A DNA stretch of 64,000 nucleotides from Snodgrassella sp. CFCC 13594 (GTDB lineage: Bacteria; Pseudomonadota; Gammaproteobacteria; Burkholderiales; Neisseriaceae): assembly GCF_001590725.1 (NCBI RefSeq), contig NZ_LQXR01000003.1, positions 1 through 64,000 of the forward strand. The letters are read 5' to 3'. Of the stretch, positions 1-64,000 are shown in pieces (the first letter of the stretch is position 1; the number at the start of each line of letters is the position of its first letter). Position numbers and translations under genes: made by a program. Under the pieces are notes generated by a model that saw nothing but the letters and a program-made list of their open reading frames with translations, had not been told where the DNA came from and made no database searches.

Positions 1-1170
1 ATGCGCTTGTCCCTGTCATGGTGCCCGCGTTGTTGATGGTGCCAATAGTGCCTTGGTTGTTTAACCCATTCGTGCCGCCGGTGATGCTGCCAGTTTGCGT
101 ATTAGTGAGGGTTGTCAGTGTTGGTGTATAGCCTAATGTGCTGGTTAATTTAATCGGGCTCAGGTTAATACCATTGGTGCCACCAGAAATGGTACCAGCA
201 TTGTCAATATGGGCATTACCTACTTTATAGGTTAAAACATCGATGCCATTTTCTAGGCCATCAATTACGCCAGTGCTGGTATTTTTAACATAAACTTCTT
301 TGGCTAACGGAACCATTAATGCCACGGCCGCAGAGTGTCCGCTGTAATATGAGCTGGCGTCAATTATGCCTGTGTTTTTGTGATTGTGCCGCTGTTTTCA
401 ATACCCACGATATTGCCGCTTGAGTATTGGTAAGAATCAGGGTCTCTGACTGTGTAAGTGTAACTTCCACTCACGGCGAAATCCATAACTATGACCCCAA
501 AAGCAGACTGCGAGCTAATAGTGCCATGGTTGAGCACATATTGGTCTACAGGACTGTCATCTGCTTCAATCGCCACCGCCGCCGATAAATTGGTATTGGA
601 ATTTTGGGTATTGGTGCTATTGGTATAAGACACTGTACCATTATTGGTAATCGTCATAGAGGGATGACTATCTGGGGTAATCCAAGATGCCACCACATTG
701 GTGCCATTGCCGTTGGTTGTATAGTAGCCGGTGTGCATCAACAATAGCCCTTTGGTTAAACCGGAACCCGTAACCGAGGCACCACTGTTTACATTAATCT
801 GCATATTCGTCGCCGCCGTAGCATTGCTCCAGCGCAGCACTTGAGATGTGTCTTGAGAAATGGTATTGGTAAAATAGTTGCCAGTAATATTATAACCATA
901 GCCAGCTGGCGAGCCATTAATGGCAGTGGTTGTGGTGGTGCCGTTACATGTAATCACGCCATTTTGGGCATAAGAGCTGTTTGTATTTATGCCATTACTG
1001 GATACGCAAGCAGCAAATGCAGGGTTGATCAACATCAAGCCACCAAATGACATGAGTGCCATTGCTGCTGTTAACAAAGGCGATTTGGTTTTATTGGTTT
1101 TTCCTAACTCAGAGCATACGGTCCATGTGCCTGTGTATGGTTGCCAGATGAGTTTATATATTTTATTCAT
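1..1170 (-). CDS. Type V autotransporter, N-terminal part, one-base frame break, runs off window start
   Basis: The product starts with an extended signal peptide region (MNKIYKLIWQP, then TWTVCSEL), a hydrophobic core and a cleavage-like NPAFAA. This leader is typical of long autotransporters. The rest is a Gly/Asn/Ser/Thr-rich passenger with repeated N(x)GTI-type units, as in beta-helical adhesins. The first frame stops at 364-366, but coding continues to base 1 in the next frame (VIDGLENGIDVL, then HIDNAGTISGGTNGINL). Adding one A to the run of five (plus-strand T 375-379) joins the halves as GTITKNTGIIDASSYY. The translocator barrel lies outside the window. A clear ribosome site (AAGGAT) precedes the ATG. 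The break may be a sequencing error or slipped-strand variation. Adhesin function is inferred from architecture only. Confidence 0.8.
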
Positions 1171-1705
1171 TTTGTATCCTTAATAATGGCTTAAAAAATA
1201 AGACCACTTTAATAATAATCATTTATTTTTAATGGCTTATTTATTGTTACCAAAGCGCGGATTCTTTCTATTGAAGGCTGCTGTTTAACGAGTGTTTGGC
1301 CAAAAATATGTTCTAAACGCACCAGATTGGTGCCGTAAGGTTATTTATTTTAATGTGAATGCAATGAGCATAGCCAATACGGTTCGAATTAAATGCTTAT
1401 TAGGATAAGAAATCAAGTATTTATGATTGGCTGGGTTGAATTGGTTAAAGGGTGTTGCGTTTGGGTATCAATACCACTCAAGTGATCATAAACAATAATC
1501 AACCTAGGTTATTCAGGCAGCCTATTGTCTATGCAGGATGCGTGGGAAATGGATGTCAGGCATTCATGCTGTATATGATTGCCTTGATACATTGAATACA
1601 CAAAGACGAAACGATCGCATTACTGTGATCGCTGTCTGATCTACTGACGTCGATGTTTATTTTAGAGGCACTCTAGTGCGCAGTTGTGACTGATTGAAAT
1701 GAGCT
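1171..1705. other. Intergenic, 535 bases, no gene seen
   Basis: AT-rich spacer between the start of the autotransporter gene and the end of the lipoprotein gene, both on the minus strand. Apart from the Fur-like word near its left end and a few short inverted repeats around 1595-1670, I see no coding potential, no RNA gene and no DUS. Confidence 0.5.
1208..1226 (-). promoter_or_regulatory. Possible Fur-box-like site upstream of the autotransporter
   Basis: TTTAATAATAATCATTTAT matches the 19-base Fur consensus GATAATGATAATCATTATC at 13 of 19 positions. It lies about 40 bases upstream of the autotransporter ATG. The region is AT-rich, so chance matches are likely. Iron regulation is an inference. 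Confidence 0.25.
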
Positions 1706-2299
1706 TTAACTTTTCACTGAAATATTTTTTAATGTATTCGATAATTGTTCGTCGCTCGCGGAATCACTGCTGGCGCACACGACATACAAATTATTGGCGC
1801 CATACAAGGCCACACAATTTTCATTTAAACTACGCTCATTGCTGCTGTGACTAAATCGGTAGTTCATGCGGTTGTCTGTGGCCATGCCTACTTTGACATT
1901 ATTCAGATCACCATTGGCTTTGAGTGAAGATGATAATTTTTTGAAATAGTCATCCGCTTTTAATTTTGGAGCCCCTAAGCTGTTCACCGACAGCGTGATG
2001 TTATTGCTGTCGTCGCGTTGTAACAGCGTGAGGTTGGTGCTTTCGTCTTTGGTAACCCAATTGGCTGCATCACTGCTTTGGTCTGTAAATTGACCCTGAT
2101 TGACCACAATGCTCACATTGCCATCTGTACTCGTGAGTGTTTGAGACACAGGCGCCGAATTAGTCGGGCTACTGGTGCTACTGGCGGATGCTGCTTCACT
2201 CGCGCTGAGTGATACGGAAGTGTCATTTTTGTCAGAGCAGGCAGCAAGAGAAAGTGCCATCATGCCAATTAAAATGCAACCATTTGCAGTTAGTTTCAT
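1706..2299 (-). CDS. Putative lipoprotein of unknown function
   Basis: The chosen start (2299) opens with MKLTANGC followed by a hydrophobic stretch and the lipobox LSLAAC, so the protein should be acylated and membrane anchored after signal peptidase II cleavage. A Ser/Thr/Ala-rich linker of about 45 residues follows (SLSASEAASASS, then SPTNSAP). The rest is a compact domain of about 140 residues with two cysteines (ENCVAL and YVVCAS) near the C-terminus that could form a disulphide. A longer reading from 2341 would put 14 residues before the signal peptide and is unlikely. I do not recognise the family. It lies downstream of nrdR in the same orientation, separated by 134 bases. Confidence 0.7.
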   Translation of the reverse strand: MKLTANGCILIGMMALSLAACSDKNDTSVSLSASEAASASSTSSPTNSAPVSQTLTSTDGNVSIVVNQGQFTDQSSDAANWVTKDESTNLTLLQRDDSNNITLSVNSLGAPKLKADDYFKKLSSSLKANGDLNNVKVGMATDNRMNYRFSHSSNERSLNENCVALYGANNLYVVCASSDSASDEQLSNTLKNISVKS

Positions 2300-2433
2300 G
2301 GATATATCCAAGTGAATTTTTATTTCAAATAAGTATAGCAAATTAGCATCAGTAGCACAGCAGTGGCTGATGTGGTAAAGGGTGCGGATTGGGTGGAATC
2401 ATCATTTTATAAATAAGTTGTCAGCAGGCTTTG

Positions 2434-2886
2434 TTATTTTTTATTTAATGCGGCAATGACTTGGGTAAATTCAGAGACGTCATGAAAACTTTTGTAAACA
2501 GAAGCAAAGCGTACATAAGCGACTTCATCCAAATGTGCCAACTCGGCCAAAATAATATCACCAATGATTTGACTGGGTATTTCTTTGACACCCAAATGAT
2601 ATAAACGGGTTTCTATGGTGGCCACAGTTTCTTCTATGGTCTCACTGTCTATGGGTCGCTTGTGCAGTGCACGGCTTAAACTGGTATAGAGCTTGGCTGG
2701 ATCAAATAAGGCTTTCTCACCGGTGCGTTTGATGATGAGTGGCATACGCATTTCTACGGTTTCCAATGTACTGAAACGGCGATCACATGCCAGGCAGCGG
2801 CGGCGACGGCGAATGCTGTTGTTTTCCTCACTTAGACGGGTATCAATAACCTGTGTGTTGGTGTGTTGGCAAAAAGGGCATTTCAT
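2434..2886 (-). CDS. nrdR: Transcriptional repressor NrdR
   Basis: A 150-residue protein, normal length for NrdR, which represses ribonucleotide reductase genes in response to ATP/dATP. The N-terminal zinc ribbon is clear: CPFC at residues 3-6, the conserved RRRRxC motif around 27-32 and CLAC near 32-35. An ATP-cone domain fills residues about 48-138 (MPLIIKRTGEKALFD, then KLYTSLSRALHKRPI). The family is well conserved, so the call is secure. No NrdR box was recognised next to it, and no nrd gene is in the window. Confidence 0.95.
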   Translation of the reverse strand: MKCPFCQHTNTQVIDTRLSEENNSIRRRRRCLACDRRFSTLETVEMRMPLIIKRTGEKALFDPAKLYTSLSRALHKRPIDSETIEETVATIETRLYHLGVKEIPSQIIGDIILAELAHLDEVAYVRFASVYKSFHDVSEFTQVIAALNKK

Positions 2887-3548
2887 GGTTTCAACCTGAA
2901 GCGAAAATCAGCTTGAATTGTGTCTGTAATACCGTTAATCAGCAAGTGCCATCTACATGTGGTTGCGAGGACATGTCGCTATGGCAACTATGTTGCTTGA
3001 ATCAACGCAGATATAAAATTGACCAAGCGGTGGATGGTGCGGCGGATAAGTTGTGGAAAAAAGAGATGGGTCTTTGATTTCAGATAAGAAATAGTTCATG
3101 TTGATAATGGGGGGTAGTGCATAGGGTTATCGACATGGGTTGTGTGCGTTCCTGCTGACAGATTGGGGATAACTGGTTTAACAGCTTGTGTTGTTGTGAA
3201 AAAATACCATTGCCTATATTTTAAGCAGTAATTTAGGGATTGTGCGCTTGTGGTATAGGATTTGTTTGAAGACTATTCACTTTATAGATTGTACTGCCAT
3301 TCAGCGTATAGTTTGGCGGAGAAGATGTGGATAACAGCGTTAACATATTGATGGGGAAGTTTTATTTGTGCTTGATTAAATTATAATCACATTTTCCTTA
3401 AGGCTTGATTTACATTCGGTTTTTGACATCGTAGCCCACTGCAAAATCACCTATAATCTGCTTCATTGTTCATGCCCATTATTTTGGTTCAGGCAGCCTT
3501 CAGGTTATGGCCTATTGGCTGTTTTATTTTGCCCATTGAGGAGTATTT
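2887..3548. other. Intergenic, 660 bases, with a cluster of DnaA-box-like 9-mers (candidate replication origin)
   Basis: The nrdR-putA gap contains one perfect DnaA box (TGTGGATAA, 3326-3334) and three one-mismatch boxes: TGTGGAAAA at 3052-3060, TTATCGACA at 3127-3135 and TGGGGATAA at 3164-3172. An AT-rich stretch follows at about 3358-3420 and could be an unwinding element. My rough chance expectation for such words in 660 bases is about 0.1-0.2. A DUS sits at 3488-3499. No gene is convincing here. dnaA itself is not in the window, so origin function is only a hypothesis. Confidence 0.35.
3452..3457 (+). promoter_or_regulatory. Possible -10 element for putA
   Basis: A perfect TATAAT stands 92 bases before the putA start. 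The nearest perfect TTGACA (3423-3428) is 23 bases upstream, too far for a normal sigma-70 spacer, so the -35 element must be weaker or different. Confidence 0.3.
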
Positions 3549-6500
3549 ATGTTTGCTTTTGCCCGTCAACAAACAGCGTTGCGTGATGCTATTACGCATG
3601 CCTATCGTCGTGATGAAGGCGAGGCTGTGGCCGACATGCTGCAACGTGCACAATTGTCGGCACTGGAAAAAGAAGAAGCGGCCAAACTGGCGCGACGGTT
3701 GGTAACGCAAGTGCGCCAAAACCGCAGTAAGGCTTCTGGTGTGGATGCTTTGATGCATGAATTTTCTTTATCCAGCGAAGAAGGCGTGGCGTTGATGTGC
3801 TTGGCCGAAGCCTTATTGCGCATACCCGACAAAGCCACGCGTAATAAATTGATTCAGGATAAATTGTCTGGTGGTAATTGGAAGAAGCATTTGAATCACA
3901 GCCCGTCATTGTTTGTGAATGCGGCGGCATGGGGGCTGCTGATCACGGGCAAACTCACGCGCCAAACCAATGAGCAGAATTTGAGTGCGGCTTTGACGCG
4001 CATGCTCGGTAAAGGCGGGGAACCGCTGATACGAAAAGGTGTGGATTATGCTATGCGTTTGTTGGGCAAGCAGTTTGTGACGGGCCAAACCATTGAAGAA
4101 GCGTTGCAAAATGGTGCTGAACGCGAAAAAATGGGCTATCGCTTTTCATTTGATATGCTGGGCGAAGCGGCAATGACTGATGCTGATGCCGAACGCTATT
4201 ACCAAGACTATGTGAATGCCATTCATGCCATTGGCAAGCAGAGCGCTGGCCGCGGCGTGTACGATGGCAATGGCATTTCAGTTAAATTATCCGCCATTCA
4301 TCCGCGTTACAGCCGTGCTCAGCATGCGCGTGTGATGAGTGAGTTGTTGCCACGCTTAAAGTCTTTGTTTTTGCTTGCCAAGCAATACGACATTGGTTTG
4401 AACATTGATGCGGAAGAGGCCAATCGCTTGGAATTGTCGTTGGACTTGATGGAAGCCATCGTGGGTGATCCAGATTTGAAAGGATTTAATGGCATTGGCT
4501 TTGTGGTTCAGGGGTATCAAAAACGGTGTCCCTTTGTGATTGATTTTTTGATCGATTTGGCGCGCCGGCATGGTCAGCGTCTGATGATTCGTCAGGTAAA
4601 AGGCGCCTATTGGGACAGCGAAGTGAAATGGGCGCAAGTGGATGGCATGGATGGTTATCCTGTGTACACCCGCAAAGCGCATACGGATGTGTCGTATCTG
4701 GCATGCGCCCGAAAATTGTTGGCGGCACAAGATGCGGTGTTCCCTCAGTTTGCCACGCATAATGCCTATACTTTGGCTGCTATTTATCAAATGGGCGCAG
4801 GCAAAGAGTTTGAATTTCAGTGTTTGCATGGCATGGGTGAGACGCTGTATGACCAAGTGGTGGGTGAGAAAAATCTGGGTCGACGGGTGCGCATTTATGC
4901 ACCGGTGGGCACGCACGAAACCTTGTTGGCGTATTTGGTACGCCGTTTATTGGAAAATGGTGCCAATTCGTCTTTTGTGAACCAAATCGTGGATGAAAAT
5001 GTCAGCATTGATGACTTGGTGCAGTGTCCGTTAGACGTGGCAGAAAGCTACCATGGTCAGATGCATGCTGCGCTACCTTTACCACGAAAATTGTATGGCA
5101 CAGAGCGCGACAATTCAGCCGGTGTGGATTTGAGCAATGAATTGGTGTTGCAGCAATTGCAAATTGATTTAAACCAAGCGGCTGAACAACCTTTTCAGGC
5201 AACCTCTTTATTGGCTGTGGATGAACAGACGGATGTGGTTCATCAGGTTATCAATCCGGCAGATTGTCAAGATGTGGTGGGCACAGCCAGATTCAGTATA
5301 GTAAGCGTGGTGCCTGCTGTAGTGGCGGCGGCAGTGGCAGCGCAGTCTGAATGGGCGGAACAGCCTGCTGCACTGCGCGCAGACTGTTTGCGCCGCTTTG
5401 CTGATGCCATGGAAGCCAATCAGGCAACGTTGATGATGCTGGCCGTGCGTGAGGCGGGCAAAACCTTAGCCAATGCAGTGGCGGAAGTACGCGAGGCTGT
5501 GGATTTTTGCCGTTATTATGCCTACCAAGCGGAAACCGGATTGCCTGAAGATGCACAGGCTGTGGGCACCTTAGTAACCATCAGCCCTTGGAATTTTCCA
5601 TTGGCGATTTTTGTGGGCCAAACCGTGGCTGCATTGGTGAGTGGGAATACGGTGATTGCCAAACCCGCAGAACAAACCAGTTTGATTGCGCATTATGCCG
5701 TTAGTCTGTTGCATCAAGCGGGCGTGCCTCAAGGTGCATTACAGCTGATTTTGGGTGCGGGCGATGTGGGTGCCGCGCTCACTGCAGATGACCGAATTAA
5801 TGGTGTATTGTTTACTGGCTCAACTGATGTGGCGCGCCGCATCAATCAAAATCTGGCGCGCCGCGAAGACAATCCCGTATTGATCGCGGAAACAGGCGGT
5901 CAAAATGCCATGATTGTCGACAGCACGGCTCTGGCTGAGCAAGTATGTGCTGACGTATTGCAGTCGGCGTTTGATTCGGCAGGCCAGCGGTGCTCGGCTT
6001 TGCGTGTGTTGTGTGTGCAGGATGACATTGCCGATACGATGTTGGCCATGATCAAAGGTGCCATGGACGAATTACGGGTAGGGAATCCACAGCTACTGCA
6101 TACCGATATTGGCCCTGTGATTGACGTTGATGCGCAAAATCAGTTGCAGCAACACATTGATCATATGAAATCGGCAGCACGTGATGTCCATGAAATTGCT
6201 TTGGCACCAGAAGCGGATGGTACTTTTATTCAACCGGTGTTGTTTGAGCTCAATGATTTGAGTGAATTGAAACGCGAAGTATTTGGCCCCGTTTTGCACG
6301 TGGTTCGTTATGCGGCGGACCAGCTGGATGAAGTTATTGATCAAATCAATAGTAAAGGCTATGCGTTAACACACGGTATCCACAGTCGCATTGATGGAAC
6401 GGTGGCACATATTTGTGCACGCATTGAGGCTGGTAATGTATATGTAAACCGCAATATCGTGGGCGCAGTAGTGGGTGTGCAGCCTTTTGGTGGGCATGCC

Positions 6501-7145
6501 TTGTCTGGTACTGGCCCAAAAGCGGGTGGACCGTTTTATTTGCAGCGTCTGGTCAAAACGGCTGCTTGGCGTATGCCGCCGATTACGCATAAACCGCAAG
6601 CTGATGAGGCTGCGCTGACGCGATTGGCCGCTGTGGTAGCGCAAATGGGTTTGGCGCATGATGATGAATTGGCTATTCAGGCCGTTGCGCGGTCGGCACA
6701 AGTTCGACAGCTGCGTGAAGCCGAAGCAGTATTGGATGGCCCTACTGGTGAGCGCAATACTTTGCATTGGCATGCGGCCAAACGGATATGGTTGTTTGGC
6801 GGCGATTTGGTGCAGTCTTTGGTGGCATTGACGCAATTGGTGGCTTCAGGCAGCCGTGCTGTGGTGGGCACTGAGCACCCCCTGGCCTTATGGCGCGATC
6901 ATTTGGGCGATTGGTTGGTGGTAGCGGCAGCACCACAGGATCAAGCCATTAGCCAAGTGCTGTGTTTGATGCCATTACCCTTGGCGCTCAAGCAACATTT
7001 GGCCGAGAGTAACGGCCCAATTGTGCGGGTATATGCGGCATCTGAGGGTGTAGACACATTGCGGTTGTTTGAAGAAGTCAGTGTGAGTGTGAATACCACT
7101 GCTGCGGGCGGCAATGCCAGTTTGATGGCGATGTCTGAACGTTAA
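3549..7145 (+). CDS. putA: Bifunctional proline dehydrogenase / delta-1-pyrroline-5-carboxylate dehydrogenase PutA
   Basis: Oxidises proline to glutamate in two steps, an FAD-dependent proline dehydrogenase and an NAD-dependent aldehyde dehydrogenase, at the inner face of the membrane. The proline dehydrogenase barrel covers about residues 180-480 (NIDAEEANRLELSLDLM, MIRQVKGAYWDSEVKWAQ). The aldehyde dehydrogenase covers about 560-1020, with TISPWNFPLAIF, the NAD-fold FTGSTDVARRI, ETGGQNAMIVD and the nucleophile motif SAGQRCSALRVL. A C-terminal PutA domain follows. At 1198 residues it lacks the N-terminal ribbon-helix-helix of enteric PutA, so it should not autoregulate. The start follows GAGGAG. 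The gene stands alone and ends in a DUS-pair terminator. Confidence 0.97.
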   Translation: MFAFARQQTALRDAITHAYRRDEGEAVADMLQRAQLSALEKEEAAKLARRLVTQVRQNRSKASGVDALMHEFSLSSEEGVALMCLAEALLRIPDKATRNKLIQDKLSGGNWKKHLNHSPSLFVNAAAWGLLITGKLTRQTNEQNLSAALTRMLGKGGEPLIRKGVDYAMRLLGKQFVTGQTIEEALQNGAEREKMGYRFSFDMLGEAAMTDADAERYYQDYVNAIHAIGKQSAGRGVYDGNGISVKLSAIHPRYSRAQHARVMSELLPRLKSLFLLAKQYDIGLNIDAEEANRLELSLDLMEAIVGDPDLKGFNGIGFVVQGYQKRCPFVIDFLIDLARRHGQRLMIRQVKGAYWDSEVKWAQVDGMDGYPVYTRKAHTDVSYLACARKLLAAQDAVFPQFATHNAYTLAAIYQMGAGKEFEFQCLHGMGETLYDQVVGEKNLGRRVRIYAPVGTHETLLAYLVRRLLENGANSSFVNQIVDENVSIDDLVQCPLDVAESYHGQMHAALPLPRKLYGTERDNSAGVDLSNELVLQQLQIDLNQAAEQPFQATSLLAVDEQTDVVHQVINPADCQDVVGTARFSIVSVVPAVVAAAVAAQSEWAEQPAALRADCLRRFADAMEANQATLMMLAVREAGKTLANAVAEVREAVDFCRYYAYQAETGLPEDAQAVGTLVTISPWNFPLAIFVGQTVAALVSGNTVIAKPAEQTSLIAHYAVSLLHQAGVPQGALQLILGAGDVGAALTADDRINGVLFTGSTDVARRINQNLARREDNPVLIAETGGQNAMIVDSTALAEQVCADVLQSAFDSAGQRCSALRVLCVQDDIADTMLAMIKGAMDELRVGNPQLLHTDIGPVIDVDAQNQLQQHIDHMKSAARDVHEIALAPEADGTFIQPVLFELNDLSELKREVFGPVLHVVRYAADQLDEVIDQINSKGYALTHGIHSRIDGTVAHICARIEAGNVYVNRNIVGAVVGVQPFGGHALSGTGPKAGGPFYLQRLVKTAAWRMPPITHKPQADEAALTRLAAVVAQMGLAHDDELAIQAVARSAQVRQLREAEAVLDGPTGERNTLHWHAAKRIWLFGGDLVQSLVALTQLVASGSRAVVGTEHPLALWRDHLGDWLVVAAAPQDQAISQVLCLMPLPLALKQHLAESNGPIVRVYAASEGVDTLRLFEEVSVSVNTTAAGGNASLMAMSER

Positions 7146-7166
7146 ACAGTGGTTTATACCCACCTC

Positions 7167-7198
7167 AAGGCTGCCTGAATGTTCAGGCAGCCTTTTTT
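7167..7198 (+). terminator. DUS-pair terminator of putA
   Basis: AAGGCTGCCTGAA (7167-7179) and its complement TTCAGGCAGCCTT (7182-7194) form a 13-pair stem with a two-base gap, followed by a T run. Another single DUS lies at 7247-7258. Confidence 0.9.
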
Positions 7199-7327
7199 AC
7201 ATTTACATTGAGTCGATCAGATTCAGTCGTGGTTATTGGACACCTTTTCAGGCAGCCTTTGCTATTGCACTAATGACAACGCCTGATTGGCTGTGCGTTT
7301 TTGGGTATGAAGGTCGTGTATTGAATC

Positions 7328-8254
7328 TTAATCACTTATGGAAAATAAGCCGGTAGAGAGATAGCGGTCACCCCGATCACACACAATACACGCAATCACG
7401 GCATGAGGATGTTGTTCTGCTAAGCGCAAAGAAGCCCAAACGGCGCCACCAGAAGAGACGCCTGCGCTAATCCCTTCTTGCCGGGCTAGGGCGCGCATAG
7501 TTTGTTCTGCTGCCAATTGTGGAATATCAATGATGCGGTCTACGCGGCTGGCCTCGTAAATTTTAGGTAGGTATGCACTGGGCCAGCGGCGAATGCCGGC
7601 AATACTGGCGCCTTCGGCTGGCTGGAGGCCCACAATCTCAATGGCAGGATTTTGTTCTTTTAAATAGCGAGATACGCCCATGATGGTGCCGGTGGTGCCC
7701 ATAGCGCTGACAAAATGGGTAATGCGCCCACCAGTTTGTTGCCATATCTCTGGCCCAGTGGTGTGGTAATGGGCATCCGGGTTGTCGGGATTAGCGAATT
7801 GATCCAAAACCAAACCTTTGCTTTCGGCTTGCATGCGTTGAGCCAAGTCCCGGGCGCCTTCCATGCCTTGTTCCGGGGTAACTTCAATCAGCTTTGCGCC
7901 ATACGCCAACATAGCATCTTTGCGTTCCTGACTCATGTTGTTGGGCATGATGAGGGTCATTTGATAACCGCGCATGGCTGCTACCATGGCCAGTCCGATG
8001 CCAGTATTGCCGCTGGTGGCTTCAATCAATGTGTCGCCGGGGTGTATTTGGCCCCGTTTCTCGGCTTGCACAATCATATGGTAAGCAGGGCGGTCTTTCA
8101 CGGAGCCTGCTGGATTGTTACCTTCCAATTTGGCCAATACCGTGGCTTGCGTGTGGGCGGCTAAGCGTTGCAGTCGTACCAAAGGGGTGTGGCCAACACA
8201 TGCATCCAATTGATATGTAGCTGAGTTAAAATTCATATCGAAAGATGGGGTCAT
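7328..8254 (-). CDS. cysM: Cysteine synthase B (O-acetylserine sulfhydrylase)
   Basis: A PLP enzyme that makes cysteine from O-acetylserine and sulfide or thiosulfate in the cytoplasm. The PLP lysine lies in NPAGSVKDR, the substrate loop is EATSGNTGIGLAM, and the PLP phosphate-binding GTTGTI and C-terminal SSGGAVWAS are present. The 308-residue length and the sequence around IRRWPSAYLPKIYE fit the CysM rather than the CysK branch. An AAGGAG box eight bases before the ATG supports the start. Transcribed alone, convergent with putA. Confidence 0.93.
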   Translation of the reverse strand: MTPSFDMNFNSATYQLDACVGHTPLVRLQRLAAHTQATVLAKLEGNNPAGSVKDRPAYHMIVQAEKRGQIHPGDTLIEATSGNTGIGLAMVAAMRGYQMTLIMPNNMSQERKDAMLAYGAKLIEVTPEQGMEGARDLAQRMQAESKGLVLDQFANPDNPDAHYHTTGPEIWQQTGGRITHFVSAMGTTGTIMGVSRYLKEQNPAIEIVGLQPAEGASIAGIRRWPSAYLPKIYEASRVDRIIDIPQLAAEQTMRALARQEGISAGVSSGGAVWASLRLAEQHPHAVIACIVCDRGDRYLSTGLFSISD

Positions 8255-8312
8255 GCTTTATTCTCCTTGTGACATGCGCATGATTAATAATGCGATTCAA
8301 ATTCAGCAAGAA

Positions 8313-8343
8313 AAGGCTGCCTGAATGGGTTTCAGGCAGCCTG
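8313..8343 (-). terminator. DUS-pair hairpin downstream of mscL
   Basis: AGGCTGCCTGAA (8314-8325) and TTCAGGCAGCCT (8331-8342) form a 12-pair stem with a five-base loop, 18 bases beyond the restored mscL stop. Confidence 0.75.
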
Positions 8344-8359
8344 TGCAAACTGGGACAAA

Positions 8360-8811
8360 TTAGGATAATTCAGCAGTGCAATGAGGGCAGCGCTTGGCTT
8401 TGAGTGGGATTTCTGTGCAGCATTCTGGGCATTCTTTGGTGTCCGGGTCAGCAGCTTTGGGTTCACTCTGTAATTTACTCAGCAGTTTCACCACCATAAA
8501 AATGGCAAAGCCACAATAATCAAGCTAATCACGGTGTTGATAAACAAACCAATGTTCATGGTGACAGCACCAGCAGCTTTAGCCGAGGCCAGTGTACCGT
8601 AAGGACCGGCGGCTTTGGCCCCTTCTTTGAGGGTGATGAACAAGTTGGAGAAATCCACGCCGCCAATCAGCAAGCCTATGGGTGGCATAATCACATCATC
8701 CACTAAGGATTTGACCATGCCTGTAAATGCTGTGCCGACAACCATACCCACGGCCAAATCGACCACGTTGCCGCGCAATAAAAAGGCTTTAAAATCGCTC
8801 AATAAGCTCAT
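8360..8811 (-). CDS. mscL: Large-conductance mechanosensitive channel MscL, frame broken near the C-terminus
   Basis: A homopentameric inner-membrane channel that opens at high membrane tension and protects against hypo-osmotic shock. The start at 8811 gives [20 protein letters not shown], the classic N-terminal amphipathic helix and TM1. TM2 includes [16 protein letters not shown]. As read, the frame then ends in LPFLWW at 8488. One extra T in the coding-strand run GCTTTGCC (plus strand about 8504-8507) restores [19 protein letters not shown] and the family tail ([21 protein letters not shown]), ending at the TAA at 8360-8362 for about 150 residues. The deletion is probably a sequence error. 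Without repair the protein would lack its cytoplasmic bundle and Cys-rich tail. Confidence 0.9.
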
Positions 8812-8939
8812 CGTTTTATCCTCTTGATAAAGGTTTAGGCACCACATGAATCATGGCGTGTGTTAATGAATGTTTATGATACGCTCAGTGACACATCGTG
8901 CCAAATACAGTGGTAAGCCACCAAACAATTAACCGCTTA

Positions 8940-9727
8940 TTATTCCTCGGCTACGCCCAAAGCATTGATACTGTAGCCGCCATCGACATAAGTAATCTCA
9001 CCGGTGATGCCGGAAGCCAGATCAGACAACAAGAATGCAGCTGTATTGCCTACTTCATCAATGCTGATATTGCGGCCAATGGGGTTTTGGGCAGCCACAT
9101 GAGCCAGTAATTTGCCGAAATTGGCAATGCCAGAGGCTGCTAAGGTTTTAATTGGACCAGCCGATATGCCATTACAGCGAATACCTTCCTTACCCAAGCA
9201 GGCCGCAGTAAAGCGAATGCCGGCTTCTAGGCTGGCTTTGGCCATGCCCATTACGTTGTAATTTGGTATGGCCCGCACGGCGCCAGGTAGGTGAGGGCTA
9301 AAATAGCACTGTTGTGACCCGTCATGAGTGGGCGAGCTGCTTTGGCCAGTGCCGGCAAACTGTAGGCTGATACTTCATGTGCCGTCATGAATGCTTCGCG
9401 GTTAATGCTGTCGAGAAAATCGCCGTGCAAGGCTTCTTTGGGTGCAAACGCAATGGCATGCACCAATCCATCTAGTTGCGGCCAATGCTGACCCAAATCT
9501 ACAAAAACCTGATTAATTTCGTCGTCGTTTTGCACGTCACAGCGGAACACCAAATCAGAGCCCAATTCTCCCGCCATTTTACGTACGCGCTCTTCTAATT
9601 TGTCCACCACATAGGTAAATGCCAATTCTGCACCTTGCTCTTTACATGCTTTGGCGATGCCATAAGCGATTGAGCGTTCGGAAATCATGCCGGTGATGAG
9701 GATTTTTTTGCCTTGCAAAAAGCCCAT
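8940..9727 (-). CDS. fabI: Enoyl-[acyl-carrier-protein] reductase (NADH) FabI, frame broken
   Basis: Catalyses the last step of each round of fatty-acid elongation. The N-terminal part (from 9727) has [20 protein letters not shown] (dinucleotide fold), FRCDVQNDD and [11 protein letters not shown]. The C-terminal part has the catalytic Tyr-x6-Lys motif [12 protein letters not shown], then [11 protein letters not shown] and GGYSINALG. The two halves are in different frames. Adding one G at plus 9283-9284 (run CC to CCC) restores [17 protein letters not shown] and gives 262 residues, the usual FabI length. The defect is therefore most likely a base-calling error. Read literally, the cell would lack this enzyme. 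Confidence 0.93.
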
Positions 9728-9820
9728 GTTATTGTCCTTAGAGTGGTTTTGCGTTCACACGAAGCGTGCATTATAACCAAGATTATATACACCGACCAGA
9801 ATGGGTGCTGGTAACCGCAA

Positions 9821-9845
9821 CAAAGCCTCGATAAACGAGGCTTTG
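9821..9845 (-). terminator. Hairpin terminator downstream of trxB
   Basis: CAAAGCCTCG and CGAGGCTTTG form a perfect 10-pair stem with a five-base loop, 33 bases past the trxB stop. The T tail on the minus strand is weak. Confidence 0.7.
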
Positions 9846-9877
9846 ATATTGCACCCATGAAGGTGAATCAGCTTGGA

Positions 9878-11148
<1,271 letters not shown>

Positions 11149-11176
11149 GTTATATTCCTTGAGTATCAAACGCGAA

Positions 11177-11207
11177 ACAGGCTGCCTGAACGTTTCAGGC
11201 AGCCTGT
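11177..11207 (-). terminator. DUS-pair terminator of ilvE
   Basis: A 15-pair inverted repeat built from AGGCTGCCTGAA (11179-11190) and TTCAGGCAGCCT (11194-11205), extended by AAC/GTT, 14 bases after the ilvE stop. Confidence 0.8.
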
Positions 11208-11220
11208 TGATATTAACGCA

Positions 11221-12144
11221 TTAGTCAATATAAGTTAACCAGTTCTCGTATTTGAGGTTCTCACCGCGCACAATATCGAAATAACGCTGCTGGATTTCGG
11301 TGGTGATAGGGCCTCGTGCACCACAGCCAATTTCTCGACCATCGACTTCGCGAATGGGGGTGACTTCGGCGGCGGTACCGGAGAAGAAAATTTCATCTGC
11401 GGTGTAGAGCTCATCGCGCGTGATGCGTTTTTCTTCCACAGACAAGCCCATGTCACCGGCAATGGCAATAACGCTGCGGCGGGTGATGCCATCTAATGCT
11501 GCATCCAAAGCAGGGGTGTAGAGCTTGCCATCGCGCACCATGAATACATTTTCGCCAGAACCTTCGGCAACAAAGCCATGTGCATCCAACATAATGGCTT
11601 CATCATAGCCATTGCGTGTGGCTTCGGTGTTGGCCATGATGGAATTCATGTAGTTGCCGTTGGCCTTGGCTTTAATCATGGTGATGTTGGGGTGATGGCG
11701 CGTGAATGAGCTAATTTGAACGCGAATGCCACGAGCCATGCCTTCTTCGCCTAAATAAGCACCCCAAGGCCAAGCGGCTACAATCACTTGAACATCATCC
11801 TGATCGGGGGCAACGCCCAATTTATTGGCGCCATAAAACGCCATTGGGCGGAAGTAACAGGAAGCCAATTGATTGGCCTTCACAACTTCAATATGTGCCT
11901 GATTAATCTGTTCTTTACTAAAAGGCAGATGCATGCCAGTAATTTTGGCGGAGTTAAACAAGCGGTTGGTATGGTCTTGCAAACGAAAAATGGCAGTGCC
12001 ATTTTTGGCTTCATAGGCGCGGACGCCTTCAAATACACCCATGCCATAATGTAAGGTGTGGGTTAATACATGGGTGGTGGCATCGCGCCAGTCAACCAGT
12101 TTGCCGTTGTACCAGATAAAGCCATCGCGGTCGGCCATTGACAT
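11221..12144 (-). CDS. ilvE: Branched-chain amino acid aminotransferase
   Basis: A class IV PLP aminotransferase for the last step of valine, leucine and isoleucine synthesis and the first step of their breakdown. Motifs: THTLHYGMGVFEGVRAY, the PLP lysine in TMIKAKANGNYMN, EGSGENVFMVRDG and FFSGTAAEVTPIREVDGR. A longer frame from 12297 adds about 50 unrelated residues. The chosen start at 12144 (MSMADRDG) has GGAG eight bases upstream and gives the normal length of about 307 residues. Transcribed alone. Confidence 0.95.
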   Translation of the reverse strand: MSMADRDGFIWYNGKLVDWRDATTHVLTHTLHYGMGVFEGVRAYEAKNGTAIFRLQDHTNRLFNSAKITGMHLPFSKEQINQAHIEVVKANQLASCYFRPMAFYGANKLGVAPDQDDVQVIVAAWPWGAYLGEEGMARGIRVQISSFTRHHPNITMIKAKANGNYMNSIMANTEATRNGYDEAIMLDAHGFVAEGSGENVFMVRDGKLYTPALDAALDGITRRSVIAIAGDMGLSVEEKRITRDELYTADEIFFSGTAAEVTPIREVDGREIGCGARGPITTEIQQRYFDIVRGENLKYENWLTYID

Positions 12145-12539
12145 AATCATATCTCCAAATGAATTGATGCAAACAACAAGTCGCACCCTTGAAACGGGAT
12201 CGCCGCCAGAACAGCAACCTATTGTTTTCAATCTTGCCCAGCAGGGCGCGCCGCTTGGTCTTATTTTTAGCCGGTTGGATGGCGCCCAATTATTCACTTA
12301 TTATACACTCAGTCGAGTGCCACGCCAGTGGCTGCAGAAAGCTTGCTACCGTAACCATGGGGACGATTACTTGCATGCGGTAAACTCATTGGCGAATGAC
12401 CCTCCCGTTCGGGATAAGGTATCGCAAGCAGCCTAAATCGTTTACACTTGTGGCCGTTATTTATTTGCGTTGCGGTTCGAGTTTGGCCTTGTTGTTGCTG
12501 GATTTCGATCGGAATGCTGTTTTATCTTTAAGGGCCGTT
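12145..12539. other. Intergenic, 395 bases, divergent promoter region of ilvE and lapA
   Basis: Must hold the promoters for ilvE (minus) and lapA (plus), but I see no strong consensus pair. An open frame on the plus strand (to 12436) could give about 89 residues from 12167, but it has no recognisable motif and its start overlaps the ilvE leader, so I do not call it. Confidence 0.4.
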
Positions 12540-12887
12540 ATGAAAATTATCTACACCTTAATCAAAATCATTATCTTGCTGGCTTTTATTTTGTTGGCTG
12601 TCAGCAATACACAAACCATCGCTTTTAATTATTTACCTGGTCAAGCATGGGATCTGCCACTGATTGCGCTCTTGCTGCTGTTTTTTGTGGTGGGTGCTGT
12701 ATTTGGGGTATTGGCGATGTTTGGCCGTTTGCTGACGTTGAGAAATGAAGTGAACCGGTTGCGTGCTGAAGTGAAGAAAACGGCCAAAAATATACCTGTT
12801 CAAACTGTGGACAATAATGCCGATGTGGTGGCTGTCAAACATGCAGCGCCTGCTGCAGAACTGCACCCGGGTATCAATAAAGGCTGA
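12540..12887 (+). CDS. lapA: LapA-domain (DUF1049) membrane protein
   Basis: A protein of about 115 residues with two membrane helices (TLIKIIILLAFILLAV and PLIALLLLFFVVGAVFGVL) and a cytoplasmic helical tail (LLTLRNEVNRLRAEVKK). This is the layout of LapA/YciS, which works with LapB in controlling LPS synthesis. The ATG at 12540 was chosen because the membrane segment starts there; an upstream extension of 48 residues is unlikely. The gene lies two bases before lapB, so they are almost certainly co-transcribed. Confidence 0.88.
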   Translation: MKIIYTLIKIIILLAFILLAVSNTQTIAFNYLPGQAWDLPLIALLLLFFVVGAVFGVLAMFGRLLTLRNEVNRLRAEVKKTAKNIPVQTVDNNADVVAVKHAAPAAELHPGINKG

Positions 12888-12889
12888 AT

Positions 12890-14074
12890 ATGGACAGCAG
12901 TGATTTTTGGTTGTGGTTGGCACCGGTTTTCTTGTTGCCGGTTTTCTTTGCCATGGGTTGGTTTGCAGCACGCGTGGATATGCGCGCAGTATTAAAACAA
13001 GCCAAGGCAGTACCGGTTGGTTTTTATAAAAGTTTGGATGCATTGGTATCGCGCAATAGTGGTTCGGCAGTGCGGGCATTGGCCGAGGTGGTCGATCAGC
13101 AAAATGATGCCCAACAAAGTACTTATGAGTTGCATCTGACTTTAGGAAAACTCTATCGTCAGCGGGGAGAAAATGATAAAGCCATTGCGCTGCATCAAAA
13201 ATTATTAACGTCGCCGGATGTAGTGGGTGAGCGCCATGATGAGGTTTCTTTTGAGCTGGGCCAGGATTTTCAGGCAGCAGGTTTAGTGGATCGCGCTGAG
13301 CAAATTTTTGTGGGCTTGGCTCAGAGCAGCAAAGGCAAGCCGGCTCGTGAAATTTTGTTGAATATTTATCAACAAGATCGCGACTGGGAAAAAGCCATTG
13401 CCTTGGCACAAGAGCTGAGCTTTGGTGATCAAACATATCAATTTGAAATTGCCCAATTTTATTGTGAATTGGCGCAAGCAGCTTTGTATCAGTCTGATTT
13501 TGATAAAGCCAAAGCGGATGCGCACCAAGCTTTGGCGGTGAACCGAAAGTGCACCCGCGCCAATATGATTTTGGGTGAGACGGCGTTGAAACAGCAGGAT
13601 TTTCAGGCAGCCGTTGAATCATTTGGCGCCATCGAAAAACAAAATCACGAATATTTAAGCATGGTGGGTGAGCGTTTGTACGATGCTTATGATGGCTTGG
13701 GTAAGGCTCGAGAAGGCTTGGCGGTTTTGGTGGGCTATGTGCAGACATTTCCACAATTGGATTTACTCAACGTTATTTATGAAAAATCGCTTGTTTTGGA
13801 TGGGGAACAGCAGGCCGCTGAGACAATCACTGATTTGGTGCGCCGAAAACCTGATTTGGCTGGGGTTTATCGCTTGCTTGGGGTGCAAATTAGTGAGTTA
13901 AATCCAGCTTGGCGCAGCGATGTCGATATGATGCGCGCAGTCATTGGGCGGCAAATGCAAAAATCATACATGTACCGTTGCCGACATTGTCATTTTAAGT
14001 CGCAGGTGTTTTTCTGGCATTGTCCTGCGTGTAATAAATGGGAAACGTTTACACCCAATCGCATTGAGGTATGA
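12890..14074 (+). CDS. lapB: LPS assembly protein LapB (YciM)
   Basis: An inner-membrane-anchored TPR protein. In enterics LapB promotes FtsH-dependent turnover of LpxC and so limits LPS synthesis. Seen here: an N-terminal membrane helix (FWLWLAPVFLLPVFFAMGWF), many TPR-like helices through about residue 340 (LTLGKLYRQRGENDKAIALHQ, FELGQDFQAAGLVDRAEQIF), and a C-terminal rubredoxin-like metal site, YRCRHCHFKS then WHCPACNKWETF. All four cysteines are present. The 394-residue length is standard. Forms an operon with lapA. A single DUS follows at 14077-14088, with a short repeat that is not a full terminator. Confidence 0.94.
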   Translation: MDSSDFWLWLAPVFLLPVFFAMGWFAARVDMRAVLKQAKAVPVGFYKSLDALVSRNSGSAVRALAEVVDQQNDAQQSTYELHLTLGKLYRQRGENDKAIALHQKLLTSPDVVGERHDEVSFELGQDFQAAGLVDRAEQIFVGLAQSSKGKPAREILLNIYQQDRDWEKAIALAQELSFGDQTYQFEIAQFYCELAQAALYQSDFDKAKADAHQALAVNRKCTRANMILGETALKQQDFQAAVESFGAIEKQNHEYLSMVGERLYDAYDGLGKAREGLAVLVGYVQTFPQLDLLNVIYEKSLVLDGEQQAAETITDLVRRKPDLAGVYRLLGVQISELNPAWRSDVDMMRAVIGRQMQKSYMYRCRHCHFKSQVFFWHCPACNKWETFTPNRIEV

Positions 14075-14248
14075 CAAGGCTGCCTGAAAAGGCAGTGTGT
14101 GCATGAGCGGCAGGTTTATGGGTGTAATCAACCAGATCTCATATTCTAATCAATAAGCATTATTTATAGACTGTATTTCAGATAACACCTATTGCCATAT
14201 TGGGTTATGGGCTACCTGAATTGGGTGCATGGAATTAGGACAACAAAA

Positions 14249-14977
14249 ATGAATCCTTTAGTGAGTGATGGCGTGGTGTTCCAAGAGCGTACACCGGTAA
14301 TTGTGGCGTTGGATTTTGCCGACGCAGATACTACTTTGCGGTTTGTGCGCCGTCTCGATCCGACTTTGTGCCAGCTGAAAATTGGCAAAGAACTTTTTAC
14401 CGCTACGGGGCGGCAGCTTACCGAGCAGCTTATTAATCAAGGATTTAAGGTTTTTCTAGACTTAAAATACCATGACATTCCGCATACTGTTGCTGCAGCA
14501 TGCAAAGTGGCCGCAGAAATGGGTGTGTGGATGGTGGATATGCACGCCAGCGGTGGTCGTCGCATGATGGAAGCGGCAGTGGATGCAGTCTCTGCTTACG
14601 CCCATCGACCATGGTTGATTGGGGTGACGGTGTTAACCAGTATGACGCAGGAAGATTTGCTGGAATTGGGCAGCGATACACCTGTTGATGAACAAGTACT
14701 ACGGCTGGCTAAGTTAACACAGATGGCTGGATTAGATGGCGTGGTGTGTTCCGCACAAGAAGCATCATTGCTGCGGGCGCAATTGGGTTCGGATTTTTTG
14801 CTGATCACGCCGGGTATCCGATTGGATGTGGCCAGCAATCAAGATGACCAACGCCGTATTATGACCCCGAAAATGGCGTTAGCCGCAGGCAGCAGTTATT
14901 TGGTTATGGGCCGTCCCATTACGCAAGCAATTGATCCCGTTGCGTTGTTACGGCAAATCAATGAGGGTCATGTGTAG
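14249..14977 (+). CDS. pyrF: Orotidine 5'-phosphate decarboxylase
   Basis: Final step of UMP synthesis. The chosen start is 14249 (MNPLVSDGV), preceded by TTAGGAC; an earlier in-frame ATG adds 19 residues without family similarity. Motifs: [10 protein letters not shown], the Lys-Asp-Lys active-site network in LKIGKELFT and [25 protein letters not shown] and YLVMGRPIT. About 242 residues, normal for the short bacterial type. It is the last core gene before the AT-rich accessory segment. Confidence 0.96.
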
Positions 14978-15606
14978 TATCATAAGCAAGCTCATGCGTT
15001 TATAACATGGCTTCAATACTGGCCTGAAAATCTTTTCTTTTATGGTTGCTTAAATAGCTGAAATACCCATCATATACTGGTTTTTTCGTTGAAATCAAAC
15101 GCATAATTTTTTGTTTCAATTGGCTTGTTCCACTTCTGCAGTGTTCAATCGACCAGTTAATTTCTATCTATTCAACCCCGTGCAAAATGAAAAATAGACT
15201 AGGAAGTCAGGCTGCTTTTAAAGGCATATATCAAAGCCACAAGAGCTGGACACTTTTGATCCATATTTGAAACAACGGCGTATAAAGCAGAAGCGAATAG
15301 GCCCCTTTGCTGTGCTGCTCATTTCGGCAGTGGAAGTAGAAAAGGGGGCCTAGATGTGGTAATCACTGTATTTAATATAGCACATGAGTTGAGTTGTCTT
15401 GGGAAGATTAGACTCAATCCCAAGTTAGGTCTAACTCCTCAATAGCCAATTATGCGCATGCCAAGAAATACCATTTACCACGGGGAATGGAAATTAAGAT
15501 TGCTGACAAAATGGCCTATCTTAAGAAACTCGATGAAGATGCCAAGAAAAATAAATAAACGCGTCTTATGATGATTATTTGTGACAGACAAGGATGGTAG
15601 TGCCTC
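14978..15606. other. Intergenic, 630 bases, AT-rich left end of the accessory segment
   Basis: No intact gene. It contains a 49-codon open stretch (15412-15558, listed separately). I searched by eye for a copy of the tRNA-Ile2 3' end that would mark an integration site and found none. Confidence 0.4.
15412..15558 (+). pseudogene. Possible C-terminal remnant of a larger (toxin-like) protein
   Basis: An open frame of 48 codons after a stop, ending KYHLPRGMEIKIADKMAYL then KKLDEDAKKNK. It is rich in Lys and charged residues and has no ribosome site or start until an internal Met. Its position directly before a small gene (VOC-like) recalls the orphan tip modules of polymorphic toxins, each followed by an immunity gene. 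I do not recognise a toxin fold, so this is a suggestion from context only. Confidence 0.25.
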
Positions 15607-16008
15607 ATGAATACACTAAAAAATGATGGTGTCTCTTATGTCTTACACCATATAGGTATTCCTACTCAAGAAGTAAGAAACGGAGAACGTTTTTCAGCAA
15701 AAGTAGGTATGTATACTTCTGATGATTTATCTGGACCTATACCTGTTCAATGGCATCGTTATACGCCATCTTCTCCTTTGCCTGCACTGATTAAAGAACA
15801 GCCGCATTTAGCTTATAAGGTAAATGATCTTGAAGCGTCTATTATTGGTCATTGCGTTATTTTAGGACCTTATGAGCCTATCGATGACTACCTGGTTGCG
15901 ATGATTGATCACGGTGGTATACCTGTTGAATTGATACAAACAACATTGTCTGATGAAGAAATTTGGGGCAGAGCTATTTCAGGAGAGAAGACAAGTATTT
16001 ATAGTTAA
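15607..16008 (+). CDS. Small VOC/glyoxalase-like protein
   Basis: A 133-residue protein. The N-terminal LHHIGIPTQEV and later YKVNDLEASI and MIDHGGIPVELIQT resemble the paired beta-alpha-beta units of the vicinal oxygen chelate superfamily (glyoxalase, bleomycin resistance). The His of HHIGIP and the Glu of PVELIQ stand where VOC metal ligands usually sit. The function is not clear. Its codon and base usage are AT-richer than the flanking core genes. An immunity or modulator role beside a toxin remnant is possible but unproven. Convergent with the large surface-protein gene. Confidence 0.6.
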   Translation: MNTLKNDGVSYVLHHIGIPTQEVRNGERFSAKVGMYTSDDLSGPIPVQWHRYTPSSPLPALIKEQPHLAYKVNDLEASIIGHCVILGPYEPIDDYLVAMIDHGGIPVELIQTTLSDEEIWGRAISGEKTSIYS

Positions 16009-16221
16009 GTATTTGATATTAATGTATTATTTATTTATAAATACATATTTTTTATGTTTCTATTTTAGGCGTGCCAGTACGATCCATGTCATTTTCGAGT
16101 AGAATAGGTGAGTATTACTTTAACGATGAAACGCATTATTTATGTATATAGGTTGTATTTATAACTAATACGCTTCATCTAAATTCTAGGTTGATCTATG
16201 AATACCAAAACATCAAATGCA

Positions 16222-18354
16222 TCAGATACTGCATTGGCTAAAGTCATTAATGGTCTCACCATTCACTTTAAATACGCTACCGTTGGTTTGATCCAAACTG
16301 CCTTCCATCCACTGCATGCTTTTACACAATTGATTGCTGTTGGTAACTTTAATTTCCCCATCCAAATTTTGCACAGGTCCCCATACTGTTAATGTCGATT
16401 GTTTGGGCGAATTGACGAGTACATTTTTGACCGTCAAATTTTTGACAGGACCGCCCAGAAATTCATAGTCACTGCCATAAAGAAATAGACCACTTGTCGC
16501 TGGGTTGTTAATGGTCACATTTTCCAAATGGATGTTTGCAGCAGGGTTTATGAATATGCCTGAGTTGTTGTTGTTGGATGTGGTCATACCTACAACGGAA
16601 ATATCGTTGGTTTCATAAGCAGGTAAGCTTGGAGAATTGACAATCATCAAACCATTTACGCCGCCAGTGAGCTGAATGTCTGAAAGAGCAACGTTATGGC
16701 TTCCTTGCAAAACAACTAGATCCATATCACGCAATCCATTGGTTACTCGCTCACTATTGTCAATGGCGTAATGATTGATTTGTGCGTTATCAACACCAAC
16801 CAACAATAAACCTTCACGTCGTGTATTGGTGATGCTGACATCATTAATCTTGATGTTGTTGGCCACAACATCATAGGCGTCCCCGTCATCATTGATTTTA
16901 CTGGCGACAAAAATACCATAAGTGACATTCTGTGCATTGAAATGATTAATTTCAATATTATGCGACCCAACTGAGCTGAATGCAGCATTGGGGGCCCGAT
17001 TGGGGTCACTCATCACAGCGTACTCACAAGCAGTATTATTATCGCAGATTGATAAATCATGTACTGATGTGTTGTTCACTAGGATGCCGTCCACACCATC
17101 CAGCTTGATACCATCGCCAGCTGTTTTGCTGATGTCTAAATGATTCAGCGTAATATTATGGCTTTGCGTGTGCAGATTACTGATCCCTGACAATCCACCA
17201 GACAATACAATGGTATCTACAACCGTGTTTGAGCCTACTTTAACGACGCTATTCGTATCTGAGCTGCTGTGTATGATGGCTGGAGAGGCTGCATATTGAT
17301 ATGTTGCTGTTTTACCTGATGCGGTTGTGAGTTGCAGCGTGCCTTGTCCGCCCAATAGGGTTTGACCATCGGGCACGATAATGCTGTTGTCTACTACTCC
17401 AGTACCACTGAATAAGGCCACCCCTTTATTTCCCAGCTCTGCAATGGCATTGTTTAGATCTGACACATTTACTGTTTTATTTGCTGCGAATTGGAATTCG
17501 GCAACTTTGCCATAATTATTTGCCTGTTCAAATTTTTTGGTTTGATACTGTTGTGGGTTGAAAACCAATTGCCGATTAACCTCTTTGTATAAGGCTTGGG
17601 ATGGGGTATTGTCTGGGCCAAAATTTAATTTTAGCTGGAGTCCCAATTGGGTGTGCTTTTCACGGTCATAACCACCATATATGCCCAATCCTAGCGCTGT
17701 GTTCTTAGGCAACCAATCGGCTTTATTGATTCGCCATTCGCCACGTAGCCGCACACCATGGTTATTTCGCTCATTTTCTTTCTCTTGCCAATATGCCCCA
17801 GTGTAGAATTTTCCACTACTCTTGGGCGTCTGCCATACAGTAGTACCCAATTCGATGTCCATCGCATGGCCTAGACGCTCATGTTCGGTGACGGTAGTAA
17901 TCCCCAAGTATTGGTCTTTGATTTCAGCCAGATCTGCGCTATTCAGGATGTTGGTGCGGTGTGAAACGGGGAAATAATAATTGGCATTGGCTTCCCATCT
18001 TGAAGAGAACCATTCGGCTCCGATGGAGCCTTGTCTATAATGTTTTTTACCTTGCGATTTAATGGAATCCAAATAGGCATTGATGCCGACAAACTGGGTA
18101 TCATCCAATGAATATCGATATCCCAAGCCTAGGCTAGCAGCATGAGCTTGATTGTTGTTTTGATAGTAACGGACATCTAGGTATGGGACATTCCCTTGTT
18201 TTGTTTGATAAGGCATCATCAGTCCAGCACCGATTGTGTTGCCACCGTTGTACCATTGGTTCTGGATTTGCAATTGCGGTTGAATGCCGTGCGAGCTTGC
18301 CTGAATCGACAAAAACAAAATGGAGAAAGCGTAAAAGTGTGTGTATTTTTTCAT
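16222..18354 (-). CDS. Inverse autotransporter with a right-handed beta-helix passenger
   Basis: 710 residues. A signal peptide (MKKYTHFYAFSILFLSIQAS) is followed by an intimin/invasin-type beta-domain over about residues 25-250: WYNGGNTIGAGLMMPY, SLGLGYRYS, QFVGINAYLDS, GAEWFSSRWEANANYYFPV, RLRGEWRINKADWLPKNTAL, LGLQLKLNFG. A linker leads into about 400 residues that look like a parallel beta-helix: DGQTLLGGQGTLQL, then repeats such as SHNITLNHLDISKT, GILVNNTSVHDLS, SHNIEINHFNAQNVTYGIFV and ANNIKINDVSITNTRREGLL. The terminal CKSMQW...QCSI could close a disulphide. Known members (intimin, invasin) carry Ig-like domains, so a pectate-lyase-like helix here is unusual. Probably surface exposed; binding or carbohydrate-lyase activity is unknown. 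A Fur-like box overlaps the start region. Confidence 0.85.
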   Translation of the reverse strand: MKKYTHFYAFSILFLSIQASSHGIQPQLQIQNQWYNGGNTIGAGLMMPYQTKQGNVPYLDVRYYQNNNQAHAASLGLGYRYSLDDTQFVGINAYLDSIKSQGKKHYRQGSIGAEWFSSRWEANANYYFPVSHRTNILNSADLAEIKDQYLGITTVTEHERLGHAMDIELGTTVWQTPKSSGKFYTGAYWQEKENERNNHGVRLRGEWRINKADWLPKNTALGLGIYGGYDREKHTQLGLQLKLNFGPDNTPSQALYKEVNRQLVFNPQQYQTKKFEQANNYGKVAEFQFAANKTVNVSDLNNAIAELGNKGVALFSGTGVVDNSIIVPDGQTLLGGQGTLQLTTASGKTATYQYAASPAIIHSSSDTNSVVKVGSNTVVDTIVLSGGLSGISNLHTQSHNITLNHLDISKTAGDGIKLDGVDGILVNNTSVHDLSICDNNTACEYAVMSDPNRAPNAAFSSVGSHNIEINHFNAQNVTYGIFVASKINDDGDAYDVVANNIKINDVSITNTRREGLLLVGVDNAQINHYAIDNSERVTNGLRDMDLVVLQGSHNVALSDIQLTGGVNGLMIVNSPSLPAYETNDISVVGMTTSNNNNSGIFINPAANIHLENVTINNPATSGLFLYGSDYEFLGGPVKNLTVKNVLVNSPKQSTLTVWGPVQNLDGEIKVTNSNQLCKSMQWMEGSLDQTNGSVFKVNGETINDFSQCSI

Positions 18355-18361
18355 GACGAAT

Positions 18362-18380
18362 GATAATAATAATCAATTAA
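18362..18380 (-). promoter_or_regulatory. Fur-box-like site at the start of the inverse autotransporter gene
   Basis: GATAATAATAATCAATTAA matches the 19-base Fur consensus at 14 positions. The inner 7-1-7 form (TGATAAT, A, ATAATCA, 18361-18375) has one mismatch. It sits 7 bases before the ATG, where binding could block transcription or translation. Confidence 0.4.
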
Positions 18381-18783
18381 ATATAATAACAAAGATTAAC
18401 ATTGCACTCAATGTTACTGTCAGTGATAAAAATAATATCTGAGTTAATTTCATGAAAAATTTGAAATTTTAATAATTTTAAGCCCATCAAATTTGGACTT
18501 GATGATGGGTTAAACGAGTGAAATGACCAGCGTTATTGCTGATTTTTTAAATTGATTGGTGGTTAAAAGAGGGAGATTCTTACTTACTGCTTGTGCTAAG
18601 CCTAAACCGCATACAATAATTTTGTACACAAGGTTGAACATTTGCTGGTGTACATGGCTAATAAATTTCAAAATGGCTATTTTTGTATCCAAGGCGATTT
18701 TAAGCCTGGTCGTTAATATACTTAAGTGATGTTAAGAACAAAGTGCTTTAATGTATAAGAGAAAAATATGAGAGGGTTAACAG

Positions 18784-18855
18784 ATGAACAGCATGCAAAT
18801 TGTTTTTACGGTATTGGCGATTTTCTATTTAACATATAGCTTTAAGACTAATTAA
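18784..18855 (+). CDS. Possible 23-residue membrane peptide
   Basis: A short frame, MNSMQIVFTVLAIFYLTYS ending KTN, preceded by GAGAGGG at 8-9 bases and followed by a T-rich stretch. It is a single hydrophobic segment, as in small membrane peptides. The otherwise empty 570-base spacer 18355-18924 is AT-rich and shows no other gene. Evidence is limited to the ribosome site and hydrophobicity. Confidence 0.3.
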   Translation: MNSMQIVFTVLAIFYLTYSFKTN

Positions 18856-18924
18856 TTGGTTTAGGTTTTATTTTTGGGCTTTTTTTGCATTGAAAAAATA
18901 GAATTATTTTAAAAATTTTGGGTA

Positions 18925-20274
18925 ATGAAATTTGTGAAAAGCAGTAAAACCACTATGAATATTACAAGCAAAAAAATATATATGGCCTTAGCAATCTTCG
19001 GATCCATTGGTTTACATTCGGCGTTGGCTCAAGCGGCTGAAAATTATGTTGTTGAATCTTTCCAGAGGGATAAATATACGCTCAAATTAATGCTTGAGTT
19101 ACCCCCCAGAGAGTTAGACTCCCAATACAAATTATATATCCGTGGAGAAGAGTGGGGTTTAAAGCCACAAATATCTTCGGTGCAATGTGACGGTAAATTA
19201 TTACCTAAAGAAAAAGGTTATTGGCTCGCGCCAGCTGACTGTAGGCAAGTTAGTTGGTTGGTCCATGTTTTGCCCGTTAAAAAAAATACTACTGACGTTT
19301 CCGAGCAGAAAAGTATTGCTTTTGCCAATCCAGATTGGATATTGTTATCAGAGCCTACATCACTTTTACGAATTGCCAACCTAGATGAGCCTGGACGCAT
19401 TTATTCAAAACTACCGTCTTTACCTTTAGTAGGCGGAACCCCTTTGGCTTCAGGTCATTTGTAGTTTGTACCTCCATCCAATGCTGCACCAGAATTTTAT
19501 GTCTTGGGTAAAGCAAATAGAGCACAAAAAAATACATCTGGGTTTCTTGTAAAATATTTTGCTGATGATATAAAGAATGTAACGCAGTTAGGCTTGATTC
19601 CTGCTCATACTAAAGCATTAAACTATCTATCAAAAATTTTATTCCCTGACGATGACATTCCTCAGAATAATCGTTCATTAATGGTTGTATGGATTGGTGT
19701 GGATGCAAAGCATGGTTATGCTGGCGGTGCCGCGGGTGATAAGAGCTTTATCGCAAATTATTTAGTCAGCTCGAATAAATTGATTGAGCATAAGAATCGT
19801 GCTCAAACTTTAATGATATTATCTCGTGAGCAATTCCACCAACTAGTTGAAATTAAAAGGCATGGCTTAAATTCTTTGCCCAGTTGGGTGAATGAAAGCT
19901 TGGCCCAGTATTATGGGTTAAGATCTTTAGCAGAAGCATTGCCCAATGATCAACAGGCACAAGAACTAGTAAAATTATTCATTAGACCTGCAAAAATAAT
20001 TACCCACTCTATGCCTGAAGTTGAAAAATTATTCTCTTCAGATCGTCCTAATGCCTTAGATTTATCCTACAACCAAGGTGCTACAATTTGGTTCGAGCTC
20101 GACAAAGCACTGAGATCTAATAAAAATAATTCAAATTTAGAGACATTTTTACCTGCGCTTTTAAGAATGGATTTTCCCGACAACGGAAAGCTGCCAGATG
20201 AATTTATTAGTGAAATGAAAGACCAAGAAAATCAATATGTTGATAAAGTACTATTAAAATACATTGGAAATTAA
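18925..20274 (+). pseudogene. Exported peptidase-like protein (M1/gluzincin type), split by an in-frame amber codon and missing a zinc ligand
   Basis: One frame of 450 codons, interrupted only by TAG at 19462-19464 (SGHL, stop, FVPPSNAAPEFYVLG). The first part has a signal peptide (ALAIFGSIGLHSALAQA) and a beta-rich N-terminal domain. The second part carries SREQFHQLVEI followed 12-20 residues later by LPSWVNESLAQYYGL. This is the layout of M1-like metallopeptidases (HExxH, then WxNExxAxYY), but the first zinc-binding His is Arg (CGT; a His CAT would differ by one transition). Both changes are point substitutions, unlike the deletions elsewhere in the window. Either a decaying gene or a non-catalytic paralogue. 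The second part could start at TTG 19504 but would lack an export signal. Confidence 0.6.
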
Positions 20275-20462
20275 TACGTTTATTTTGTTTTTAGACATTA
20301 TTTTGATTGCGTAAATTAAAATATCGATCGCATTGATGTCTCCGAATTTAATGTCTTACATGCGTCTTTTGAATGCAACCAATCGCTTTTTAGTATGACA
20401 TGTTCCTAATTTTTCAAATAAATTCTGAGGTTTTTATTGGTATCTTCAACATAAGTGTCAAT

Positions 20463-20552
20463 TCAACGGGCAGATTTTTTTATAAACAAGTACTCAAAAA
20501 GCGCCGAGGCTGCTTCATGTGCATAACCATTACCTCCAAATGATGGATTAAA
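20463..20552 (-). pseudogene. Remnant of a GNAT acetyltransferase C-terminus
   Basis: About 30 codons read FNPSFGGNGYAHEAASALFE then YLFIKKSAR and a stop. This is the acetyl-CoA binding segment and following helix of GNAT enzymes (GxGYAxEAxxALxxYLF). A stop codon lies just upstream in the same frame and no other part of the gene is visible. Confidence 0.5.
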
Positions 20553-20658
20553 ACTCTACCCAACAGGAAAGCGCCTTTAATGCATGATTTAGGTGTGGTA
20601 ACCAAATCTTAGCATGGGCTGCTTTCTCGCCTATTTACGAGCATGAAATAACCATGTT

Positions 20659-20683
20659 TGTACATGTACATATTTACTGTACA
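20659..20683 (+). promoter_or_regulatory. Probable YefM-YoeB operator
   Basis: Three copies of TGTACA: two abut as the palindrome TGTACATGTACA (20659-20670) and a third is at 20678-20683, centred 13 bases from the second. In E. coli YefM-YoeB binds paired palindromes with a TGTACA core spaced 12 bases apart. The site lies 25 bases before yefM. Confidence 0.7.
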
Positions 20684-20708
20684 ATAATTAAAATATAAGG
20701 AGGATGTT

Positions 20709-20957
20709 ATGGACAAGGTCATCTCATATACCAATGCTAGGGAAAATTTAGCTCAAGTCATGACTGATGTATGCAACGACAAAATTACTGCACACATCAC
20801 ACGCCGAAATGGTGAAAACTGTGTTCTGATGTCTGAAGAGGAATATGACTCCATACAGGAATCGTTATACCTTTTTAGCAACCCCAATAATGCCCGTCAT
20901 TTGGAACGATCATTGAAGGATGCGGAAGAAAATCGTTTTGTCGATATTGAGCTGTAG
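20709..20957 (+). CDS. yefM: Antitoxin YefM (Phd/YefM family)
   Basis: 82 residues. The N-terminal Phd/YefM DNA-binding fold is clear: ISYTNARENLAQVMTDVCND, ITRRNGENCVLMSEEEYDSI. The C-terminal tail (LERSLKDAEENRFVDIEL) is the acidic segment that wraps the toxin. It should neutralise YoeB and repress its own operon through the upstream TGTACA sites. AAGGAGGA precedes the ATG closely. The stop lies five bases before yoeB, so the pair is translationally linked. Confidence 0.93.
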   Translation: MDKVISYTNARENLAQVMTDVCNDKITAHITRRNGENCVLMSEEEYDSIQESLYLFSNPNNARHLERSLKDAEENRFVDIEL

Positions 20958-20962
20958 CTGAT

Positions 20963-21223
20963 ATGGATCACCGATTCACGGAAACTGCGGCTGAAGATTT
21001 CAATTATTGGGTAAAGCATGACAAGAGAAAAGTCGATCGCATTAAAGTCCTTGTGACAGACATTAAACAAAATCACCCACAAGGAATAGGTAAGCCTGAG
21101 CCATTGAGGCATCAGAAAAGTGGTTTGTGGTCTCGCCGCATAGACAGAGAGCACCGTTTAATTTATTCGGTTGACGACGATATGTTGACGATATATGCCT
21201 GCCGCTATCATTACGACAAATAA
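20963..21223 (+). CDS. yoeB: Toxin YoeB, ribosome-dependent mRNA endonuclease
   Basis: 86 residues, RelE-fold toxin that cleaves mRNA in the ribosomal A site. All catalytic positions of the E. coli enzyme are present at matching numbers: Glu46 (in GKPEPLRH), Arg65 (in REHRLIY), His83 and Tyr84 (in CRYHYDK). The conserved GLWSRRIDREHRLIY block is intact. This indicates a working toxin, unlike the decayed neighbours. Partner of the preceding antitoxin. Confidence 0.95.
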   Translation: MDHRFTETAAEDFNYWVKHDKRKVDRIKVLVTDIKQNHPQGIGKPEPLRHQKSGLWSRRIDREHRLIYSVDDDMLTIYACRYHYDK

Positions 21224-21248
21224 TTAATAATCAGATTCACCGAACCAG

Positions 21249-21277
21249 CCCGCTTCATCATCTGAAGCGGGTTCTTT
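21249..21277 (+). terminator. Terminator of the yefM-yoeB operon
   Basis: CCCGCTTCA (21249-21257) and TGAAGCGGG (21263-21271) form a nine-pair GC-rich stem with a five-base loop, followed by TTCTTTAT. Confidence 0.75.
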
Positions 21278-21299
21278 ATATCCAAAAAAGGAGATTCTT

Positions 21300-21533
21300 A
21301 TGTGTTATGTAAAACAGTTTGATGAAGTGGAAAGCCTGAATGCCTCAATTAATGCAATTCTGAACCAAAATAAATTTGCTCAGGTTCAGATTCGACGCAC
21401 TGAGCGCGGCTAGGAATTGAAGCAGGTGGCACGAGCGACGTTGATGGCCAAAATCAACCGAACTTTACGTGCCATGAAAAAACGCCCTGCTGTAACAGGA
21501 CGTTTTTCAAATGATTGTCAGGGCAATTGGTAA
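21300..21533 (+). CDS. Small unknown protein, 37 residues, or 77 if the in-frame amber codon is a mutation
   Basis: A strong ribosome site (AAAGGAG) precedes the ATG at 21300. The frame reads MCYVKQFDEVESLNASINAI and continues to IRRTERG, then TAG at 21411-21413. Beyond it the frame stays open and basic (ELKQVARATLMAKINRTLRA, MKKRPAVTG) to TAA at 21531. Continuation of the Lys/Arg-rich character suggests that the TAG interrupts one gene. Against this, a terminator-like hairpin lies inside the second part (21477-21507), which suggests the 37-residue form ends the unit. I do not recognise the protein. Confidence 0.4.
21477..21507 (+). terminator. Terminator-like hairpin
   Basis: AAAAAACGCCCTG and CAGGACGTTTTT form a stem around a short loop (one internal mismatch), with A tract before and T tract after, so it could act on both strands. 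Confidence 0.55.
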
Positions 21534-21604
21534 AAAACCCGACGTGAGTAATCTTATCTATTTTGGTTGTGCCTGTAAAGCGGACCAACAAAGGACAATG
21601 TGCG

Positions 21605-21814
21605 ATGAAGAAGCCAGAAGGCAACAATTTTACTGAAGCGGTTTTAATGACTTTCACCGTAGCGGTTTTCATCATGCTTTTTGGGCTGCTCTTTCTCATG
21701 GCCGTTGATCATTTAAGAGAACACGCGTTACTCTTAAATCAAAAAGTAAAAGAACTGTGTCACAATTCTGGCACAGTAAAAATAAGTGTTACATGGGTAA
21801 ATGTAAAACTTTAA
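21605..21814 (+). CDS. Small single-pass membrane protein of unknown function
   Basis: 69 residues from the ATG at 21605, which has AAAGGA nine bases upstream. One hydrophobic helix (AVLMTFTVAVFIMLFGLLFL) follows a short polar N-terminus, and the C-terminal part is soluble (LNQKVKELCHNSGTVKIS). It lies just outside the tRNA-Ile2 gene. Not recognised. Confidence 0.45.
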   Translation: MKKPEGNNFTEAVLMTFTVAVFIMLFGLLFLMAVDHLREHALLLNQKVKELCHNSGTVKISVTWVNVKL

Positions 21815-21829
21815 TATTAATAGGTTTTT

Positions 21830-21905
<76 letters not shown>

Positions 21906-21950
21906 GCGAAAGACGGCTATTGTAGCCGTCTATGCTATTACTGACAAGGT

Positions 21951-23909
21951 TTACTGCTTGTTTTCATCATTATCAAGGAAGCTTTTCAGTCTATCTGAGC
22001 GGGTGGGGTGACGAAGCTTACGCAGAGCCTTCGCCTCAATCTGACGAATGCGTTCACGTGTCACGTCAAACTGTTTACCCACTTCTTCCAAAGTGTGATC
22101 CGTATTCATATCAATACCAAAGCGCATGCGTAAGACCTTTGCTTCACGTGGTGTTAGGCTTTCCAATACATCTTTGGTGACTTCACGCAAACTGGAATAC
22201 ATTGCGGCATCGGAAGGGGCTACATTGTTGGCATCTTCGATGAAATCGCCCAAGTGTGAATCATCATCATCGCCAATGGGGGTTTCCATGGAGATAGGTT
22301 CTTTGGCGATTTTCATGATTTTCCGGATTTTGTCTTCCGGCATCTCCATCAGTTCGGCCAATTTCGCTGAATCTGGGTCTTCCCCATTTTCTTGCAAGTA
22401 TTGGCGCGAAATACGGTTCATTTTGTTGATGGTTTCAATCATGTGCACCGGAATGCGAATGGTGCGAGCTTGGTCTGCGATAGAGCGGGTAATGGCTTGG
22501 CGTATCCACCAAGTAGCATAGGTAGAAAATTTATAGCCACGGCGGTATTCGAATTTATCCACTGCCTTCATCAGGCCGATGTTGCCTTCTTGGATTAAAT
22601 CCAAGAATTGCAAACCTCGGTTGGTGTATTTTTTGGCAATGGAAATTACCAAACGCAAGTTGGCTTGAATCATTTCTTGCTTGGCGGCAGCCGTTTCATG
22701 CTCGCTTTTCACCATGTTCTTGTTGATTTGTTTGAGTTCATCAATAGAAACTTGGGTTTCGTGTTCTAAGTTGGCCAGCTGGTTTTGTTTTTCCACAATA
22801 GCGTATTGGAAGCGGTTTAAAGCTTCGTTCCATACCCGGTTCAATGCCAATTCTCGCTCTACCCAAGTAACGTCAGTGGGATTGTTCAAAAAGCTATTGA
22901 TGAAATAATCGCGATCCATGTGGACACGGTTCAATGCGATGTCACGGATTTCACGTTCCAATTGACGCACTTGGCTTACGCGCATGCGCAGGCTATCGCA
23001 GAGGCTTTCGATTTGGCGTGTGGTAAAACGCACTTTGAGCAGTTCATCGGCAATTTGTGTACGCAAGTCTAAATATTTGGCATCTGAAGTATCTTTTTTG
23101 TGTAGGATGGCCACCATTTTTTCATAAAGTACTTGTATGCCATCAAAGTGCTCCAAAGTTTTTCGTTTCAGCTCTTCTAAATTGGCTGAAGCGGCCAAAG
23201 CAGCGCTTTCTTCATCGTCTTCTTCTGCATCATCTTCACTGTCTATCTCGGTATCGTCATCGCCTTCATTGCTGTTTTCGGCTTCGGCTGCTTCAACACC
23301 GATACCCAGTGCATCCATTAATTCTTCGTGTGGGTCAACAATGGCTTCAACCACGTCATCCACTTTAATTTCTTCTTTGCGGATGCGTTCAATTAAGGTC
23401 AAAATTTCGGCCACTGAGCCAGGACAAGCCGCAATAGCTTGGATCATGTTGCGTAAAGCATGTTCAATTTTTTTGGCGATGATGATTTCATCTTCGCGCG
23501 TGAGCAGATCGACTTGACCCATTTCACGCATATACATGCGAACGGGGTCGGTGGTACGGCCAAACTCATTGTCCGCACTTGACAAGGCGGCTTCGGCTTC
23601 GGCTACCGCATCATCATCCGTCATGTTGGCAGTGTTATCGCCCATCAGCAAGGCTTCGGCATCGGGTGCTTCTTCCGTAACCTGTATCCCTAAGCCTGAA
23701 ATCATGGCCACGATGTTGTCAATTTGCTCCGCATCGGACATGTCATCAGGCAGAGCATCGTTGATTTCCGCATAGGTGATGTAACCGCGATCTTTGCCAA
23801 TGATAATCAACTGGCGCAAGCGTGCCCGCTGTTCTTCGATGGTGAGTGGGCGATTGTCGGCCGAGTCATCATCGGCTTCGTAGTCGGTTTTTTTGGGGTT
23901 TTGATTGGC
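21951..23909 (-). CDS. rpoD: RNA polymerase primary sigma factor (sigma-70)
   Basis: About 652 residues from the chosen start at 23909 ([10 protein letters not shown]); an upstream Met adds 14 residues without family match. Region 1.1 is near the N-terminus, an acidic nonconserved insert ([20 protein letters not shown]) is in the middle, and region 2 ([40 protein letters not shown]) and region 4 ([19 protein letters not shown]) are fully conserved. Third gene of the rpsU-yqeY-dnaG-rpoD macromolecular synthesis operon. Confidence 0.97.
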
Positions 23910-23972
23910 CATATATTGCACTCTGTTTCCGGCTGTTTTCAGGCAGCCCAAACTGGATTAATCGGTGCGCCT

Positions 23973-25756
23973 TTATTGATTTGGCGTCTGTTTGGATGAG
24001 CTCAACAAAGAGCGCAGCAATTGATTTTCTTCATCGGTGAGCGGGTGTTCACGCGATTTGCGTTTCAACGCATCAAGCTGTCTCAGTTTGAGGTTATCCC
24101 ATAGTTTTTGCATGCCTGCTTTGAACGTGGCGCAGTCTTCTTCATTGTCAGACTGCAAAATATCCGGCGATGCCATAGCATGTTCGAAAATATGCTGGAT
24201 GATGGGTTCAAATTCAGTATTGCGCATCAGTTCCAACACCGCACCACTGTTTAAAGGTGTGATGGAGGCTTGAATACGCTCAACCAGCGCAGCGAGGCAT
24301 GCATCATCGCCGTGCAGGTCTAAATATTCGGGCAAATCTATATATACGGCCCATTGTGGATTTATCAATAGGGCACGTATTTGTTGCTGTACCAAACTCA
24401 TCATTTCAGGCTGCCTGAAGGTTTGCACAGGGAGCTGATAACGTTTTTGTTGAATGTGGCGTTTGGGTGTTTCTTGGCCCAACAATTGGGCTAGATTGTG
24501 TTCGTCAATACCCACCATTTGGCTCAAGCGTTGGCGTAACAAATATGCCAGTGCCGGTGCCTTGATTTGTGCCAATAATGGGCTGCTGGTTTTAATCAAT
24601 TCAGCTTTGCCTTCTTGGGTGGCCAGATTTAAGTTCTGACTTAAGGCTTGCCAGAAATAGGCAGACAAGGGCTGGCTTTGATGAATCAATGCATCTTCAA
24701 ATGCGGGCGCGCCCTTGGCTCGAACATAACTGTCAGGATCGTGTTCCGCAGGTAGAAATAAAAAATGCAGGCTTTTGTCGTCTTTGAGCTGGGGCAGGGC
24801 ATTTTCCAATGCGCGCCAAGCTGCTTTGCGCCCGGCTGAATCGCCATCAAAGCAAAAATAAATGTCATCACTTTGGCGCATCAATAATTTGATGTGATCA
24901 GCAGTGGTTGCCGTGCCCAAAGCAGCTACCGCATATTCAATGCCAAATTGCGCCAAAGCCACCACGTCCATGTAGCCTTCAACCACCAATACCCGAGCTG
25001 CTTCTTTGATGCCTGTACGTGCTTCATGTAGGCCGTATAGATGGCGGCCTTTGTCAAACAAAGGTGTTTCAGGCGAGTTTAAATATTTGGGTTCGCCTTT
25101 GTCGAGGATGCGCCCACCAAAGCCAATAATCTGTCCACGCGTATCTCGAATAGGAAACATAATACGATCACGGAAACGGTCGTAGTGTTTGTCGTCTTTG
25201 GCGATGACCATGCCGCTTTGCACCAAGGCATTGCTGGGGTAGGGCTGGAAGACTTTGGCCAGCGCTTGCCAATCATCAGGGCATAACCCAGCCCATAACG
25301 AGTGATAATGTTATCGTTGAGGCCGCGTTGTTGCAGATAGGCTTGTGCACGCGCAGAGCCTTGTAGCTGATGTTGATAAAATGTCGCTGCGGCAGTGGTA
25401 GTTTCTTCTAAAGTTTGCTGCTGTTGCTTGCGTGCTTTGCTGGCTGCTGGGTTGGCGGAGGTGGCGGATTTAGGCACCACCATGCCCACGCGGTCAGCCA
25501 AAAATTGCACCGCTTCAACAAAGCTCAGACCTTGATATTCCATCACAAAGCCTACTGCGGAGCCATGGGCACCACAACCGAAACAATGGTAAAACTGTTT
25601 ACTGGGGCTCACTGAAAAAGACGGTGATTTTTCTTTATGAAACGGGCAACAAGCCATGTAATTCTGGCCACCTTTTTTCAGTGGCACGAATTCATCAATC
25701 ACATCAACAATGTCGATTTTGTTGAGCAGTTCGTCGATGAATTCGCTGGGTATCAT
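23973..25756 (-). CDS. dnaG: DNA primase DnaG, frame broken
   Basis: Synthesises RNA primers at the replication fork. The N-terminal part (from 25756) has the zinc ribbon (CCPFHKEKSPSFSVSPSKQF, then HCFGCGAHG). The other frame has the TOPRIM core (VLVVEGYMDVVALAQFGIEY, FCFDGDSAGRKAAWRAL, DPDSYVRAKG) and the helicase-binding domain. One C missing from the coding-strand run at plus 25279-25281 separates them. Restoring it gives GLGYAPDDWQALAKVFQPYP and a 594-residue protein of normal size. DnaG is essential, so this is almost certainly a sequence error. A DUS at 24408-24419 lies inside the gene. Confidence 0.95.
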
Positions 25757-25786
25757 GGGTGTCCTGTTTTCAGGCAGCCATTTGGC

Positions 25787-26233
25787 TTAGGCGCTTAGAA
25801 GCTGTTTTAAGGTTTTGCTGACATCACCCATATCGGCTTTGCCAGCCAACTCGGTTTTGAGGACGCCCATGACTTTGCCCATATCGCTCATTTTGCTGGC
25901 GCCGGTGGCGGCAATAGCGGCTTGAACTGCTGCGGTCAATGCTTCTGGGCCCATCATTTCAGGCAGGTATTTTTGCAGTAAGTTGATTTCGGCCTGTTCT
26001 TTTTGTGCCAAGTCGTGGCGGTGGCCTTCTTCGTACATGTGCACGGATTCTTTACGTTGCTTCACCATTTTGGTCACGATGGCAATGAAACGCTCGTCAT
26101 CGACTTCCACTCGTTCATCAACTTCAACCTGCTTGATGGCCGCTAAGGCCATGCGAATGGTGGATAAGGCTTCGGCATCGTGGCTGCGCATGGCAGTTTT
26201 CATGTCGTCTTGTAATCGTTGTTTGAGATTCAT
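25787..26233 (-). CDS. yqeY: GatB/YqeY domain protein
   Basis: 148 residues from MNLKQRLQDDM at 26233; a TTG five codons upstream is not needed. The family shares a helical domain with the GatB subunit of tRNA-dependent amidotransferase, suggesting tRNA contact, but its cellular role is not settled. Recognised from RSHDAEALSTIRMALAAIKQ, EINLLQKYLPEMM and MGKVMGVLKTELAGKADMG. It lies between rpsU and dnaG, a common arrangement of this operon. Confidence 0.9.
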   Translation of the reverse strand: MNLKQRLQDDMKTAMRSHDAEALSTIRMALAAIKQVEVDERVEVDDERFIAIVTKMVKQRKESVHMYEEGHRHDLAQKEQAEINLLQKYLPEMMGPEALTAAVQAAIAATGASKMSDMGKVMGVLKTELAGKADMGDVSKTLKQLLSA

Positions 26234-26343
26234 GACAGACTTCTTCAATCAATAATGCAACAGATAAAGGCAAATACCGCAAGCAAGGCCTGCGGTATTC
26301 CAGTTATTTCAGGCAACCCAAAAGCTGCCGCACCAAAATAAAA

Positions 26344-26556
26344 TTAGTACAATTTTGGTGGCAATTGTTGGCTGCGCAGGCGTTTCTGCAGGCGTTTTAC
26401 TGCGGCTGCCTTTTTGCGTTTGCGTTCAGTCGTTGGTTTTTCGTAAGCTTCACGGGCACGCAATTCGGTCAATAGACCAGTTTTTTCTACGGCGCGTTTA
26501 AAACGGCGCATGGCAACTTCAAAGGGTTCGTTTTCTTTTACACGAATAGCAGGCAT
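26344..26556 (-). CDS. rpsU: 30S ribosomal protein S21
   Basis: 70 residues from [20 protein letters not shown], the standard S21 start, preceded by AGGAACAA. Very basic C-terminus ([20 protein letters not shown]). S21 sits at the platform of the small subunit and helps mRNA anti-Shine-Dalgarno pairing. First gene of the macromolecular synthesis operon. A DUS lies 38 bases upstream (26594-26605), in the leader. Confidence 0.97.
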
Positions 26557-26885
26557 TGCATTTGTTCCTAAATTGAATGGATTCTCGGTTTCTAGGCTGC
26601 CTGAAAATGGGCAGCTATTGCACGATGTGTGCACATACAGGCTTAAAATTAGGTGCTGTACCAACCCGAAAAACATCACCTCCTAAGGTGCACTGCTGTA
26701 ATGATGATTAATATTTAGCCGTAAAAAACCACGGCCTTTCAAAAAGGTTAGGAATTGTCTTGTTTTTTAGGTTATTTGTCAAGCCATCTGTTGCTCATGC
26801 AAGCCTTGCATGCTGATTGGATTAATCAATCCAATCAAGTTCTAGGCGTGCTATTTTTTGTACAATGAGCAATCCAGAGTGGGGA
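26557..26885. other. Intergenic, 330 bases, with two adjacent inverted repeats
   Basis: Lies between the spoT stop and the rpsU start, both on the minus strand, and must hold the rpsU promoter. CATGCAAG-C-CTTGCATG (26796-26812) and GATTGGATT-AATC-AATCCAATC (26815-26836) are perfect inverted repeats in tandem. They could be the spoT terminator or protein-binding sites. Confidence 0.4.
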
Positions 26886-29417
26886 TTAGAGCCGGTTGAC
26901 GCGACGAATTTGAGGAATGGAATGCAATGCTCGGATGATTTTGGTAAGTTGTTCCAAATTTTTGACTTGTAAAGCAAAGCGAAATTCGATGAAGCCGTCG
27001 GTGCCTTCTTGTTTTTTTGACGGAGTTTCTACCGATTCGATGTCGGCTTCGTTGGCAGAAATGGCTTGCGCCATCAATACCAATAGTCCGTGTGAATCCT
27101 GGGCAGCAACGTGCAGGCTGACATGGTAAGTGTTTTGTTGGAAATCATCCCAGCTGGCATCAAGTTGGTTGTCAGGATCCGCTTTCAGAATGTTGCTGCA
27201 GTTATCGCGGTGAATGATGATGCCTTGGTCTTTGATCAACAGTGCCTTGATGGTGTCGCCCGGAATCGGGTTGCAGCATTTGGCTAAGTGGATGCGCCCC
27301 GTCTCGTTACCGGAAATTTTGATGGGGGATAGTTTGACTGTGCCGCCAAAATGCTCTCCTGCTAAATCAGCGATGTGCATGGCTACGGCAATGGGCTGTA
27401 GTCGACCCATACCTACGTCATAAAGAACGTCTTCAAAGGCAGTATTTTTATTGGCTAAATCGGCTAGATACTTCTCTTTTAAGCTTTCAGACAGCAATAC
27501 ATTTTCCGGCAATAGGCTCGATAATGCTTTGTGCAGCAGGCTCTCACCCAGTTTAACCGCATCGGCGCGATTCATGTTTTTAATCTGATTGCGAATGGCG
27601 CTGCGGGCGCGGCTGGATACCGCAAAACTCAACCAAGCAGGATTGGGCCGCGCTTTTTCAGAGGTGATGATTTCTACCGTGTCACCAGTGCGCAATTTGG
27701 TACGCAAAGGCATCATATTTTGATTGATGCGCGTGGCCACGGTTCGGTTGCCGATATCGGTGTGCACCGCATAGGCGAAATCAATGGGGGTGGCACCTTC
27801 AGGCAACACCATGATTTTGCCCTTGGGCGTGAAAATATAGACTTCGTTGGGAAATAAGTCGACTTTAACATGCTCCAGAAACTCCAGCGCATTGTCGCTT
27901 TCTGCTTGTAAATCCAATATGGTTTGCAACCATTGGTGGGTGCGCATTTGTGCTTGGTCGAAACTGCTCTGCTCGCCAGATTTGTACATCCAATGGCTGG
28001 CTATGCCGCCTTCGGCAATGGCGTCCATTTCATGAGTGCGAATTTGCACTTCAATAGGTAGGCCGTAAGGGCCGACCAAGGTGGTGTGTAAAGACTGATA
28101 GCCATTGTTTTTGGGGATGGCAATATAGTCTTTGATTTTGCCTGGTTTGGGTTTATAGAGATTGTGCAAAGCACCCAGAGCCGCATAGCAAGCCGGAATG
28201 TTATTGACGATCACACGAAAAGCATAAATATCCATCACTTCCGCAAAATGCAGATTTTTGGCACGCATTTTTTGGTAAATGCTGAATAGGTTTTTTTCGC
28301 GCCCTTTAATTTGAGCTTCAATATTGGCGCCCACTAGGCGCTGACTAAATGCCCTTAAAACTTTACCGACCACATCTCGACGGTTACGACGAGAGGCTTG
28401 CAGAGCTTTTTCCAATACCCGATAGCGTTCGGGATGTAAGTGTTTGAATGATAAGTCCTGCAGCTCACGGTATACCTGGTTAAGGCCGATGCGATTGGCC
28501 AATTGCGCATAAATTTCCATGGTTTCTTGCGCAATGCGACGACGACTTTCTGGTTTTTTTGCGCTCAGCGTGCGCATGTTATGCAGGCGATCGGACAGTT
28601 TAACAATGATGACGCGAATGTCTTTGGTCATTGCCAAAATCAGCTTGCGGAAGCTTTCCGCTTGGGCTTCTTCTTGGTCGTTATATTCCAGTTTTTCCAG
28701 TTTGGATAAACCGTCTACCATGTCGGCGATGGTTTCGCCAAAAGCATTGGCAATTTGCATTTTGCCCGTGCCCGTGTCTTCCATAACGTCGTGCAGCACG
28801 CCCGCGCACAAGCCTTGCACGTCTATGTGCCATTCAGCCAGTTGAGTAGCCACAGCCATGGGGTGCGTAATGTAGGGTACGCCGCTGTTGCGAAACTGAC
28901 CGTGGTGGGCGGCAATGCCGAAATCACACGCTTGGTTGAGCAGGCTTTTCTCTTCGGTTTTAAGATAGGAGGCGGTTTTGAGCAGATGTTGGCGTGAACG
29001 CTCAATAATGGCGTTGTAAGTGTCTTCGATTTGCTGATGACACAAAGCCAATTGCGCATCAAAATGGGTGGCACCCACGGTATTGATGTGCGCCATGATT
29101 TCTAAGCCTACGTCGCCCAGGCAGGGTTTCAGTTGTGCTGCATCTGCTGTTTCGCCTAAATCTTCCATGGCGATTTGAACCAATACCCCGGCCAGTGCAT
29201 GAACGCGGTGTTGCTCTTGCGCCAATGCGGTGGTCAGCGCAAAGCTACGCATCAGCAAAGAGACTTTATTGCTCGCTTGTGCGTGATGAGATACATACGC
29301 ACAAGCAGTTTCTAACAAAGCATAGCGCTCTTCTTTTTTCAGGTAGCCTGTTTGTGCAAATAAGGCTTCCCGCCATTGTGCTACATGGGCGGGATAGGCT
29401 GTGCTTGCTGGATACAT
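26886..29417 (-). CDS. spoT: Bifunctional (p)ppGpp synthetase/hydrolase SpoT with extended N-terminus
   Basis: 843 residues, about 140 more than typical SpoT. The hydrolase HD domain is intact (AAHHGQFRNSGVPYITHP, then GVLHDVMEDTG with His209-Asp210, and VKLSDRLHNMRTL). The synthetase has MDIYAFRVIV and IPKNNGYQSLHTT. TGS (VYIFTPKGKIMVLPEGATP) and C-terminal ACT domains follow. The extra N-terminus (residues 24-90) can be aligned to residues 150-216 of the same protein: GYLKKEERYALLETACAYVS against SYLKTEEKSLLNQACDFGIA, and GVLVQIAMEDLG against GVLHDVMEDTG. It lacks the HD pair, so it looks like a degenerate duplicate. rpoZ and gmk lie upstream in the same direction, as in many proteobacteria. 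Confidence 0.95.
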   Translation of the reverse strand: MYPASTAYPAHVAQWREALFAQTGYLKKEERYALLETACAYVSHHAQASNKVSLLMRSFALTTALAQEQHRVHALAGVLVQIAMEDLGETADAAQLKPCLGDVGLEIMAHINTVGATHFDAQLALCHQQIEDTYNAIIERSRQHLLKTASYLKTEEKSLLNQACDFGIAAHHGQFRNSGVPYITHPMAVATQLAEWHIDVQGLCAGVLHDVMEDTGTGKMQIANAFGETIADMVDGLSKLEKLEYNDQEEAQAESFRKLILAMTKDIRVIIVKLSDRLHNMRTLSAKKPESRRRIAQETMEIYAQLANRIGLNQVYRELQDLSFKHLHPERYRVLEKALQASRRNRRDVVGKVLRAFSQRLVGANIEAQIKGREKNLFSIYQKMRAKNLHFAEVMDIYAFRVIVNNIPACYAALGALHNLYKPKPGKIKDYIAIPKNNGYQSLHTTLVGPYGLPIEVQIRTHEMDAIAEGGIASHWMYKSGEQSSFDQAQMRTHQWLQTILDLQAESDNALEFLEHVKVDLFPNEVYIFTPKGKIMVLPEGATPIDFAYAVHTDIGNRTVATRINQNMMPLRTKLRTGDTVEIITSEKARPNPAWLSFAVSSRARSAIRNQIKNMNRADAVKLGESLLHKALSSLLPENVLLSESLKEKYLADLANKNTAFEDVLYDVGMGRLQPIAVAMHIADLAGEHFGGTVKLSPIKISGNETGRIHLAKCCNPIPGDTIKALLIKDQGIIIHRDNCSNILKADPDNQLDASWDDFQQNTYHVSLHVAAQDSHGLLVLMAQAISANEADIESVETPSKKQEGTDGFIEFRFALQVKNLEQLTKIIRALHSIPQIRRVNRL

Positions 29418-29441
29418 GGGCGACCTGTGTGCGGCTAAAAA

Positions 29442-29645
29442 TTATTTTTGTTGATTTAAAAGTTCAACACCAATTTGCCCAGCCGCGATTTCCCGCAATG
29501 CGACAACGGTGGGTTTGTCGTGGTCTTCTTCAACCAAGGGGGTTGCACCATTGGCTAATTGGCGTGAGCGCAAGGCTGCGGTCATGGTGAGATCAAAGTG
29601 ATTGGGAATGCGTCCGATACAGTCTTCTACGGTAATGCGAGCCAT
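29442..29645 (-). CDS. rpoZ: RNA polymerase omega subunit
   Basis: 67 residues: [20 protein letters not shown], then [20 protein letters not shown] and [13 protein letters not shown], the full omega pattern. Omega assists RNA polymerase assembly and in enterics is part of a ppGpp binding site. The spoT start lies 24 bases downstream, so the two are probably co-transcribed with gmk. Confidence 0.95.
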
Positions 29646-29692
29646 GGTTTGTGTTCCAATGTAAGAATGAATGGGTTTATTGTCGCTAAATT

Positions 29693-30318
29693 TCAGGCAT
29701 CTGCCAAGACGCGAATGATGCTTTCTTGTTGTGCGCTTTGAGTCAGGCCGCGAGAACGGATGATGTGAATGAGATCATTTTCGGCTTTATCTAAGTCTTC
29801 GTTGATGACCACGTAGTCAAATAAATAGGCTTGCTCGATTTCATTGCGCGCCTTATCCAGGCGCTTTTGTATCACTTCGGTGCTGTCTGTGCCACGGCCG
29901 GTGAGTCGCTTTGCCAATATGGCAAAAGTGGGTGGCAAAATGAAAATGCTGGTGGCTTCTGGTAATAAGCGGCGTACCTGCTCAGCGCCTTGAATATCGA
30001 TTTCCAGAATGACGTTGAAACCTTGTTGCGTTAAATGAGCGAGCCAGATGTGCTTGTGCCGTAGTAATTGCCATAAACATTGGCGTGCTCCAGAAAGGCA
30101 CTGGCGGCAATCATACGCTCAAATTCACCAGTATCAACAAAATGGTAATGAACGCCGTCTGCTTCACCTTCTCGGGGTGCGCGGGTGGTGTGTGAGATCG
30201 ATACTTTGATGTCAGTATGGTGGCTCAGTAGGCGCGAAACCAAGGTGGTTTTGCCGGTGCCAGAGGCCGCCGAAACAATGAAAATTTGGCCAGTTTTTTG
30301 CATGAGCACATCTGCCAT
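29693..30318 (-). CDS. gmk: Guanylate kinase, frame broken
   Basis: Phosphorylates GMP to GDP. The N-terminal part has the P-loop [11 protein letters not shown] and the GMP site [28 protein letters not shown]. The rest ([18 protein letters not shown], then [13 protein letters not shown]) continues in another frame. One missing base near plus 30046-30048 breaks it. Adding a base restores [20 protein letters not shown] and 208 residues, the expected length. The gene is essential in most bacteria, so this is most likely a base-calling error. The first ATG lacks a clear ribosome site and Met6 is a possible alternative start. Confidence 0.93.
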
Positions 30319-30544
30319 CAGTGAGAATATAGTCAGGCGCGCTATTATGCCACAACAGGGCTTGGTTGACTATGTGCGGTAGAGTCAAAATCAGTGGCGT
30401 CAATCGTGTGGCTATGCCAAAAATAAAGATAACTAAACGGTAATCGGGAGAGTCATGGCCGTCTTGAATAAAGAGAGAAAGTGTGCTTTCAGGCAGCCCA
30501 ATCTTGTGATTGTGTGTCTTTCATTCAGGCAAGGTTTACGCTAA

Positions 30545-32200
<1,656 letters not shown>

Positions 32201-32220
32201 TTTAAGCCATGGGTATTTTT

Positions 32221-32249
32221 AAGGCTGCCTGAACGTTTCAGGCAGCCTT
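32221..32249 (+). terminator. DUS-pair terminator of pyrG
   Basis: AAGGCTGCCTGAA then CGT then TTCAGGCAGCCTT (32221-32249), a 13-pair stem, 20 bases past the stop. Confidence 0.85.
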
Positions 32250-32459
32250 GTTTGTGTCATGCATGTGTTGTCAATTTTCCTTTGGTTGATTAAACAAAAA
32301 TAAATCAGTTGCTGGGTTGGTTGAGTCTGCTTGCTTGAGAACTGCCATGGCTGTTTTTCGGATAATCATGGTTTTTATCGTGGCGTGAGTGAATATTTTA
32401 GCTTATTGCTGTGGGTGACTCTGCTAAAATAGCGCCTGCCTGATTTTGGACCTCGTACC

Positions 32460-34613
32460 ATGAAAGCCATACCCGTTCGCGCCAGTTATATTGCCAATCT
32501 ACCGATGCTGTTGAGCATGACGCTGGCAGCCGTGTGGGTATGGCGTTTCCAAGCGATTGAAGAAAGCGCGGCCTTATTTTTGGGCATTATTGCGGGCGGG
32601 TTGGTGGACATGGATGACCGCTTAACTGGTCGCTTGCGCAATATTTTTTTCACCTTGATTCATTTTTCTTTAGCCTCGGTGGCGGTGCAACTAACCTATG
32701 GTCAACCGTGGTTGTTTTCCTGCTTGATGGTGGTCGCTGCATTTACGGTTACATTGGCCGGCGCCATTGATGTGCGGTATCGCACCATTGCTTTTGGCAC
32801 TTTATTGGTAATGCTGTACACCGTGCTCACGCACATGCCACATATCCCGTTGTATCTCAATCCGCTGATGCTGGTCTGCGGCACCGTGTTGTATAGCGTG
32901 TGCACGATTTCTTTGCATTTGATGTTTCCACACCGTCCTGCTCAGGAAAGTCTCGCCGATGCCTATCATAAGCTGGCTGATTATATGCGCGTTAAAGCGC
33001 AATTTTTCGACCCAGATGAGGCAGATTTTTTGGATGCCAAAGAAATTCGGCTGGCCATGAATAATGCGGCGGTAATTAATGTATTCAACCAGTGCCGTAG
33101 TGCTTTGTTTTATCGTTTGCGCAGCCAACACCGTCATCCACGGACCATTCGTATGTTGCAATACTATTTTGCGGCACAAAACATGCATGAGCGCATCAGC
33201 TCTCGACATGTTGAATACCGTGATTTTGCGCACAAGCTGGCGCACAGTGACCTCATCTTTCGCATCCAGCGGGTCATTGTACTGCAAGCTGAAGCCTGTC
33301 AATCGATGGCTGATGCGCTGCGCAAAGATGAAGATTATGCCTATGACGATATTTTGAGTCGTGCCGGTACAGGCTTGCGCCAAGCTTTTAAGTTATACCG
33401 CGACGAACATGCCCACGATGCAGGCATTCCTTATTTGAAACAGCTGATAGACAACGTACTGGCCATTAGTGAACAGTTGCACCGATTGCCGTACATGCAA
33501 GACGTGAGCCAAGTGAGCAATGGCGATGAAACCCGCATCGCGGGGCAAGACGTGGATCGCATTCGTGATATTTTACCGGCATTGCGAAACCATTTGAATT
33601 TTGAATCATCGGTGTTTCGCCATGCTGTGCGTTTGGCTATTCTCACTGCTGCCAGCTGCTTGATTGTGGAGCTCTTTCATCTGCCCATGGGCTACTGGAT
33701 TTTGCTCACTGGCGTGATTGTGTGTCAACCTAACTATTCGGCGACGACCACGCGTTTGAAGCAACGCATTTTGGGAACTTTATTGGGTGTGTTGGTGGGC
33801 TCAGCCGTGCCTTATTTCGCCCCCAATTTACCTGGGAAATTGCTGATTGTGGTGGCGGGAGCTACGTTGTTCTTCGTGTTTCGTACTCGGCGATATAGTT
33901 TTTCTACATTTTTTATCACCATTCAGGTATTGGCTGGGTTCTCAATCCTCGGCATGGATACGCCATCGGCCATGTTATCGCGTTTTGTGGATACATTGCT
34001 GGGTTCGGCGCTGGCCTGGTGTGCAGTGTCCTATTTATGGCCAGACTGGCATTATTTAACCTTGGGTAAAACGGCGCAGCGAGCACTGCAAGGCGATGCC
34101 GAATACTTGCGCCAGGTGGCCCATCAATTACACAGCGGACACGCCGATGACGTGGTTTACCGTACCGCGCGTCGCGTGGCACACGAACGTGCCGTGGCAT
34201 TGAGTGCAGCCGTATCGGATATGTCAATAGAGCCCAAAAAATATGGTTCACGCTTGCCGGATGCACTCACATTATTACAGCTAAATTACGCGCTCATCAG
34301 CAGTATTTCGGCATTGGGTGCAATGCGTGCGCAAGATGATGAACAAAAATGGCCGCTGATGGAAGCCGATTTTATGCGGCAATTTCATCTTGTGGCGGAG
34401 GACATGGTTCGCTTGATGGGCCAACCACCCGATGATCACAGCATCGAAACTTTGGCACACATTCAGCAACAATTACGCGCCTTTGAGCCGGCTGACGAGG
34501 ATGATGATGTGGTCAAACATGTGCTGTGGTCGCAATTGCAGCGCATCGCTGATCGTCTCAAGCCTTATTTTGATACGTTACAGCATGAAATTGACTTGAA
34601 GCAGGTTGCCTGA
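32460..34613 (+). CDS. yccS: FUSC-family membrane protein, YccS-like
   Basis: 717 residues with two membrane blocks: N-terminal (NLPMLLSMTLAAVWVW, LFLGIIAGGLVDMDDRLTGR, SCLMVVAAFTVTLAGAID, PLMLVCGTVLYSVCTISLHL) and central (GYWILLTGVIVCQPNYSATT, KLLIVVAGATLFFVFRT), each followed by a long cytoplasmic helical part. This is the YccS/YhfK arrangement, distantly related to aromatic acid exporters. The substrate is unknown. YccS-specific words such as HLMFPHRPAQESLADAYHKL and LFYRLRSQHRHPRT support the subfamily. It stands alone, with no clear promoter seen by eye. Confidence 0.88.
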   Translation: MKAIPVRASYIANLPMLLSMTLAAVWVWRFQAIEESAALFLGIIAGGLVDMDDRLTGRLRNIFFTLIHFSLASVAVQLTYGQPWLFSCLMVVAAFTVTLAGAIDVRYRTIAFGTLLVMLYTVLTHMPHIPLYLNPLMLVCGTVLYSVCTISLHLMFPHRPAQESLADAYHKLADYMRVKAQFFDPDEADFLDAKEIRLAMNNAAVINVFNQCRSALFYRLRSQHRHPRTIRMLQYYFAAQNMHERISSRHVEYRDFAHKLAHSDLIFRIQRVIVLQAEACQSMADALRKDEDYAYDDILSRAGTGLRQAFKLYRDEHAHDAGIPYLKQLIDNVLAISEQLHRLPYMQDVSQVSNGDETRIAGQDVDRIRDILPALRNHLNFESSVFRHAVRLAILTAASCLIVELFHLPMGYWILLTGVIVCQPNYSATTTRLKQRILGTLLGVLVGSAVPYFAPNLPGKLLIVVAGATLFFVFRTRRYSFSTFFITIQVLAGFSILGMDTPSAMLSRFVDTLLGSALAWCAVSYLWPDWHYLTLGKTAQRALQGDAEYLRQVAHQLHSGHADDVVYRTARRVAHERAVALSAAVSDMSIEPKKYGSRLPDALTLLQLNYALISSISALGAMRAQDDEQKWPLMEADFMRQFHLVAEDMVRLMGQPPDDHSIETLAHIQQQLRAFEPADEDDDVVKHVLWSQLQRIADRLKPYFDTLQHEIDLKQVA

Positions 34614-34684
34614 ACGCAGGTGTATGCTGGGTAGTGCGCGCGAGGTGTTCATTTTTTGCGGGATGGCTGACGAATGATCAAAAA

Positions 34685-34708
34685 AAGCCGACCAGGGCCG
34701 GTCGGCTT
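34685..34708 (-). terminator. Rho-independent terminator of the monooxygenase gene
   Basis: AAGCCGACC and GGTCGGCTT form a nine-pair stem with a six-base loop, followed on the minus strand by a T run. It lies between two convergent genes. Confidence 0.85.
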
Positions 34709-34728
34709 GTGATGAGGAATGATTTTTT

Positions 34729-35991
34729 TCATGCCAAACGCTTGGCGGTGCCGTGGTATTCGCGGTATTTGCGCTGAATGTCGATGTGGTCAGCGATGCG
34801 CTTGGCGTCATGCCAGACACCCCAAATGAAACTGGAACCACGTCCAGACAAATAAGGCAAACCCAAGAAATACACACCAGGTTCGGTCGAAATACCTTGT
34901 GTATGGCGGGGTCGGCCATTTTCATCAAATGCATCCACGTCCAACCAACTAAAATCCAAAGCAAAGCCAGATGCCCAAATAATGCTGCTGATACCGGCTT
35001 GAGCTAAATTCAAACTTAAAATGGGCTGAGTAATGCATGCTGGATCTGGCAGCAGTTCGCGTGCAGCCGGTTCGGGTGGCAAATCCAATTCATTGCGCTC
35101 GATGTATGCATCGGCGGCATCCAAAATGGCGATATAGGCGGCTTCACCTTCATGGACATTGGCGGCTAAATCATCGGCAAAAGTCACTTCTTTGTCGGTA
35201 AATGAGCGGGTCATGCCCACCAAAGTAATGCCTTCTTGTGCCAAGCGTTTGAAATCGATGTTGACGCCGCCATGGGCACCGCTAACGGCCAAACCTTTGA
35301 GCGGGCCATTGTCTGTTTTAACCATGTCCCAGCCACCCAATACGCCTAGCCACCATACATTGTCACGATTACGGTAACGGCGGGGTGGACGTTCATGCTT
35401 GCCCACAGACAAATACACCTTTTTACCGGCTCGGTTTAATTCGTCGGCAATTTGTACGCCGGATGAGCCGCCACCAATCACCAATACTGCGCCTTCAGGC
35501 AACTGTTGGGGATTGCGGTATGCATCCGAATGGATTTGATACAGATCGGAGTCTTTGGGGGCAATGGCCGGAATCACGGCCTTTTGGAAAGGGCCGGTGG
35601 CAGCCACCACGCGTTGGGCTAAATAGCGGCCATCTGTGGTTTCGACCACAAAGCCCGCACCTTGCTGGTTGTGCTGGACTGACAATACAGTAACCCCTGT
35701 TTTGATGGGCGCGTTGAATTTTTTGGCGTAGGCTTCCATGTATTCCGCCACTTGTTCGTGGGGTACAAAGGCATCTGGATCAGCAGCAAATTCCATATTG
35801 GGGAAACGGTCGTGCCAGCAAGGCCCATTGGCCACCAGTGAGTCCCAACGGCGGGTTCGCCAAGCTTCGGCAATGCGGTTTTTTTCCAACACCACATGAT
35901 CGATGCCGAGGTTGCTCAGGTGTTCACTCATAGCGACGCCGGCTTGGCCTCCGCCGACCACCAAAGTATCAATGGAAATGGTTGCTGTCAT
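34729..35991 (-). CDS. Flavin-dependent monooxygenase-like oxidoreductase (CzcO type)
   Basis: 420 residues from the ATG at 35991, which follows AAGGAA. The FAD fold is TLVVGGGQAGVAMSEHL, the characteristic RTRRWDSLVANGPCWHDRFP follows, and the NADPH fold is VLVIGGGSSGVQIADELNRA, with a HSDAYRNP motif near it. This is the layout of FMO/CzcO-type enzymes that oxygenate nitrogen or sulfur or do Baeyer-Villiger chemistry. It faces away from a cluster with a Rid-like protein, a DUF1028 protein, a LysR regulator and an M20 deacylase, so all five may form one pathway. The substrate cannot be deduced. Confidence 0.82.
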   Translation of the reverse strand: MTATISIDTLVVGGGQAGVAMSEHLSNLGIDHVVLEKNRIAEAWRTRRWDSLVANGPCWHDRFPNMEFAADPDAFVPHEQVAEYMEAYAKKFNAPIKTGVTVLSVQHNQQGAGFVVETTDGRYLAQRVVAATGPFQKAVIPAIAPKDSDLYQIHSDAYRNPQQLPEGAVLVIGGGSSGVQIADELNRAGKKVYLSVGKHERPPRRYRNRDNVWWLGVLGGWDMVKTDNGPLKGLAVSGAHGGVNIDFKRLAQEGITLVGMTRSFTDKEVTFADDLAANVHEGEAAYIAILDAADAYIERNELDLPPEPAARELLPDPACITQPILSLNLAQAGISSIIWASGFALDFSWLDVDAFDENGRPRHTQGISTEPGVYFLGLPYLSGRGSSFIWGVWHDAKRIADHIDIQRKYREYHGTAKRLA

Positions 35992-36335
35992 GTTGTTTTC
36001 CTTAAGTTGTGCGCTCATGCGTTCACGCGATGGCGCGGCTGTGTTTCAGGCAGCCTGTTTGGGGTATTACGCGACAGGCGGCTTGTTGATGGTGCCAATA
36101 TAGGCAGCTTCTTGCCTCGGCGAAAATCGCATTAGCCAAAGCTTTGCATCGGAAAAATTGAAGTGGCACTTGCTTGCCTGAAACCCGGTATGAAACAGCA
36201 ACATGGCCAATGTCATTAGTTTGGGCATTGGGTTGGTACGGTTTTTTTGAATGGCATACTTAAAAAAGCCTAATTGTGTTGGCGTCTGAGCCGGCGATAA
36301 TGACAACACCTCAACTGATTTGCAGGAGCTTGATC
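35992..36335. other. Intergenic, 344 bases, divergent control region of the monooxygenase and Rid clusters
   Basis: Lies between divergent gene sets, so a LysR-type operator is expected here. I see no clean T-N11-A palindrome. A DUS is at 36045-36056. No gene. Confidence 0.4.
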
Positions 36336-36749
36336 ATGAAACACACACGCATTCGTCCATTTAATACCAAAGACACTTATCCAGAACAAAATTTAGACAA
36401 TGATTTGTGCCAGGCTGTGGTAGCCAGTGGTCGAACAGTGTTTTTGCGGGGCCAGATCGGCCAGAATCTTGACACCTCTGAAAATGTGGGTGTGGGTGAT
36501 GTGGAGGCTCAAGCCGAGCAAGCGATGGCCAACATCAAAATGTTGTTGGAAGAAGCAGGCGGCGAATTGGAGGATATTTGCAAGATCACCATTTATTTGA
36601 TTGACCCGCGTTATCGGGAAGTGGTCTACCGCACAGTAGGTCGGTGGTTGAAAGGTGTTTACCCTGTGTCTACTGGTATCGTGGTATCAGCCTTGGCTCG
36701 CCCCGAGTGGCTGGTGGAAATTGATGCTACTGCCGTTATCCCGAATTAA
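36336..36749 (+). CDS. Rid (YjgF/YER057c/UK114) family protein, non-archetypal
   Basis: About 137 residues from the ATG at 36336, which follows AGGAG. Family words: GRTVFLRGQIGQNLDTSEN, QAEQAMANIKMLLEEAGGEL, ICKITIYLIDPRYREVVYRT. In archetypal RidA the imine-deaminase arginine lies in YPARSCV; here that segment is YPVSTGI, so the Arg is replaced. It may therefore bind or process another compound. First gene of a run with the DUF1028 and LysR genes and the M20 deacylase, all on the plus strand with short gaps. Confidence 0.85.
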   Translation: MKHTRIRPFNTKDTYPEQNLDNDLCQAVVASGRTVFLRGQIGQNLDTSENVGVGDVEAQAEQAMANIKMLLEEAGGELEDICKITIYLIDPRYREVVYRTVGRWLKGVYPVSTGIVVSALARPEWLVEIDATAVIPN

Positions 36750-36782
36750 TCACGCCAACCATCTTTGCTAGGGGAGCACGTC

Positions 36783-37457
36783 ATGACTTTTTCGATTATT
36801 GCCCGTTGTCGTGAAACCGGTCAATTTGGTGCCGCCATTTCATCTTCTTCTCCGGCGGTGGCTTCGCGCTGCATTCGGGCGCGTGCAGGCATTGGTGTCG
36901 CGGCCAGCCAAAATGTCACCGATCCCCAGTTGGCCAATGTGTTGTTGGATTTGGTGAAATACGACTTGACGCCCAAGCAAGCACTGGCTGAATTGCAAAA
37001 CAGCACCGAATTCATCGCTTATCGGCAATTGGCTGTGCTCAATGCGACGGATGAACCGGCGGCATTTAGCGGTGTGCACACTTTAGGGGTGTTTCATACT
37101 TCAGTGGGCAAAGATGCAGTGTGTTCAGGCAACCTGTTGGCGGCCCCAAGCGTTACCGATACTATGTTGGCCGCTTTTGATGCGGCAACAGGGGTGCTCG
37201 CCGAACGGTTAATGGCCGCGATGCAAGCCGGCGTGGCCGCAGGCGGGGAGGCCGGGCCAGTTCATTCAGCAGGGCTCATGGTAGTGGATAAAATGCCTTG
37301 GCCCGTGGTGGATTTGCGCGTTGATTGGGCTGAGCAAGATCCGATTGCGGAACTGTATGCGGCATGGAAGGTGTATGAGCCGCAAATGGTGAGTTATGTT
37401 CAGCGGGCACTAAATCCCACATTGGCACCCAGCTATGGCGTGCCCGGTGATTTATAA
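36783..37457 (+). CDS. DUF1028 family protein (Ntn-hydrolase-like fold)
   Basis: 224 residues from the ATG at 36783, which follows GGGGAG. The N-terminus MTFSIIARCRETGQFGAAI and the words ARAGIGVAASQNVTDPQL, CSGNLLAAPSVTDTML and GGEAGPVHSAGLMVVD are typical of DUF1028. The fold resembles N-terminal nucleophile hydrolases, suggesting amide hydrolysis, but no reaction is established. It sits 33 bases after the Rid gene. Confidence 0.85.
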   Translation: MTFSIIARCRETGQFGAAISSSSPAVASRCIRARAGIGVAASQNVTDPQLANVLLDLVKYDLTPKQALAELQNSTEFIAYRQLAVLNATDEPAAFSGVHTLGVFHTSVGKDAVCSGNLLAAPSVTDTMLAAFDAATGVLAERLMAAMQAGVAAGGEAGPVHSAGLMVVDKMPWPVVDLRVDWAEQDPIAELYAAWKVYEPQMVSYVQRALNPTLAPSYGVPGDL

Positions 37458-37488
37458 TGGTGTCACAACCATTAGTTGAAGGTCTGTT

Positions 37489-38490
37489 ATGCTGAATCGG
37501 ATTTCTTTGCGTCAAATGGAGTATTTCGTGGCCACAGCCGAGAGTGGCAGTATCATCAATGCCTCCGAAAAAATCCATGTATCCTCACCTTCTATTTCAG
37601 CCGCCATTGCGCACATTGAGTCTGAATTACAGGTGCAGCTATTTGTGCGCCAACATGCCAAAGGCTTGCAGTTAACACCAGTTGGCGAGCAAGTGGTGGC
37701 TGCTTGTCGGCAGATATTGGGGCAGGCTGGGGGGCTTTACAGCTTGGCTTCAGACTATTCGGGTGCCATTCGCGGCCCGCTGAAGCTGGGTTGTTTCCCC
37801 GCTTTTGCGCCCATGATCTACGCAGAAATCATTTATGGATTCACGCGTTTGTATCCACAAGTAAATTTACAGTTTGCGGAAGAAGATCATCAGGGTTTGG
37901 TGGAAAAGCTACTCAACCAAGAAATCGATGTGGCTTTAACCTATGATTTGAACATCAATGACAAGCTGATTCAGTTTGAGCCATTGGCGAGTTTGCCCCC
38001 ACATGTGTTGGTGAGTGAGTCACATCCTTTGGCAGAGCAGGTGGCAGTGACCATGGAAGAGTTGGTGGATTACCCCATGGTGTTGCTCGACATGCCCTAC
38101 AGCAGCGAATATTTTATTTCTTTATTTCGCGAGCGCAATCTGAATCCCAATGTGCAGTATGCGTCAAAGTCTGCGGATGTGGTGCGCAGTATGGTGGCCA
38201 ATGGTTTGGGTTACACCATTTTGAATGTGCGCCCCAAATCGAATTACTCTCTAGATGGCAAGCGCTTGGTGCGTATTCGCTTATCAGGTCAGCACCGTCC
38301 GATGTTATTGGGTTTGTCGACCAGCAAAGTGGGGGCGCAGAACAACGTGACTGAGGCTTTTATGAGCCGCTGTCGTGCCTATATTTCCGATCAATACATT
38401 CCGGGCATGAGTGCGCCGCACTTTTTTGATCCACATATCACCCATAACGATGGTGCGGATGAACCGGATGATGGTGAAAAGAGTCAATGA
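37489..38490 (+). CDS. LysR-type transcriptional regulator
   Basis: 333 residues. The winged helix is at the N-terminus (RQMEYFVATAESGSIINASE, SSPSISAAIAHIESELQVQL). The effector domain follows from about residue 95 (GPLKLGCFPAFAPMIYAEII, EIDVALTYDLNIN). A tail of about 30 residues after the domain is charged and probably disordered. Its ATGA overlap with the M20 gene and its place inside the cluster indicate that it controls the cluster, with its effector probably a substrate of the pathway. Confidence 0.9.
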   Translation: MLNRISLRQMEYFVATAESGSIINASEKIHVSSPSISAAIAHIESELQVQLFVRQHAKGLQLTPVGEQVVAACRQILGQAGGLYSLASDYSGAIRGPLKLGCFPAFAPMIYAEIIYGFTRLYPQVNLQFAEEDHQGLVEKLLNQEIDVALTYDLNINDKLIQFEPLASLPPHVLVSESHPLAEQVAVTMEELVDYPMVLLDMPYSSEYFISLFRERNLNPNVQYASKSADVVRSMVANGLGYTILNVRPKSNYSLDGKRLVRIRLSGQHRPMLLGLSTSKVGAQNNVTEAFMSRCRAYISDQYIPGMSAPHFFDPHITHNDGADEPDDGEKSQ

Positions 38491-39632
38491 TGTCTTTGTC
38501 TGCCAGTGCTGAATTGTTAAAAACCTTAGTGTCGTTTGATACCACCTCGGCTAAATCCAATTTAGAGTTGATCTATTATGTGGAGGGGTTGCTGAACCAA
38601 GCGGGTATTGCTGCCGAGTTGGTGTTCAATGAAGACCAGACCAAGGCCAATTTGTTTGCGTCTATTGGCCCTAAGGATAAGCCCGGCATTGTGTTGTCGG
38701 GGCATACCGATGTGGTACCAGTGGCGGGGCAGCAATGGGACACCGAGCCATTTCAGGCAACCCTAAAAGACAATAAGCTCTATGGGCGTGGCACCGCAGA
38801 TATGAAGGGATTTGTGGCCTGTGCCATCCATGCTTTTTTGCAGGCGGCTCGGTTGGATTTACACACACCGCTGCATTTGTGCTTGTCCTATGACGAGGAA
38901 GTGGGCTGTATTGGCGTGCGTACTTTGTTAACGGTATTGGGGCATCAGTTGGTGGCGCCCAAGCTTTGTGTGATTGGTGAACCTACCCTCATGCAAATCG
39001 CCACTGGCCACAAAGGCAAAGCTGTGTATCAAGCCATTTGCCGTGGTCAGGAAGGGCATTCTGCGATGGCGCCGCAGTACATGAACGCCATTCATGTGGC
39101 TGCTGATCTGATTGACGGCATTCGTGCCACGCAACAGCAGTTGGCCCAAGAGGGTGCTCAAGACGATGCGTATGAAGTCCCTTATACCACCTTGCATGTG
39201 GGCAAAATTGCGGGTGGCAAAGCGTTGAATATTGTGCCCAATGAATGTGTCGTGGATTTTGAGATTCGTCATTTGGCCGATGAGGCACCGCAGGACTTGG
39301 TGGAAGCAGTGGAAGCCCATGTGCACGAACATCATCCTAAATCTGTCTCTTGGCTGAACATTGAAGCCGTAAACCAGTATCCGGGTCTGAATACCCCCAC
39401 AACCATTGATGCCGTGCGTTTTTTGCAGGCCTGTTTGCCGGAAAATACGCCGCTGGGGAAAATTGCTTTTGGCACCGAAGGCGGCTTATTTACCCAAACG
39501 TTTGCCAGCCCGGTATTGGTGTGTGGGCCGGGTTCCATTGACGTAGCACACAAGCCGAATGAATATGTGGCTTTGAGTCAATTGGATTTATGCGATGCTT
39601 TTTTGCAGCAACTCATCGCCCGATTGCATTGA
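38487..39632 (+). CDS. argE: M20 family deacylase, acetylornithine deacetylase (ArgE)-like
   Basis: 381 residues. The metal ligands of M20 enzymes are present: GHTDVVPV (His, Asp), YGRGTADMKG (bridging Asp), SYDEEVGCIG (general base and ligand Glu), GEPT and DVAHKPNEYV near the end. Closest to ArgE-type amidases that remove acyl groups from amino acids. It overlaps the LysR gene by four bases and shares its cluster with Rid and DUF1028 proteins, so the true substrate may be another N-acyl compound rather than acetylornithine. The symbol is based on family only. Confidence 0.8.
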   Translation: MMSLSASAELLKTLVSFDTTSAKSNLELIYYVEGLLNQAGIAAELVFNEDQTKANLFASIGPKDKPGIVLSGHTDVVPVAGQQWDTEPFQATLKDNKLYGRGTADMKGFVACAIHAFLQAARLDLHTPLHLCLSYDEEVGCIGVRTLLTVLGHQLVAPKLCVIGEPTLMQIATGHKGKAVYQAICRGQEGHSAMAPQYMNAIHVAADLIDGIRATQQQLAQEGAQDDAYEVPYTTLHVGKIAGGKALNIVPNECVVDFEIRHLADEAPQDLVEAVEAHVHEHHPKSVSWLNIEAVNQYPGLNTPTTIDAVRFLQACLPENTPLGKIAFGTEGGLFTQTFASPVLVCGPGSIDVAHKPNEYVALSQLDLCDAFLQQLIARLH

Positions 39633-39652
39633 GGGGGACATGCGCGCCACTT

Positions 39653-39680
39653 AGGCTGCCTGAATGCATTCAGGCAGCCT
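39653..39680 (+). terminator. DUS-pair terminator of the M20 gene
   Basis: AGGCTGCCTGAA (39653-39664), a four-base loop and TTCAGGCAGCCT (39669-39680) form a 12-pair stem. Confidence 0.8.
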
Positions 39681-39706
39681 GATTCAGATGCGGTGACATG
39701 GATGAC

Positions 39707-39742
39707 CAACAGCCCTTATTACGTTTGCAATAAGGGCTGTTG
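39707..39742 (-). terminator. Hairpin between convergent genes, probably the prpF terminator
   Basis: CAACAGCCCTTATT and AATAAGGGCTGTTG form a perfect 14-pair stem with an eight-base loop, 49 bases beyond the prpF stop. Confidence 0.65.
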
Positions 39743-39790
39743 TTTGTCTGTTAGAAATGCCTCATTGGCCATTGTGGCCATGTCTAAGGG

Positions 39791-40990
39791 TTATGCGCCG
39801 TCAACTACATCCGCGGGAACATATACCCAGCCGCTCATGATAGTGCGTGCGCTGCGGCTCATGGTGGCTTGAGTCACGCGCCATTGGCCGTTTTCCATCT
39901 GGGCTTCAGCACCCACACGCAAGGTGCCAGATGGGTGGCCGAAGCGCACGCTTTGTCGTTGGCCACCGCCGGCCGCCACATTGACCAACGTACCGGGTAT
40001 GGCGGCAGCCACACCGATGGCCACTGCTGCCGTACCCATCATGGCATGGTGTAGTTTACCCATCGACACAGCGCGTACCAGCAAATCGACGTCTGCTGCT
40101 GCCACGGTTTGACCACTGGCAACCACATGGTTTTGGGGTGGCGCCACCCAGGCAATTTTAGGCGTGTGTTGGCGCGCCGCCGCTTGGTCGATGTGGCCGA
40201 TTAAGCCCATTTTAAGCGCGCCGTAGGAACGAATGGTTTCAAAACGAGCCAATGCCGCTGCATCGTTGTTGATGTCGTCTTGGCATTCACAGCCTTGGTA
40301 GCCCAAGTCTGCTGCATTGAGAAAAATGGTGGGGATACCCGCATTGATGAGTGTGGCCGGAAAAATACCTATGCCGGGCACCTCCAGCGTATCCACCCTG
40401 TTTCCGGTAGGAAACAATGCACCACCATCTTCTCCATCATCGGCTGGATCCAAAAAACTTAATGCCACTTCGGCTGCGGGAAAGGTGACGCCATCAAGTT
40501 CAAAATCGCCGGTTTCTTGGACTTGGCCGTTGCATATGGGGATGCGGGCAATGATGGTTTTGCCGATATTGGCTTGCCAAATGCGGACATCAAAATGGCC
40601 GTTGGTGGGAAGGCGATTGGGGTGAATGAATCCGGCATGGATGGCAAAGCCCCCGACTGCAGCGCTTAGATTACCGCAATTGCCGCTCCAATCAATGAAG
40701 GGCTGGTCTATGGCCACTTGGCCAAATAAATAATCTACATCATGGTCGGGGCGTGTGGCAGGGCCAATAATCACAACTTTGCTGGTGGATGAGCTGGCAT
40801 TGCCCATGCCATCAATGTGTTTACCATATGGGTCGGGGCTGCCGATGATGCGCATCAATAATCGGTCACGAGCATCCCCTGCATGTTGGGCACTGGGTGG
40901 TAAATCGGCTAATGCAAAAAAAACGCCTTTGGATGTGCCGCCGCGCATATAGGTGGCGGGGATTTTGATTTGAGGGGTACCGATAGCCAT
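39791..40990 (-). CDS. prpF: 2-methylaconitate cis-trans isomerase PrpF
   Basis: 399 residues with the diaminopimelate-epimerase-like fold. Motifs: IPATYMRGGTSKGVFFALAD, WSGNCGNLSAAVGGFAIHAG (active-site Cys-Gly-Asn), SMGKLHHAMMGTAAVAIGVA and GHPSGTLRVGA. PrpF works with AcnD in the methylcitrate cycle for propionate. No prpB, prpC or acnD lies nearby in this window, so either they are elsewhere or this paralogue acts on another tricarboxylate. Confidence 0.9.
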   Translation of the reverse strand: MAIGTPQIKIPATYMRGGTSKGVFFALADLPPSAQHAGDARDRLLMRIIGSPDPYGKHIDGMGNASSSTSKVVIIGPATRPDHDVDYLFGQVAIDQPFIDWSGNCGNLSAAVGGFAIHAGFIHPNRLPTNGHFDVRIWQANIGKTIIARIPICNGQVQETGDFELDGVTFPAAEVALSFLDPADDGEDGGALFPTGNRVDTLEVPGIGIFPATLINAGIPTIFLNAADLGYQGCECQDDINNDAAALARFETIRSYGALKMGLIGHIDQAAARQHTPKIAWVAPPQNHVVASGQTVAAADVDLLVRAVSMGKLHHAMMGTAAVAIGVAAAIPGTLVNVAAGGGQRQSVRFGHPSGTLRVGAEAQMENGQWRVTQATMSRSARTIMSGWVYVPADVVDGA

Positions 40991-41132
40991 GTTTCTCCTT
41001 TGTGTTTCTGCGCAGCAGATTTTATTATGGTGTTATCATTCTAAGCTCGCCAATTGTAGCCGATGGTTGGGTTCTGGCATAGAAACAACTGATTGAAACG
41101 CGGTAGTTTTTTAAAGAATAAAGGATAAATCG

Positions 41133-41306
41133 ATGCTAGCAGCATGGATTTTTTTGGGTATGTTGGTGGGTGGTGCAGTAGGTAGCTATGTGCCTGAACT
41201 TTGGGGTGATGCCGGATTTTCGTTGGCGAGTGTGTTGCTTGGTGCGGTTGGCGCGCTGATTGGCATTGGTTTGGCTGTTAAAGTGGATGAGCGCATGGGT
41301 ATGTAA
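41133..41306 (+). CDS. 57-residue membrane protein with two helices
   Basis: Preceded by AAAGGATAAATCG and starting MLAAWIFLGMLVGGAVGSYV. The second helix is SLASVLLGAVGALIGIGLAV, and the protein ends with a short charged tail (KVDERMGM). Gly-rich helices like these resemble small GlsB/YeaQ-type proteins, but the similarity is only in character. It is a clean frame with a good ribosome site. Lies alone between prpF and the ABC gene. Confidence 0.6.
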   Translation: MLAAWIFLGMLVGGAVGSYVPELWGDAGFSLASVLLGAVGALIGIGLAVKVDERMGM

Positions 41307-41448
41307 GCATGTCGACTTATCTTTCTATTGCATCCAGCAATACGCCGTTTTGTTCATGCTGCCTGAAATAGCGGATCAATATCCTCATCTGGCTTGTGAT
41401 GGCGGGTCGTGTTATGTTGTGGTGTTTACTGATTAAAAAGTGGTTGCG

Positions 41449-43278
41449 ATGACGATTGGGCAATTATTCCAAAAACTGCGTCCTTTTGTGCGCCCTTATC
41501 GAGGGCTGGTGATCATTACATTGGTGCTGACTTTGGTGGGTTCTTTGGCGGCGCAGGTGAATGCCATCACTCTGCAATATACGGTTGACCGCATCAATGA
41601 GCTGGTGCGCGGTCATCAAGGGGTGGGCGATGGCTGGCGTATATTGCTGATTGTCAGTGTGGTGTTGTTGGCCAAAGAAATCATCAATGCACTGGTGACA
41701 TTTGGGCAGAAATTCTATGGTGAAAAACTGCGCATCTGGGTGTCTCAGGATTTGGCGCAGGCGATTATTGTGCGCGTACTTACCTACCGCATTGGTTTTT
41801 TCAGCGATGATCACAATCAAGCTGGTAAATTGCAAACACGCATTGATCGTGGCATCAGTTCGCTCACGAGGCTGGTGCAGATTTTCTTCATTGATATCCT
41901 GCCATTGTTTACCAGCGCTTTGATTGCGCTGGCATTGATGTATTGGGCCAATGTGTGGGTGGGGTTGGTGGCCACGATGATTGTGCCGTTGTATTTTTGG
42001 ATTACGTATCTGCAGGCGCAAAAATTGGTGGGCTGGCGGCGCTTGTTTCGCCGCAACATGGAGCAAAAAAGCCAAGGCATCATTGGTATTATTCAGTCGA
42101 TTGCTGTGATTAAATCGTTCAATCGTGAATCTGTGGAAGCACAAAAACAGCTGGTATTGCAAAAAACACTCACCGAAAACCAAATGCACACACGCCAAAC
42201 TGGCTATGTGTTTGATGGTTTAAAGTCATTCATCGAACAAATTGGGGTGGTGCTGATCATCATCCTTACGGCGGCGCTGGTGTTGCAGGGAAAAATGAGC
42301 ATTGGCATGATTATGTATCATGTGTTGTTGTTTAATAATGTATCGGCGCCCATTCGTTCACTGCACCGCATTTATGATGAAATCAATGATGGTCTGATTT
42401 ATGCTGAAAGTTACTTTGGTATCATTGAAGCCAATGATGAAATTGAGCCTTCAGGCAACCTCAAACCCGCACCCATAAGGGGCGAATTTCGGTTGCAGCA
42501 CGTGCATTTCCACTATCCCAATGGGCTGCATGCTTTGAAAGACATCTCCATTACCATAAGGCCCAATTGTGTGACGGCGATTGTGGGCTTATCGGGTGCT
42601 GGTAAATCTACGTTAATCAGTTTATTGGATAAATTCTATACGCCGGATTCCGGCCACATTTGCTTGGATGGCGTCGATATCAATGATATAGACACGCATT
42701 ATCTGCGTGACCACATTGGCTTGGTATTGCAGAAAAATCATATTTTTAGTGGCAGCATTGCCGATAATATCCGCTATGGGCAGATGGATGTAACGGCTGC
42801 TGATATTGAGGAAGCCGCCAAAAAAGCATCCATACACGAACAAATCATGCAATTACCTAAAGGCTATGATAGCGATGCGTTGACCTTATCTGGTGGTCAG
42901 CAGCAGCGAATTGCCATTGCCCGGATGTTTTTGAAAGACCCGCCCATCATTTTTTTGGATGAGCCCACCGCCAGTTTGGATGCGATTGCCACAGAGCAAA
43001 TCAAAACCAGTCTGGATGCCATCAAACGCAATCGAACGGTCATCATTATTTCCCACAGTTTGGGGCAGATTATTGATGCGGATTATACTTACGTGATGCA
43101 AGAGGGCGCGATTGTGGAGCATGGCCTGCATGAGCAGATCTATGCGCAAGGCGGCGTGTATAAAGACATTTTTGATGCGATGGCCAAGAGTTTGAATGTG
43201 GACAAAATTGCCAAAACCTTTGAGCATGAATCCATTTTTCCCGAATTACGTCAATCTAATCAAAGTCCTGAGTCATAG
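41449..43278 (+). CDS. ABC transporter, fused permease and ATPase (type IV exporter)
   Basis: About 609 residues from the ATG at 41449. The N-terminal half has six membrane segments (LVIITLVLTLVGSLAAQ, WRILLIVSVVLLAKEIINAL, IEQIGVVLIIILTAALVL). The C-terminal ATPase has Walker A GLSGAGKSTL, the Q-loop in GLVLQKNHIF, signature LSGGQQQRIAIARM, Walker B IIFLDEPTASLD and the H-loop IISHSL. It should work as a homodimer or with a partner half-transporter. The substrate is unknown; lipid or drug export is usual for this type. The gene stands alone. Confidence 0.9.
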   Translation: MTIGQLFQKLRPFVRPYRGLVIITLVLTLVGSLAAQVNAITLQYTVDRINELVRGHQGVGDGWRILLIVSVVLLAKEIINALVTFGQKFYGEKLRIWVSQDLAQAIIVRVLTYRIGFFSDDHNQAGKLQTRIDRGISSLTRLVQIFFIDILPLFTSALIALALMYWANVWVGLVATMIVPLYFWITYLQAQKLVGWRRLFRRNMEQKSQGIIGIIQSIAVIKSFNRESVEAQKQLVLQKTLTENQMHTRQTGYVFDGLKSFIEQIGVVLIIILTAALVLQGKMSIGMIMYHVLLFNNVSAPIRSLHRIYDEINDGLIYAESYFGIIEANDEIEPSGNLKPAPIRGEFRLQHVHFHYPNGLHALKDISITIRPNCVTAIVGLSGAGKSTLISLLDKFYTPDSGHICLDGVDINDIDTHYLRDHIGLVLQKNHIFSGSIADNIRYGQMDVTAADIEEAAKKASIHEQIMQLPKGYDSDALTLSGGQQQRIAIARMFLKDPPIIFLDEPTASLDAIATEQIKTSLDAIKRNRTVIIISHSLGQIIDADYTYVMQEGAIVEHGLHEQIYAQGGVYKDIFDAMAKSLNVDKIAKTFEHESIFPELRQSNQSPES

Positions 43279-43320
43279 CATTGTCTGTTTGTATCCGGAT
43301 GCCAATAGAAAGGAATCACG

Positions 43321-43881
43321 ATGTCGACTGCTTTTTTCAAAACCATCTCATTGGGCTTGGCGTGTGCCGCTTTAGGTGCATGTATGGCTTTGCCAACCAG
43401 CGGTAGTCACACGCAAAATATCCGTACCAACGCTGGTGGCAATCCCACTATGTCTCTGCCCAGTGCGCTGAAACGCTGTGACCAAGATAAGGATGGAGCC
43501 AGCTGTTTGTATGTTGGCCATGTGTATGAACATGGATGGCAGGGTGCCAGTAAAGACAATGTCGCGGCCATGCGTTATTACCAGGAAAGCGCGCGCTTGG
43601 GGTATTTTCGTGCTTATCAATCTATTGGGTATATGTATGAGCAAGGGCTGAGCGTCTCCAAGGATTATGCACAAGCGCGGCAGTGGTATGAAAAAGGGGT
43701 GGCTGCCGGTGATGAAAATGCCATGCTGTATTTGGCCAATATTTATCAATATGGGCGCGGTGTGCCTACTGATTTAAACCGCGCGCTGCAATTGGCCAAT
43801 CAGGCTTGTGCTTCGGGGGAACGGTATTTGTGCATGGTGCGCGATGATATTCAGAAAAGAATAACACAGCAAAACCTTTGA
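43321..43881 (+). CDS. Sel1-repeat lipoprotein
   Basis: 186 residues. Signal peptide with lipobox ALGAC at about residue 21. After a polar linker come Sel1/TPR-like repeats: CLYVGHVYEHGWQGASKDNV, AYQSIGYMYEQGLSVSKDYA, AMLYLANIYQYGRGVPTDLN. Pairs of cysteines in the first and last repeats (CDQDKDGASC, CASGERYLC) resemble the disulphide-linked periplasmic Sel1 proteins of the HcpA type. A role in protein-protein contact in the envelope is likely; nothing more specific can be said. Confidence 0.8.
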   Translation: MSTAFFKTISLGLACAALGACMALPTSGSHTQNIRTNAGGNPTMSLPSALKRCDQDKDGASCLYVGHVYEHGWQGASKDNVAAMRYYQESARLGYFRAYQSIGYMYEQGLSVSKDYAQARQWYEKGVAAGDENAMLYLANIYQYGRGVPTDLNRALQLANQACASGERYLCMVRDDIQKRITQQNL

Positions 43882-43988
43882 GATGGGGTGTGCTTGGTAT
43901 TCACCTTTCTGCAATAGATCTGATGCTTGCCTGAAATGTGCACAAAAGCCTATTTTCAGGCAGCGAGAAGGGAAACTGGAGTAAGAAT

Positions 43989-44327
43989 GTGGGCTCTTTA
44001 ATCATCAAAGGCGCAATTGGTGCGATGGTGGTGCTGTTGATTGCGGTGCTGTCGAAAAGCAAGTCTTTTTATATCGCAGGCTTGGTACCGCTGTTTCCCA
44101 CGTTTGCGCTGATTGCCCATGTGATTGTCTATCAAGCTCAAGGCACCACGGGGCTTCGGCAAACGGCTTTATTTGGGTTGTGGTCGATGATACCTTATGC
44201 CGTGTATTTGCTGCTGGTGTATGTGTTGGCGGAACGATGGCCACTGTGGCTTGTGCTTGGCATGGCAACGGTGGCCTGGGTGGTTGCTGCGATGGTACTC
44301 ATTCTGGGTTGGCGCAACCTGCATTAA
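43989..44327 (+). CDS. GlpM family membrane protein
   Basis: About 112 residues from a GTG start at 43989, chosen because GGAG lies nine bases upstream and the family sequence begins there. Hydrophobic throughout: GAIGAMVVLLIAVLSKSKSF, YIAGLVPLFPTFALIAHVIV, MIPYAVYLLLVYVLAE, LGMATVAWVVAAMVLILG. The LSKxxxFYIAGLVPLFPTFA block is the GlpM/YdgC signature. In Pseudomonas GlpM was linked to alginate and glycerol metabolism; the mechanism is unknown. A partial DUS at 43956 lies in its leader. Confidence 0.8.
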   Translation: MGSLIIKGAIGAMVVLLIAVLSKSKSFYIAGLVPLFPTFALIAHVIVYQAQGTTGLRQTALFGLWSMIPYAVYLLLVYVLAERWPLWLVLGMATVAWVVAAMVLILGWRNLH

Positions 44328-44447
44328 TCACAAAATCAACAGTAAAAGAAGGCCAGATTCCATTACAATTACAGGATGCTGCCACCTGATCACCCAATCG
44401 GTCTTCAGGCAGCCTCTAAACTCACACAGCAAATCAAGGAGTCTTTC

Positions 44448-45788
44448 ATGACCGATGCTGACAAAATTAATGCGTGGCTGGATGAGCACCGCATCACCGA
44501 AATTGAATGCATGGTGCCCGATATGACCGGCATTCCTCGCGGGAAAATCATTCCACGGCACAAATACGATCCGGCTGAAGGCATACGCATGGCCGAAGCG
44601 GTATTCACCCAAACGGTTACTGGCAATTACCCCGAAGACGATTTCAGCCCACCCACCGATCCCGACATGCGCCTGATTCCGGATCCCAATACTTTGCGCA
44701 TGGTACCTTGGGCTGCGGAACCTACGGCGCAAATTATTCATGATGGTGTGCGTTTTGATGGTTCCCCAGTGGATATTGCACCACGTAATGTGCTCAAGCG
44801 CGTGCTCAATGAATATGCGCGGTTGGGTTTGAAACCCGTGATTGCACCGGAAATGGAGTTTTACTTGGTGCAAACCCAGCCTGATGAAGATTTGCCTTTA
44901 GAACCGCCAGTGGGTCGCACGCACCGAACTGAAGCGGGGCGGCAGAGTTTCAGTATTGATGCCATGAATGATTACGACGATATTTTTGATGTAATGTATG
45001 ACTGGTGTGAAGAGCAAGATTTGGGTCTGGATACTTTGATTCATGAAATGGGTCCTGCCCAAATGGAAATCAATTTGGATCATGGGGATCCATTGCTGCT
45101 GGCCGACCAGGTATTTATTTTTAAACGCACCATTCGCGAAGTGGCCATCCGCAATAACATGTATGCGACGTTTATGGCCAAACCCATGCAAGGGCAACCA
45201 GGTAGCGCCATGCATATGCACCAAAGTGTGGTAGACATCAATACCGGTAAAAATATTTTTAGCGATGACGAAGGCAATTCCACTGAGGTATTTTTCAACC
45301 ACATTGCTGGGTTGCAAAAATATTTGCCGGCCGCGATGCCGTTTTTGGCACCATTTGTGAATTCTTATCGTCGCTTAAGCCGCTTCACGTCGGCGCCGAT
45401 TAACTTGGAATGGGGTTATGACAACCGCACTTGTGGTTTGCGTGTGCCTGAGTCCAATGCTGCTGGGCGGCGTGTCGAAAATCGATTGGCCGGTGTGGAT
45501 GTGAATCCTTACTTAGCCTTTGCGGCGAGCTTGGGTGCTGGGCTATTGGGGATGCAGCAGCAGCTACTTCCTACGCAACCTTTAACCAGTAGCGGTTATG
45601 ACAAACCCAAAAATTTACCCCGCCATTTGGATGATGCCGTGGCCGAATTATTGGCGTGTGAACCACTACATGAATTGCTCGGGACAAATTTTGTGAAATG
45701 CTATGCAGCAATTAAAGAAACTGAGTTTGAAGAGTTTTTTGAAGTCATCAGCCCGTGGGAACGCCGTTACTTGCTGTTGCAGGTATAG
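44448..45788 (+). CDS. puuA: Glutamine synthetase family protein, probably gamma-glutamylpolyamine synthetase
   Basis: About 446 residues from the ATG at 44448 (AAGGAGTC upstream). The catalytic glutamate and ATP/metal sites of the GS fold are present: MVPDMTGIPRGKIIPRHKYD, IAPEMEFYLVQTQ, GPAQMEINLDHGD, HATF-type YATFMAKPMQGQPGSAMHMH and WGYDNRTCGLRVP. These words fit the PuuA/PauA branch that ligates glutamate to putrescine or related amines, not GlnA with its adenylylation loop. A polyamine-binding lipoprotein gene lies 8.7 kb away. The exact amine cannot be told from sequence. A DUS (44404-44415) is in the leader. Confidence 0.8.
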   Translation: MTDADKINAWLDEHRITEIECMVPDMTGIPRGKIIPRHKYDPAEGIRMAEAVFTQTVTGNYPEDDFSPPTDPDMRLIPDPNTLRMVPWAAEPTAQIIHDGVRFDGSPVDIAPRNVLKRVLNEYARLGLKPVIAPEMEFYLVQTQPDEDLPLEPPVGRTHRTEAGRQSFSIDAMNDYDDIFDVMYDWCEEQDLGLDTLIHEMGPAQMEINLDHGDPLLLADQVFIFKRTIREVAIRNNMYATFMAKPMQGQPGSAMHMHQSVVDINTGKNIFSDDEGNSTEVFFNHIAGLQKYLPAAMPFLAPFVNSYRRLSRFTSAPINLEWGYDNRTCGLRVPESNAAGRRVENRLAGVDVNPYLAFAASLGAGLLGMQQQLLPTQPLTSSGYDKPKNLPRHLDDAVAELLACEPLHELLGTNFVKCYAAIKETEFEEFFEVISPWERRYLLLQV

Positions 45789-46083
45789 AGATTGGGCATC
45801 AAATCTTTAGCCAAATGCTGCCGAAAGCATTCTTGCAGTTATAGGGGTTTGGTGCTTTGAGTTATTACCCACGTAACCGATAAAAAACGAGCTGATGCAG
45901 CTCGTTTTTTATCGGTTATCTGTTTGGTGTAGGTCTGCGTGGTTGGATGATTGAGATTCAAGCACGGCTGCGAAGTGGCACTTGGTGACGCTTAATAAAA
46001 TAAGCATGGTCAGCAAATCAAATGGCTACGTTACCCACTCTGGTCAATACGGCTGATGAAGTTGTGATCCATAAAAATGACGG
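45789..46083. other. Intergenic, 295 bases, between convergent genes
   Basis: Apart from the long terminator hairpin at 45874-45918, I see nothing. Confidence 0.5.
45874..45918 (+). terminator. Long bidirectional terminator
   Basis: A perfect 21-pair inverted repeat with a three-base loop. The inner part is GC-rich (ACGAGCTG/CAGCTCGT), flanked by A6 and T6, so it can work in both directions for the convergent genes. Confidence 0.85.
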
Positions 46084-47391
46084 TTAGCCAGATTGGTCGG
46101 ACAAGTGGCCGGAGACTAAATCGTGTTGATCCGCAATGGCGGTGGCCATGCGTTCACTGGCACCTTGGTGCTGTTGAATAAAATGTGCCGCTTCTGCGGC
46201 CATGGCTTGTCGCTCTGATGGGTGTGACAACAGCTGAGTCGTTAGGCTAAACCATTCTTCTGCATTGGCTACCTGTTTGGAGGCACCTGCTGTTTGTGCA
46301 TTTGCGGCTGTCGCTGCAAAATTATAAGTTGATGGGCCAAACAAGGTAGGCACGCCACAAGCAATTGGCTCGATCAAATTTTGGCAGCCGGTATCCACTA
46401 AACTGCCACCCACAAAAGCCACATCAGCGCAGTAATAATACGCGAATAATTCACCTAGGCTATCACCCACCCAAATTTGTGTGCTGGGTGCTATCGTTTG
46501 ATTGTCGCTGCGTTTTTGTACGACATAACCAAGCTGATGGGCTTCATCAAAGGCTGCCTGAAAACGTTCGGGGTGGCGGGGAATGATGACCAGCAGCGCA
46601 TTACCTTTATAGGCTTGCCATGCGCGCAATAGCATGGCTGCCTCATCCTTGTTGTGCAGTACGCGCGTGCTGGCACACACCACCACTGGCCGCTGACCGA
46701 TGCGCGCACGAAATTGATTGGCCAAAGAGCGCATCGGGGCTGGTGGCGTGATGTCGTATTTGCTGCTGCCACACACTTGAATATGGGGTACACCAATGCT
46801 GGTTAGGCGTATTGCATCTGCCTGAGTCTGAGCGAAGCAGGCTTGCAGTGTTGCTAAAGCAGGGGCCACTAAACCTTTGACCTTCAGGTAACCTTGCTGT
46901 GATTTGGGTGACAATCGGGCGTTGGCCATGTACATGGGAATGCCCAGCTGTGCAGCTTGATGCAATAAATTGGGCCAGATTTCGGTTTCCATCAAGACCC
47001 CAAATAGCGGTTGATGTTCACGCAAAAAACGAGTCACATACGCTTTCTTATCATAGGGCAGATAGCGGCATTGTGCGTCTGGATATAGTTTTTGGGCCGT
47101 GTCACGGCCGGTGGGCGTGGTTTGTGTGATGAGCAGCGATGCTTCAGGAAAGTGGCGGCGCAATGCCTGAATAATGGGCTCGGCTGCGCGGGTTTCACCA
47201 ACGGAAACTGCATGTATCCAAATGGCGTGTTGCAGCGGATGTGCATAGGTTTGACCAAAGCGTTCAGGCCAATAATCTGCATATGCAGGCGCCAGTTGCG
47301 CACGTTTTTTCAAATAACGGCGCAACAAAGGCGGTGCCATGATCCATAATGTTTGATACAGCCAAGACCACAGCATTTCAGGCAGCCTCAT
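46084..47391 (-). CDS. waaA: 3-deoxy-D-manno-octulosonic acid (Kdo) transferase
   Basis: 435 residues, GT30 family. Adds Kdo to lipid A precursor at the inner membrane. N-terminal membrane anchor (LWSWLYQTLWIMAPPLLRRY), catalytic Glu in HAVSVGETRAAEPII, METEIWPNLLHQA, MANARLSPKSQQGY, and the C-terminal nucleotide-sugar site FVGGSLVDTGCQNLIEPIAC. It follows tamB with its ATG overlapping the tamB stop (TAATG). The first codons contain a complete DUS and encode RLPE; the internal Met6 just after it is an alternative start. Confidence 0.94.
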   Translation of the reverse strand: MRLPEMLWSWLYQTLWIMAPPLLRRYLKKRAQLAPAYADYWPERFGQTYAHPLQHAIWIHAVSVGETRAAEPIIQALRRHFPEASLLITQTTPTGRDTAQKLYPDAQCRYLPYDKKAYVTRFLREHQPLFGVLMETEIWPNLLHQAAQLGIPMYMANARLSPKSQQGYLKVKGLVAPALATLQACFAQTQADAIRLTSIGVPHIQVCGSSKYDITPPAPMRSLANQFRARIGQRPVVVCASTRVLHNKDEAAMLLRAWQAYKGNALLVIIPRHPERFQAAFDEAHQLGYVVQKRSDNQTIAPSTQIWVGDSLGELFAYYYCADVAFVGGSLVDTGCQNLIEPIACGVPTLFGPSTYNFAATAANAQTAGASKQVANAEEWFSLTTQLLSHPSERQAMAAEAAHFIQQHQGASERMATAIADQHDLVSGHLSDQSG

Positions 47392-50300
47392 TAATCAAAG
47401 CGCACGGTATAACGCATCTCGCCACCAAAAGAACCCGTGCCCACTTTTAAGATGGTTTGCAAGCCACGGCTGATTTGGTAGGTGAGGCGAACGGTTTGCG
47501 TGGCTGATTCTATCCCATACTGGTAACCCAGATATAGATTATTGCTCAAACGTTTGCCCACGGTAATCACTTGCTCAGCAGGATTGAGTTCACCGGTTTG
47601 GCTGTTGCGGGTTTGTTGGCTGGTAATCCCGACCTCATCGAGAATGCCCAGCTTATCGTTCAGGCCACCGGCTAGCCAAGCACTGGCGGCAGCGGCAATG
47701 GCCGCTTCATCACCGGCACTACCGCTGCTGGCACGATTGAGAATCAGCCATGAGAGTTTGTCTTTATCGCTCATGGCTTCATCCGCCACCAAGTTCACTC
47801 GTGGGCTGTTTAAATTGCCCAGCGCCTCAACACCGGCGCCGACTTGGGAGTAGCGGCGTTTGGCGCGAATCTTCAGATTGGGGTTATCCATGGGGCCAAC
47901 AAAAGAAATAGAGCTGCCGCGTTGAATCACCAAATCTTGTCCATAAGCCTTGTATTGCCCACGCACGATATTGACGGTGCCCACCACCTGGATGTCTTGA
48001 CGCGGCTCAGCAGTGGCTACCAGCGTACCACCCAAAAGCACATCTAAGCCTTCACCACTAAAGCGGAATTTATTGTTGAGATCCAGCGCCAAGTTAAGAC
48101 TAATCGGTGTATTTTGCGTTTCTTTGGGTTTTTCTCTGCCCAATACCACCACATCATCGTCCAGAGTGGGCATGCCTGATTTTTGGAAGCCAAAATGGCC
48201 TTGGTCTACCTTGAGTTCTCCCGTTAAAGTAACGCCGCGCTGGACGGTATAGATCAATCGGCTGTTGCCACTTAAGGTCAAGCGGCGGTTGATTTGGTCC
48301 AGAATGGTATAGCGGTCAAAGTGGGCGGTCACATCCACATCGGGGGTTGTACCGGCCAGATTGACGGTTCCTTTTAAGGTTACATTGCCGTCGCGGCGTT
48401 TGAAGGTGAGGGCATCGATGAGCCAACGCCTGCCTTGGAAGCGGCTGCGTAGAGTGCCGTTTTCTAAGATGATGCCGTTATTTTGCTCTCGATAATACAA
48501 GTTATCGCCATTCAAGGTACCATTCAGTTGTGGGTTGTTAAGGGTGCCACTGATGGCGGCGCGGGCGTGCAAGCTGCCTTTGGCCTGCATGCCTACTGGC
48601 ATTAAATAGCGAAAGCGATCCAAATCTGGCGCATCCAATTGGATATGGCCACTGATGGCGGCTTTGCTGATGTCATTGCCATAATTTTGTGCAATGTCCA
48701 ATACCGCATCGACATTGCCATATCGGGTATTGCCAGACAAATGATTGTTGATGCGGCCATTTTGGAAGCGGGTATCCAAAACCACGTTGCTGAGTCCCAA
48801 TGCTTGTTCTCGTTGGGGCAAAATCACATCGCCAGCCTGTTGGCGAATTTTAAAATAGCCATGCATGTTGTTGTTGTAGGCAAAATCCCAATCGCCTGCC
48901 AACACCAGATTTTGTTTGACAGGGATGGTGATGAGATTATGCAATTCTTGTACGGCCAAACCATTGGCCTGCCCGCGAGTAGTTAGGCCTTTGTCTTTTA
49001 TCCAAGACAGCGAGTTCACGTTTAAGCTACCGCCCATGGCTGCCCAGCGCGCATGATTCATGATCACCTTTTCGCTGCCGGCTTCTAGGGTTAGTGGTGC
49101 GAGCAGCTTAAGGTTAAAGGCACCGGCAATGTCGAGTGTGCGCACCAGCCCGCGCCATTGGTAATTTTTATCCAAGCCGCCGTTGGCAGCTACATTTAAA
49201 CGGTATGGTTTACCATCCAAAGACATGCTCCCTGAAGCCTGTATTTGGTGTTGGCTGCCTCGTCCATTGATGTGCGTGCTTACAGCATCAATACGCGTGG
49301 GCTGTTTGGGGTTATTGGCATTAATTAATTGTATCGCTTTGCCATCCACTTGAATGTTTAATGGTTGGTTGATGTCGGGCGAGCCTTGAAGTTTGAAATC
49401 CAAAGTTTGGATATGCAGCAGTTGATTGAATTGCAGCTGTCGTGCTGAGCCTTGAATATTAGCGGTGAGTTTTTTCGGCTCACCGGCCACAAAGCCTTTG
49501 GCGGTGAGCAGGCCTTTCAAACCAAAACCAAACAAATCCAAATGAGGTGCATAGATGTCTAAGTTGAGCTTATCACCAGTCTTGCCGAAGCTGCCGTTGC
49601 TATTGATGCGGTTTTGGCCCAGCAGCAAATTGATGTTGGCGCGGCTCAAATGGGCCTCTTCATACGCCAAATCAGCTTTGCCTGCCAATGGCGCACCGGA
49701 AAGAACGCTGTTTTGCCAACGCATGGTGCTGGCCAATTCAGGTTGCTGTTGTTTACCAGATAACTTGCCTTTGAGCGTGGCTGTGCCATTAACGCGGCCC
49801 AAGGGGAAATCGCTATTGAGCTTGCCGGGGTTGAAATTTTGACTGGTGACGGTGAGATCAACTGCTTTGTCTTGAAAAAGGGCCAGGCTGCCTTTGGCAT
49901 TTAAACTACCCCCGCCATTGGGCATAACCGCTAACTTATCCAGCATCAGCGTTTGTTGGCCTTGATTTTCATCGGTGAGCAGGGTTATTGCGCCGTTACT
50001 ATTGCCCTTTTCGGTGGCCAATTGCCAGGTGGTTTGAGGACTATTAAATTCACCTTGAACGCGAATTTGTCCATTCAAAGTGCCATTCAGCTCATTTATC
50101 AACACATCGCGGCTACGGATGCGCTGTAATTGCGCAGTCATGTCAACGTGGCGGTTGCTGCTGTCTATGTTGCCACTGATGAATATTTGACCTTGCTGCA
50201 AAAGCTGTGCGGTGAGATTGGGTACCACCACTTTTCCGGTATTATCAATGTGTACTTGGCCACTGATCTGGGTGAATGGCAAAGCGGTATGTTGAGTATC

Positions 50301-51293
50301 ATTGTACGGTCGGGCGGCCGAATTGCGGACATTGATGGTGCCATTGATTTCATCCGGCTTGGTCGCATCCGGCTGCATGCCCACGGCAAAGTTCAAGTCG
50401 GCTTGCGGTAGGGTATCCAGAAAGGCTGCCGGATTGATATTTTGGCCGCGTAAATCAACCTTCACGATTTTGTGATTTAGCTGCAAAGCATAGGGTTTGA
50501 ATATGGCTTCGGCGAGCAAGCTGAGGTTTTGGCCTTTGATGGTGGCTTGAATGTTGGGTTCATTAAGGCTGCCTGAAAATCGCGCTTGGCTTTGAATGGC
50601 AGTTTTGTCCAAAACCCCATTGCCGCTTACTTGGCCGCTAAGGGCATAAGGTGTTTGTGTGTTGAGCACAATTTGACCACTGACGTTTTGCCAAGGGGTG
50701 CTTAGTTGTGCAATATTTAAAGTATGATTTTGATGGTCGTAGACGTAACTGGCTTGGCTGGGCAACAACACGGTTTGTGCTGGCTCGCCTATGGTAATGC
50801 CACCCAGTACGATGGCATCTACATTCACGGCTACGGGTAAACGAATACTTTGAGGCAAGGTTGCTGCAGGTTTTGCTGGTTCGGGCGCGCTGCTGCGGCT
50901 GACCATATGTAATTTGCCCACTTCCAAACGGCGGATATGCAGTTTACGTTGCCATAATTCTCGATTGTTCCAGTCCAGCAGTACGTTGTCGATATCGATG
51001 TCGACGCTTTCGGTATGGATGCGCCAATTCTCACCTTCGAAGCCGCGCCACACACTGCCAGTCAGATTGTCGGCCTTAATATTGACGCCAAACCAAGAAG
51101 GCAAGGTCAGCACCCCGAAACGCAATCCTGATTGGCTACCCAAGAGCCACGATAGGCTGCCTGAAAGCAAAACAAACACAATCAATATCACCCACAGCAC
51201 ACGTTTTAGCCAACGGCGTTTGGGTGGCACTGCGGGCGGCGGTGTGGCTGGTGGTGTGGTGGTGTTGGGTAATACGGCGGCTTGATCGGTCAT
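47391..51293 (-). CDS. tamB: Translocation and assembly module subunit TamB
   Basis: About 1300 residues from the ATG at 51293. A proline-rich cytoplasmic N-terminus precedes one inner-membrane helix (VLWVILIVFVLLSGSLSWLL). A very long periplasmic beta-rich region follows, ending in the DUF490/TamB domain (GNLNSPRVNLVADEAMSDKD, LSWLILNRASSG, LGYQYGIESATQTVRL). TamB spans the periplasm and with TamA moves outer-membrane proteins or phospholipids outward. The start overlaps the tamA stop (TAATG), so tamA-tamB-waaA is one coupled unit. Confidence 0.95.
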   Translation of the reverse strand: MTDQAAVLPNTTTPPATPPPAVPPKRRWLKRVLWVILIVFVLLSGSLSWLLGSQSGLRFGVLTLPSWFGVNIKADNLTGSVWRGFEGENWRIHTESVDIDIDNVLLDWNNRELWQRKLHIRRLEVGKLHMVSRSSAPEPAKPAATLPQSIRLPVAVNVDAIVLGGITIGEPAQTVLLPSQASYVYDHQNHTLNIAQLSTPWQNVSGQIVLNTQTPYALSGQVSGNGVLDKTAIQSQARFSGSLNEPNIQATIKGQNLSLLAEAIFKPYALQLNHKIVKVDLRGQNINPAAFLDTLPQADLNFAVGMQPDATKPDEINGTINVRNSAARPYNDTQHTALPFTQISGQVHIDNTGKVVVPNLTAQLLQQGQIFISGNIDSSNRHVDMTAQLQRIRSRDVLINELNGTLNGQIRVQGEFNSPQTTWQLATEKGNSNGAITLLTDENQGQQTLMLDKLAVMPNGGGSLNAKGSLALFQDKAVDLTVTSQNFNPGKLNSDFPLGRVNGTATLKGKLSGKQQQPELASTMRWQNSVLSGAPLAGKADLAYEEAHLSRANINLLLGQNRINSNGSFGKTGDKLNLDIYAPHLDLFGFGLKGLLTAKGFVAGEPKKLTANIQGSARQLQFNQLLHIQTLDFKLQGSPDINQPLNIQVDGKAIQLINANNPKQPTRIDAVSTHINGRGSQHQIQASGSMSLDGKPYRLNVAANGGLDKNYQWRGLVRTLDIAGAFNLKLLAPLTLEAGSEKVIMNHARWAAMGGSLNVNSLSWIKDKGLTTRGQANGLAVQELHNLITIPVKQNLVLAGDWDFAYNNNMHGYFKIRQQAGDVILPQREQALGLSNVVLDTRFQNGRINNHLSGNTRYGNVDAVLDIAQNYGNDISKAAISGHIQLDAPDLDRFRYLMPVGMQAKGSLHARAAISGTLNNPQLNGTLNGDNLYYREQNNGIILENGTLRSRFQGRRWLIDALTFKRRDGNVTLKGTVNLAGTTPDVDVTAHFDRYTILDQINRRLTLSGNSRLIYTVQRGVTLTGELKVDQGHFGFQKSGMPTLDDDVVVLGREKPKETQNTPISLNLALDLNNKFRFSGEGLDVLLGGTLVATAEPRQDIQVVGTVNIVRGQYKAYGQDLVIQRGSSISFVGPMDNPNLKIRAKRRYSQVGAGVEALGNLNSPRVNLVADEAMSDKDKLSWLILNRASSGSAGDEAAIAAAASAWLAGGLNDKLGILDEVGITSQQTRNSQTGELNPAEQVITVGKRLSNNLYLGYQYGIESATQTVRLTYQISRGLQTILKVGTGSFGGEMRYTVRFD

Positions 51294-53203
51294 TAAAAAC
51301 GGGTTCCCAAACTGATGTGCCAACGCACTTTTTTATCATGATGGCCGTAGGCAACATCGAAGGCAAAAGGGGCCACGGGACTAAACCAACGCACCCCGAT
51401 ACCTGTACCGTGTTCCCATTTCATGCTGGAAAAAGAATGTGAAACCGAACCCATGTCATGGAAAATGGCGGCGGCAAAATCTTTGTAAACAGGAATCTGA
51501 TATTCGACGCTGGCCACACCCAAAACACGATCGGGTAGCACCGAATCATTGGGGCCTGCGATGCCAATGCTGTCTTGTTCATAGCCCCGCACGCTGGTCG
51601 CCCCGCCAGAACGGAACATCAGACTGGAAGGTACATTGGCATCGTCTTTGGCATGGACATAGCCAAATTGTCCGCGCACCACCCAAGTGCCATATTTTTT
51701 CTCTTGGGGCGTGTAGTAATAGCCGGCATTGGCGTTGACGCGCTGAATCATGGTTGACGAACCCAATGTCCCCAAAGTTGTGCCTACTTTGCCTTCTAAA
51801 TAATAGCCGTTGGCGGGGCGGAGTTGGGTTTCGATATTCTGCCGCTTCCAAGAAGCGGTCACCATCAAAGCATTGCTGTGACCTAGGTCGGGACCACCAT
51901 CGGTAATGCGGCTGCTTTCCGTGATGTATTCCAACCCCAAGCGCGAATCGATGTTGTTTTTATCACGCACGTACCAAACGCCACTGGTGAGTGCTTTTTT
52001 CTCCAGTTTCTGGGCTGTAGAACGTTGATAACTGACATTGCTGGTCCAAAAATGACCATTGCTCTGACGCGGTTGGCTTAAACCAAAGCCAAAGGTGGTT
52101 TGGTATTTATCGGTGTCGAGTAAGGTAGAACCCACATAACCATGGTTAAAAACATTGTAATGATCATATCCCACGCGAAAACCAGCGCCATCGGCTGAGT
52201 CATAACGCAAACCCAACTCAAATTTTTGCCGCTTCATCTCATTGACGGCCACTTTGACCGGTACTCGATTATCCTGCATGCCTTTGAAATCGGCTTGCAC
52301 CACGGCGCTCCCATAGTGGCTGTCTTGTTCTAATGCCTGTTGATAATCCAGTAATTTATCCAGATCATAAGGAGAGCCGGGTTCGAAACGCGCCATGCCG
52401 CGCACCACACTTTCCGGATAACGTTGGGCACCAGAAATTTCGATGGGACCAAAATAAATGGGTTGTTTGCTGTCTACCGTGAGCGACAAATCTGCTTGGT
52501 TTTGATTGGGATCAATGGTGGCTTTACTGGCACTGATGGTGGCCAGCGGATATTTTTTACGCACCACGGCCGTGAGTACCGATGATTTGCTGCTGGCCCA
52601 GTTGCTTTGAGTGAATGGGTCGCCTACCGGAAGCGCCCAATTGGCCATGGCATTCTGATAATACTGAGTTAGGTCATCGTCGCTGAGAATATCACCCACA
52701 ATAGCCACACTCACATTATCAATGTGAGTACGCGGTCCCAATGTAATGGTTACCACAAAACCATCGCCTTCTGGCGAAATTTGAACTTTGCTATTGAAAT
52801 AACCTTGGGTTTGCAACATGGTTTGCACTTGGTCTGGCGCTTCTTCAACCAAAAAACCAATTTGTTCGGTATCTAATTCTTCTTGTTGCTGTTGGGTGAT
52901 GAGGGGTAGATGCTCGGTAATTATTTTGGCAATGCTGGTGTCGTTAACATCAATGCGCACGGGATGCTTGATGACCACAGGGACCGGTTTGGCAGGCCAG
53001 ATTTTTTCCCACAAACTGGTTTTGGGTGGCGTGTCGCTGTCATCCGGTGTGGATGCCCCATCGGTGGAGGGGGCCGTGTCTTCGGCCAAGGCCCAAGGGG
53101 TGCTCAGACTGAATAAGGTGGCCAAAATGGCCAGGTGCAATGATTTACTCATGAATAAACAAAATTTGGGCAGACAAAATAAACGAGGCTGCGCATTCAT
53201 CAT
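51293..53203 (-). CDS. tamA: Translocation and assembly module subunit TamA (Omp85 family)
   Basis: Up to 636 residues; Met18 (53152) is a possible alternative start. Signal peptide LHLAILATLFSLSTPWALAE, a Pro/Asp-rich linker, then POTRA domains over about residues 75-330 and a 16-strand barrel. The barrel carries MFRSGGATSVRGYEQDSIG, the conserved lid-loop RGY motif of Omp85 proteins, and ends in ...HISLGTRF with C-terminal Phe. Partner of TamB, encoded directly downstream. kdsA is divergent. Confidence 0.93.
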   Translation of the reverse strand: MMNAQPRLFCLPKFCLFMSKSLHLAILATLFSLSTPWALAEDTAPSTDGASTPDDSDTPPKTSLWEKIWPAKPVPVVIKHPVRIDVNDTSIAKIITEHLPLITQQQQEELDTEQIGFLVEEAPDQVQTMLQTQGYFNSKVQISPEGDGFVVTITLGPRTHIDNVSVAIVGDILSDDDLTQYYQNAMANWALPVGDPFTQSNWASSKSSVLTAVVRKKYPLATISASKATIDPNQNQADLSLTVDSKQPIYFGPIEISGAQRYPESVVRGMARFEPGSPYDLDKLLDYQQALEQDSHYGSAVVQADFKGMQDNRVPVKVAVNEMKRQKFELGLRYDSADGAGFRVGYDHYNVFNHGYVGSTLLDTDKYQTTFGFGLSQPRQSNGHFWTSNVSYQRSTAQKLEKKALTSGVWYVRDKNNIDSRLGLEYITESSRITDGGPDLGHSNALMVTASWKRQNIETQLRPANGYYLEGKVGTTLGTLGSSTMIQRVNANAGYYYTPQEKKYGTWVVRGQFGYVHAKDDANVPSSLMFRSGGATSVRGYEQDSIGIAGPNDSVLPDRVLGVASVEYQIPVYKDFAAAIFHDMGSVSHSFSSMKWEHGTGIGVRWFSPVAPFAFDVAYGHHDKKVRWHISLGTRF

Positions 53204-53392
53204 TCATACCTTTTGATGAGCGCGAGCCCAATAATTGCAGGCATTGTAACGTGTTTTATGGGGCGCATGTTTGAATTGGACGTAAAGATGGCATTGTATT
53301 GCGGCTGTTGTATTGAATGGAATGGGTTGCCTGAAAGGCATTGGCTGCGCGGCATGATGGCATCTGCTAAGATGGCAGCGTGATTATAGTGA

Positions 53393-54271
<879 letters not shown>

Positions 54272-54477
54272 CTGTTCATTATCCTGCCAATAAAGTGCTA
54301 CTGGGACATAAAGGGATTTGCATCGCTGGGTTGTTGGTTATTTGGGTGGTAAACGCACCCATATTGGCTTTTGGGACTAAATAATATTTAGGGAATCACA
54401 CTTGATTATTGTCCCTAAATTAAAGTTTAATGCAGATTGCCTGATATTTTTTATTTGTTTGTCATAGAGAGAAACTT

Positions 54478-55629
54478 ATGCGTACTCATTGGTTGTTGTC
54501 TTCTATTACTTGTGTCTTTTTGGCTGCCTGTGGCGGTGGTGGCGAAACAAATCAATCTGCGGCCAGTGGCCAAGAGGTCGGTTCTGGACCGATGCAAACC
54601 GCATCCAATCAATTGAATATTTATAATTGGTCGGATTATGTTGATCCGACTACCGTTGAAGCATTTGAAAAAGAAAATAAAATTACCCTTCGTTATGACT
54701 ATTATGATAGTAACGAAACATTGGAAGCCAAAGTGTTGACAGGTAAATCCGGCTATGATTTGGTGGCGCCGTCGATTGCCAATGTGGCGCGACAAATCAA
54801 GGCGGGGGCTTATTTGCCGATTGATAAAAGCCAGCTGTCGTATTACAACAATATTGACCCTGAGTTGCTGAAGCTCATGGATAAAGTTGATCCAGGTAAC
54901 AAATATGCGGTGCCGTATTTCTGGGGTGTCAATACGATAGGCATCAATCAAGACCAGGTAGCCAAGGCACTGGGCGGCGCATTGCCTGATAATTTGTGGG
55001 ATTTGGTGTTTAAACCTGAATACACCCAAAAACTTAAATCCTGTGGGATTTCTTTTTTCGATAGCCCCACTGAACTTTTTCCTTTGGCTTTGCATTATTT
55101 AGGGAAGGATCCCAATAGTAGCAATCCGGATGACATTAAGGCTGCTGCAGATTTGCTCAAATCGGTTCGTGGAGACGTAAAGCGCTTTAATTCATCGGGG
55201 TATATCAATGATTTGGCCGATGGCAATTTGTGTGTGGCTATGGGCTATGGTGGCGATTTGAATATCGCCAAGCGTCGTGCCACCGAAGCGAAGAACAACA
55301 CCCATATCTCGGTTTTGGTTCCCAAAGAAGGCGTGGGCGTATGGATTGATTCATTTATGATCCCCAAGGATGCCCAAAATGTGGCCAATGCGTTGAAATA
55401 CATCAATTGGACATTGGACCCGAAGGTGGCTGCTAAAAATGGTGATTTTGTGACCTATGCACCGGCCAGCAAACCAGCACGTGCATTAATGAATAAATCT
55501 TATGCAGAAGATCCTTCAATTTTCCCGCCGGCTGATGTCATGGCTAAAAGCTTTGTGATTCTGCCCAAATCACCCGACGCAATTAAGCTTTCTGTGCGTT
55601 TGTTCCAGCAGATTAAAGCAGGGCAGTAA
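54478..55629 (+). CDS. Polyamine-binding lipoprotein (PotD/PotF-like)
   Basis: 383 residues, substrate-binding component of a spermidine/putrescine ABC importer. The lipobox FLAACG anchors it in the envelope. The mature part begins NQLNIYNWSDYVDPTTVEAF, typical of PotF/SpuD, then KTGKSGYDLVAPS-type LTGKSGYDLVAPS, VPYFWGVNTIGINQ and VGVWIDSFMIPKDAQNVANA. No permease or ATPase gene is adjacent, so they must lie elsewhere. The spacer before it contains an inverted repeat, TTTAGGGA (54387-54394) and TCCCTAAA (54412-54419), which might be a binding site. Putrescine versus spermidine cannot be told by eye. Confidence 0.88.
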   Translation: MRTHWLLSSITCVFLAACGGGGETNQSAASGQEVGSGPMQTASNQLNIYNWSDYVDPTTVEAFEKENKITLRYDYYDSNETLEAKVLTGKSGYDLVAPSIANVARQIKAGAYLPIDKSQLSYYNNIDPELLKLMDKVDPGNKYAVPYFWGVNTIGINQDQVAKALGGALPDNLWDLVFKPEYTQKLKSCGISFFDSPTELFPLALHYLGKDPNSSNPDDIKAAADLLKSVRGDVKRFNSSGYINDLADGNLCVAMGYGGDLNIAKRRATEAKNNTHISVLVPKEGVGVWIDSFMIPKDAQNVANALKYINWTLDPKVAAKNGDFVTYAPASKPARALMNKSYAEDPSIFPPADVMAKSFVILPKSPDAIKLSVRLFQQIKAGQ

Positions 55630-55650
55630 TCTCACTGCCCAATGCAATCA

Positions 55651-55680
55651 AGCCGGATGTTTACTGCATCCGGTTTTTTT
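55651..55680 (+). terminator. Rho-independent terminator of the polyamine-binding gene
   Basis: CCGGATG and CATCCGG form a seven-pair GC-rich stem (55653-55673), followed by seven T. Confidence 0.88.
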
Positions 55681-55759
55681 ATGATGGGGCTGCCTGAAAC
55701 GCGACGAGGCTTTTCATTTATAATACGAATATTTGCTTGATTGACGAGATAGTGTGTGC

Positions 55760-56512
55760 ATGAACATTCTGATTTGCAACGATGATGGGTATCTGGCTGA
55801 AGGTATTGCGGTGTTGGCGCGGGTGGCAGGCGAATTCGCCAATGTGCGCGTGGTGGCACCTGAACGAGACCGTAGCGGGGCCAGCAATTCACTCACACTG
55901 GATCGGCCGCTGCGTTTGCGCCAAGCAAAAAATGGTTTTTATTATGTGAGCGGTACTCCCACGGATTGTATTCATATTGCGCTCTATGCAATGCCTGAAT
56001 TCAAGCCTGATTTGGTGCTTTCGGGCATTAATCATGGTGCCAATATGGGTGATGATACCCTTTATTCGGGTACTGTCGCGGCGGCAACTGAGGCTTATTT
56101 GCTCGGAATCCCTGCCTTGGCGTTTTCGCTCAACGACAAACACAATCGTTATTGGGCAACCGCAGAACAAGCCACTTGGCAAATTCTTAGCCATGTTTTG
56201 GCAGCGCCGCCAGTCAAGCCAGTGTTGTGGAATATTAATATTCCCGCGGTCTCGCCTGGTGAAGTACAAGGATGGAAGCCGGTTCGGCTGGGTAGGCGGC
56301 ATCATGAACAAGCTGTGTTGGCCACGCATAATCCGCGTGGTGAAGAAATGTATTGGATTGGTGCTGCTGGCTCGGCCACAGACAATGAGAGCGATACCGA
56401 TTTCGCTAATAATGAAGCCGGGTTTGTGACCATCACGCCGCTATCCGTGGATTTAACCCATTACGCTGATTTGCAGCATACGGCTGAAGCTTGGCAAGGT
56501 TTGGTGCTATGA
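55760..56512 (+). CDS. surE: 5'-nucleotidase SurE
   Basis: About 250 residues from the ATG at 55760 (a GTG two codons earlier is not needed). Metal-dependent phosphatase of nucleoside monophosphates. Motifs: [16 protein letters not shown] (metal-binding Asp-Asp), [46 protein letters not shown], and GYVSITPL-type [13 protein letters not shown]. Its stop overlaps the pcm ATG by four bases. First gene of surE-pcm-nlpD. Confidence 0.95.
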
Positions 56513-57180
56513 CCAATAAAGGTCACGGGCTCTGGGCTGGTTATGATTTGCGCCGTCAACGCATGGTGCAACGCTTGGTACAAATGGGCATTCATCGATC
56601 GGAAGTATTGGATGCCATGAGCGTGGTGCCGCGTCATGTGTTTGTGGAAGAAGCATTGCGTTCACGCGCATATGATGACATGTCTTTGCCCTTGGGGTTG
56701 GGTCAAACTATTTCTCAGCCTTATACCGTGGCGGTGATGACGCAGTTATTGCTGGGACAAGAGCCTTTGTCTGCGCGGCAAAAAGTATTGGAAATTGGTA
56801 CTGGTTGTGGTTACCAAACGGCGGTTTTGCAAGCTTTGGGCGTGCCTGAAATTTATTCCATCGAACGTTTGCGCCCACTGCATGACCGAGCCAAATCCAA
56901 TTTGCGGGCCATTCGGTTGTTGGGCCATGCGCGATTGGTGTGTGGTGATGGCTATTTGGGTTTGCCGGCAGAAGCGCCTTTTGATGGTATTTTAGTGACT
57001 GCTGCTCCCACGCAAATTCCAGTGCCTTTATTGCAGCAGCTCGCCATCGGTGGGCGTATGGTTCTGCCTCTGGATAATGGTCAGGCACAATACTTGTGGG
57101 TGATAGACAAGACTGCTACTGGGTTTCAGGAAACCTGTGTGCAAGAAGCATTATTTGTGCCTTTGGTTAACGGAACTTAA
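56509..57180 (+). CDS. pcm: Protein-L-isoaspartate O-methyltransferase
   Basis: About 223 residues from the ATG at 56509. Repairs isoaspartyl residues in aged proteins using S-adenosylmethionine. Motifs: [40 protein letters not shown] (substrate site), [19 protein letters not shown] (SAM site) and [15 protein letters not shown]. Coupled to surE by ATGA overlap. Confidence 0.95.
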
Positions 57181-57320
57181 AATAGCTTAACCAAGACAAA
57201 CCACCAGTAATCGTTCGAATACTTGTGCATCATGGCGTGCATTGTTTATGATACCGCCTGAATAAAATCATTTCACCTCAGACCATAAGTTCTCGGGGTG
57301 CCAATTTAAGGTGACTTGCT

Positions 57321-58235
57321 ATGCTGAAAAAAACCGCTTTTCGTTCTGGCCTATGCCTTTTGGCCTTCACTTTGGGCGCTTGTTCTATGCTGAAACAACC
57401 GGCGGCACCCACAGAAACAGGCGGTAGCTCGGCTGACAGCAGTGCTAGTGTCGATAACCCTTACGGTACCGCGCCTTATACGCCGCCAAGCACAACGGCT
57501 GCGACACCTACGTATGCTCCGCCTGCGAGCAGTTCTGTGAATGGCTATGTGCCTAATTACTCGCCAGTTGACATCAATGCTGCCACCCATACCGTGGAAA
57601 AAGGCGATACAGTTTATAACGTAGCTAAACGCTTCCAAATCAGTCAAGATAATTTACGTGCATGGAATAATTTGGCTGATAACAATATCCATATTGGTCA
57701 AGTTTTGCGTGTTAAACCGGCAGGGTATGTAGCACCTGCTGCGACTAGTGTGGCCACTGCAGCGCCTGTAGCACAGGTATCATCACCGGTAGTGGTGAAT
57801 ACCACACCGGTAGCAACTGCGTCTGCCAGCACGCCTACAGCTACTGTCAGTGCAGGCGGGAGCCGCACTGTTGGTGGGATTTCTTGGCAATTGCCCACCA
57901 GTGGCGCAGTTTTGCAGAATTTTGGTGGCAGCAGCAAAGGAATTGACTTTGGTGGCAATGCAGGCCAGGCGATTTTGGCGGCGGCAGCGGGTAAGGTCGT
58001 GTATGCAGGCTCTGGTTTGCGGGGTTATGGTAACCTCGTCATCATTCAACACAATCAAACTTATTTAACTGCTTATGGGCACAACCAAAGTCTGATGGTA
58101 AAAGAAGGTCAGGAAGTCAAACGAGGTCAGCAAATCGCGACCATGGGTAGTACTGATGCCAAACGCACGCAATTGCATTTTGAGTTGCGTGAAAACGGGA
58201 CACCCATGGATCCGCGTAAATACTTGCCTATGTAA
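57321..58235 (+). CDS. nlpD: NlpD-like lipoprotein, LysM and degenerate M23 (LytM) domains
   Basis: 304 residues. Lipobox LGACS, a Ser/Pro/Thr-rich linker, a LysM peptidoglycan-binding domain at about residues 90-135 ([20 protein letters not shown]), a second low-complexity linker, and a LytM domain at about 195-304 ([60 protein letters not shown]). The zinc ligands of active M23 peptidases are replaced (SKGIDF and TQLHFE in place of HxxxD and HLHxE), as in E. coli NlpD, which activates the amidase AmiC in cell separation. It follows surE-pcm, as in many proteobacteria. No rpoS follows. Confidence 0.94.
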
Positions 58236-58251
58236 TTCAATACGGGGCTGA

Positions 58252-58297
58252 ATCAAATGGAGAAACCATCGCATTAGCGATGGTTTCTCCATTTGAT
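58252..58297. terminator. Bidirectional terminator between convergent genes
   Basis: A perfect 21-pair inverted repeat with a four-base loop (ATTA). No T tract follows, so termination is inferred from its place between nlpD and the convergent unknown gene. Confidence 0.65.
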
Positions 58298-58316
58298 GGC
58301 TGTCTGAAGGGCCTAG

Positions 58317-58859
58317 TTAAGCTAAGCTCAATAAAGCATGGCCAGATTGGCGCAAACGTCGGGCCAGCCCAATGCTGTTGGCTACCAAGCCTGAATCTTG
58401 CGCTGTGTTTTGTTCTGTTTCCATGATCAGCATTTGATTAGGGCGTCCTGCGTGCAAACTCATACGCATTTGAGCTGGCTCAAAGGGTAGTTGGTGTTTT
58501 TGGGAAAATGCTGCTGCGCGGCGGTTGGCCAGTTTAAGCATGGGCATCAAGGTGATGTCTAGGTGAAACACGCGCACCCCCAAAACCAATATGCGTGCCG
58601 CAAACCAATCGGCTTCATCACTGAGGACATCAGGAGTGGGTTGGCTGAAATCCACGCGCTCGGCTGCCAGTAAGCTGGCTACCAAGCGTATTTGTGGTAT
58701 TAAGGCTTCACTGAGCATAAATGGCTTATGAAAAGATGGGGTAAGCCGGCATAAATCTTGGCGATGTTGATTGCCATCTACAATCATATACCAACGATGC
58801 AACTCGCGAGCTTGTTGGGGAAGCGCTTGTTTGGGTTGTTGCACAGCAGATAATGACAT
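58317..58859 (-). CDS. Unknown protein of about 180 residues
   Basis: Start at 58859 (MSLSAVQQPKQALP), with GGAG seven bases upstream. No signal peptide or membrane helix. The sequence has ELHRWYMIVDGNQHRQDLCR near the N-terminus, a mid region EADWFAARILVLGVRVFHLD and a basic C-terminus (SIGLARRLRQSGHALLSL). Looks like a soluble alpha/beta protein. I do not recognise the family. Confidence 0.65.
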   Translation of the reverse strand: MSLSAVQQPKQALPQQARELHRWYMIVDGNQHRQDLCRLTPSFHKPFMLSEALIPQIRLVASLLAAERVDFSQPTPDVLSDEADWFAARILVLGVRVFHLDITLMPMLKLANRRAAAFSQKHQLPFEPAQMRMSLHAGRPNQMLIMETEQNTAQDSGLVANSIGLARRLRQSGHALLSLA

Positions 58860-58931
58860 TTTATGCTCCATTGGTATTTCGTCCATAATAGTGCCTGTTT
58901 ATTTCCATTTCATGGCACCGAAACGGGCAAT

Positions 58932-58958
58932 AAAAAACCGCCTCGGTATCGGGCGGTT
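58932..58958 (-). terminator. Terminator downstream of ubiX and the small peptide
   Basis: AACCGCC and GGCGGTT form a seven-pair stem with a nine-base loop, and on the minus strand a T6 tract follows. Confidence 0.7.
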
Positions 58959-59071
58959 CGCTTTTCATTTGCTTGAGCTTGATTTAAACAAGCACAAAAA
59001 AGCACCGCACCGAGGTGTGGTACCAATAATAAGCAAAAGAAAAAGCAGTTTTCGTATTCATGGAATGAAGC

Positions 59072-59152
59072 TTAAAACAAATAGCCCAGTAATGTCAATA
59101 ACCAATGTATCAGCTGTGCCAATAAATGAATCAATTGACGTAGGCCTTCCAT
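59072..59152 (-). CDS. 26-residue hydrophobic peptide coupled to ubiX
   Basis: A clean short frame that starts three bases after the ubiX stop, MEGLRQLIHLLAQLIHWL, and ends with a short Leu-rich tail (TLLGYLF) before TAA. It has a charged N-cap and then one Leu/Ile-rich helix with two His and one Trp, as in small membrane peptides. There is no ribosome site of its own, so reinitiation after ubiX is the likely route. A terminator about 115 bases further on closes the unit. Not recognised. Confidence 0.45.
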   Translation of the reverse strand: MEGLRQLIHLLAQLIHWLLTLLGYLF

Positions 59153-59155
59153 AAC

Positions 59156-59779
59156 TTAACTGCCCCAAGGCTGCATTAATTGATGAGGAATGCGAAGTTG
59201 GTCCAAAATTCGTGCCACCACAAAATCCACCAAATCATCAATTGATTGTGGATGGTGGTAGAAGCCAGGAGAGGGCGGCAAAATACACACCCCTAGGCGA
59301 GCGAGCTTGAGTAGATTGTCTAAATGGATCACTGACAAAGGCGTTTCCCTCGGCACCATAATCAATGGCCGACCTTCTTTAATACAAACATCTGCAGCAC
59401 GCTCAATTAAATGATCAGAAGTACCGGCAGCCACAGCGGCCACGACGCCCATGCTGGCAGGGCAGATGATCATGGCATCTGCTGGATTCGATCCGGAAGC
59501 GGGTGGTGCAAACCATTCGTCTTTACCAAACACCTGAAGCTGTTGTTCATTGGCGCCAAAGTGTGTGCGCAGCCATGCCGCGCATTGACTTGCTTGGGCT
59601 GGCAAAGTCAAATCCATTTCTTGTTTGGCCACAATTTGTGCAGCTTGAGAATACAGCAACCAAACGCGTATATCGGCTGCCAGTAAATGCGCTAAGAGGC
59701 GCATACCATAAGGCAGTCCTGATGCGCCAGTAAAGGCCAGTGTGACCGTTTTAACAGGATAATGCGCAGGGTAAAGCAT
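59156..59779 (-). CDS. ubiX: Flavin prenyltransferase UbiX
   Basis: 207 residues. Makes prenylated FMN, the cofactor of the decarboxylase UbiD in ubiquinone synthesis. Motifs: VTLAFTGASGLPYGMRLLAH (FMN site), NPADAMIICPASMGVVAAVA, AADVCIKEGRPLIMVPRETP and ILPPSPGFYHHPQSIDDLVD, all typical. ubiD is not in this window. A second short frame follows immediately. Confidence 0.95.
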   Translation of the reverse strand: MLYPAHYPVKTVTLAFTGASGLPYGMRLLAHLLAADIRVWLLYSQAAQIVAKQEMDLTLPAQASQCAAWLRTHFGANEQQLQVFGKDEWFAPPASGSNPADAMIICPASMGVVAAVAAGTSDHLIERAADVCIKEGRPLIMVPRETPLSVIHLDNLLKLARLGVCILPPSPGFYHHPQSIDDLVDFVVARILDQLRIPHQLMQPWGS

Positions 59780-59899
59780 GGTTAAAGCTTTAGAGAGGAG
59801 TAGATGAGGCTGATATTATAACGACTTTGTTGGTAACGGGGTGCGCTGCCAGTTGACTGGATGATCTGTCGATGCTCCCTGAAAAAAAGGAATTTTATC

Positions 59900-60385
59900 A
59901 TGGTGTTTTTAGGCCGGCGCTTTCCGGGAACTTTGTTATTGGTTTTGATGTTGAGTGTGGGTGGGTGTGCGGCGCTTCCACCAGAACAAAGAGCGGTCAG
60001 TGATATTCGCAAGAACCAAGGTAAAATTGTGTATCAAAACGATGTGGCAGTGAAAGGCAATCAAACTGTTGCTGGATTTCGCACCATGCCCATTCGCCCA
60101 GAAGCCCCAGAAGTGACGGAACGCATTGCCAAGCCTGCATTGGCGGTGAGTCAGTGTATCCAAGCAAAACTACAGTCGCGTTTTAAATTGCCACCAGAAT
60201 TTTTTACCGTGACTGCCTATGCCAATAATGGTCAGACTGTCGCGCTGGTCAACCCTTTCACCAAGACTCAAGGTTTGCAAATGGACATCATTGAAACCGG
60301 GGTATCCACTGCTGAAATCAAGCTCTATGATAATGGCACCACGCTGTCTCGTGCTTGGAAACAATTTCCTGCCTCGTGTAAATAA
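59900..60385 (+). CDS. Putative lipoprotein of unknown function
   Basis: 161 residues from the ATG at 59900, which follows AAGGAA. Signal peptide with lipobox LSVGGC. The mature part has conserved-looking NQTVAGFRTMPIRPEAPEVT, SQCIQAKLQSRFKLPPEFF, and a closing Cys (FPASCK) that may pair with the earlier Cys. Divergent from ubiX. Not recognised. Confidence 0.75.
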   Translation: MVFLGRRFPGTLLLVLMLSVGGCAALPPEQRAVSDIRKNQGKIVYQNDVAVKGNQTVAGFRTMPIRPEAPEVTERIAKPALAVSQCIQAKLQSRFKLPPEFFTVTAYANNGQTVALVNPFTKTQGLQMDIIETGVSTAEIKLYDNGTTLSRAWKQFPASCK

Positions 60386-60848
60386 TACTGAAATTGAATG
60401 TACAGTGTGCCATGTAGTGGTAAGGGTGTGAGCAGAGGCAAATAAACGCTAGGTTGTTTGGGGCTGGCGTTGTTGCCGTTTTGCCATGTGCATTTAAGGG
60501 TTGCGATGGTGTCTGCAATGCCTCAGTCTTCGCTTGATTGAATGGTCTGCGTCAACACCTCTCCGGCGTGCACGCGCTCAATACGATTCATTTTTTGTCA
60601 CCGAGTAGTCCGGTCAAGGCAATATGTAATCCAATGAATAATCATTCATTAAATTCCTGAAAATTTCTTTTTTCTAACCAAGTCTTACATGATTTTAATA
60701 CTATTGCTGATGTCTCTTGGTGTCGATGGGTTAAACCTGATGGGCTACTTTACATAAAAAATTTGGTTTCATGTTAGGTGGTTTGGTGTACTAACGAAAC
60801 AGGCTGCCTGGATGGTTTCGGGCAGCCTGTTGCACGCCGGCAAAAATA
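60386..60848. other. Intergenic, 463 bases, between convergent genes
   Basis: No gene seen. AATGAAT-AATC-ATTCATT (60633-60650) is a perfect inverted repeat. A degenerate DUS pair near the right end is listed separately. Confidence 0.4.
60798..60831 (-). terminator. Terminator of adhP made of a degenerate DUS pair
   Basis: AACAGGCTGCC and GGCAGCCTGTT form an 11-pair stem. Both DUS halves carry a substitution in the last bases (CCTGGA and TTCGGG), so the hairpin is kept while the uptake words are not exact. Confidence 0.7.
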
Positions 60849-61880
60849 TTAATGGCAAGAACAGCTTTGCTTCATGTCAATGACCATACGGCCTTGAATT
60901 TTGCCATCGCGCATTTCTTGAAAAATAGCATTGGTTTCGTCTAGCGTGCGCAAGTGCACAACCGGTACCACCAACCCTCGTGCGCCAAAATCGAATGCTT
61001 CGGCCAAATCCTGCCGCGTGCCGACCAGTGAGCCCACTATTTCAATGCCATCAAGCACCACGCGAGGAATTGATAAATCCATGGTCTCTGGAGGTAGGCC
61101 CACTGCAACCACACGGCCACCGGCCCGCACACTATTAACTGCTGCATTAAACGCTACTTTGGAGACTGCAGTAACCACTGCGGCATGGGCACCACCTACT
61201 TTGTCTTGTATGGCCTGCACCACATCCACTTTGGCTGAGTTGATGACTAAATCGGCACCCACTTCCTGCGCCAATGTCAGTTTGTCGTCATTGATGTCAA
61301 CCGCAATCACACGCGCACCAAACACTTTTTTGGCATATTGCACGGCCAAATTACCCAGCCCACCGGCGCCAAACATCGCAATCCATTGGCCAGGCTCAAT
61401 GTTGGATACTTTGGTGGCTTTGTAGGTAGTGACGCCTGCACAAGTAATGCTGCTCGCTTGCGCTGGATCCAGCCCTGCGGGTACTTTGACAGCATAATCA
61501 GCAGCCACAATGCATTCGGTTGCCATGGCGCCATCAACCGTATAACCGGCATTTTTGACACTGCGGCAAAGCGTTTCACGGCCAGTGACACAATACTCGC
61601 AATGACCGCAACTTTGATATAGCCATGCAATACTGACCCGATCACCTGGTTTAAGTGCGGTCACGTCTTCTGCCACTTGTTTGACAATACCGATGCCCTC
61701 ATGGCCCAGTACACGACCTGGTTTTTTGCCGTAATCGCCAGCGGCCACGTGTAAATCGGTGTGGCAAACACCGCAATATTCCACTGCGACTAAGGCTTCT
61801 CCGTGCCCTATGGTTGGGGTGGGACGCTCAACGATGTCGACATCACCATCTGAATTTTGGCGCACAATGGCTGCTTTCAT
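60849..61880 (-). CDS. adhP: Zinc-dependent alcohol dehydrogenase (AdhP type)
   Basis: About 343 residues from [20 protein letters not shown] at 61880, which follows AAAGGAG. Catalytic zinc site: [16 protein letters not shown] and GHEGIGIV; structural zinc: [18 protein letters not shown] fold: [20 protein letters not shown]. Oxidises ethanol and other primary alcohols. The C-terminus ends in an unusual CSCH motif. Transcribed alone. Confidence 0.95.
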
Positions 61881-62167
61881 TATTTTCTCCTTTGTTTTGT
61901 GTTTGTTGTGTGTCTTTGTGACAGCACAATCGCAGTGTATCAGTCTGATGGTGAAAATCAAACTTGAGGCTGTGGGTAGAGGGTTGAAATAAAATAATTA
62001 TTCCTCATGGGGATGGTTAGGCTGTTAAAAATATGCCTGAAACATGGTTCTGTTTGCGTTTGCGGCAATATCGATGGCACACAAATTCTGTTAACATAGT
62101 ACGCATTAATGCACTCATTTCAGGCAACCTATTTTAGGCTGCCTGAATCTCCGGAAAGCAATTCATC

Positions 62168-63178
62168 ATGAGCAAAACGCGCGTACTCACCGGCGTCACC
62201 CCCAGCGGGATTCCTCATTTGGGCAACTATGTGGGCGCCATTCGTCCGGCTATTGCGGCCAGTCAAAATCCCGATACTGAAACTTTTTTCTTTTTGTCGG
62301 ATTACCATGCTTTGATTAAATGTCATGAACCTGAGCGTGTGCATGAGTCCACACAGGCCGTGGCTGCCACTTGGTTGGCTTGTGGGCTGAATCCGGAACA
62401 CACCACGTTTTACCGTCAGTCAGACATTCCTGAAACCATGGAATTGAATTGGATTTTGACGTGTATTACTGCCAAAGGCTTGATGAACCGTGCGCATGCG
62501 TATAAAGCGGCAGTACAAGATAACCACGAAAAAGGCCAAGAAGACCCAGATCATGGCGTAGAAATGGGGCTGTATTGTTATCCTATTTTGATGACTGCGG
62601 ATATTTTGTTGTTTAATGCCAATAAGGTGCCGGTTGGCCGAGATCAGATTCAGCACTTGGAAATGGCGCGCGACATCGCAGGACGCTTCAATCATCGGTT
62701 TAAGTCATTATTTACGCTGCCTGAAGTACAGATCGATGAGGATGTTGAAACCCTGGTAGGTCTGGATGGACGGAAAATGAGCAAAAGCTATGGCAATACC
62801 ATTCCGTTGTTTGAGAGTGAAAAAAAGCTGCAAAAGGCCGTCAATAAGATTGTTACCAACGAGAAAGAGCCGGGCGTTCCCAAATCCCCTGATGAAAGCC
62901 CGCTATTTGACATTTATAAAGCATTTGCCACTCATGAAGAAACAATGGCATTCACGCAGATGTTGGCCGATGGTTTGGCATGGGGTGAGGCCAAAAAAAT
63001 GCTGGCCACCAAAATCAATATGGAATTGGCTGATAAGCGAGATCGCTATCATGAATTAATGGCCAAGCCTTCACTCATTGAAGAGATTTTACAAGCAGGC
63101 GCTACCAAAGCGCGTGAGCAGGCACGTCCTTTGCTTGATGCTGTACGCGAAGCGGTGGGCATTCGGATATTGAAATAA
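62168..63178 (+). CDS. trpS: Tryptophanyl-tRNA synthetase
   Basis: 336 residues. Class Ic synthetase. The HIGH-like motif is in [18 protein letters not shown], the tryptophan pocket includes [20 protein letters not shown], and the KMSKS loop is [18 protein letters not shown]. Standard length. A DUS lies 20 bases upstream (62136-62147), with a degenerate one just before it. Confidence 0.97.
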
Positions 63179-63243
63179 AATCGAGCCATAAACCGTTCAG
63201 GCAACTTTTCCCTTCTGTTTGACTGCCATGATGGAATGACTTT

Positions 63244-63837
63244 ATGTCCGCTTGTGAAAAAATGAACATTGGTATTCTGATTTATGATGGGGCGGAGGTG
63301 CTGGATTTTGCTGGCCCGTTTGAGGTGTTCAGTACAGCCAAGTGCTTGTGTGAATATGATTGGCAAGTTAACTTGATTGCATCAGAACCAAGGCCTATAG
63401 AGGCGCGTGGTGGTTTTGTAGTAGTGCCCCATATGGGTATTAATCAAGTGTCGGCATTGGATGTGTTGGTAGTGGTTGGCGGCGTCCATACTCAAGCTTT
63501 ACAAGATGCCCTTTTATTGGCGTGGCTCAAGGATATGGCATCCAAAGTACCTCAGGTGGTTTCGGTGTGTACTGGGGTGTTTTTGTTGGCACAAACGGGC
63601 TGTTTGGATGGTAGTCGGGTGACAACGCATTGGGAAGATATGGCTGATTTGCAGCACCAATACCCCATGCTCACAGTGTTGGCAGGAAAGCGCTGGGTGG
63701 CAGATGGCAACTATATTACTTCTGGCGGTATTTCTGCTGGCATTGATATGAGCTTGTTTTTGGTGTCTCAGTGGGGCGGTTTGGCACTGGCTGAGCGCAC
63801 AGCCAAACAAATGGAATATCGCTGGCACCGCAATTAA
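63244..63837 (+). CDS. DJ-1/PfpI family protein, isonitrile hydratase-like
   Basis: 197 residues (or 191 from the Met at 63262). Motifs: IGILIYDGAEVLDFAGPFEV, DVLVVVGG, the nucleophile elbow VSVCTGVFLLAQTGCLDGSR with the reactive Cys, and TTHWEDMADL with the His of the class. These words fit the InhA/AraC-N-terminal type without a DNA-binding domain. The substrate is unknown. Convergence or operon with trpS is possible; the gap is 66 bases on the same strand. Confidence 0.82.
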   Translation: MSACEKMNIGILIYDGAEVLDFAGPFEVFSTAKCLCEYDWQVNLIASEPRPIEARGGFVVVPHMGINQVSALDVLVVVGGVHTQALQDALLLAWLKDMASKVPQVVSVCTGVFLLAQTGCLDGSRVTTHWEDMADLQHQYPMLTVLAGKRWVADGNYITSGGISAGIDMSLFLVSQWGGLALAERTAKQMEYRWHRN

Positions 63838-63893
63838 ATGTTTTGGTGGGTATGGCAATACGTTGCTTTGATAGCGTATGTTGGGTGGCATTG

Positions 63894-64000
63894 ATGATGA
63901 AAAATGGTGATGAGATTGGCGTTGATGCACCAATAAAATTGGCTACTGCAGGTTTGGTGGTTTGGCATCAAAATAGATTATTACTGGCTTTTAGCAAGCA
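63894..64000 (+). CDS. NUDIX hydrolase, N-terminal fragment cut by the window end
   Basis: The last 107 bases read MMKNGDEIGVDAPIKLATAG then LVVWHQNRLLLAFSKQ. The AxxxVVWxxxxxLLA pattern is the first strand pair of NUDIX proteins. The NUDIX box itself would lie beyond the window, so the call rests on this short part. Confidence 0.5.
   Translation, partial: MMKNGDEIGVDAPIKLATAGLVVWHQNRLLLAFSK

Follow-up and report, generated by a model that had tools for sequence, protein, structure and literature searches.

Why should a SpoT protein carry well over a hundred residues ahead of its hydrolase domain, where did they come from, and what may they do? The question is raised by a gene in the window, by which we mean the whole 64,000-nucleotide stretch of Snodgrassella sp. 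CFCC 13594 DNA analysed here. Neisseriaceae SpoTs without an extension are about 715-723 aa long, so this one bears roughly 120-133 extra N-terminal residues. The earlier note had taken them for a degenerate duplicate of the HD domain that could regulate the active copy, as the inactive HD domain does in RelA. The features concerned are the following:

26886..29417, minus strand: spoT, 843 aa, with HD_4, RelA_SpoT synthetase, TGS and ACT_4 domains (open reading frame and Pfam).
29019..29417, minus strand: N-terminal extension, residues 1-133, read as a degenerate duplicate of the front of the SpoT HD domain.
29088..29408, minus strand: residues 4-110, the core region homologous to the SpoT N-terminus (hhalign).
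28428..28970, minus strand: residues 150-330, the true HD hydrolase domain with the helices after it; catalytic residues intact.
29442..29645, minus strand: rpoZ (omega), ending 24 bases before the spoT start.

Pfam places HD_4 at residues 163-312, RelA_SpoT at 372-482, TGS at 526-585 and ACT_4 at 761-842, so that all the domains of a long RSH are present in order, and it matched no family in the first 150 residues. Orthology to SpoT is borne out by the rpoZ-spoT neighbourhood and by a separate RelA-like RSH in the same genome (G000:C24), which is 36% identical. From its intact catalytic residues the true HD domain is predicted to be a ppGpp hydrolase, and the synthetase motifs GREK, DIYAFR, YQSLH and EVQIRT look intact. 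At residues 468-479 of the synthetase domain the window SpoT reads AEGGIASHWMYK; the consensus of SpoTs that have the extension (hereafter carriers), drawn there mostly from Snodgrassella, reads AERGIASYWMHK, with Tyr at a usually conserved His. Upstream of rpoZ-spoT, the guanylate kinase gene gmk (29693-30318, minus strand), which is normally essential, lies in two frames split near 30031-30045. This is an apparent one-base shift and possibly a sequencing error.

On sequence comparison, the extension is securely a degenerate copy of the first part of SpoT's own HD domain. When residues 1-150 were compared by BLASTP with the HD region, residues 25-88 aligned with 150-215 (36% identity over 67 columns; E=1e-6, a value that holds for this single comparison), which agrees with the alignment of 24-90 with 150-216 given in the earlier note. 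Its pairing of the two GVL motifs is nevertheless one residue off, since the alignment is ungapped around MEDLG, and the duplicate, real as it is, is longer than 24-90: the alignment covers about residues 4-110, and the helix pattern takes it up to about 133. Against a profile built from 30 SpoT HD domains without extension, all 17 extensions scored 16.4-36.0 bits, and the best of 10,200 shuffled extensions reached 8.3 bits. A profile-profile comparison had been proposed as a check, lack of similarity being what would count against a duplicate; similarity is what hhalign found, with 96.9% probability and E=1.9e-10 over extension columns 4-110.

Could this resemblance have arisen by chance, between the helices of the HD domain and those of an unrelated helical domain? 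Shuffles leave helical character uncontrolled, and the extension profile, when searched against the PDB, hit designed helical proteins (E=0.002-0.01) and not a single RSH chain at E<=10, from which it follows that helical composition inflates the scores. A control with real proteins is for that reason more telling than shuffles. In 300 genomes of the order, the best matches outside the window genome were the N-termini of extension-free Neisseriaceae SpoTs, the top one at E=8.9e-13 over profile positions 3 to 133. Eleven matches outside the window genome had E<=0.001, and those checked by place or frame are SpoT N-termini (one, G135, judged by frame length alone). The top matches are in register and include the Neisseriaceae SpoT leader (M..AP...YD..T...R..LF), which normally stands before the HD proper and is also found inside the copy, indicating that the duplication began at or near codon 1. 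Together with scores far above those of the shuffles and the hhalign result, this makes coincidence very improbable.

The extension is also predicted to fold. AlphaFold2, run on residues 1-341, gave helices at 10-23, 29-48, 52-68, 72-87, 93-110 and 119-148 (pLDDT mostly 88-96), and all six have counterparts in the true HD at an offset of 126-128. The last of them is continuous with the true HD's first helix:

28974..29063, minus strand: long helix predicted at residues 119-148, linking the copy and the first true-HD helix (AlphaFold2, pLDDT about 90-96).

The structure prediction suggested earlier gives a confidently modelled helical module with its helices in register with the true HD. A structure comparison of the model, covering residues 139-328, returned matches only to the true HD; a full-length model (mean pLDDT 58, poor beyond residue 240) was set aside.

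If the copy derives from a hydrolase domain, does it retain the means to act as one? Two positions bear on this:

29247..29249, minus strand: R57, invariant in the 17 carriers; the true HD has the metal-binding His185 here.
29160..29177, minus strand: Q81-I82-A83-M84-E85-D86, replacing H209-D210-V211-M212-E213-D214; the H and D are lost and the ED is kept.

In this alignment register the earlier statement that the duplicate lacks the HD residues is borne out, the H being R57 and the HD pair Q-I in the window copy. Across the 17 carriers the positions of His209 and Asp210 are occupied by Lys, Gln or Arg and by Thr, Ile or Ala, respectively, and the Glu-Asp pair is retained (E in 16/17, D in 17/17). 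The segment of the true HD that holds K273, D276, R277 and N280 has no counterpart in the copy. Set beside an RSH HD domain, the extension thus has the homology and the ED; the metal ligands (H, HD and D) and the catalytic N are absent. With these ligands lost and the K-D-R-N segment missing, the copy presumably has no working hydrolase, and should be catalytically dead. A dead HD duplicate remains a good description, with the correction that only its front part is present, without the second half of the active site. One might guess that R57 replaces the metal by an internal salt bridge to E85 or D86. Nucleotide binding by the copy was considered and rejected: the guanine-stacking Arg and the phosphate-site Lys/Arg are without counterpart.

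The gene layout indicates that the extension is translated with SpoT, as its start. Its reading frame is open in 17/17 carriers, and rpoZ, found by pattern in 16 of them and not recognised in one, ends 2-36 bases before the extension's ATG; in extension-free relatives the rpoZ-spoT gap is 2 to 254 bases. No in-frame start codon is conserved among carriers between residues 110 and 150, which speaks against a shorter SpoT made from an internal start. It is this lack of a conserved internal start, along with a normal rpoZ-spoT junction directly before the extension, that argues for its translation.

The full extension was found in 17 of the 79 genomes with a SpoT N-terminal match, out of 83 Neisseriaceae genomes: all 13 matching genomes of the window's genus, the window genome among them, and members of three further genera (g2, g3 and g12). 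The remaining genomes with a match, including all those of the largest genus, g10, are without it. The same extension does occur in other Neisseriaceae, where the earlier note had proposed to look for it, but it is missing from most of the family. Carriers known by name are Snodgrassella alvi, S. communis, S. gandavensis, Stenoxybacter acetivorans, Neisseriaceae bacterium ESL0693 and a MAG labelled Eikenella; symbionts of bee and termite guts belong to their branch. In 300 genomes sampled from the order and 369 from the class, the window genome was the only carrier found; the one class match (G498) spans 56 residues at E=8e-5 in a 110-codon frame. Partial matches with a stop codon in G018, G027 and G033, and similar ones in some g10 genomes, might have been taken for decayed extensions. 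In the former three they are the upstream rpoZ, read in the same frame, and this candidate was dropped. At loci L021-L023, rpoZ lies in spoT's frame and aligns spuriously with the extension, from query position 59 or 92 onward and with one stop. G009, a genome of the same genus that is 97% complete, has a RelA-like match and no spoT; loss of spoT with relA present is normally lethal, so an assembly gap is most likely.

When a tree is built from SpoT without the extension, all 17 carriers group together (support 100/98) and a single change suffices: the extension arose once. A tree of the HD halves placed the extension (copy 1) with Neisseriaceae SpoT, separated with 100/100 support from RelA and Burkholderiales SpoT, but the stem of copy 1 is very long, at 4.4 changes per site. 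Copy 1 does not pair there with copy 2, the true HD, hence insertion of the start of a relative's spoT by recombination is possible; a tandem duplication is simpler. The earlier note likened the duplicate to the RelA HD domain in its possible regulatory role; by sequence the copy resembles SpoT and not the RelA pseudo-HD, against which hhalign gave only 1.1% probability. A RelA origin, for which the HMM scores are likewise at the level of shuffles, finds no support in the profiles; in the tree, which is built on short sequences, a clade of copy 1 and RelA was not rejected (p-AU 0.27).

The extension is under purifying selection, and is less constrained than the enzyme. In moderately diverged pairs (extension dS about 0.2-1.3) its dN/dS is about 0.11-0.14, compared with 0.02-0.03 for the HD and 0.00-0.01 for the synthetase; very close or saturated pairs gave higher, less reliable values. 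Relative to silent changes it evolves about five times faster than the HD. Still, 35 positions are invariant in nine diverse extensions, down to 47% identity with that of the window, and no genome of the carrier clade has a shortened or broken one. The invariant charged residues K28, E30, R31, R57, R71 and D86 are the extension's own, most of them being absent from the parent HD.

We then compared the columns after residue 134 between carriers and 30 extension-free SpoTs, retaining those in which the two sets have hardly any residue in common. Nine columns emerged: 161, 167, 177, 180, 198, 287, 291 and 305, in the HD and following helices, and 674. Among eligible columns this is 8/131 in the HD vs 1/286 elsewhere (Fisher p=5e-4; 0.002 at a stricter threshold). 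Two pairs stand out:

28878..28889, minus strand: N177 (usually K) and V180 (usually E), clade-specific, in the ppGpp-binding R-K-S-G-E-P-Y loop (PMC9974481).
28545..28559, minus strand: K287 (usually M) and S291 (usually K), clade-specific, at the positions of L154 and K158 of Acinetobacter baumannii SpoT (PMC9974481).

Alignment to solved RSH chains equates N177, K287 and S291 with A. baumannii SpoT K46, L154 and K158 (offsets 131 and 133), and places three clade-specific substitutions at ppGpp-contacting positions. N177 is found in 17/17 carriers and in 0/43 extension-free sequences examined. In the A. baumannii enzyme, K46 and L154 lie at the guanine, and the basic half of the pocket contains K46 and K158; an alanine mutant of L154 loses about half the activity, K46 is redundant, and R45, Y51, E82, D83, K140, R144 and N147 are essential or most important (PMC9974481). 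The positions of these seven are unchanged in the window SpoT. One extension-free Neisseriaceae SpoT (G016, L024) has the same K287/S291 pair in its ppGpp pocket (AKSTAS), apparently independently of the carriers, so these two residues may be coupled mutually and not to the extension. Moreover, the substitutions all map to a single branch, so that they coincided with the extension only once, which implies no causal tie.

How does this protein compare with known systems? After its extension it has the same long RSH architecture as A. baumannii SpoT (7QPR), whose HD active-site residues are conserved, as are those of the window's true HD. That enzyme keeps a dead pseudo-SYNTH domain described as regulatory, whereas the synthetase motifs look intact here; no N-terminal extra copy is reported for it, and its pocket residues K46, L154 and K158 are N, K and S in the window SpoT (PMC9974481). 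In E. coli RelA a catalytically dead pseudo-HD is retained and controls the synthetase, but it is a single dead domain in the place of the active one (PMC8012599); in the window SpoT a partial dead copy is added in front of an intact HD. Mycobacterium avium Rel offers another addition before the HD, a mostly disordered and apparently unrelated N-terminal extension of 50 residues that restrains, and so regulates, both catalytic activities; we met no mention of HD homology for it (PMC12561398). The parental form, extension-free Neisseriaceae SpoT, shares the leader (AP..YD) and the rpoZ-spoT order, and differs in having no extension and mostly RKSGEPY and M/K at the pocket positions. In the open literature searched we found no description of a pseudo-HD extension of SpoT. 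Dead domains kept as regulators are already known in ppGpp enzymes; what is new here is a long RSH with an added pseudo-HD.

The explanation we prefer starts with the ancestor shared by Snodgrassella, Stenoxybacter and their relatives, a subclade of the Neisseriaceae; in it about the first 126-133 codons of spoT would have been duplicated in frame, most simply in tandem. The second copy would have been kept as the active HD hydrolase; the first, without the K-D-R-N half, would have lost its metal ligands, kept its helical pattern and become a pseudo-HD module, with a single long helix leading from it into the true HD's first helix. There it may act in cis: as a structured module that brakes or braces the hydrolase, it would set basal (p)ppGpp turnover or the response to signals. 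As a whole, we would give this account an even chance. Its last step is suggested by the folded dead copy, the rigid predicted helix, the selection and the changes in the ppGpp pocket, and is made reasonable by the precedents of the RelA pseudo-HD, the A. baumannii pseudo-SYNTH and the M. avium Rel extension. The extension probably tunes the enzyme, and a regulatory role as in RelA, such as the earlier note envisaged, is plausible given purifying selection and the concentration of clade-specific changes in the true HD.

The same module could instead serve as a docking platform. Mimicking the HD surface as a structured decoy, it would bind the ribosome or a partner protein and pass signals to SpoT in trans, with no direct action on the hydrolase. 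Known partners of SpoT and Rel (ACP, Rsd, YmgB and DarB) do bind particular domains, and the six invariant charged residues, mostly foreign to the parent HD, would suit such a surface; yet no partner of the extension is known, and the clade-specific pocket changes suggest a link to catalysis rather than recruitment only. We consider this possible, if rather unlikely. A neutral or stabilising leftover, fixed by drift, folded onto the HD and hard to remove without having a regulatory role, would account for the single origin, the faster evolution than the HD, the lack of substrate-binding residues and of a Pfam family. It sits badly with a dN/dS of about 0.11-0.14, with 35 invariant positions among nine extensions as little as 47% identical, and with the absence of any shortened or broken extension in the carrier clade, and we judge it unlikely.

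Returning to a pseudo-HD that acts in cis, a bolder version, which we advance only tentatively, is that SpoT evolved a pseudo-hydrolase module from its own sequence on a single occasion, that this module and a remodelled ppGpp pocket co-evolved, and that it provides an intramolecular control of ppGpp breakdown not present in other RSH enzymes. Dead catalytic domains as regulators are a theme of ppGpp enzymes, from the RelA pseudo-HD to the Acinetobacter pseudo-SYNTH. Here the dead domain is added beside the working one and can be separated from it by simple deletion, which makes the control of catalysis by a pseudo-HD directly testable. Bee gut symbionts are open to genome engineering by a published method (PMC11389375), so such a deletion looks practical. 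If this reading is true, a clade that includes several insect-gut symbionts would have its own intramolecular control of ppGpp breakdown.
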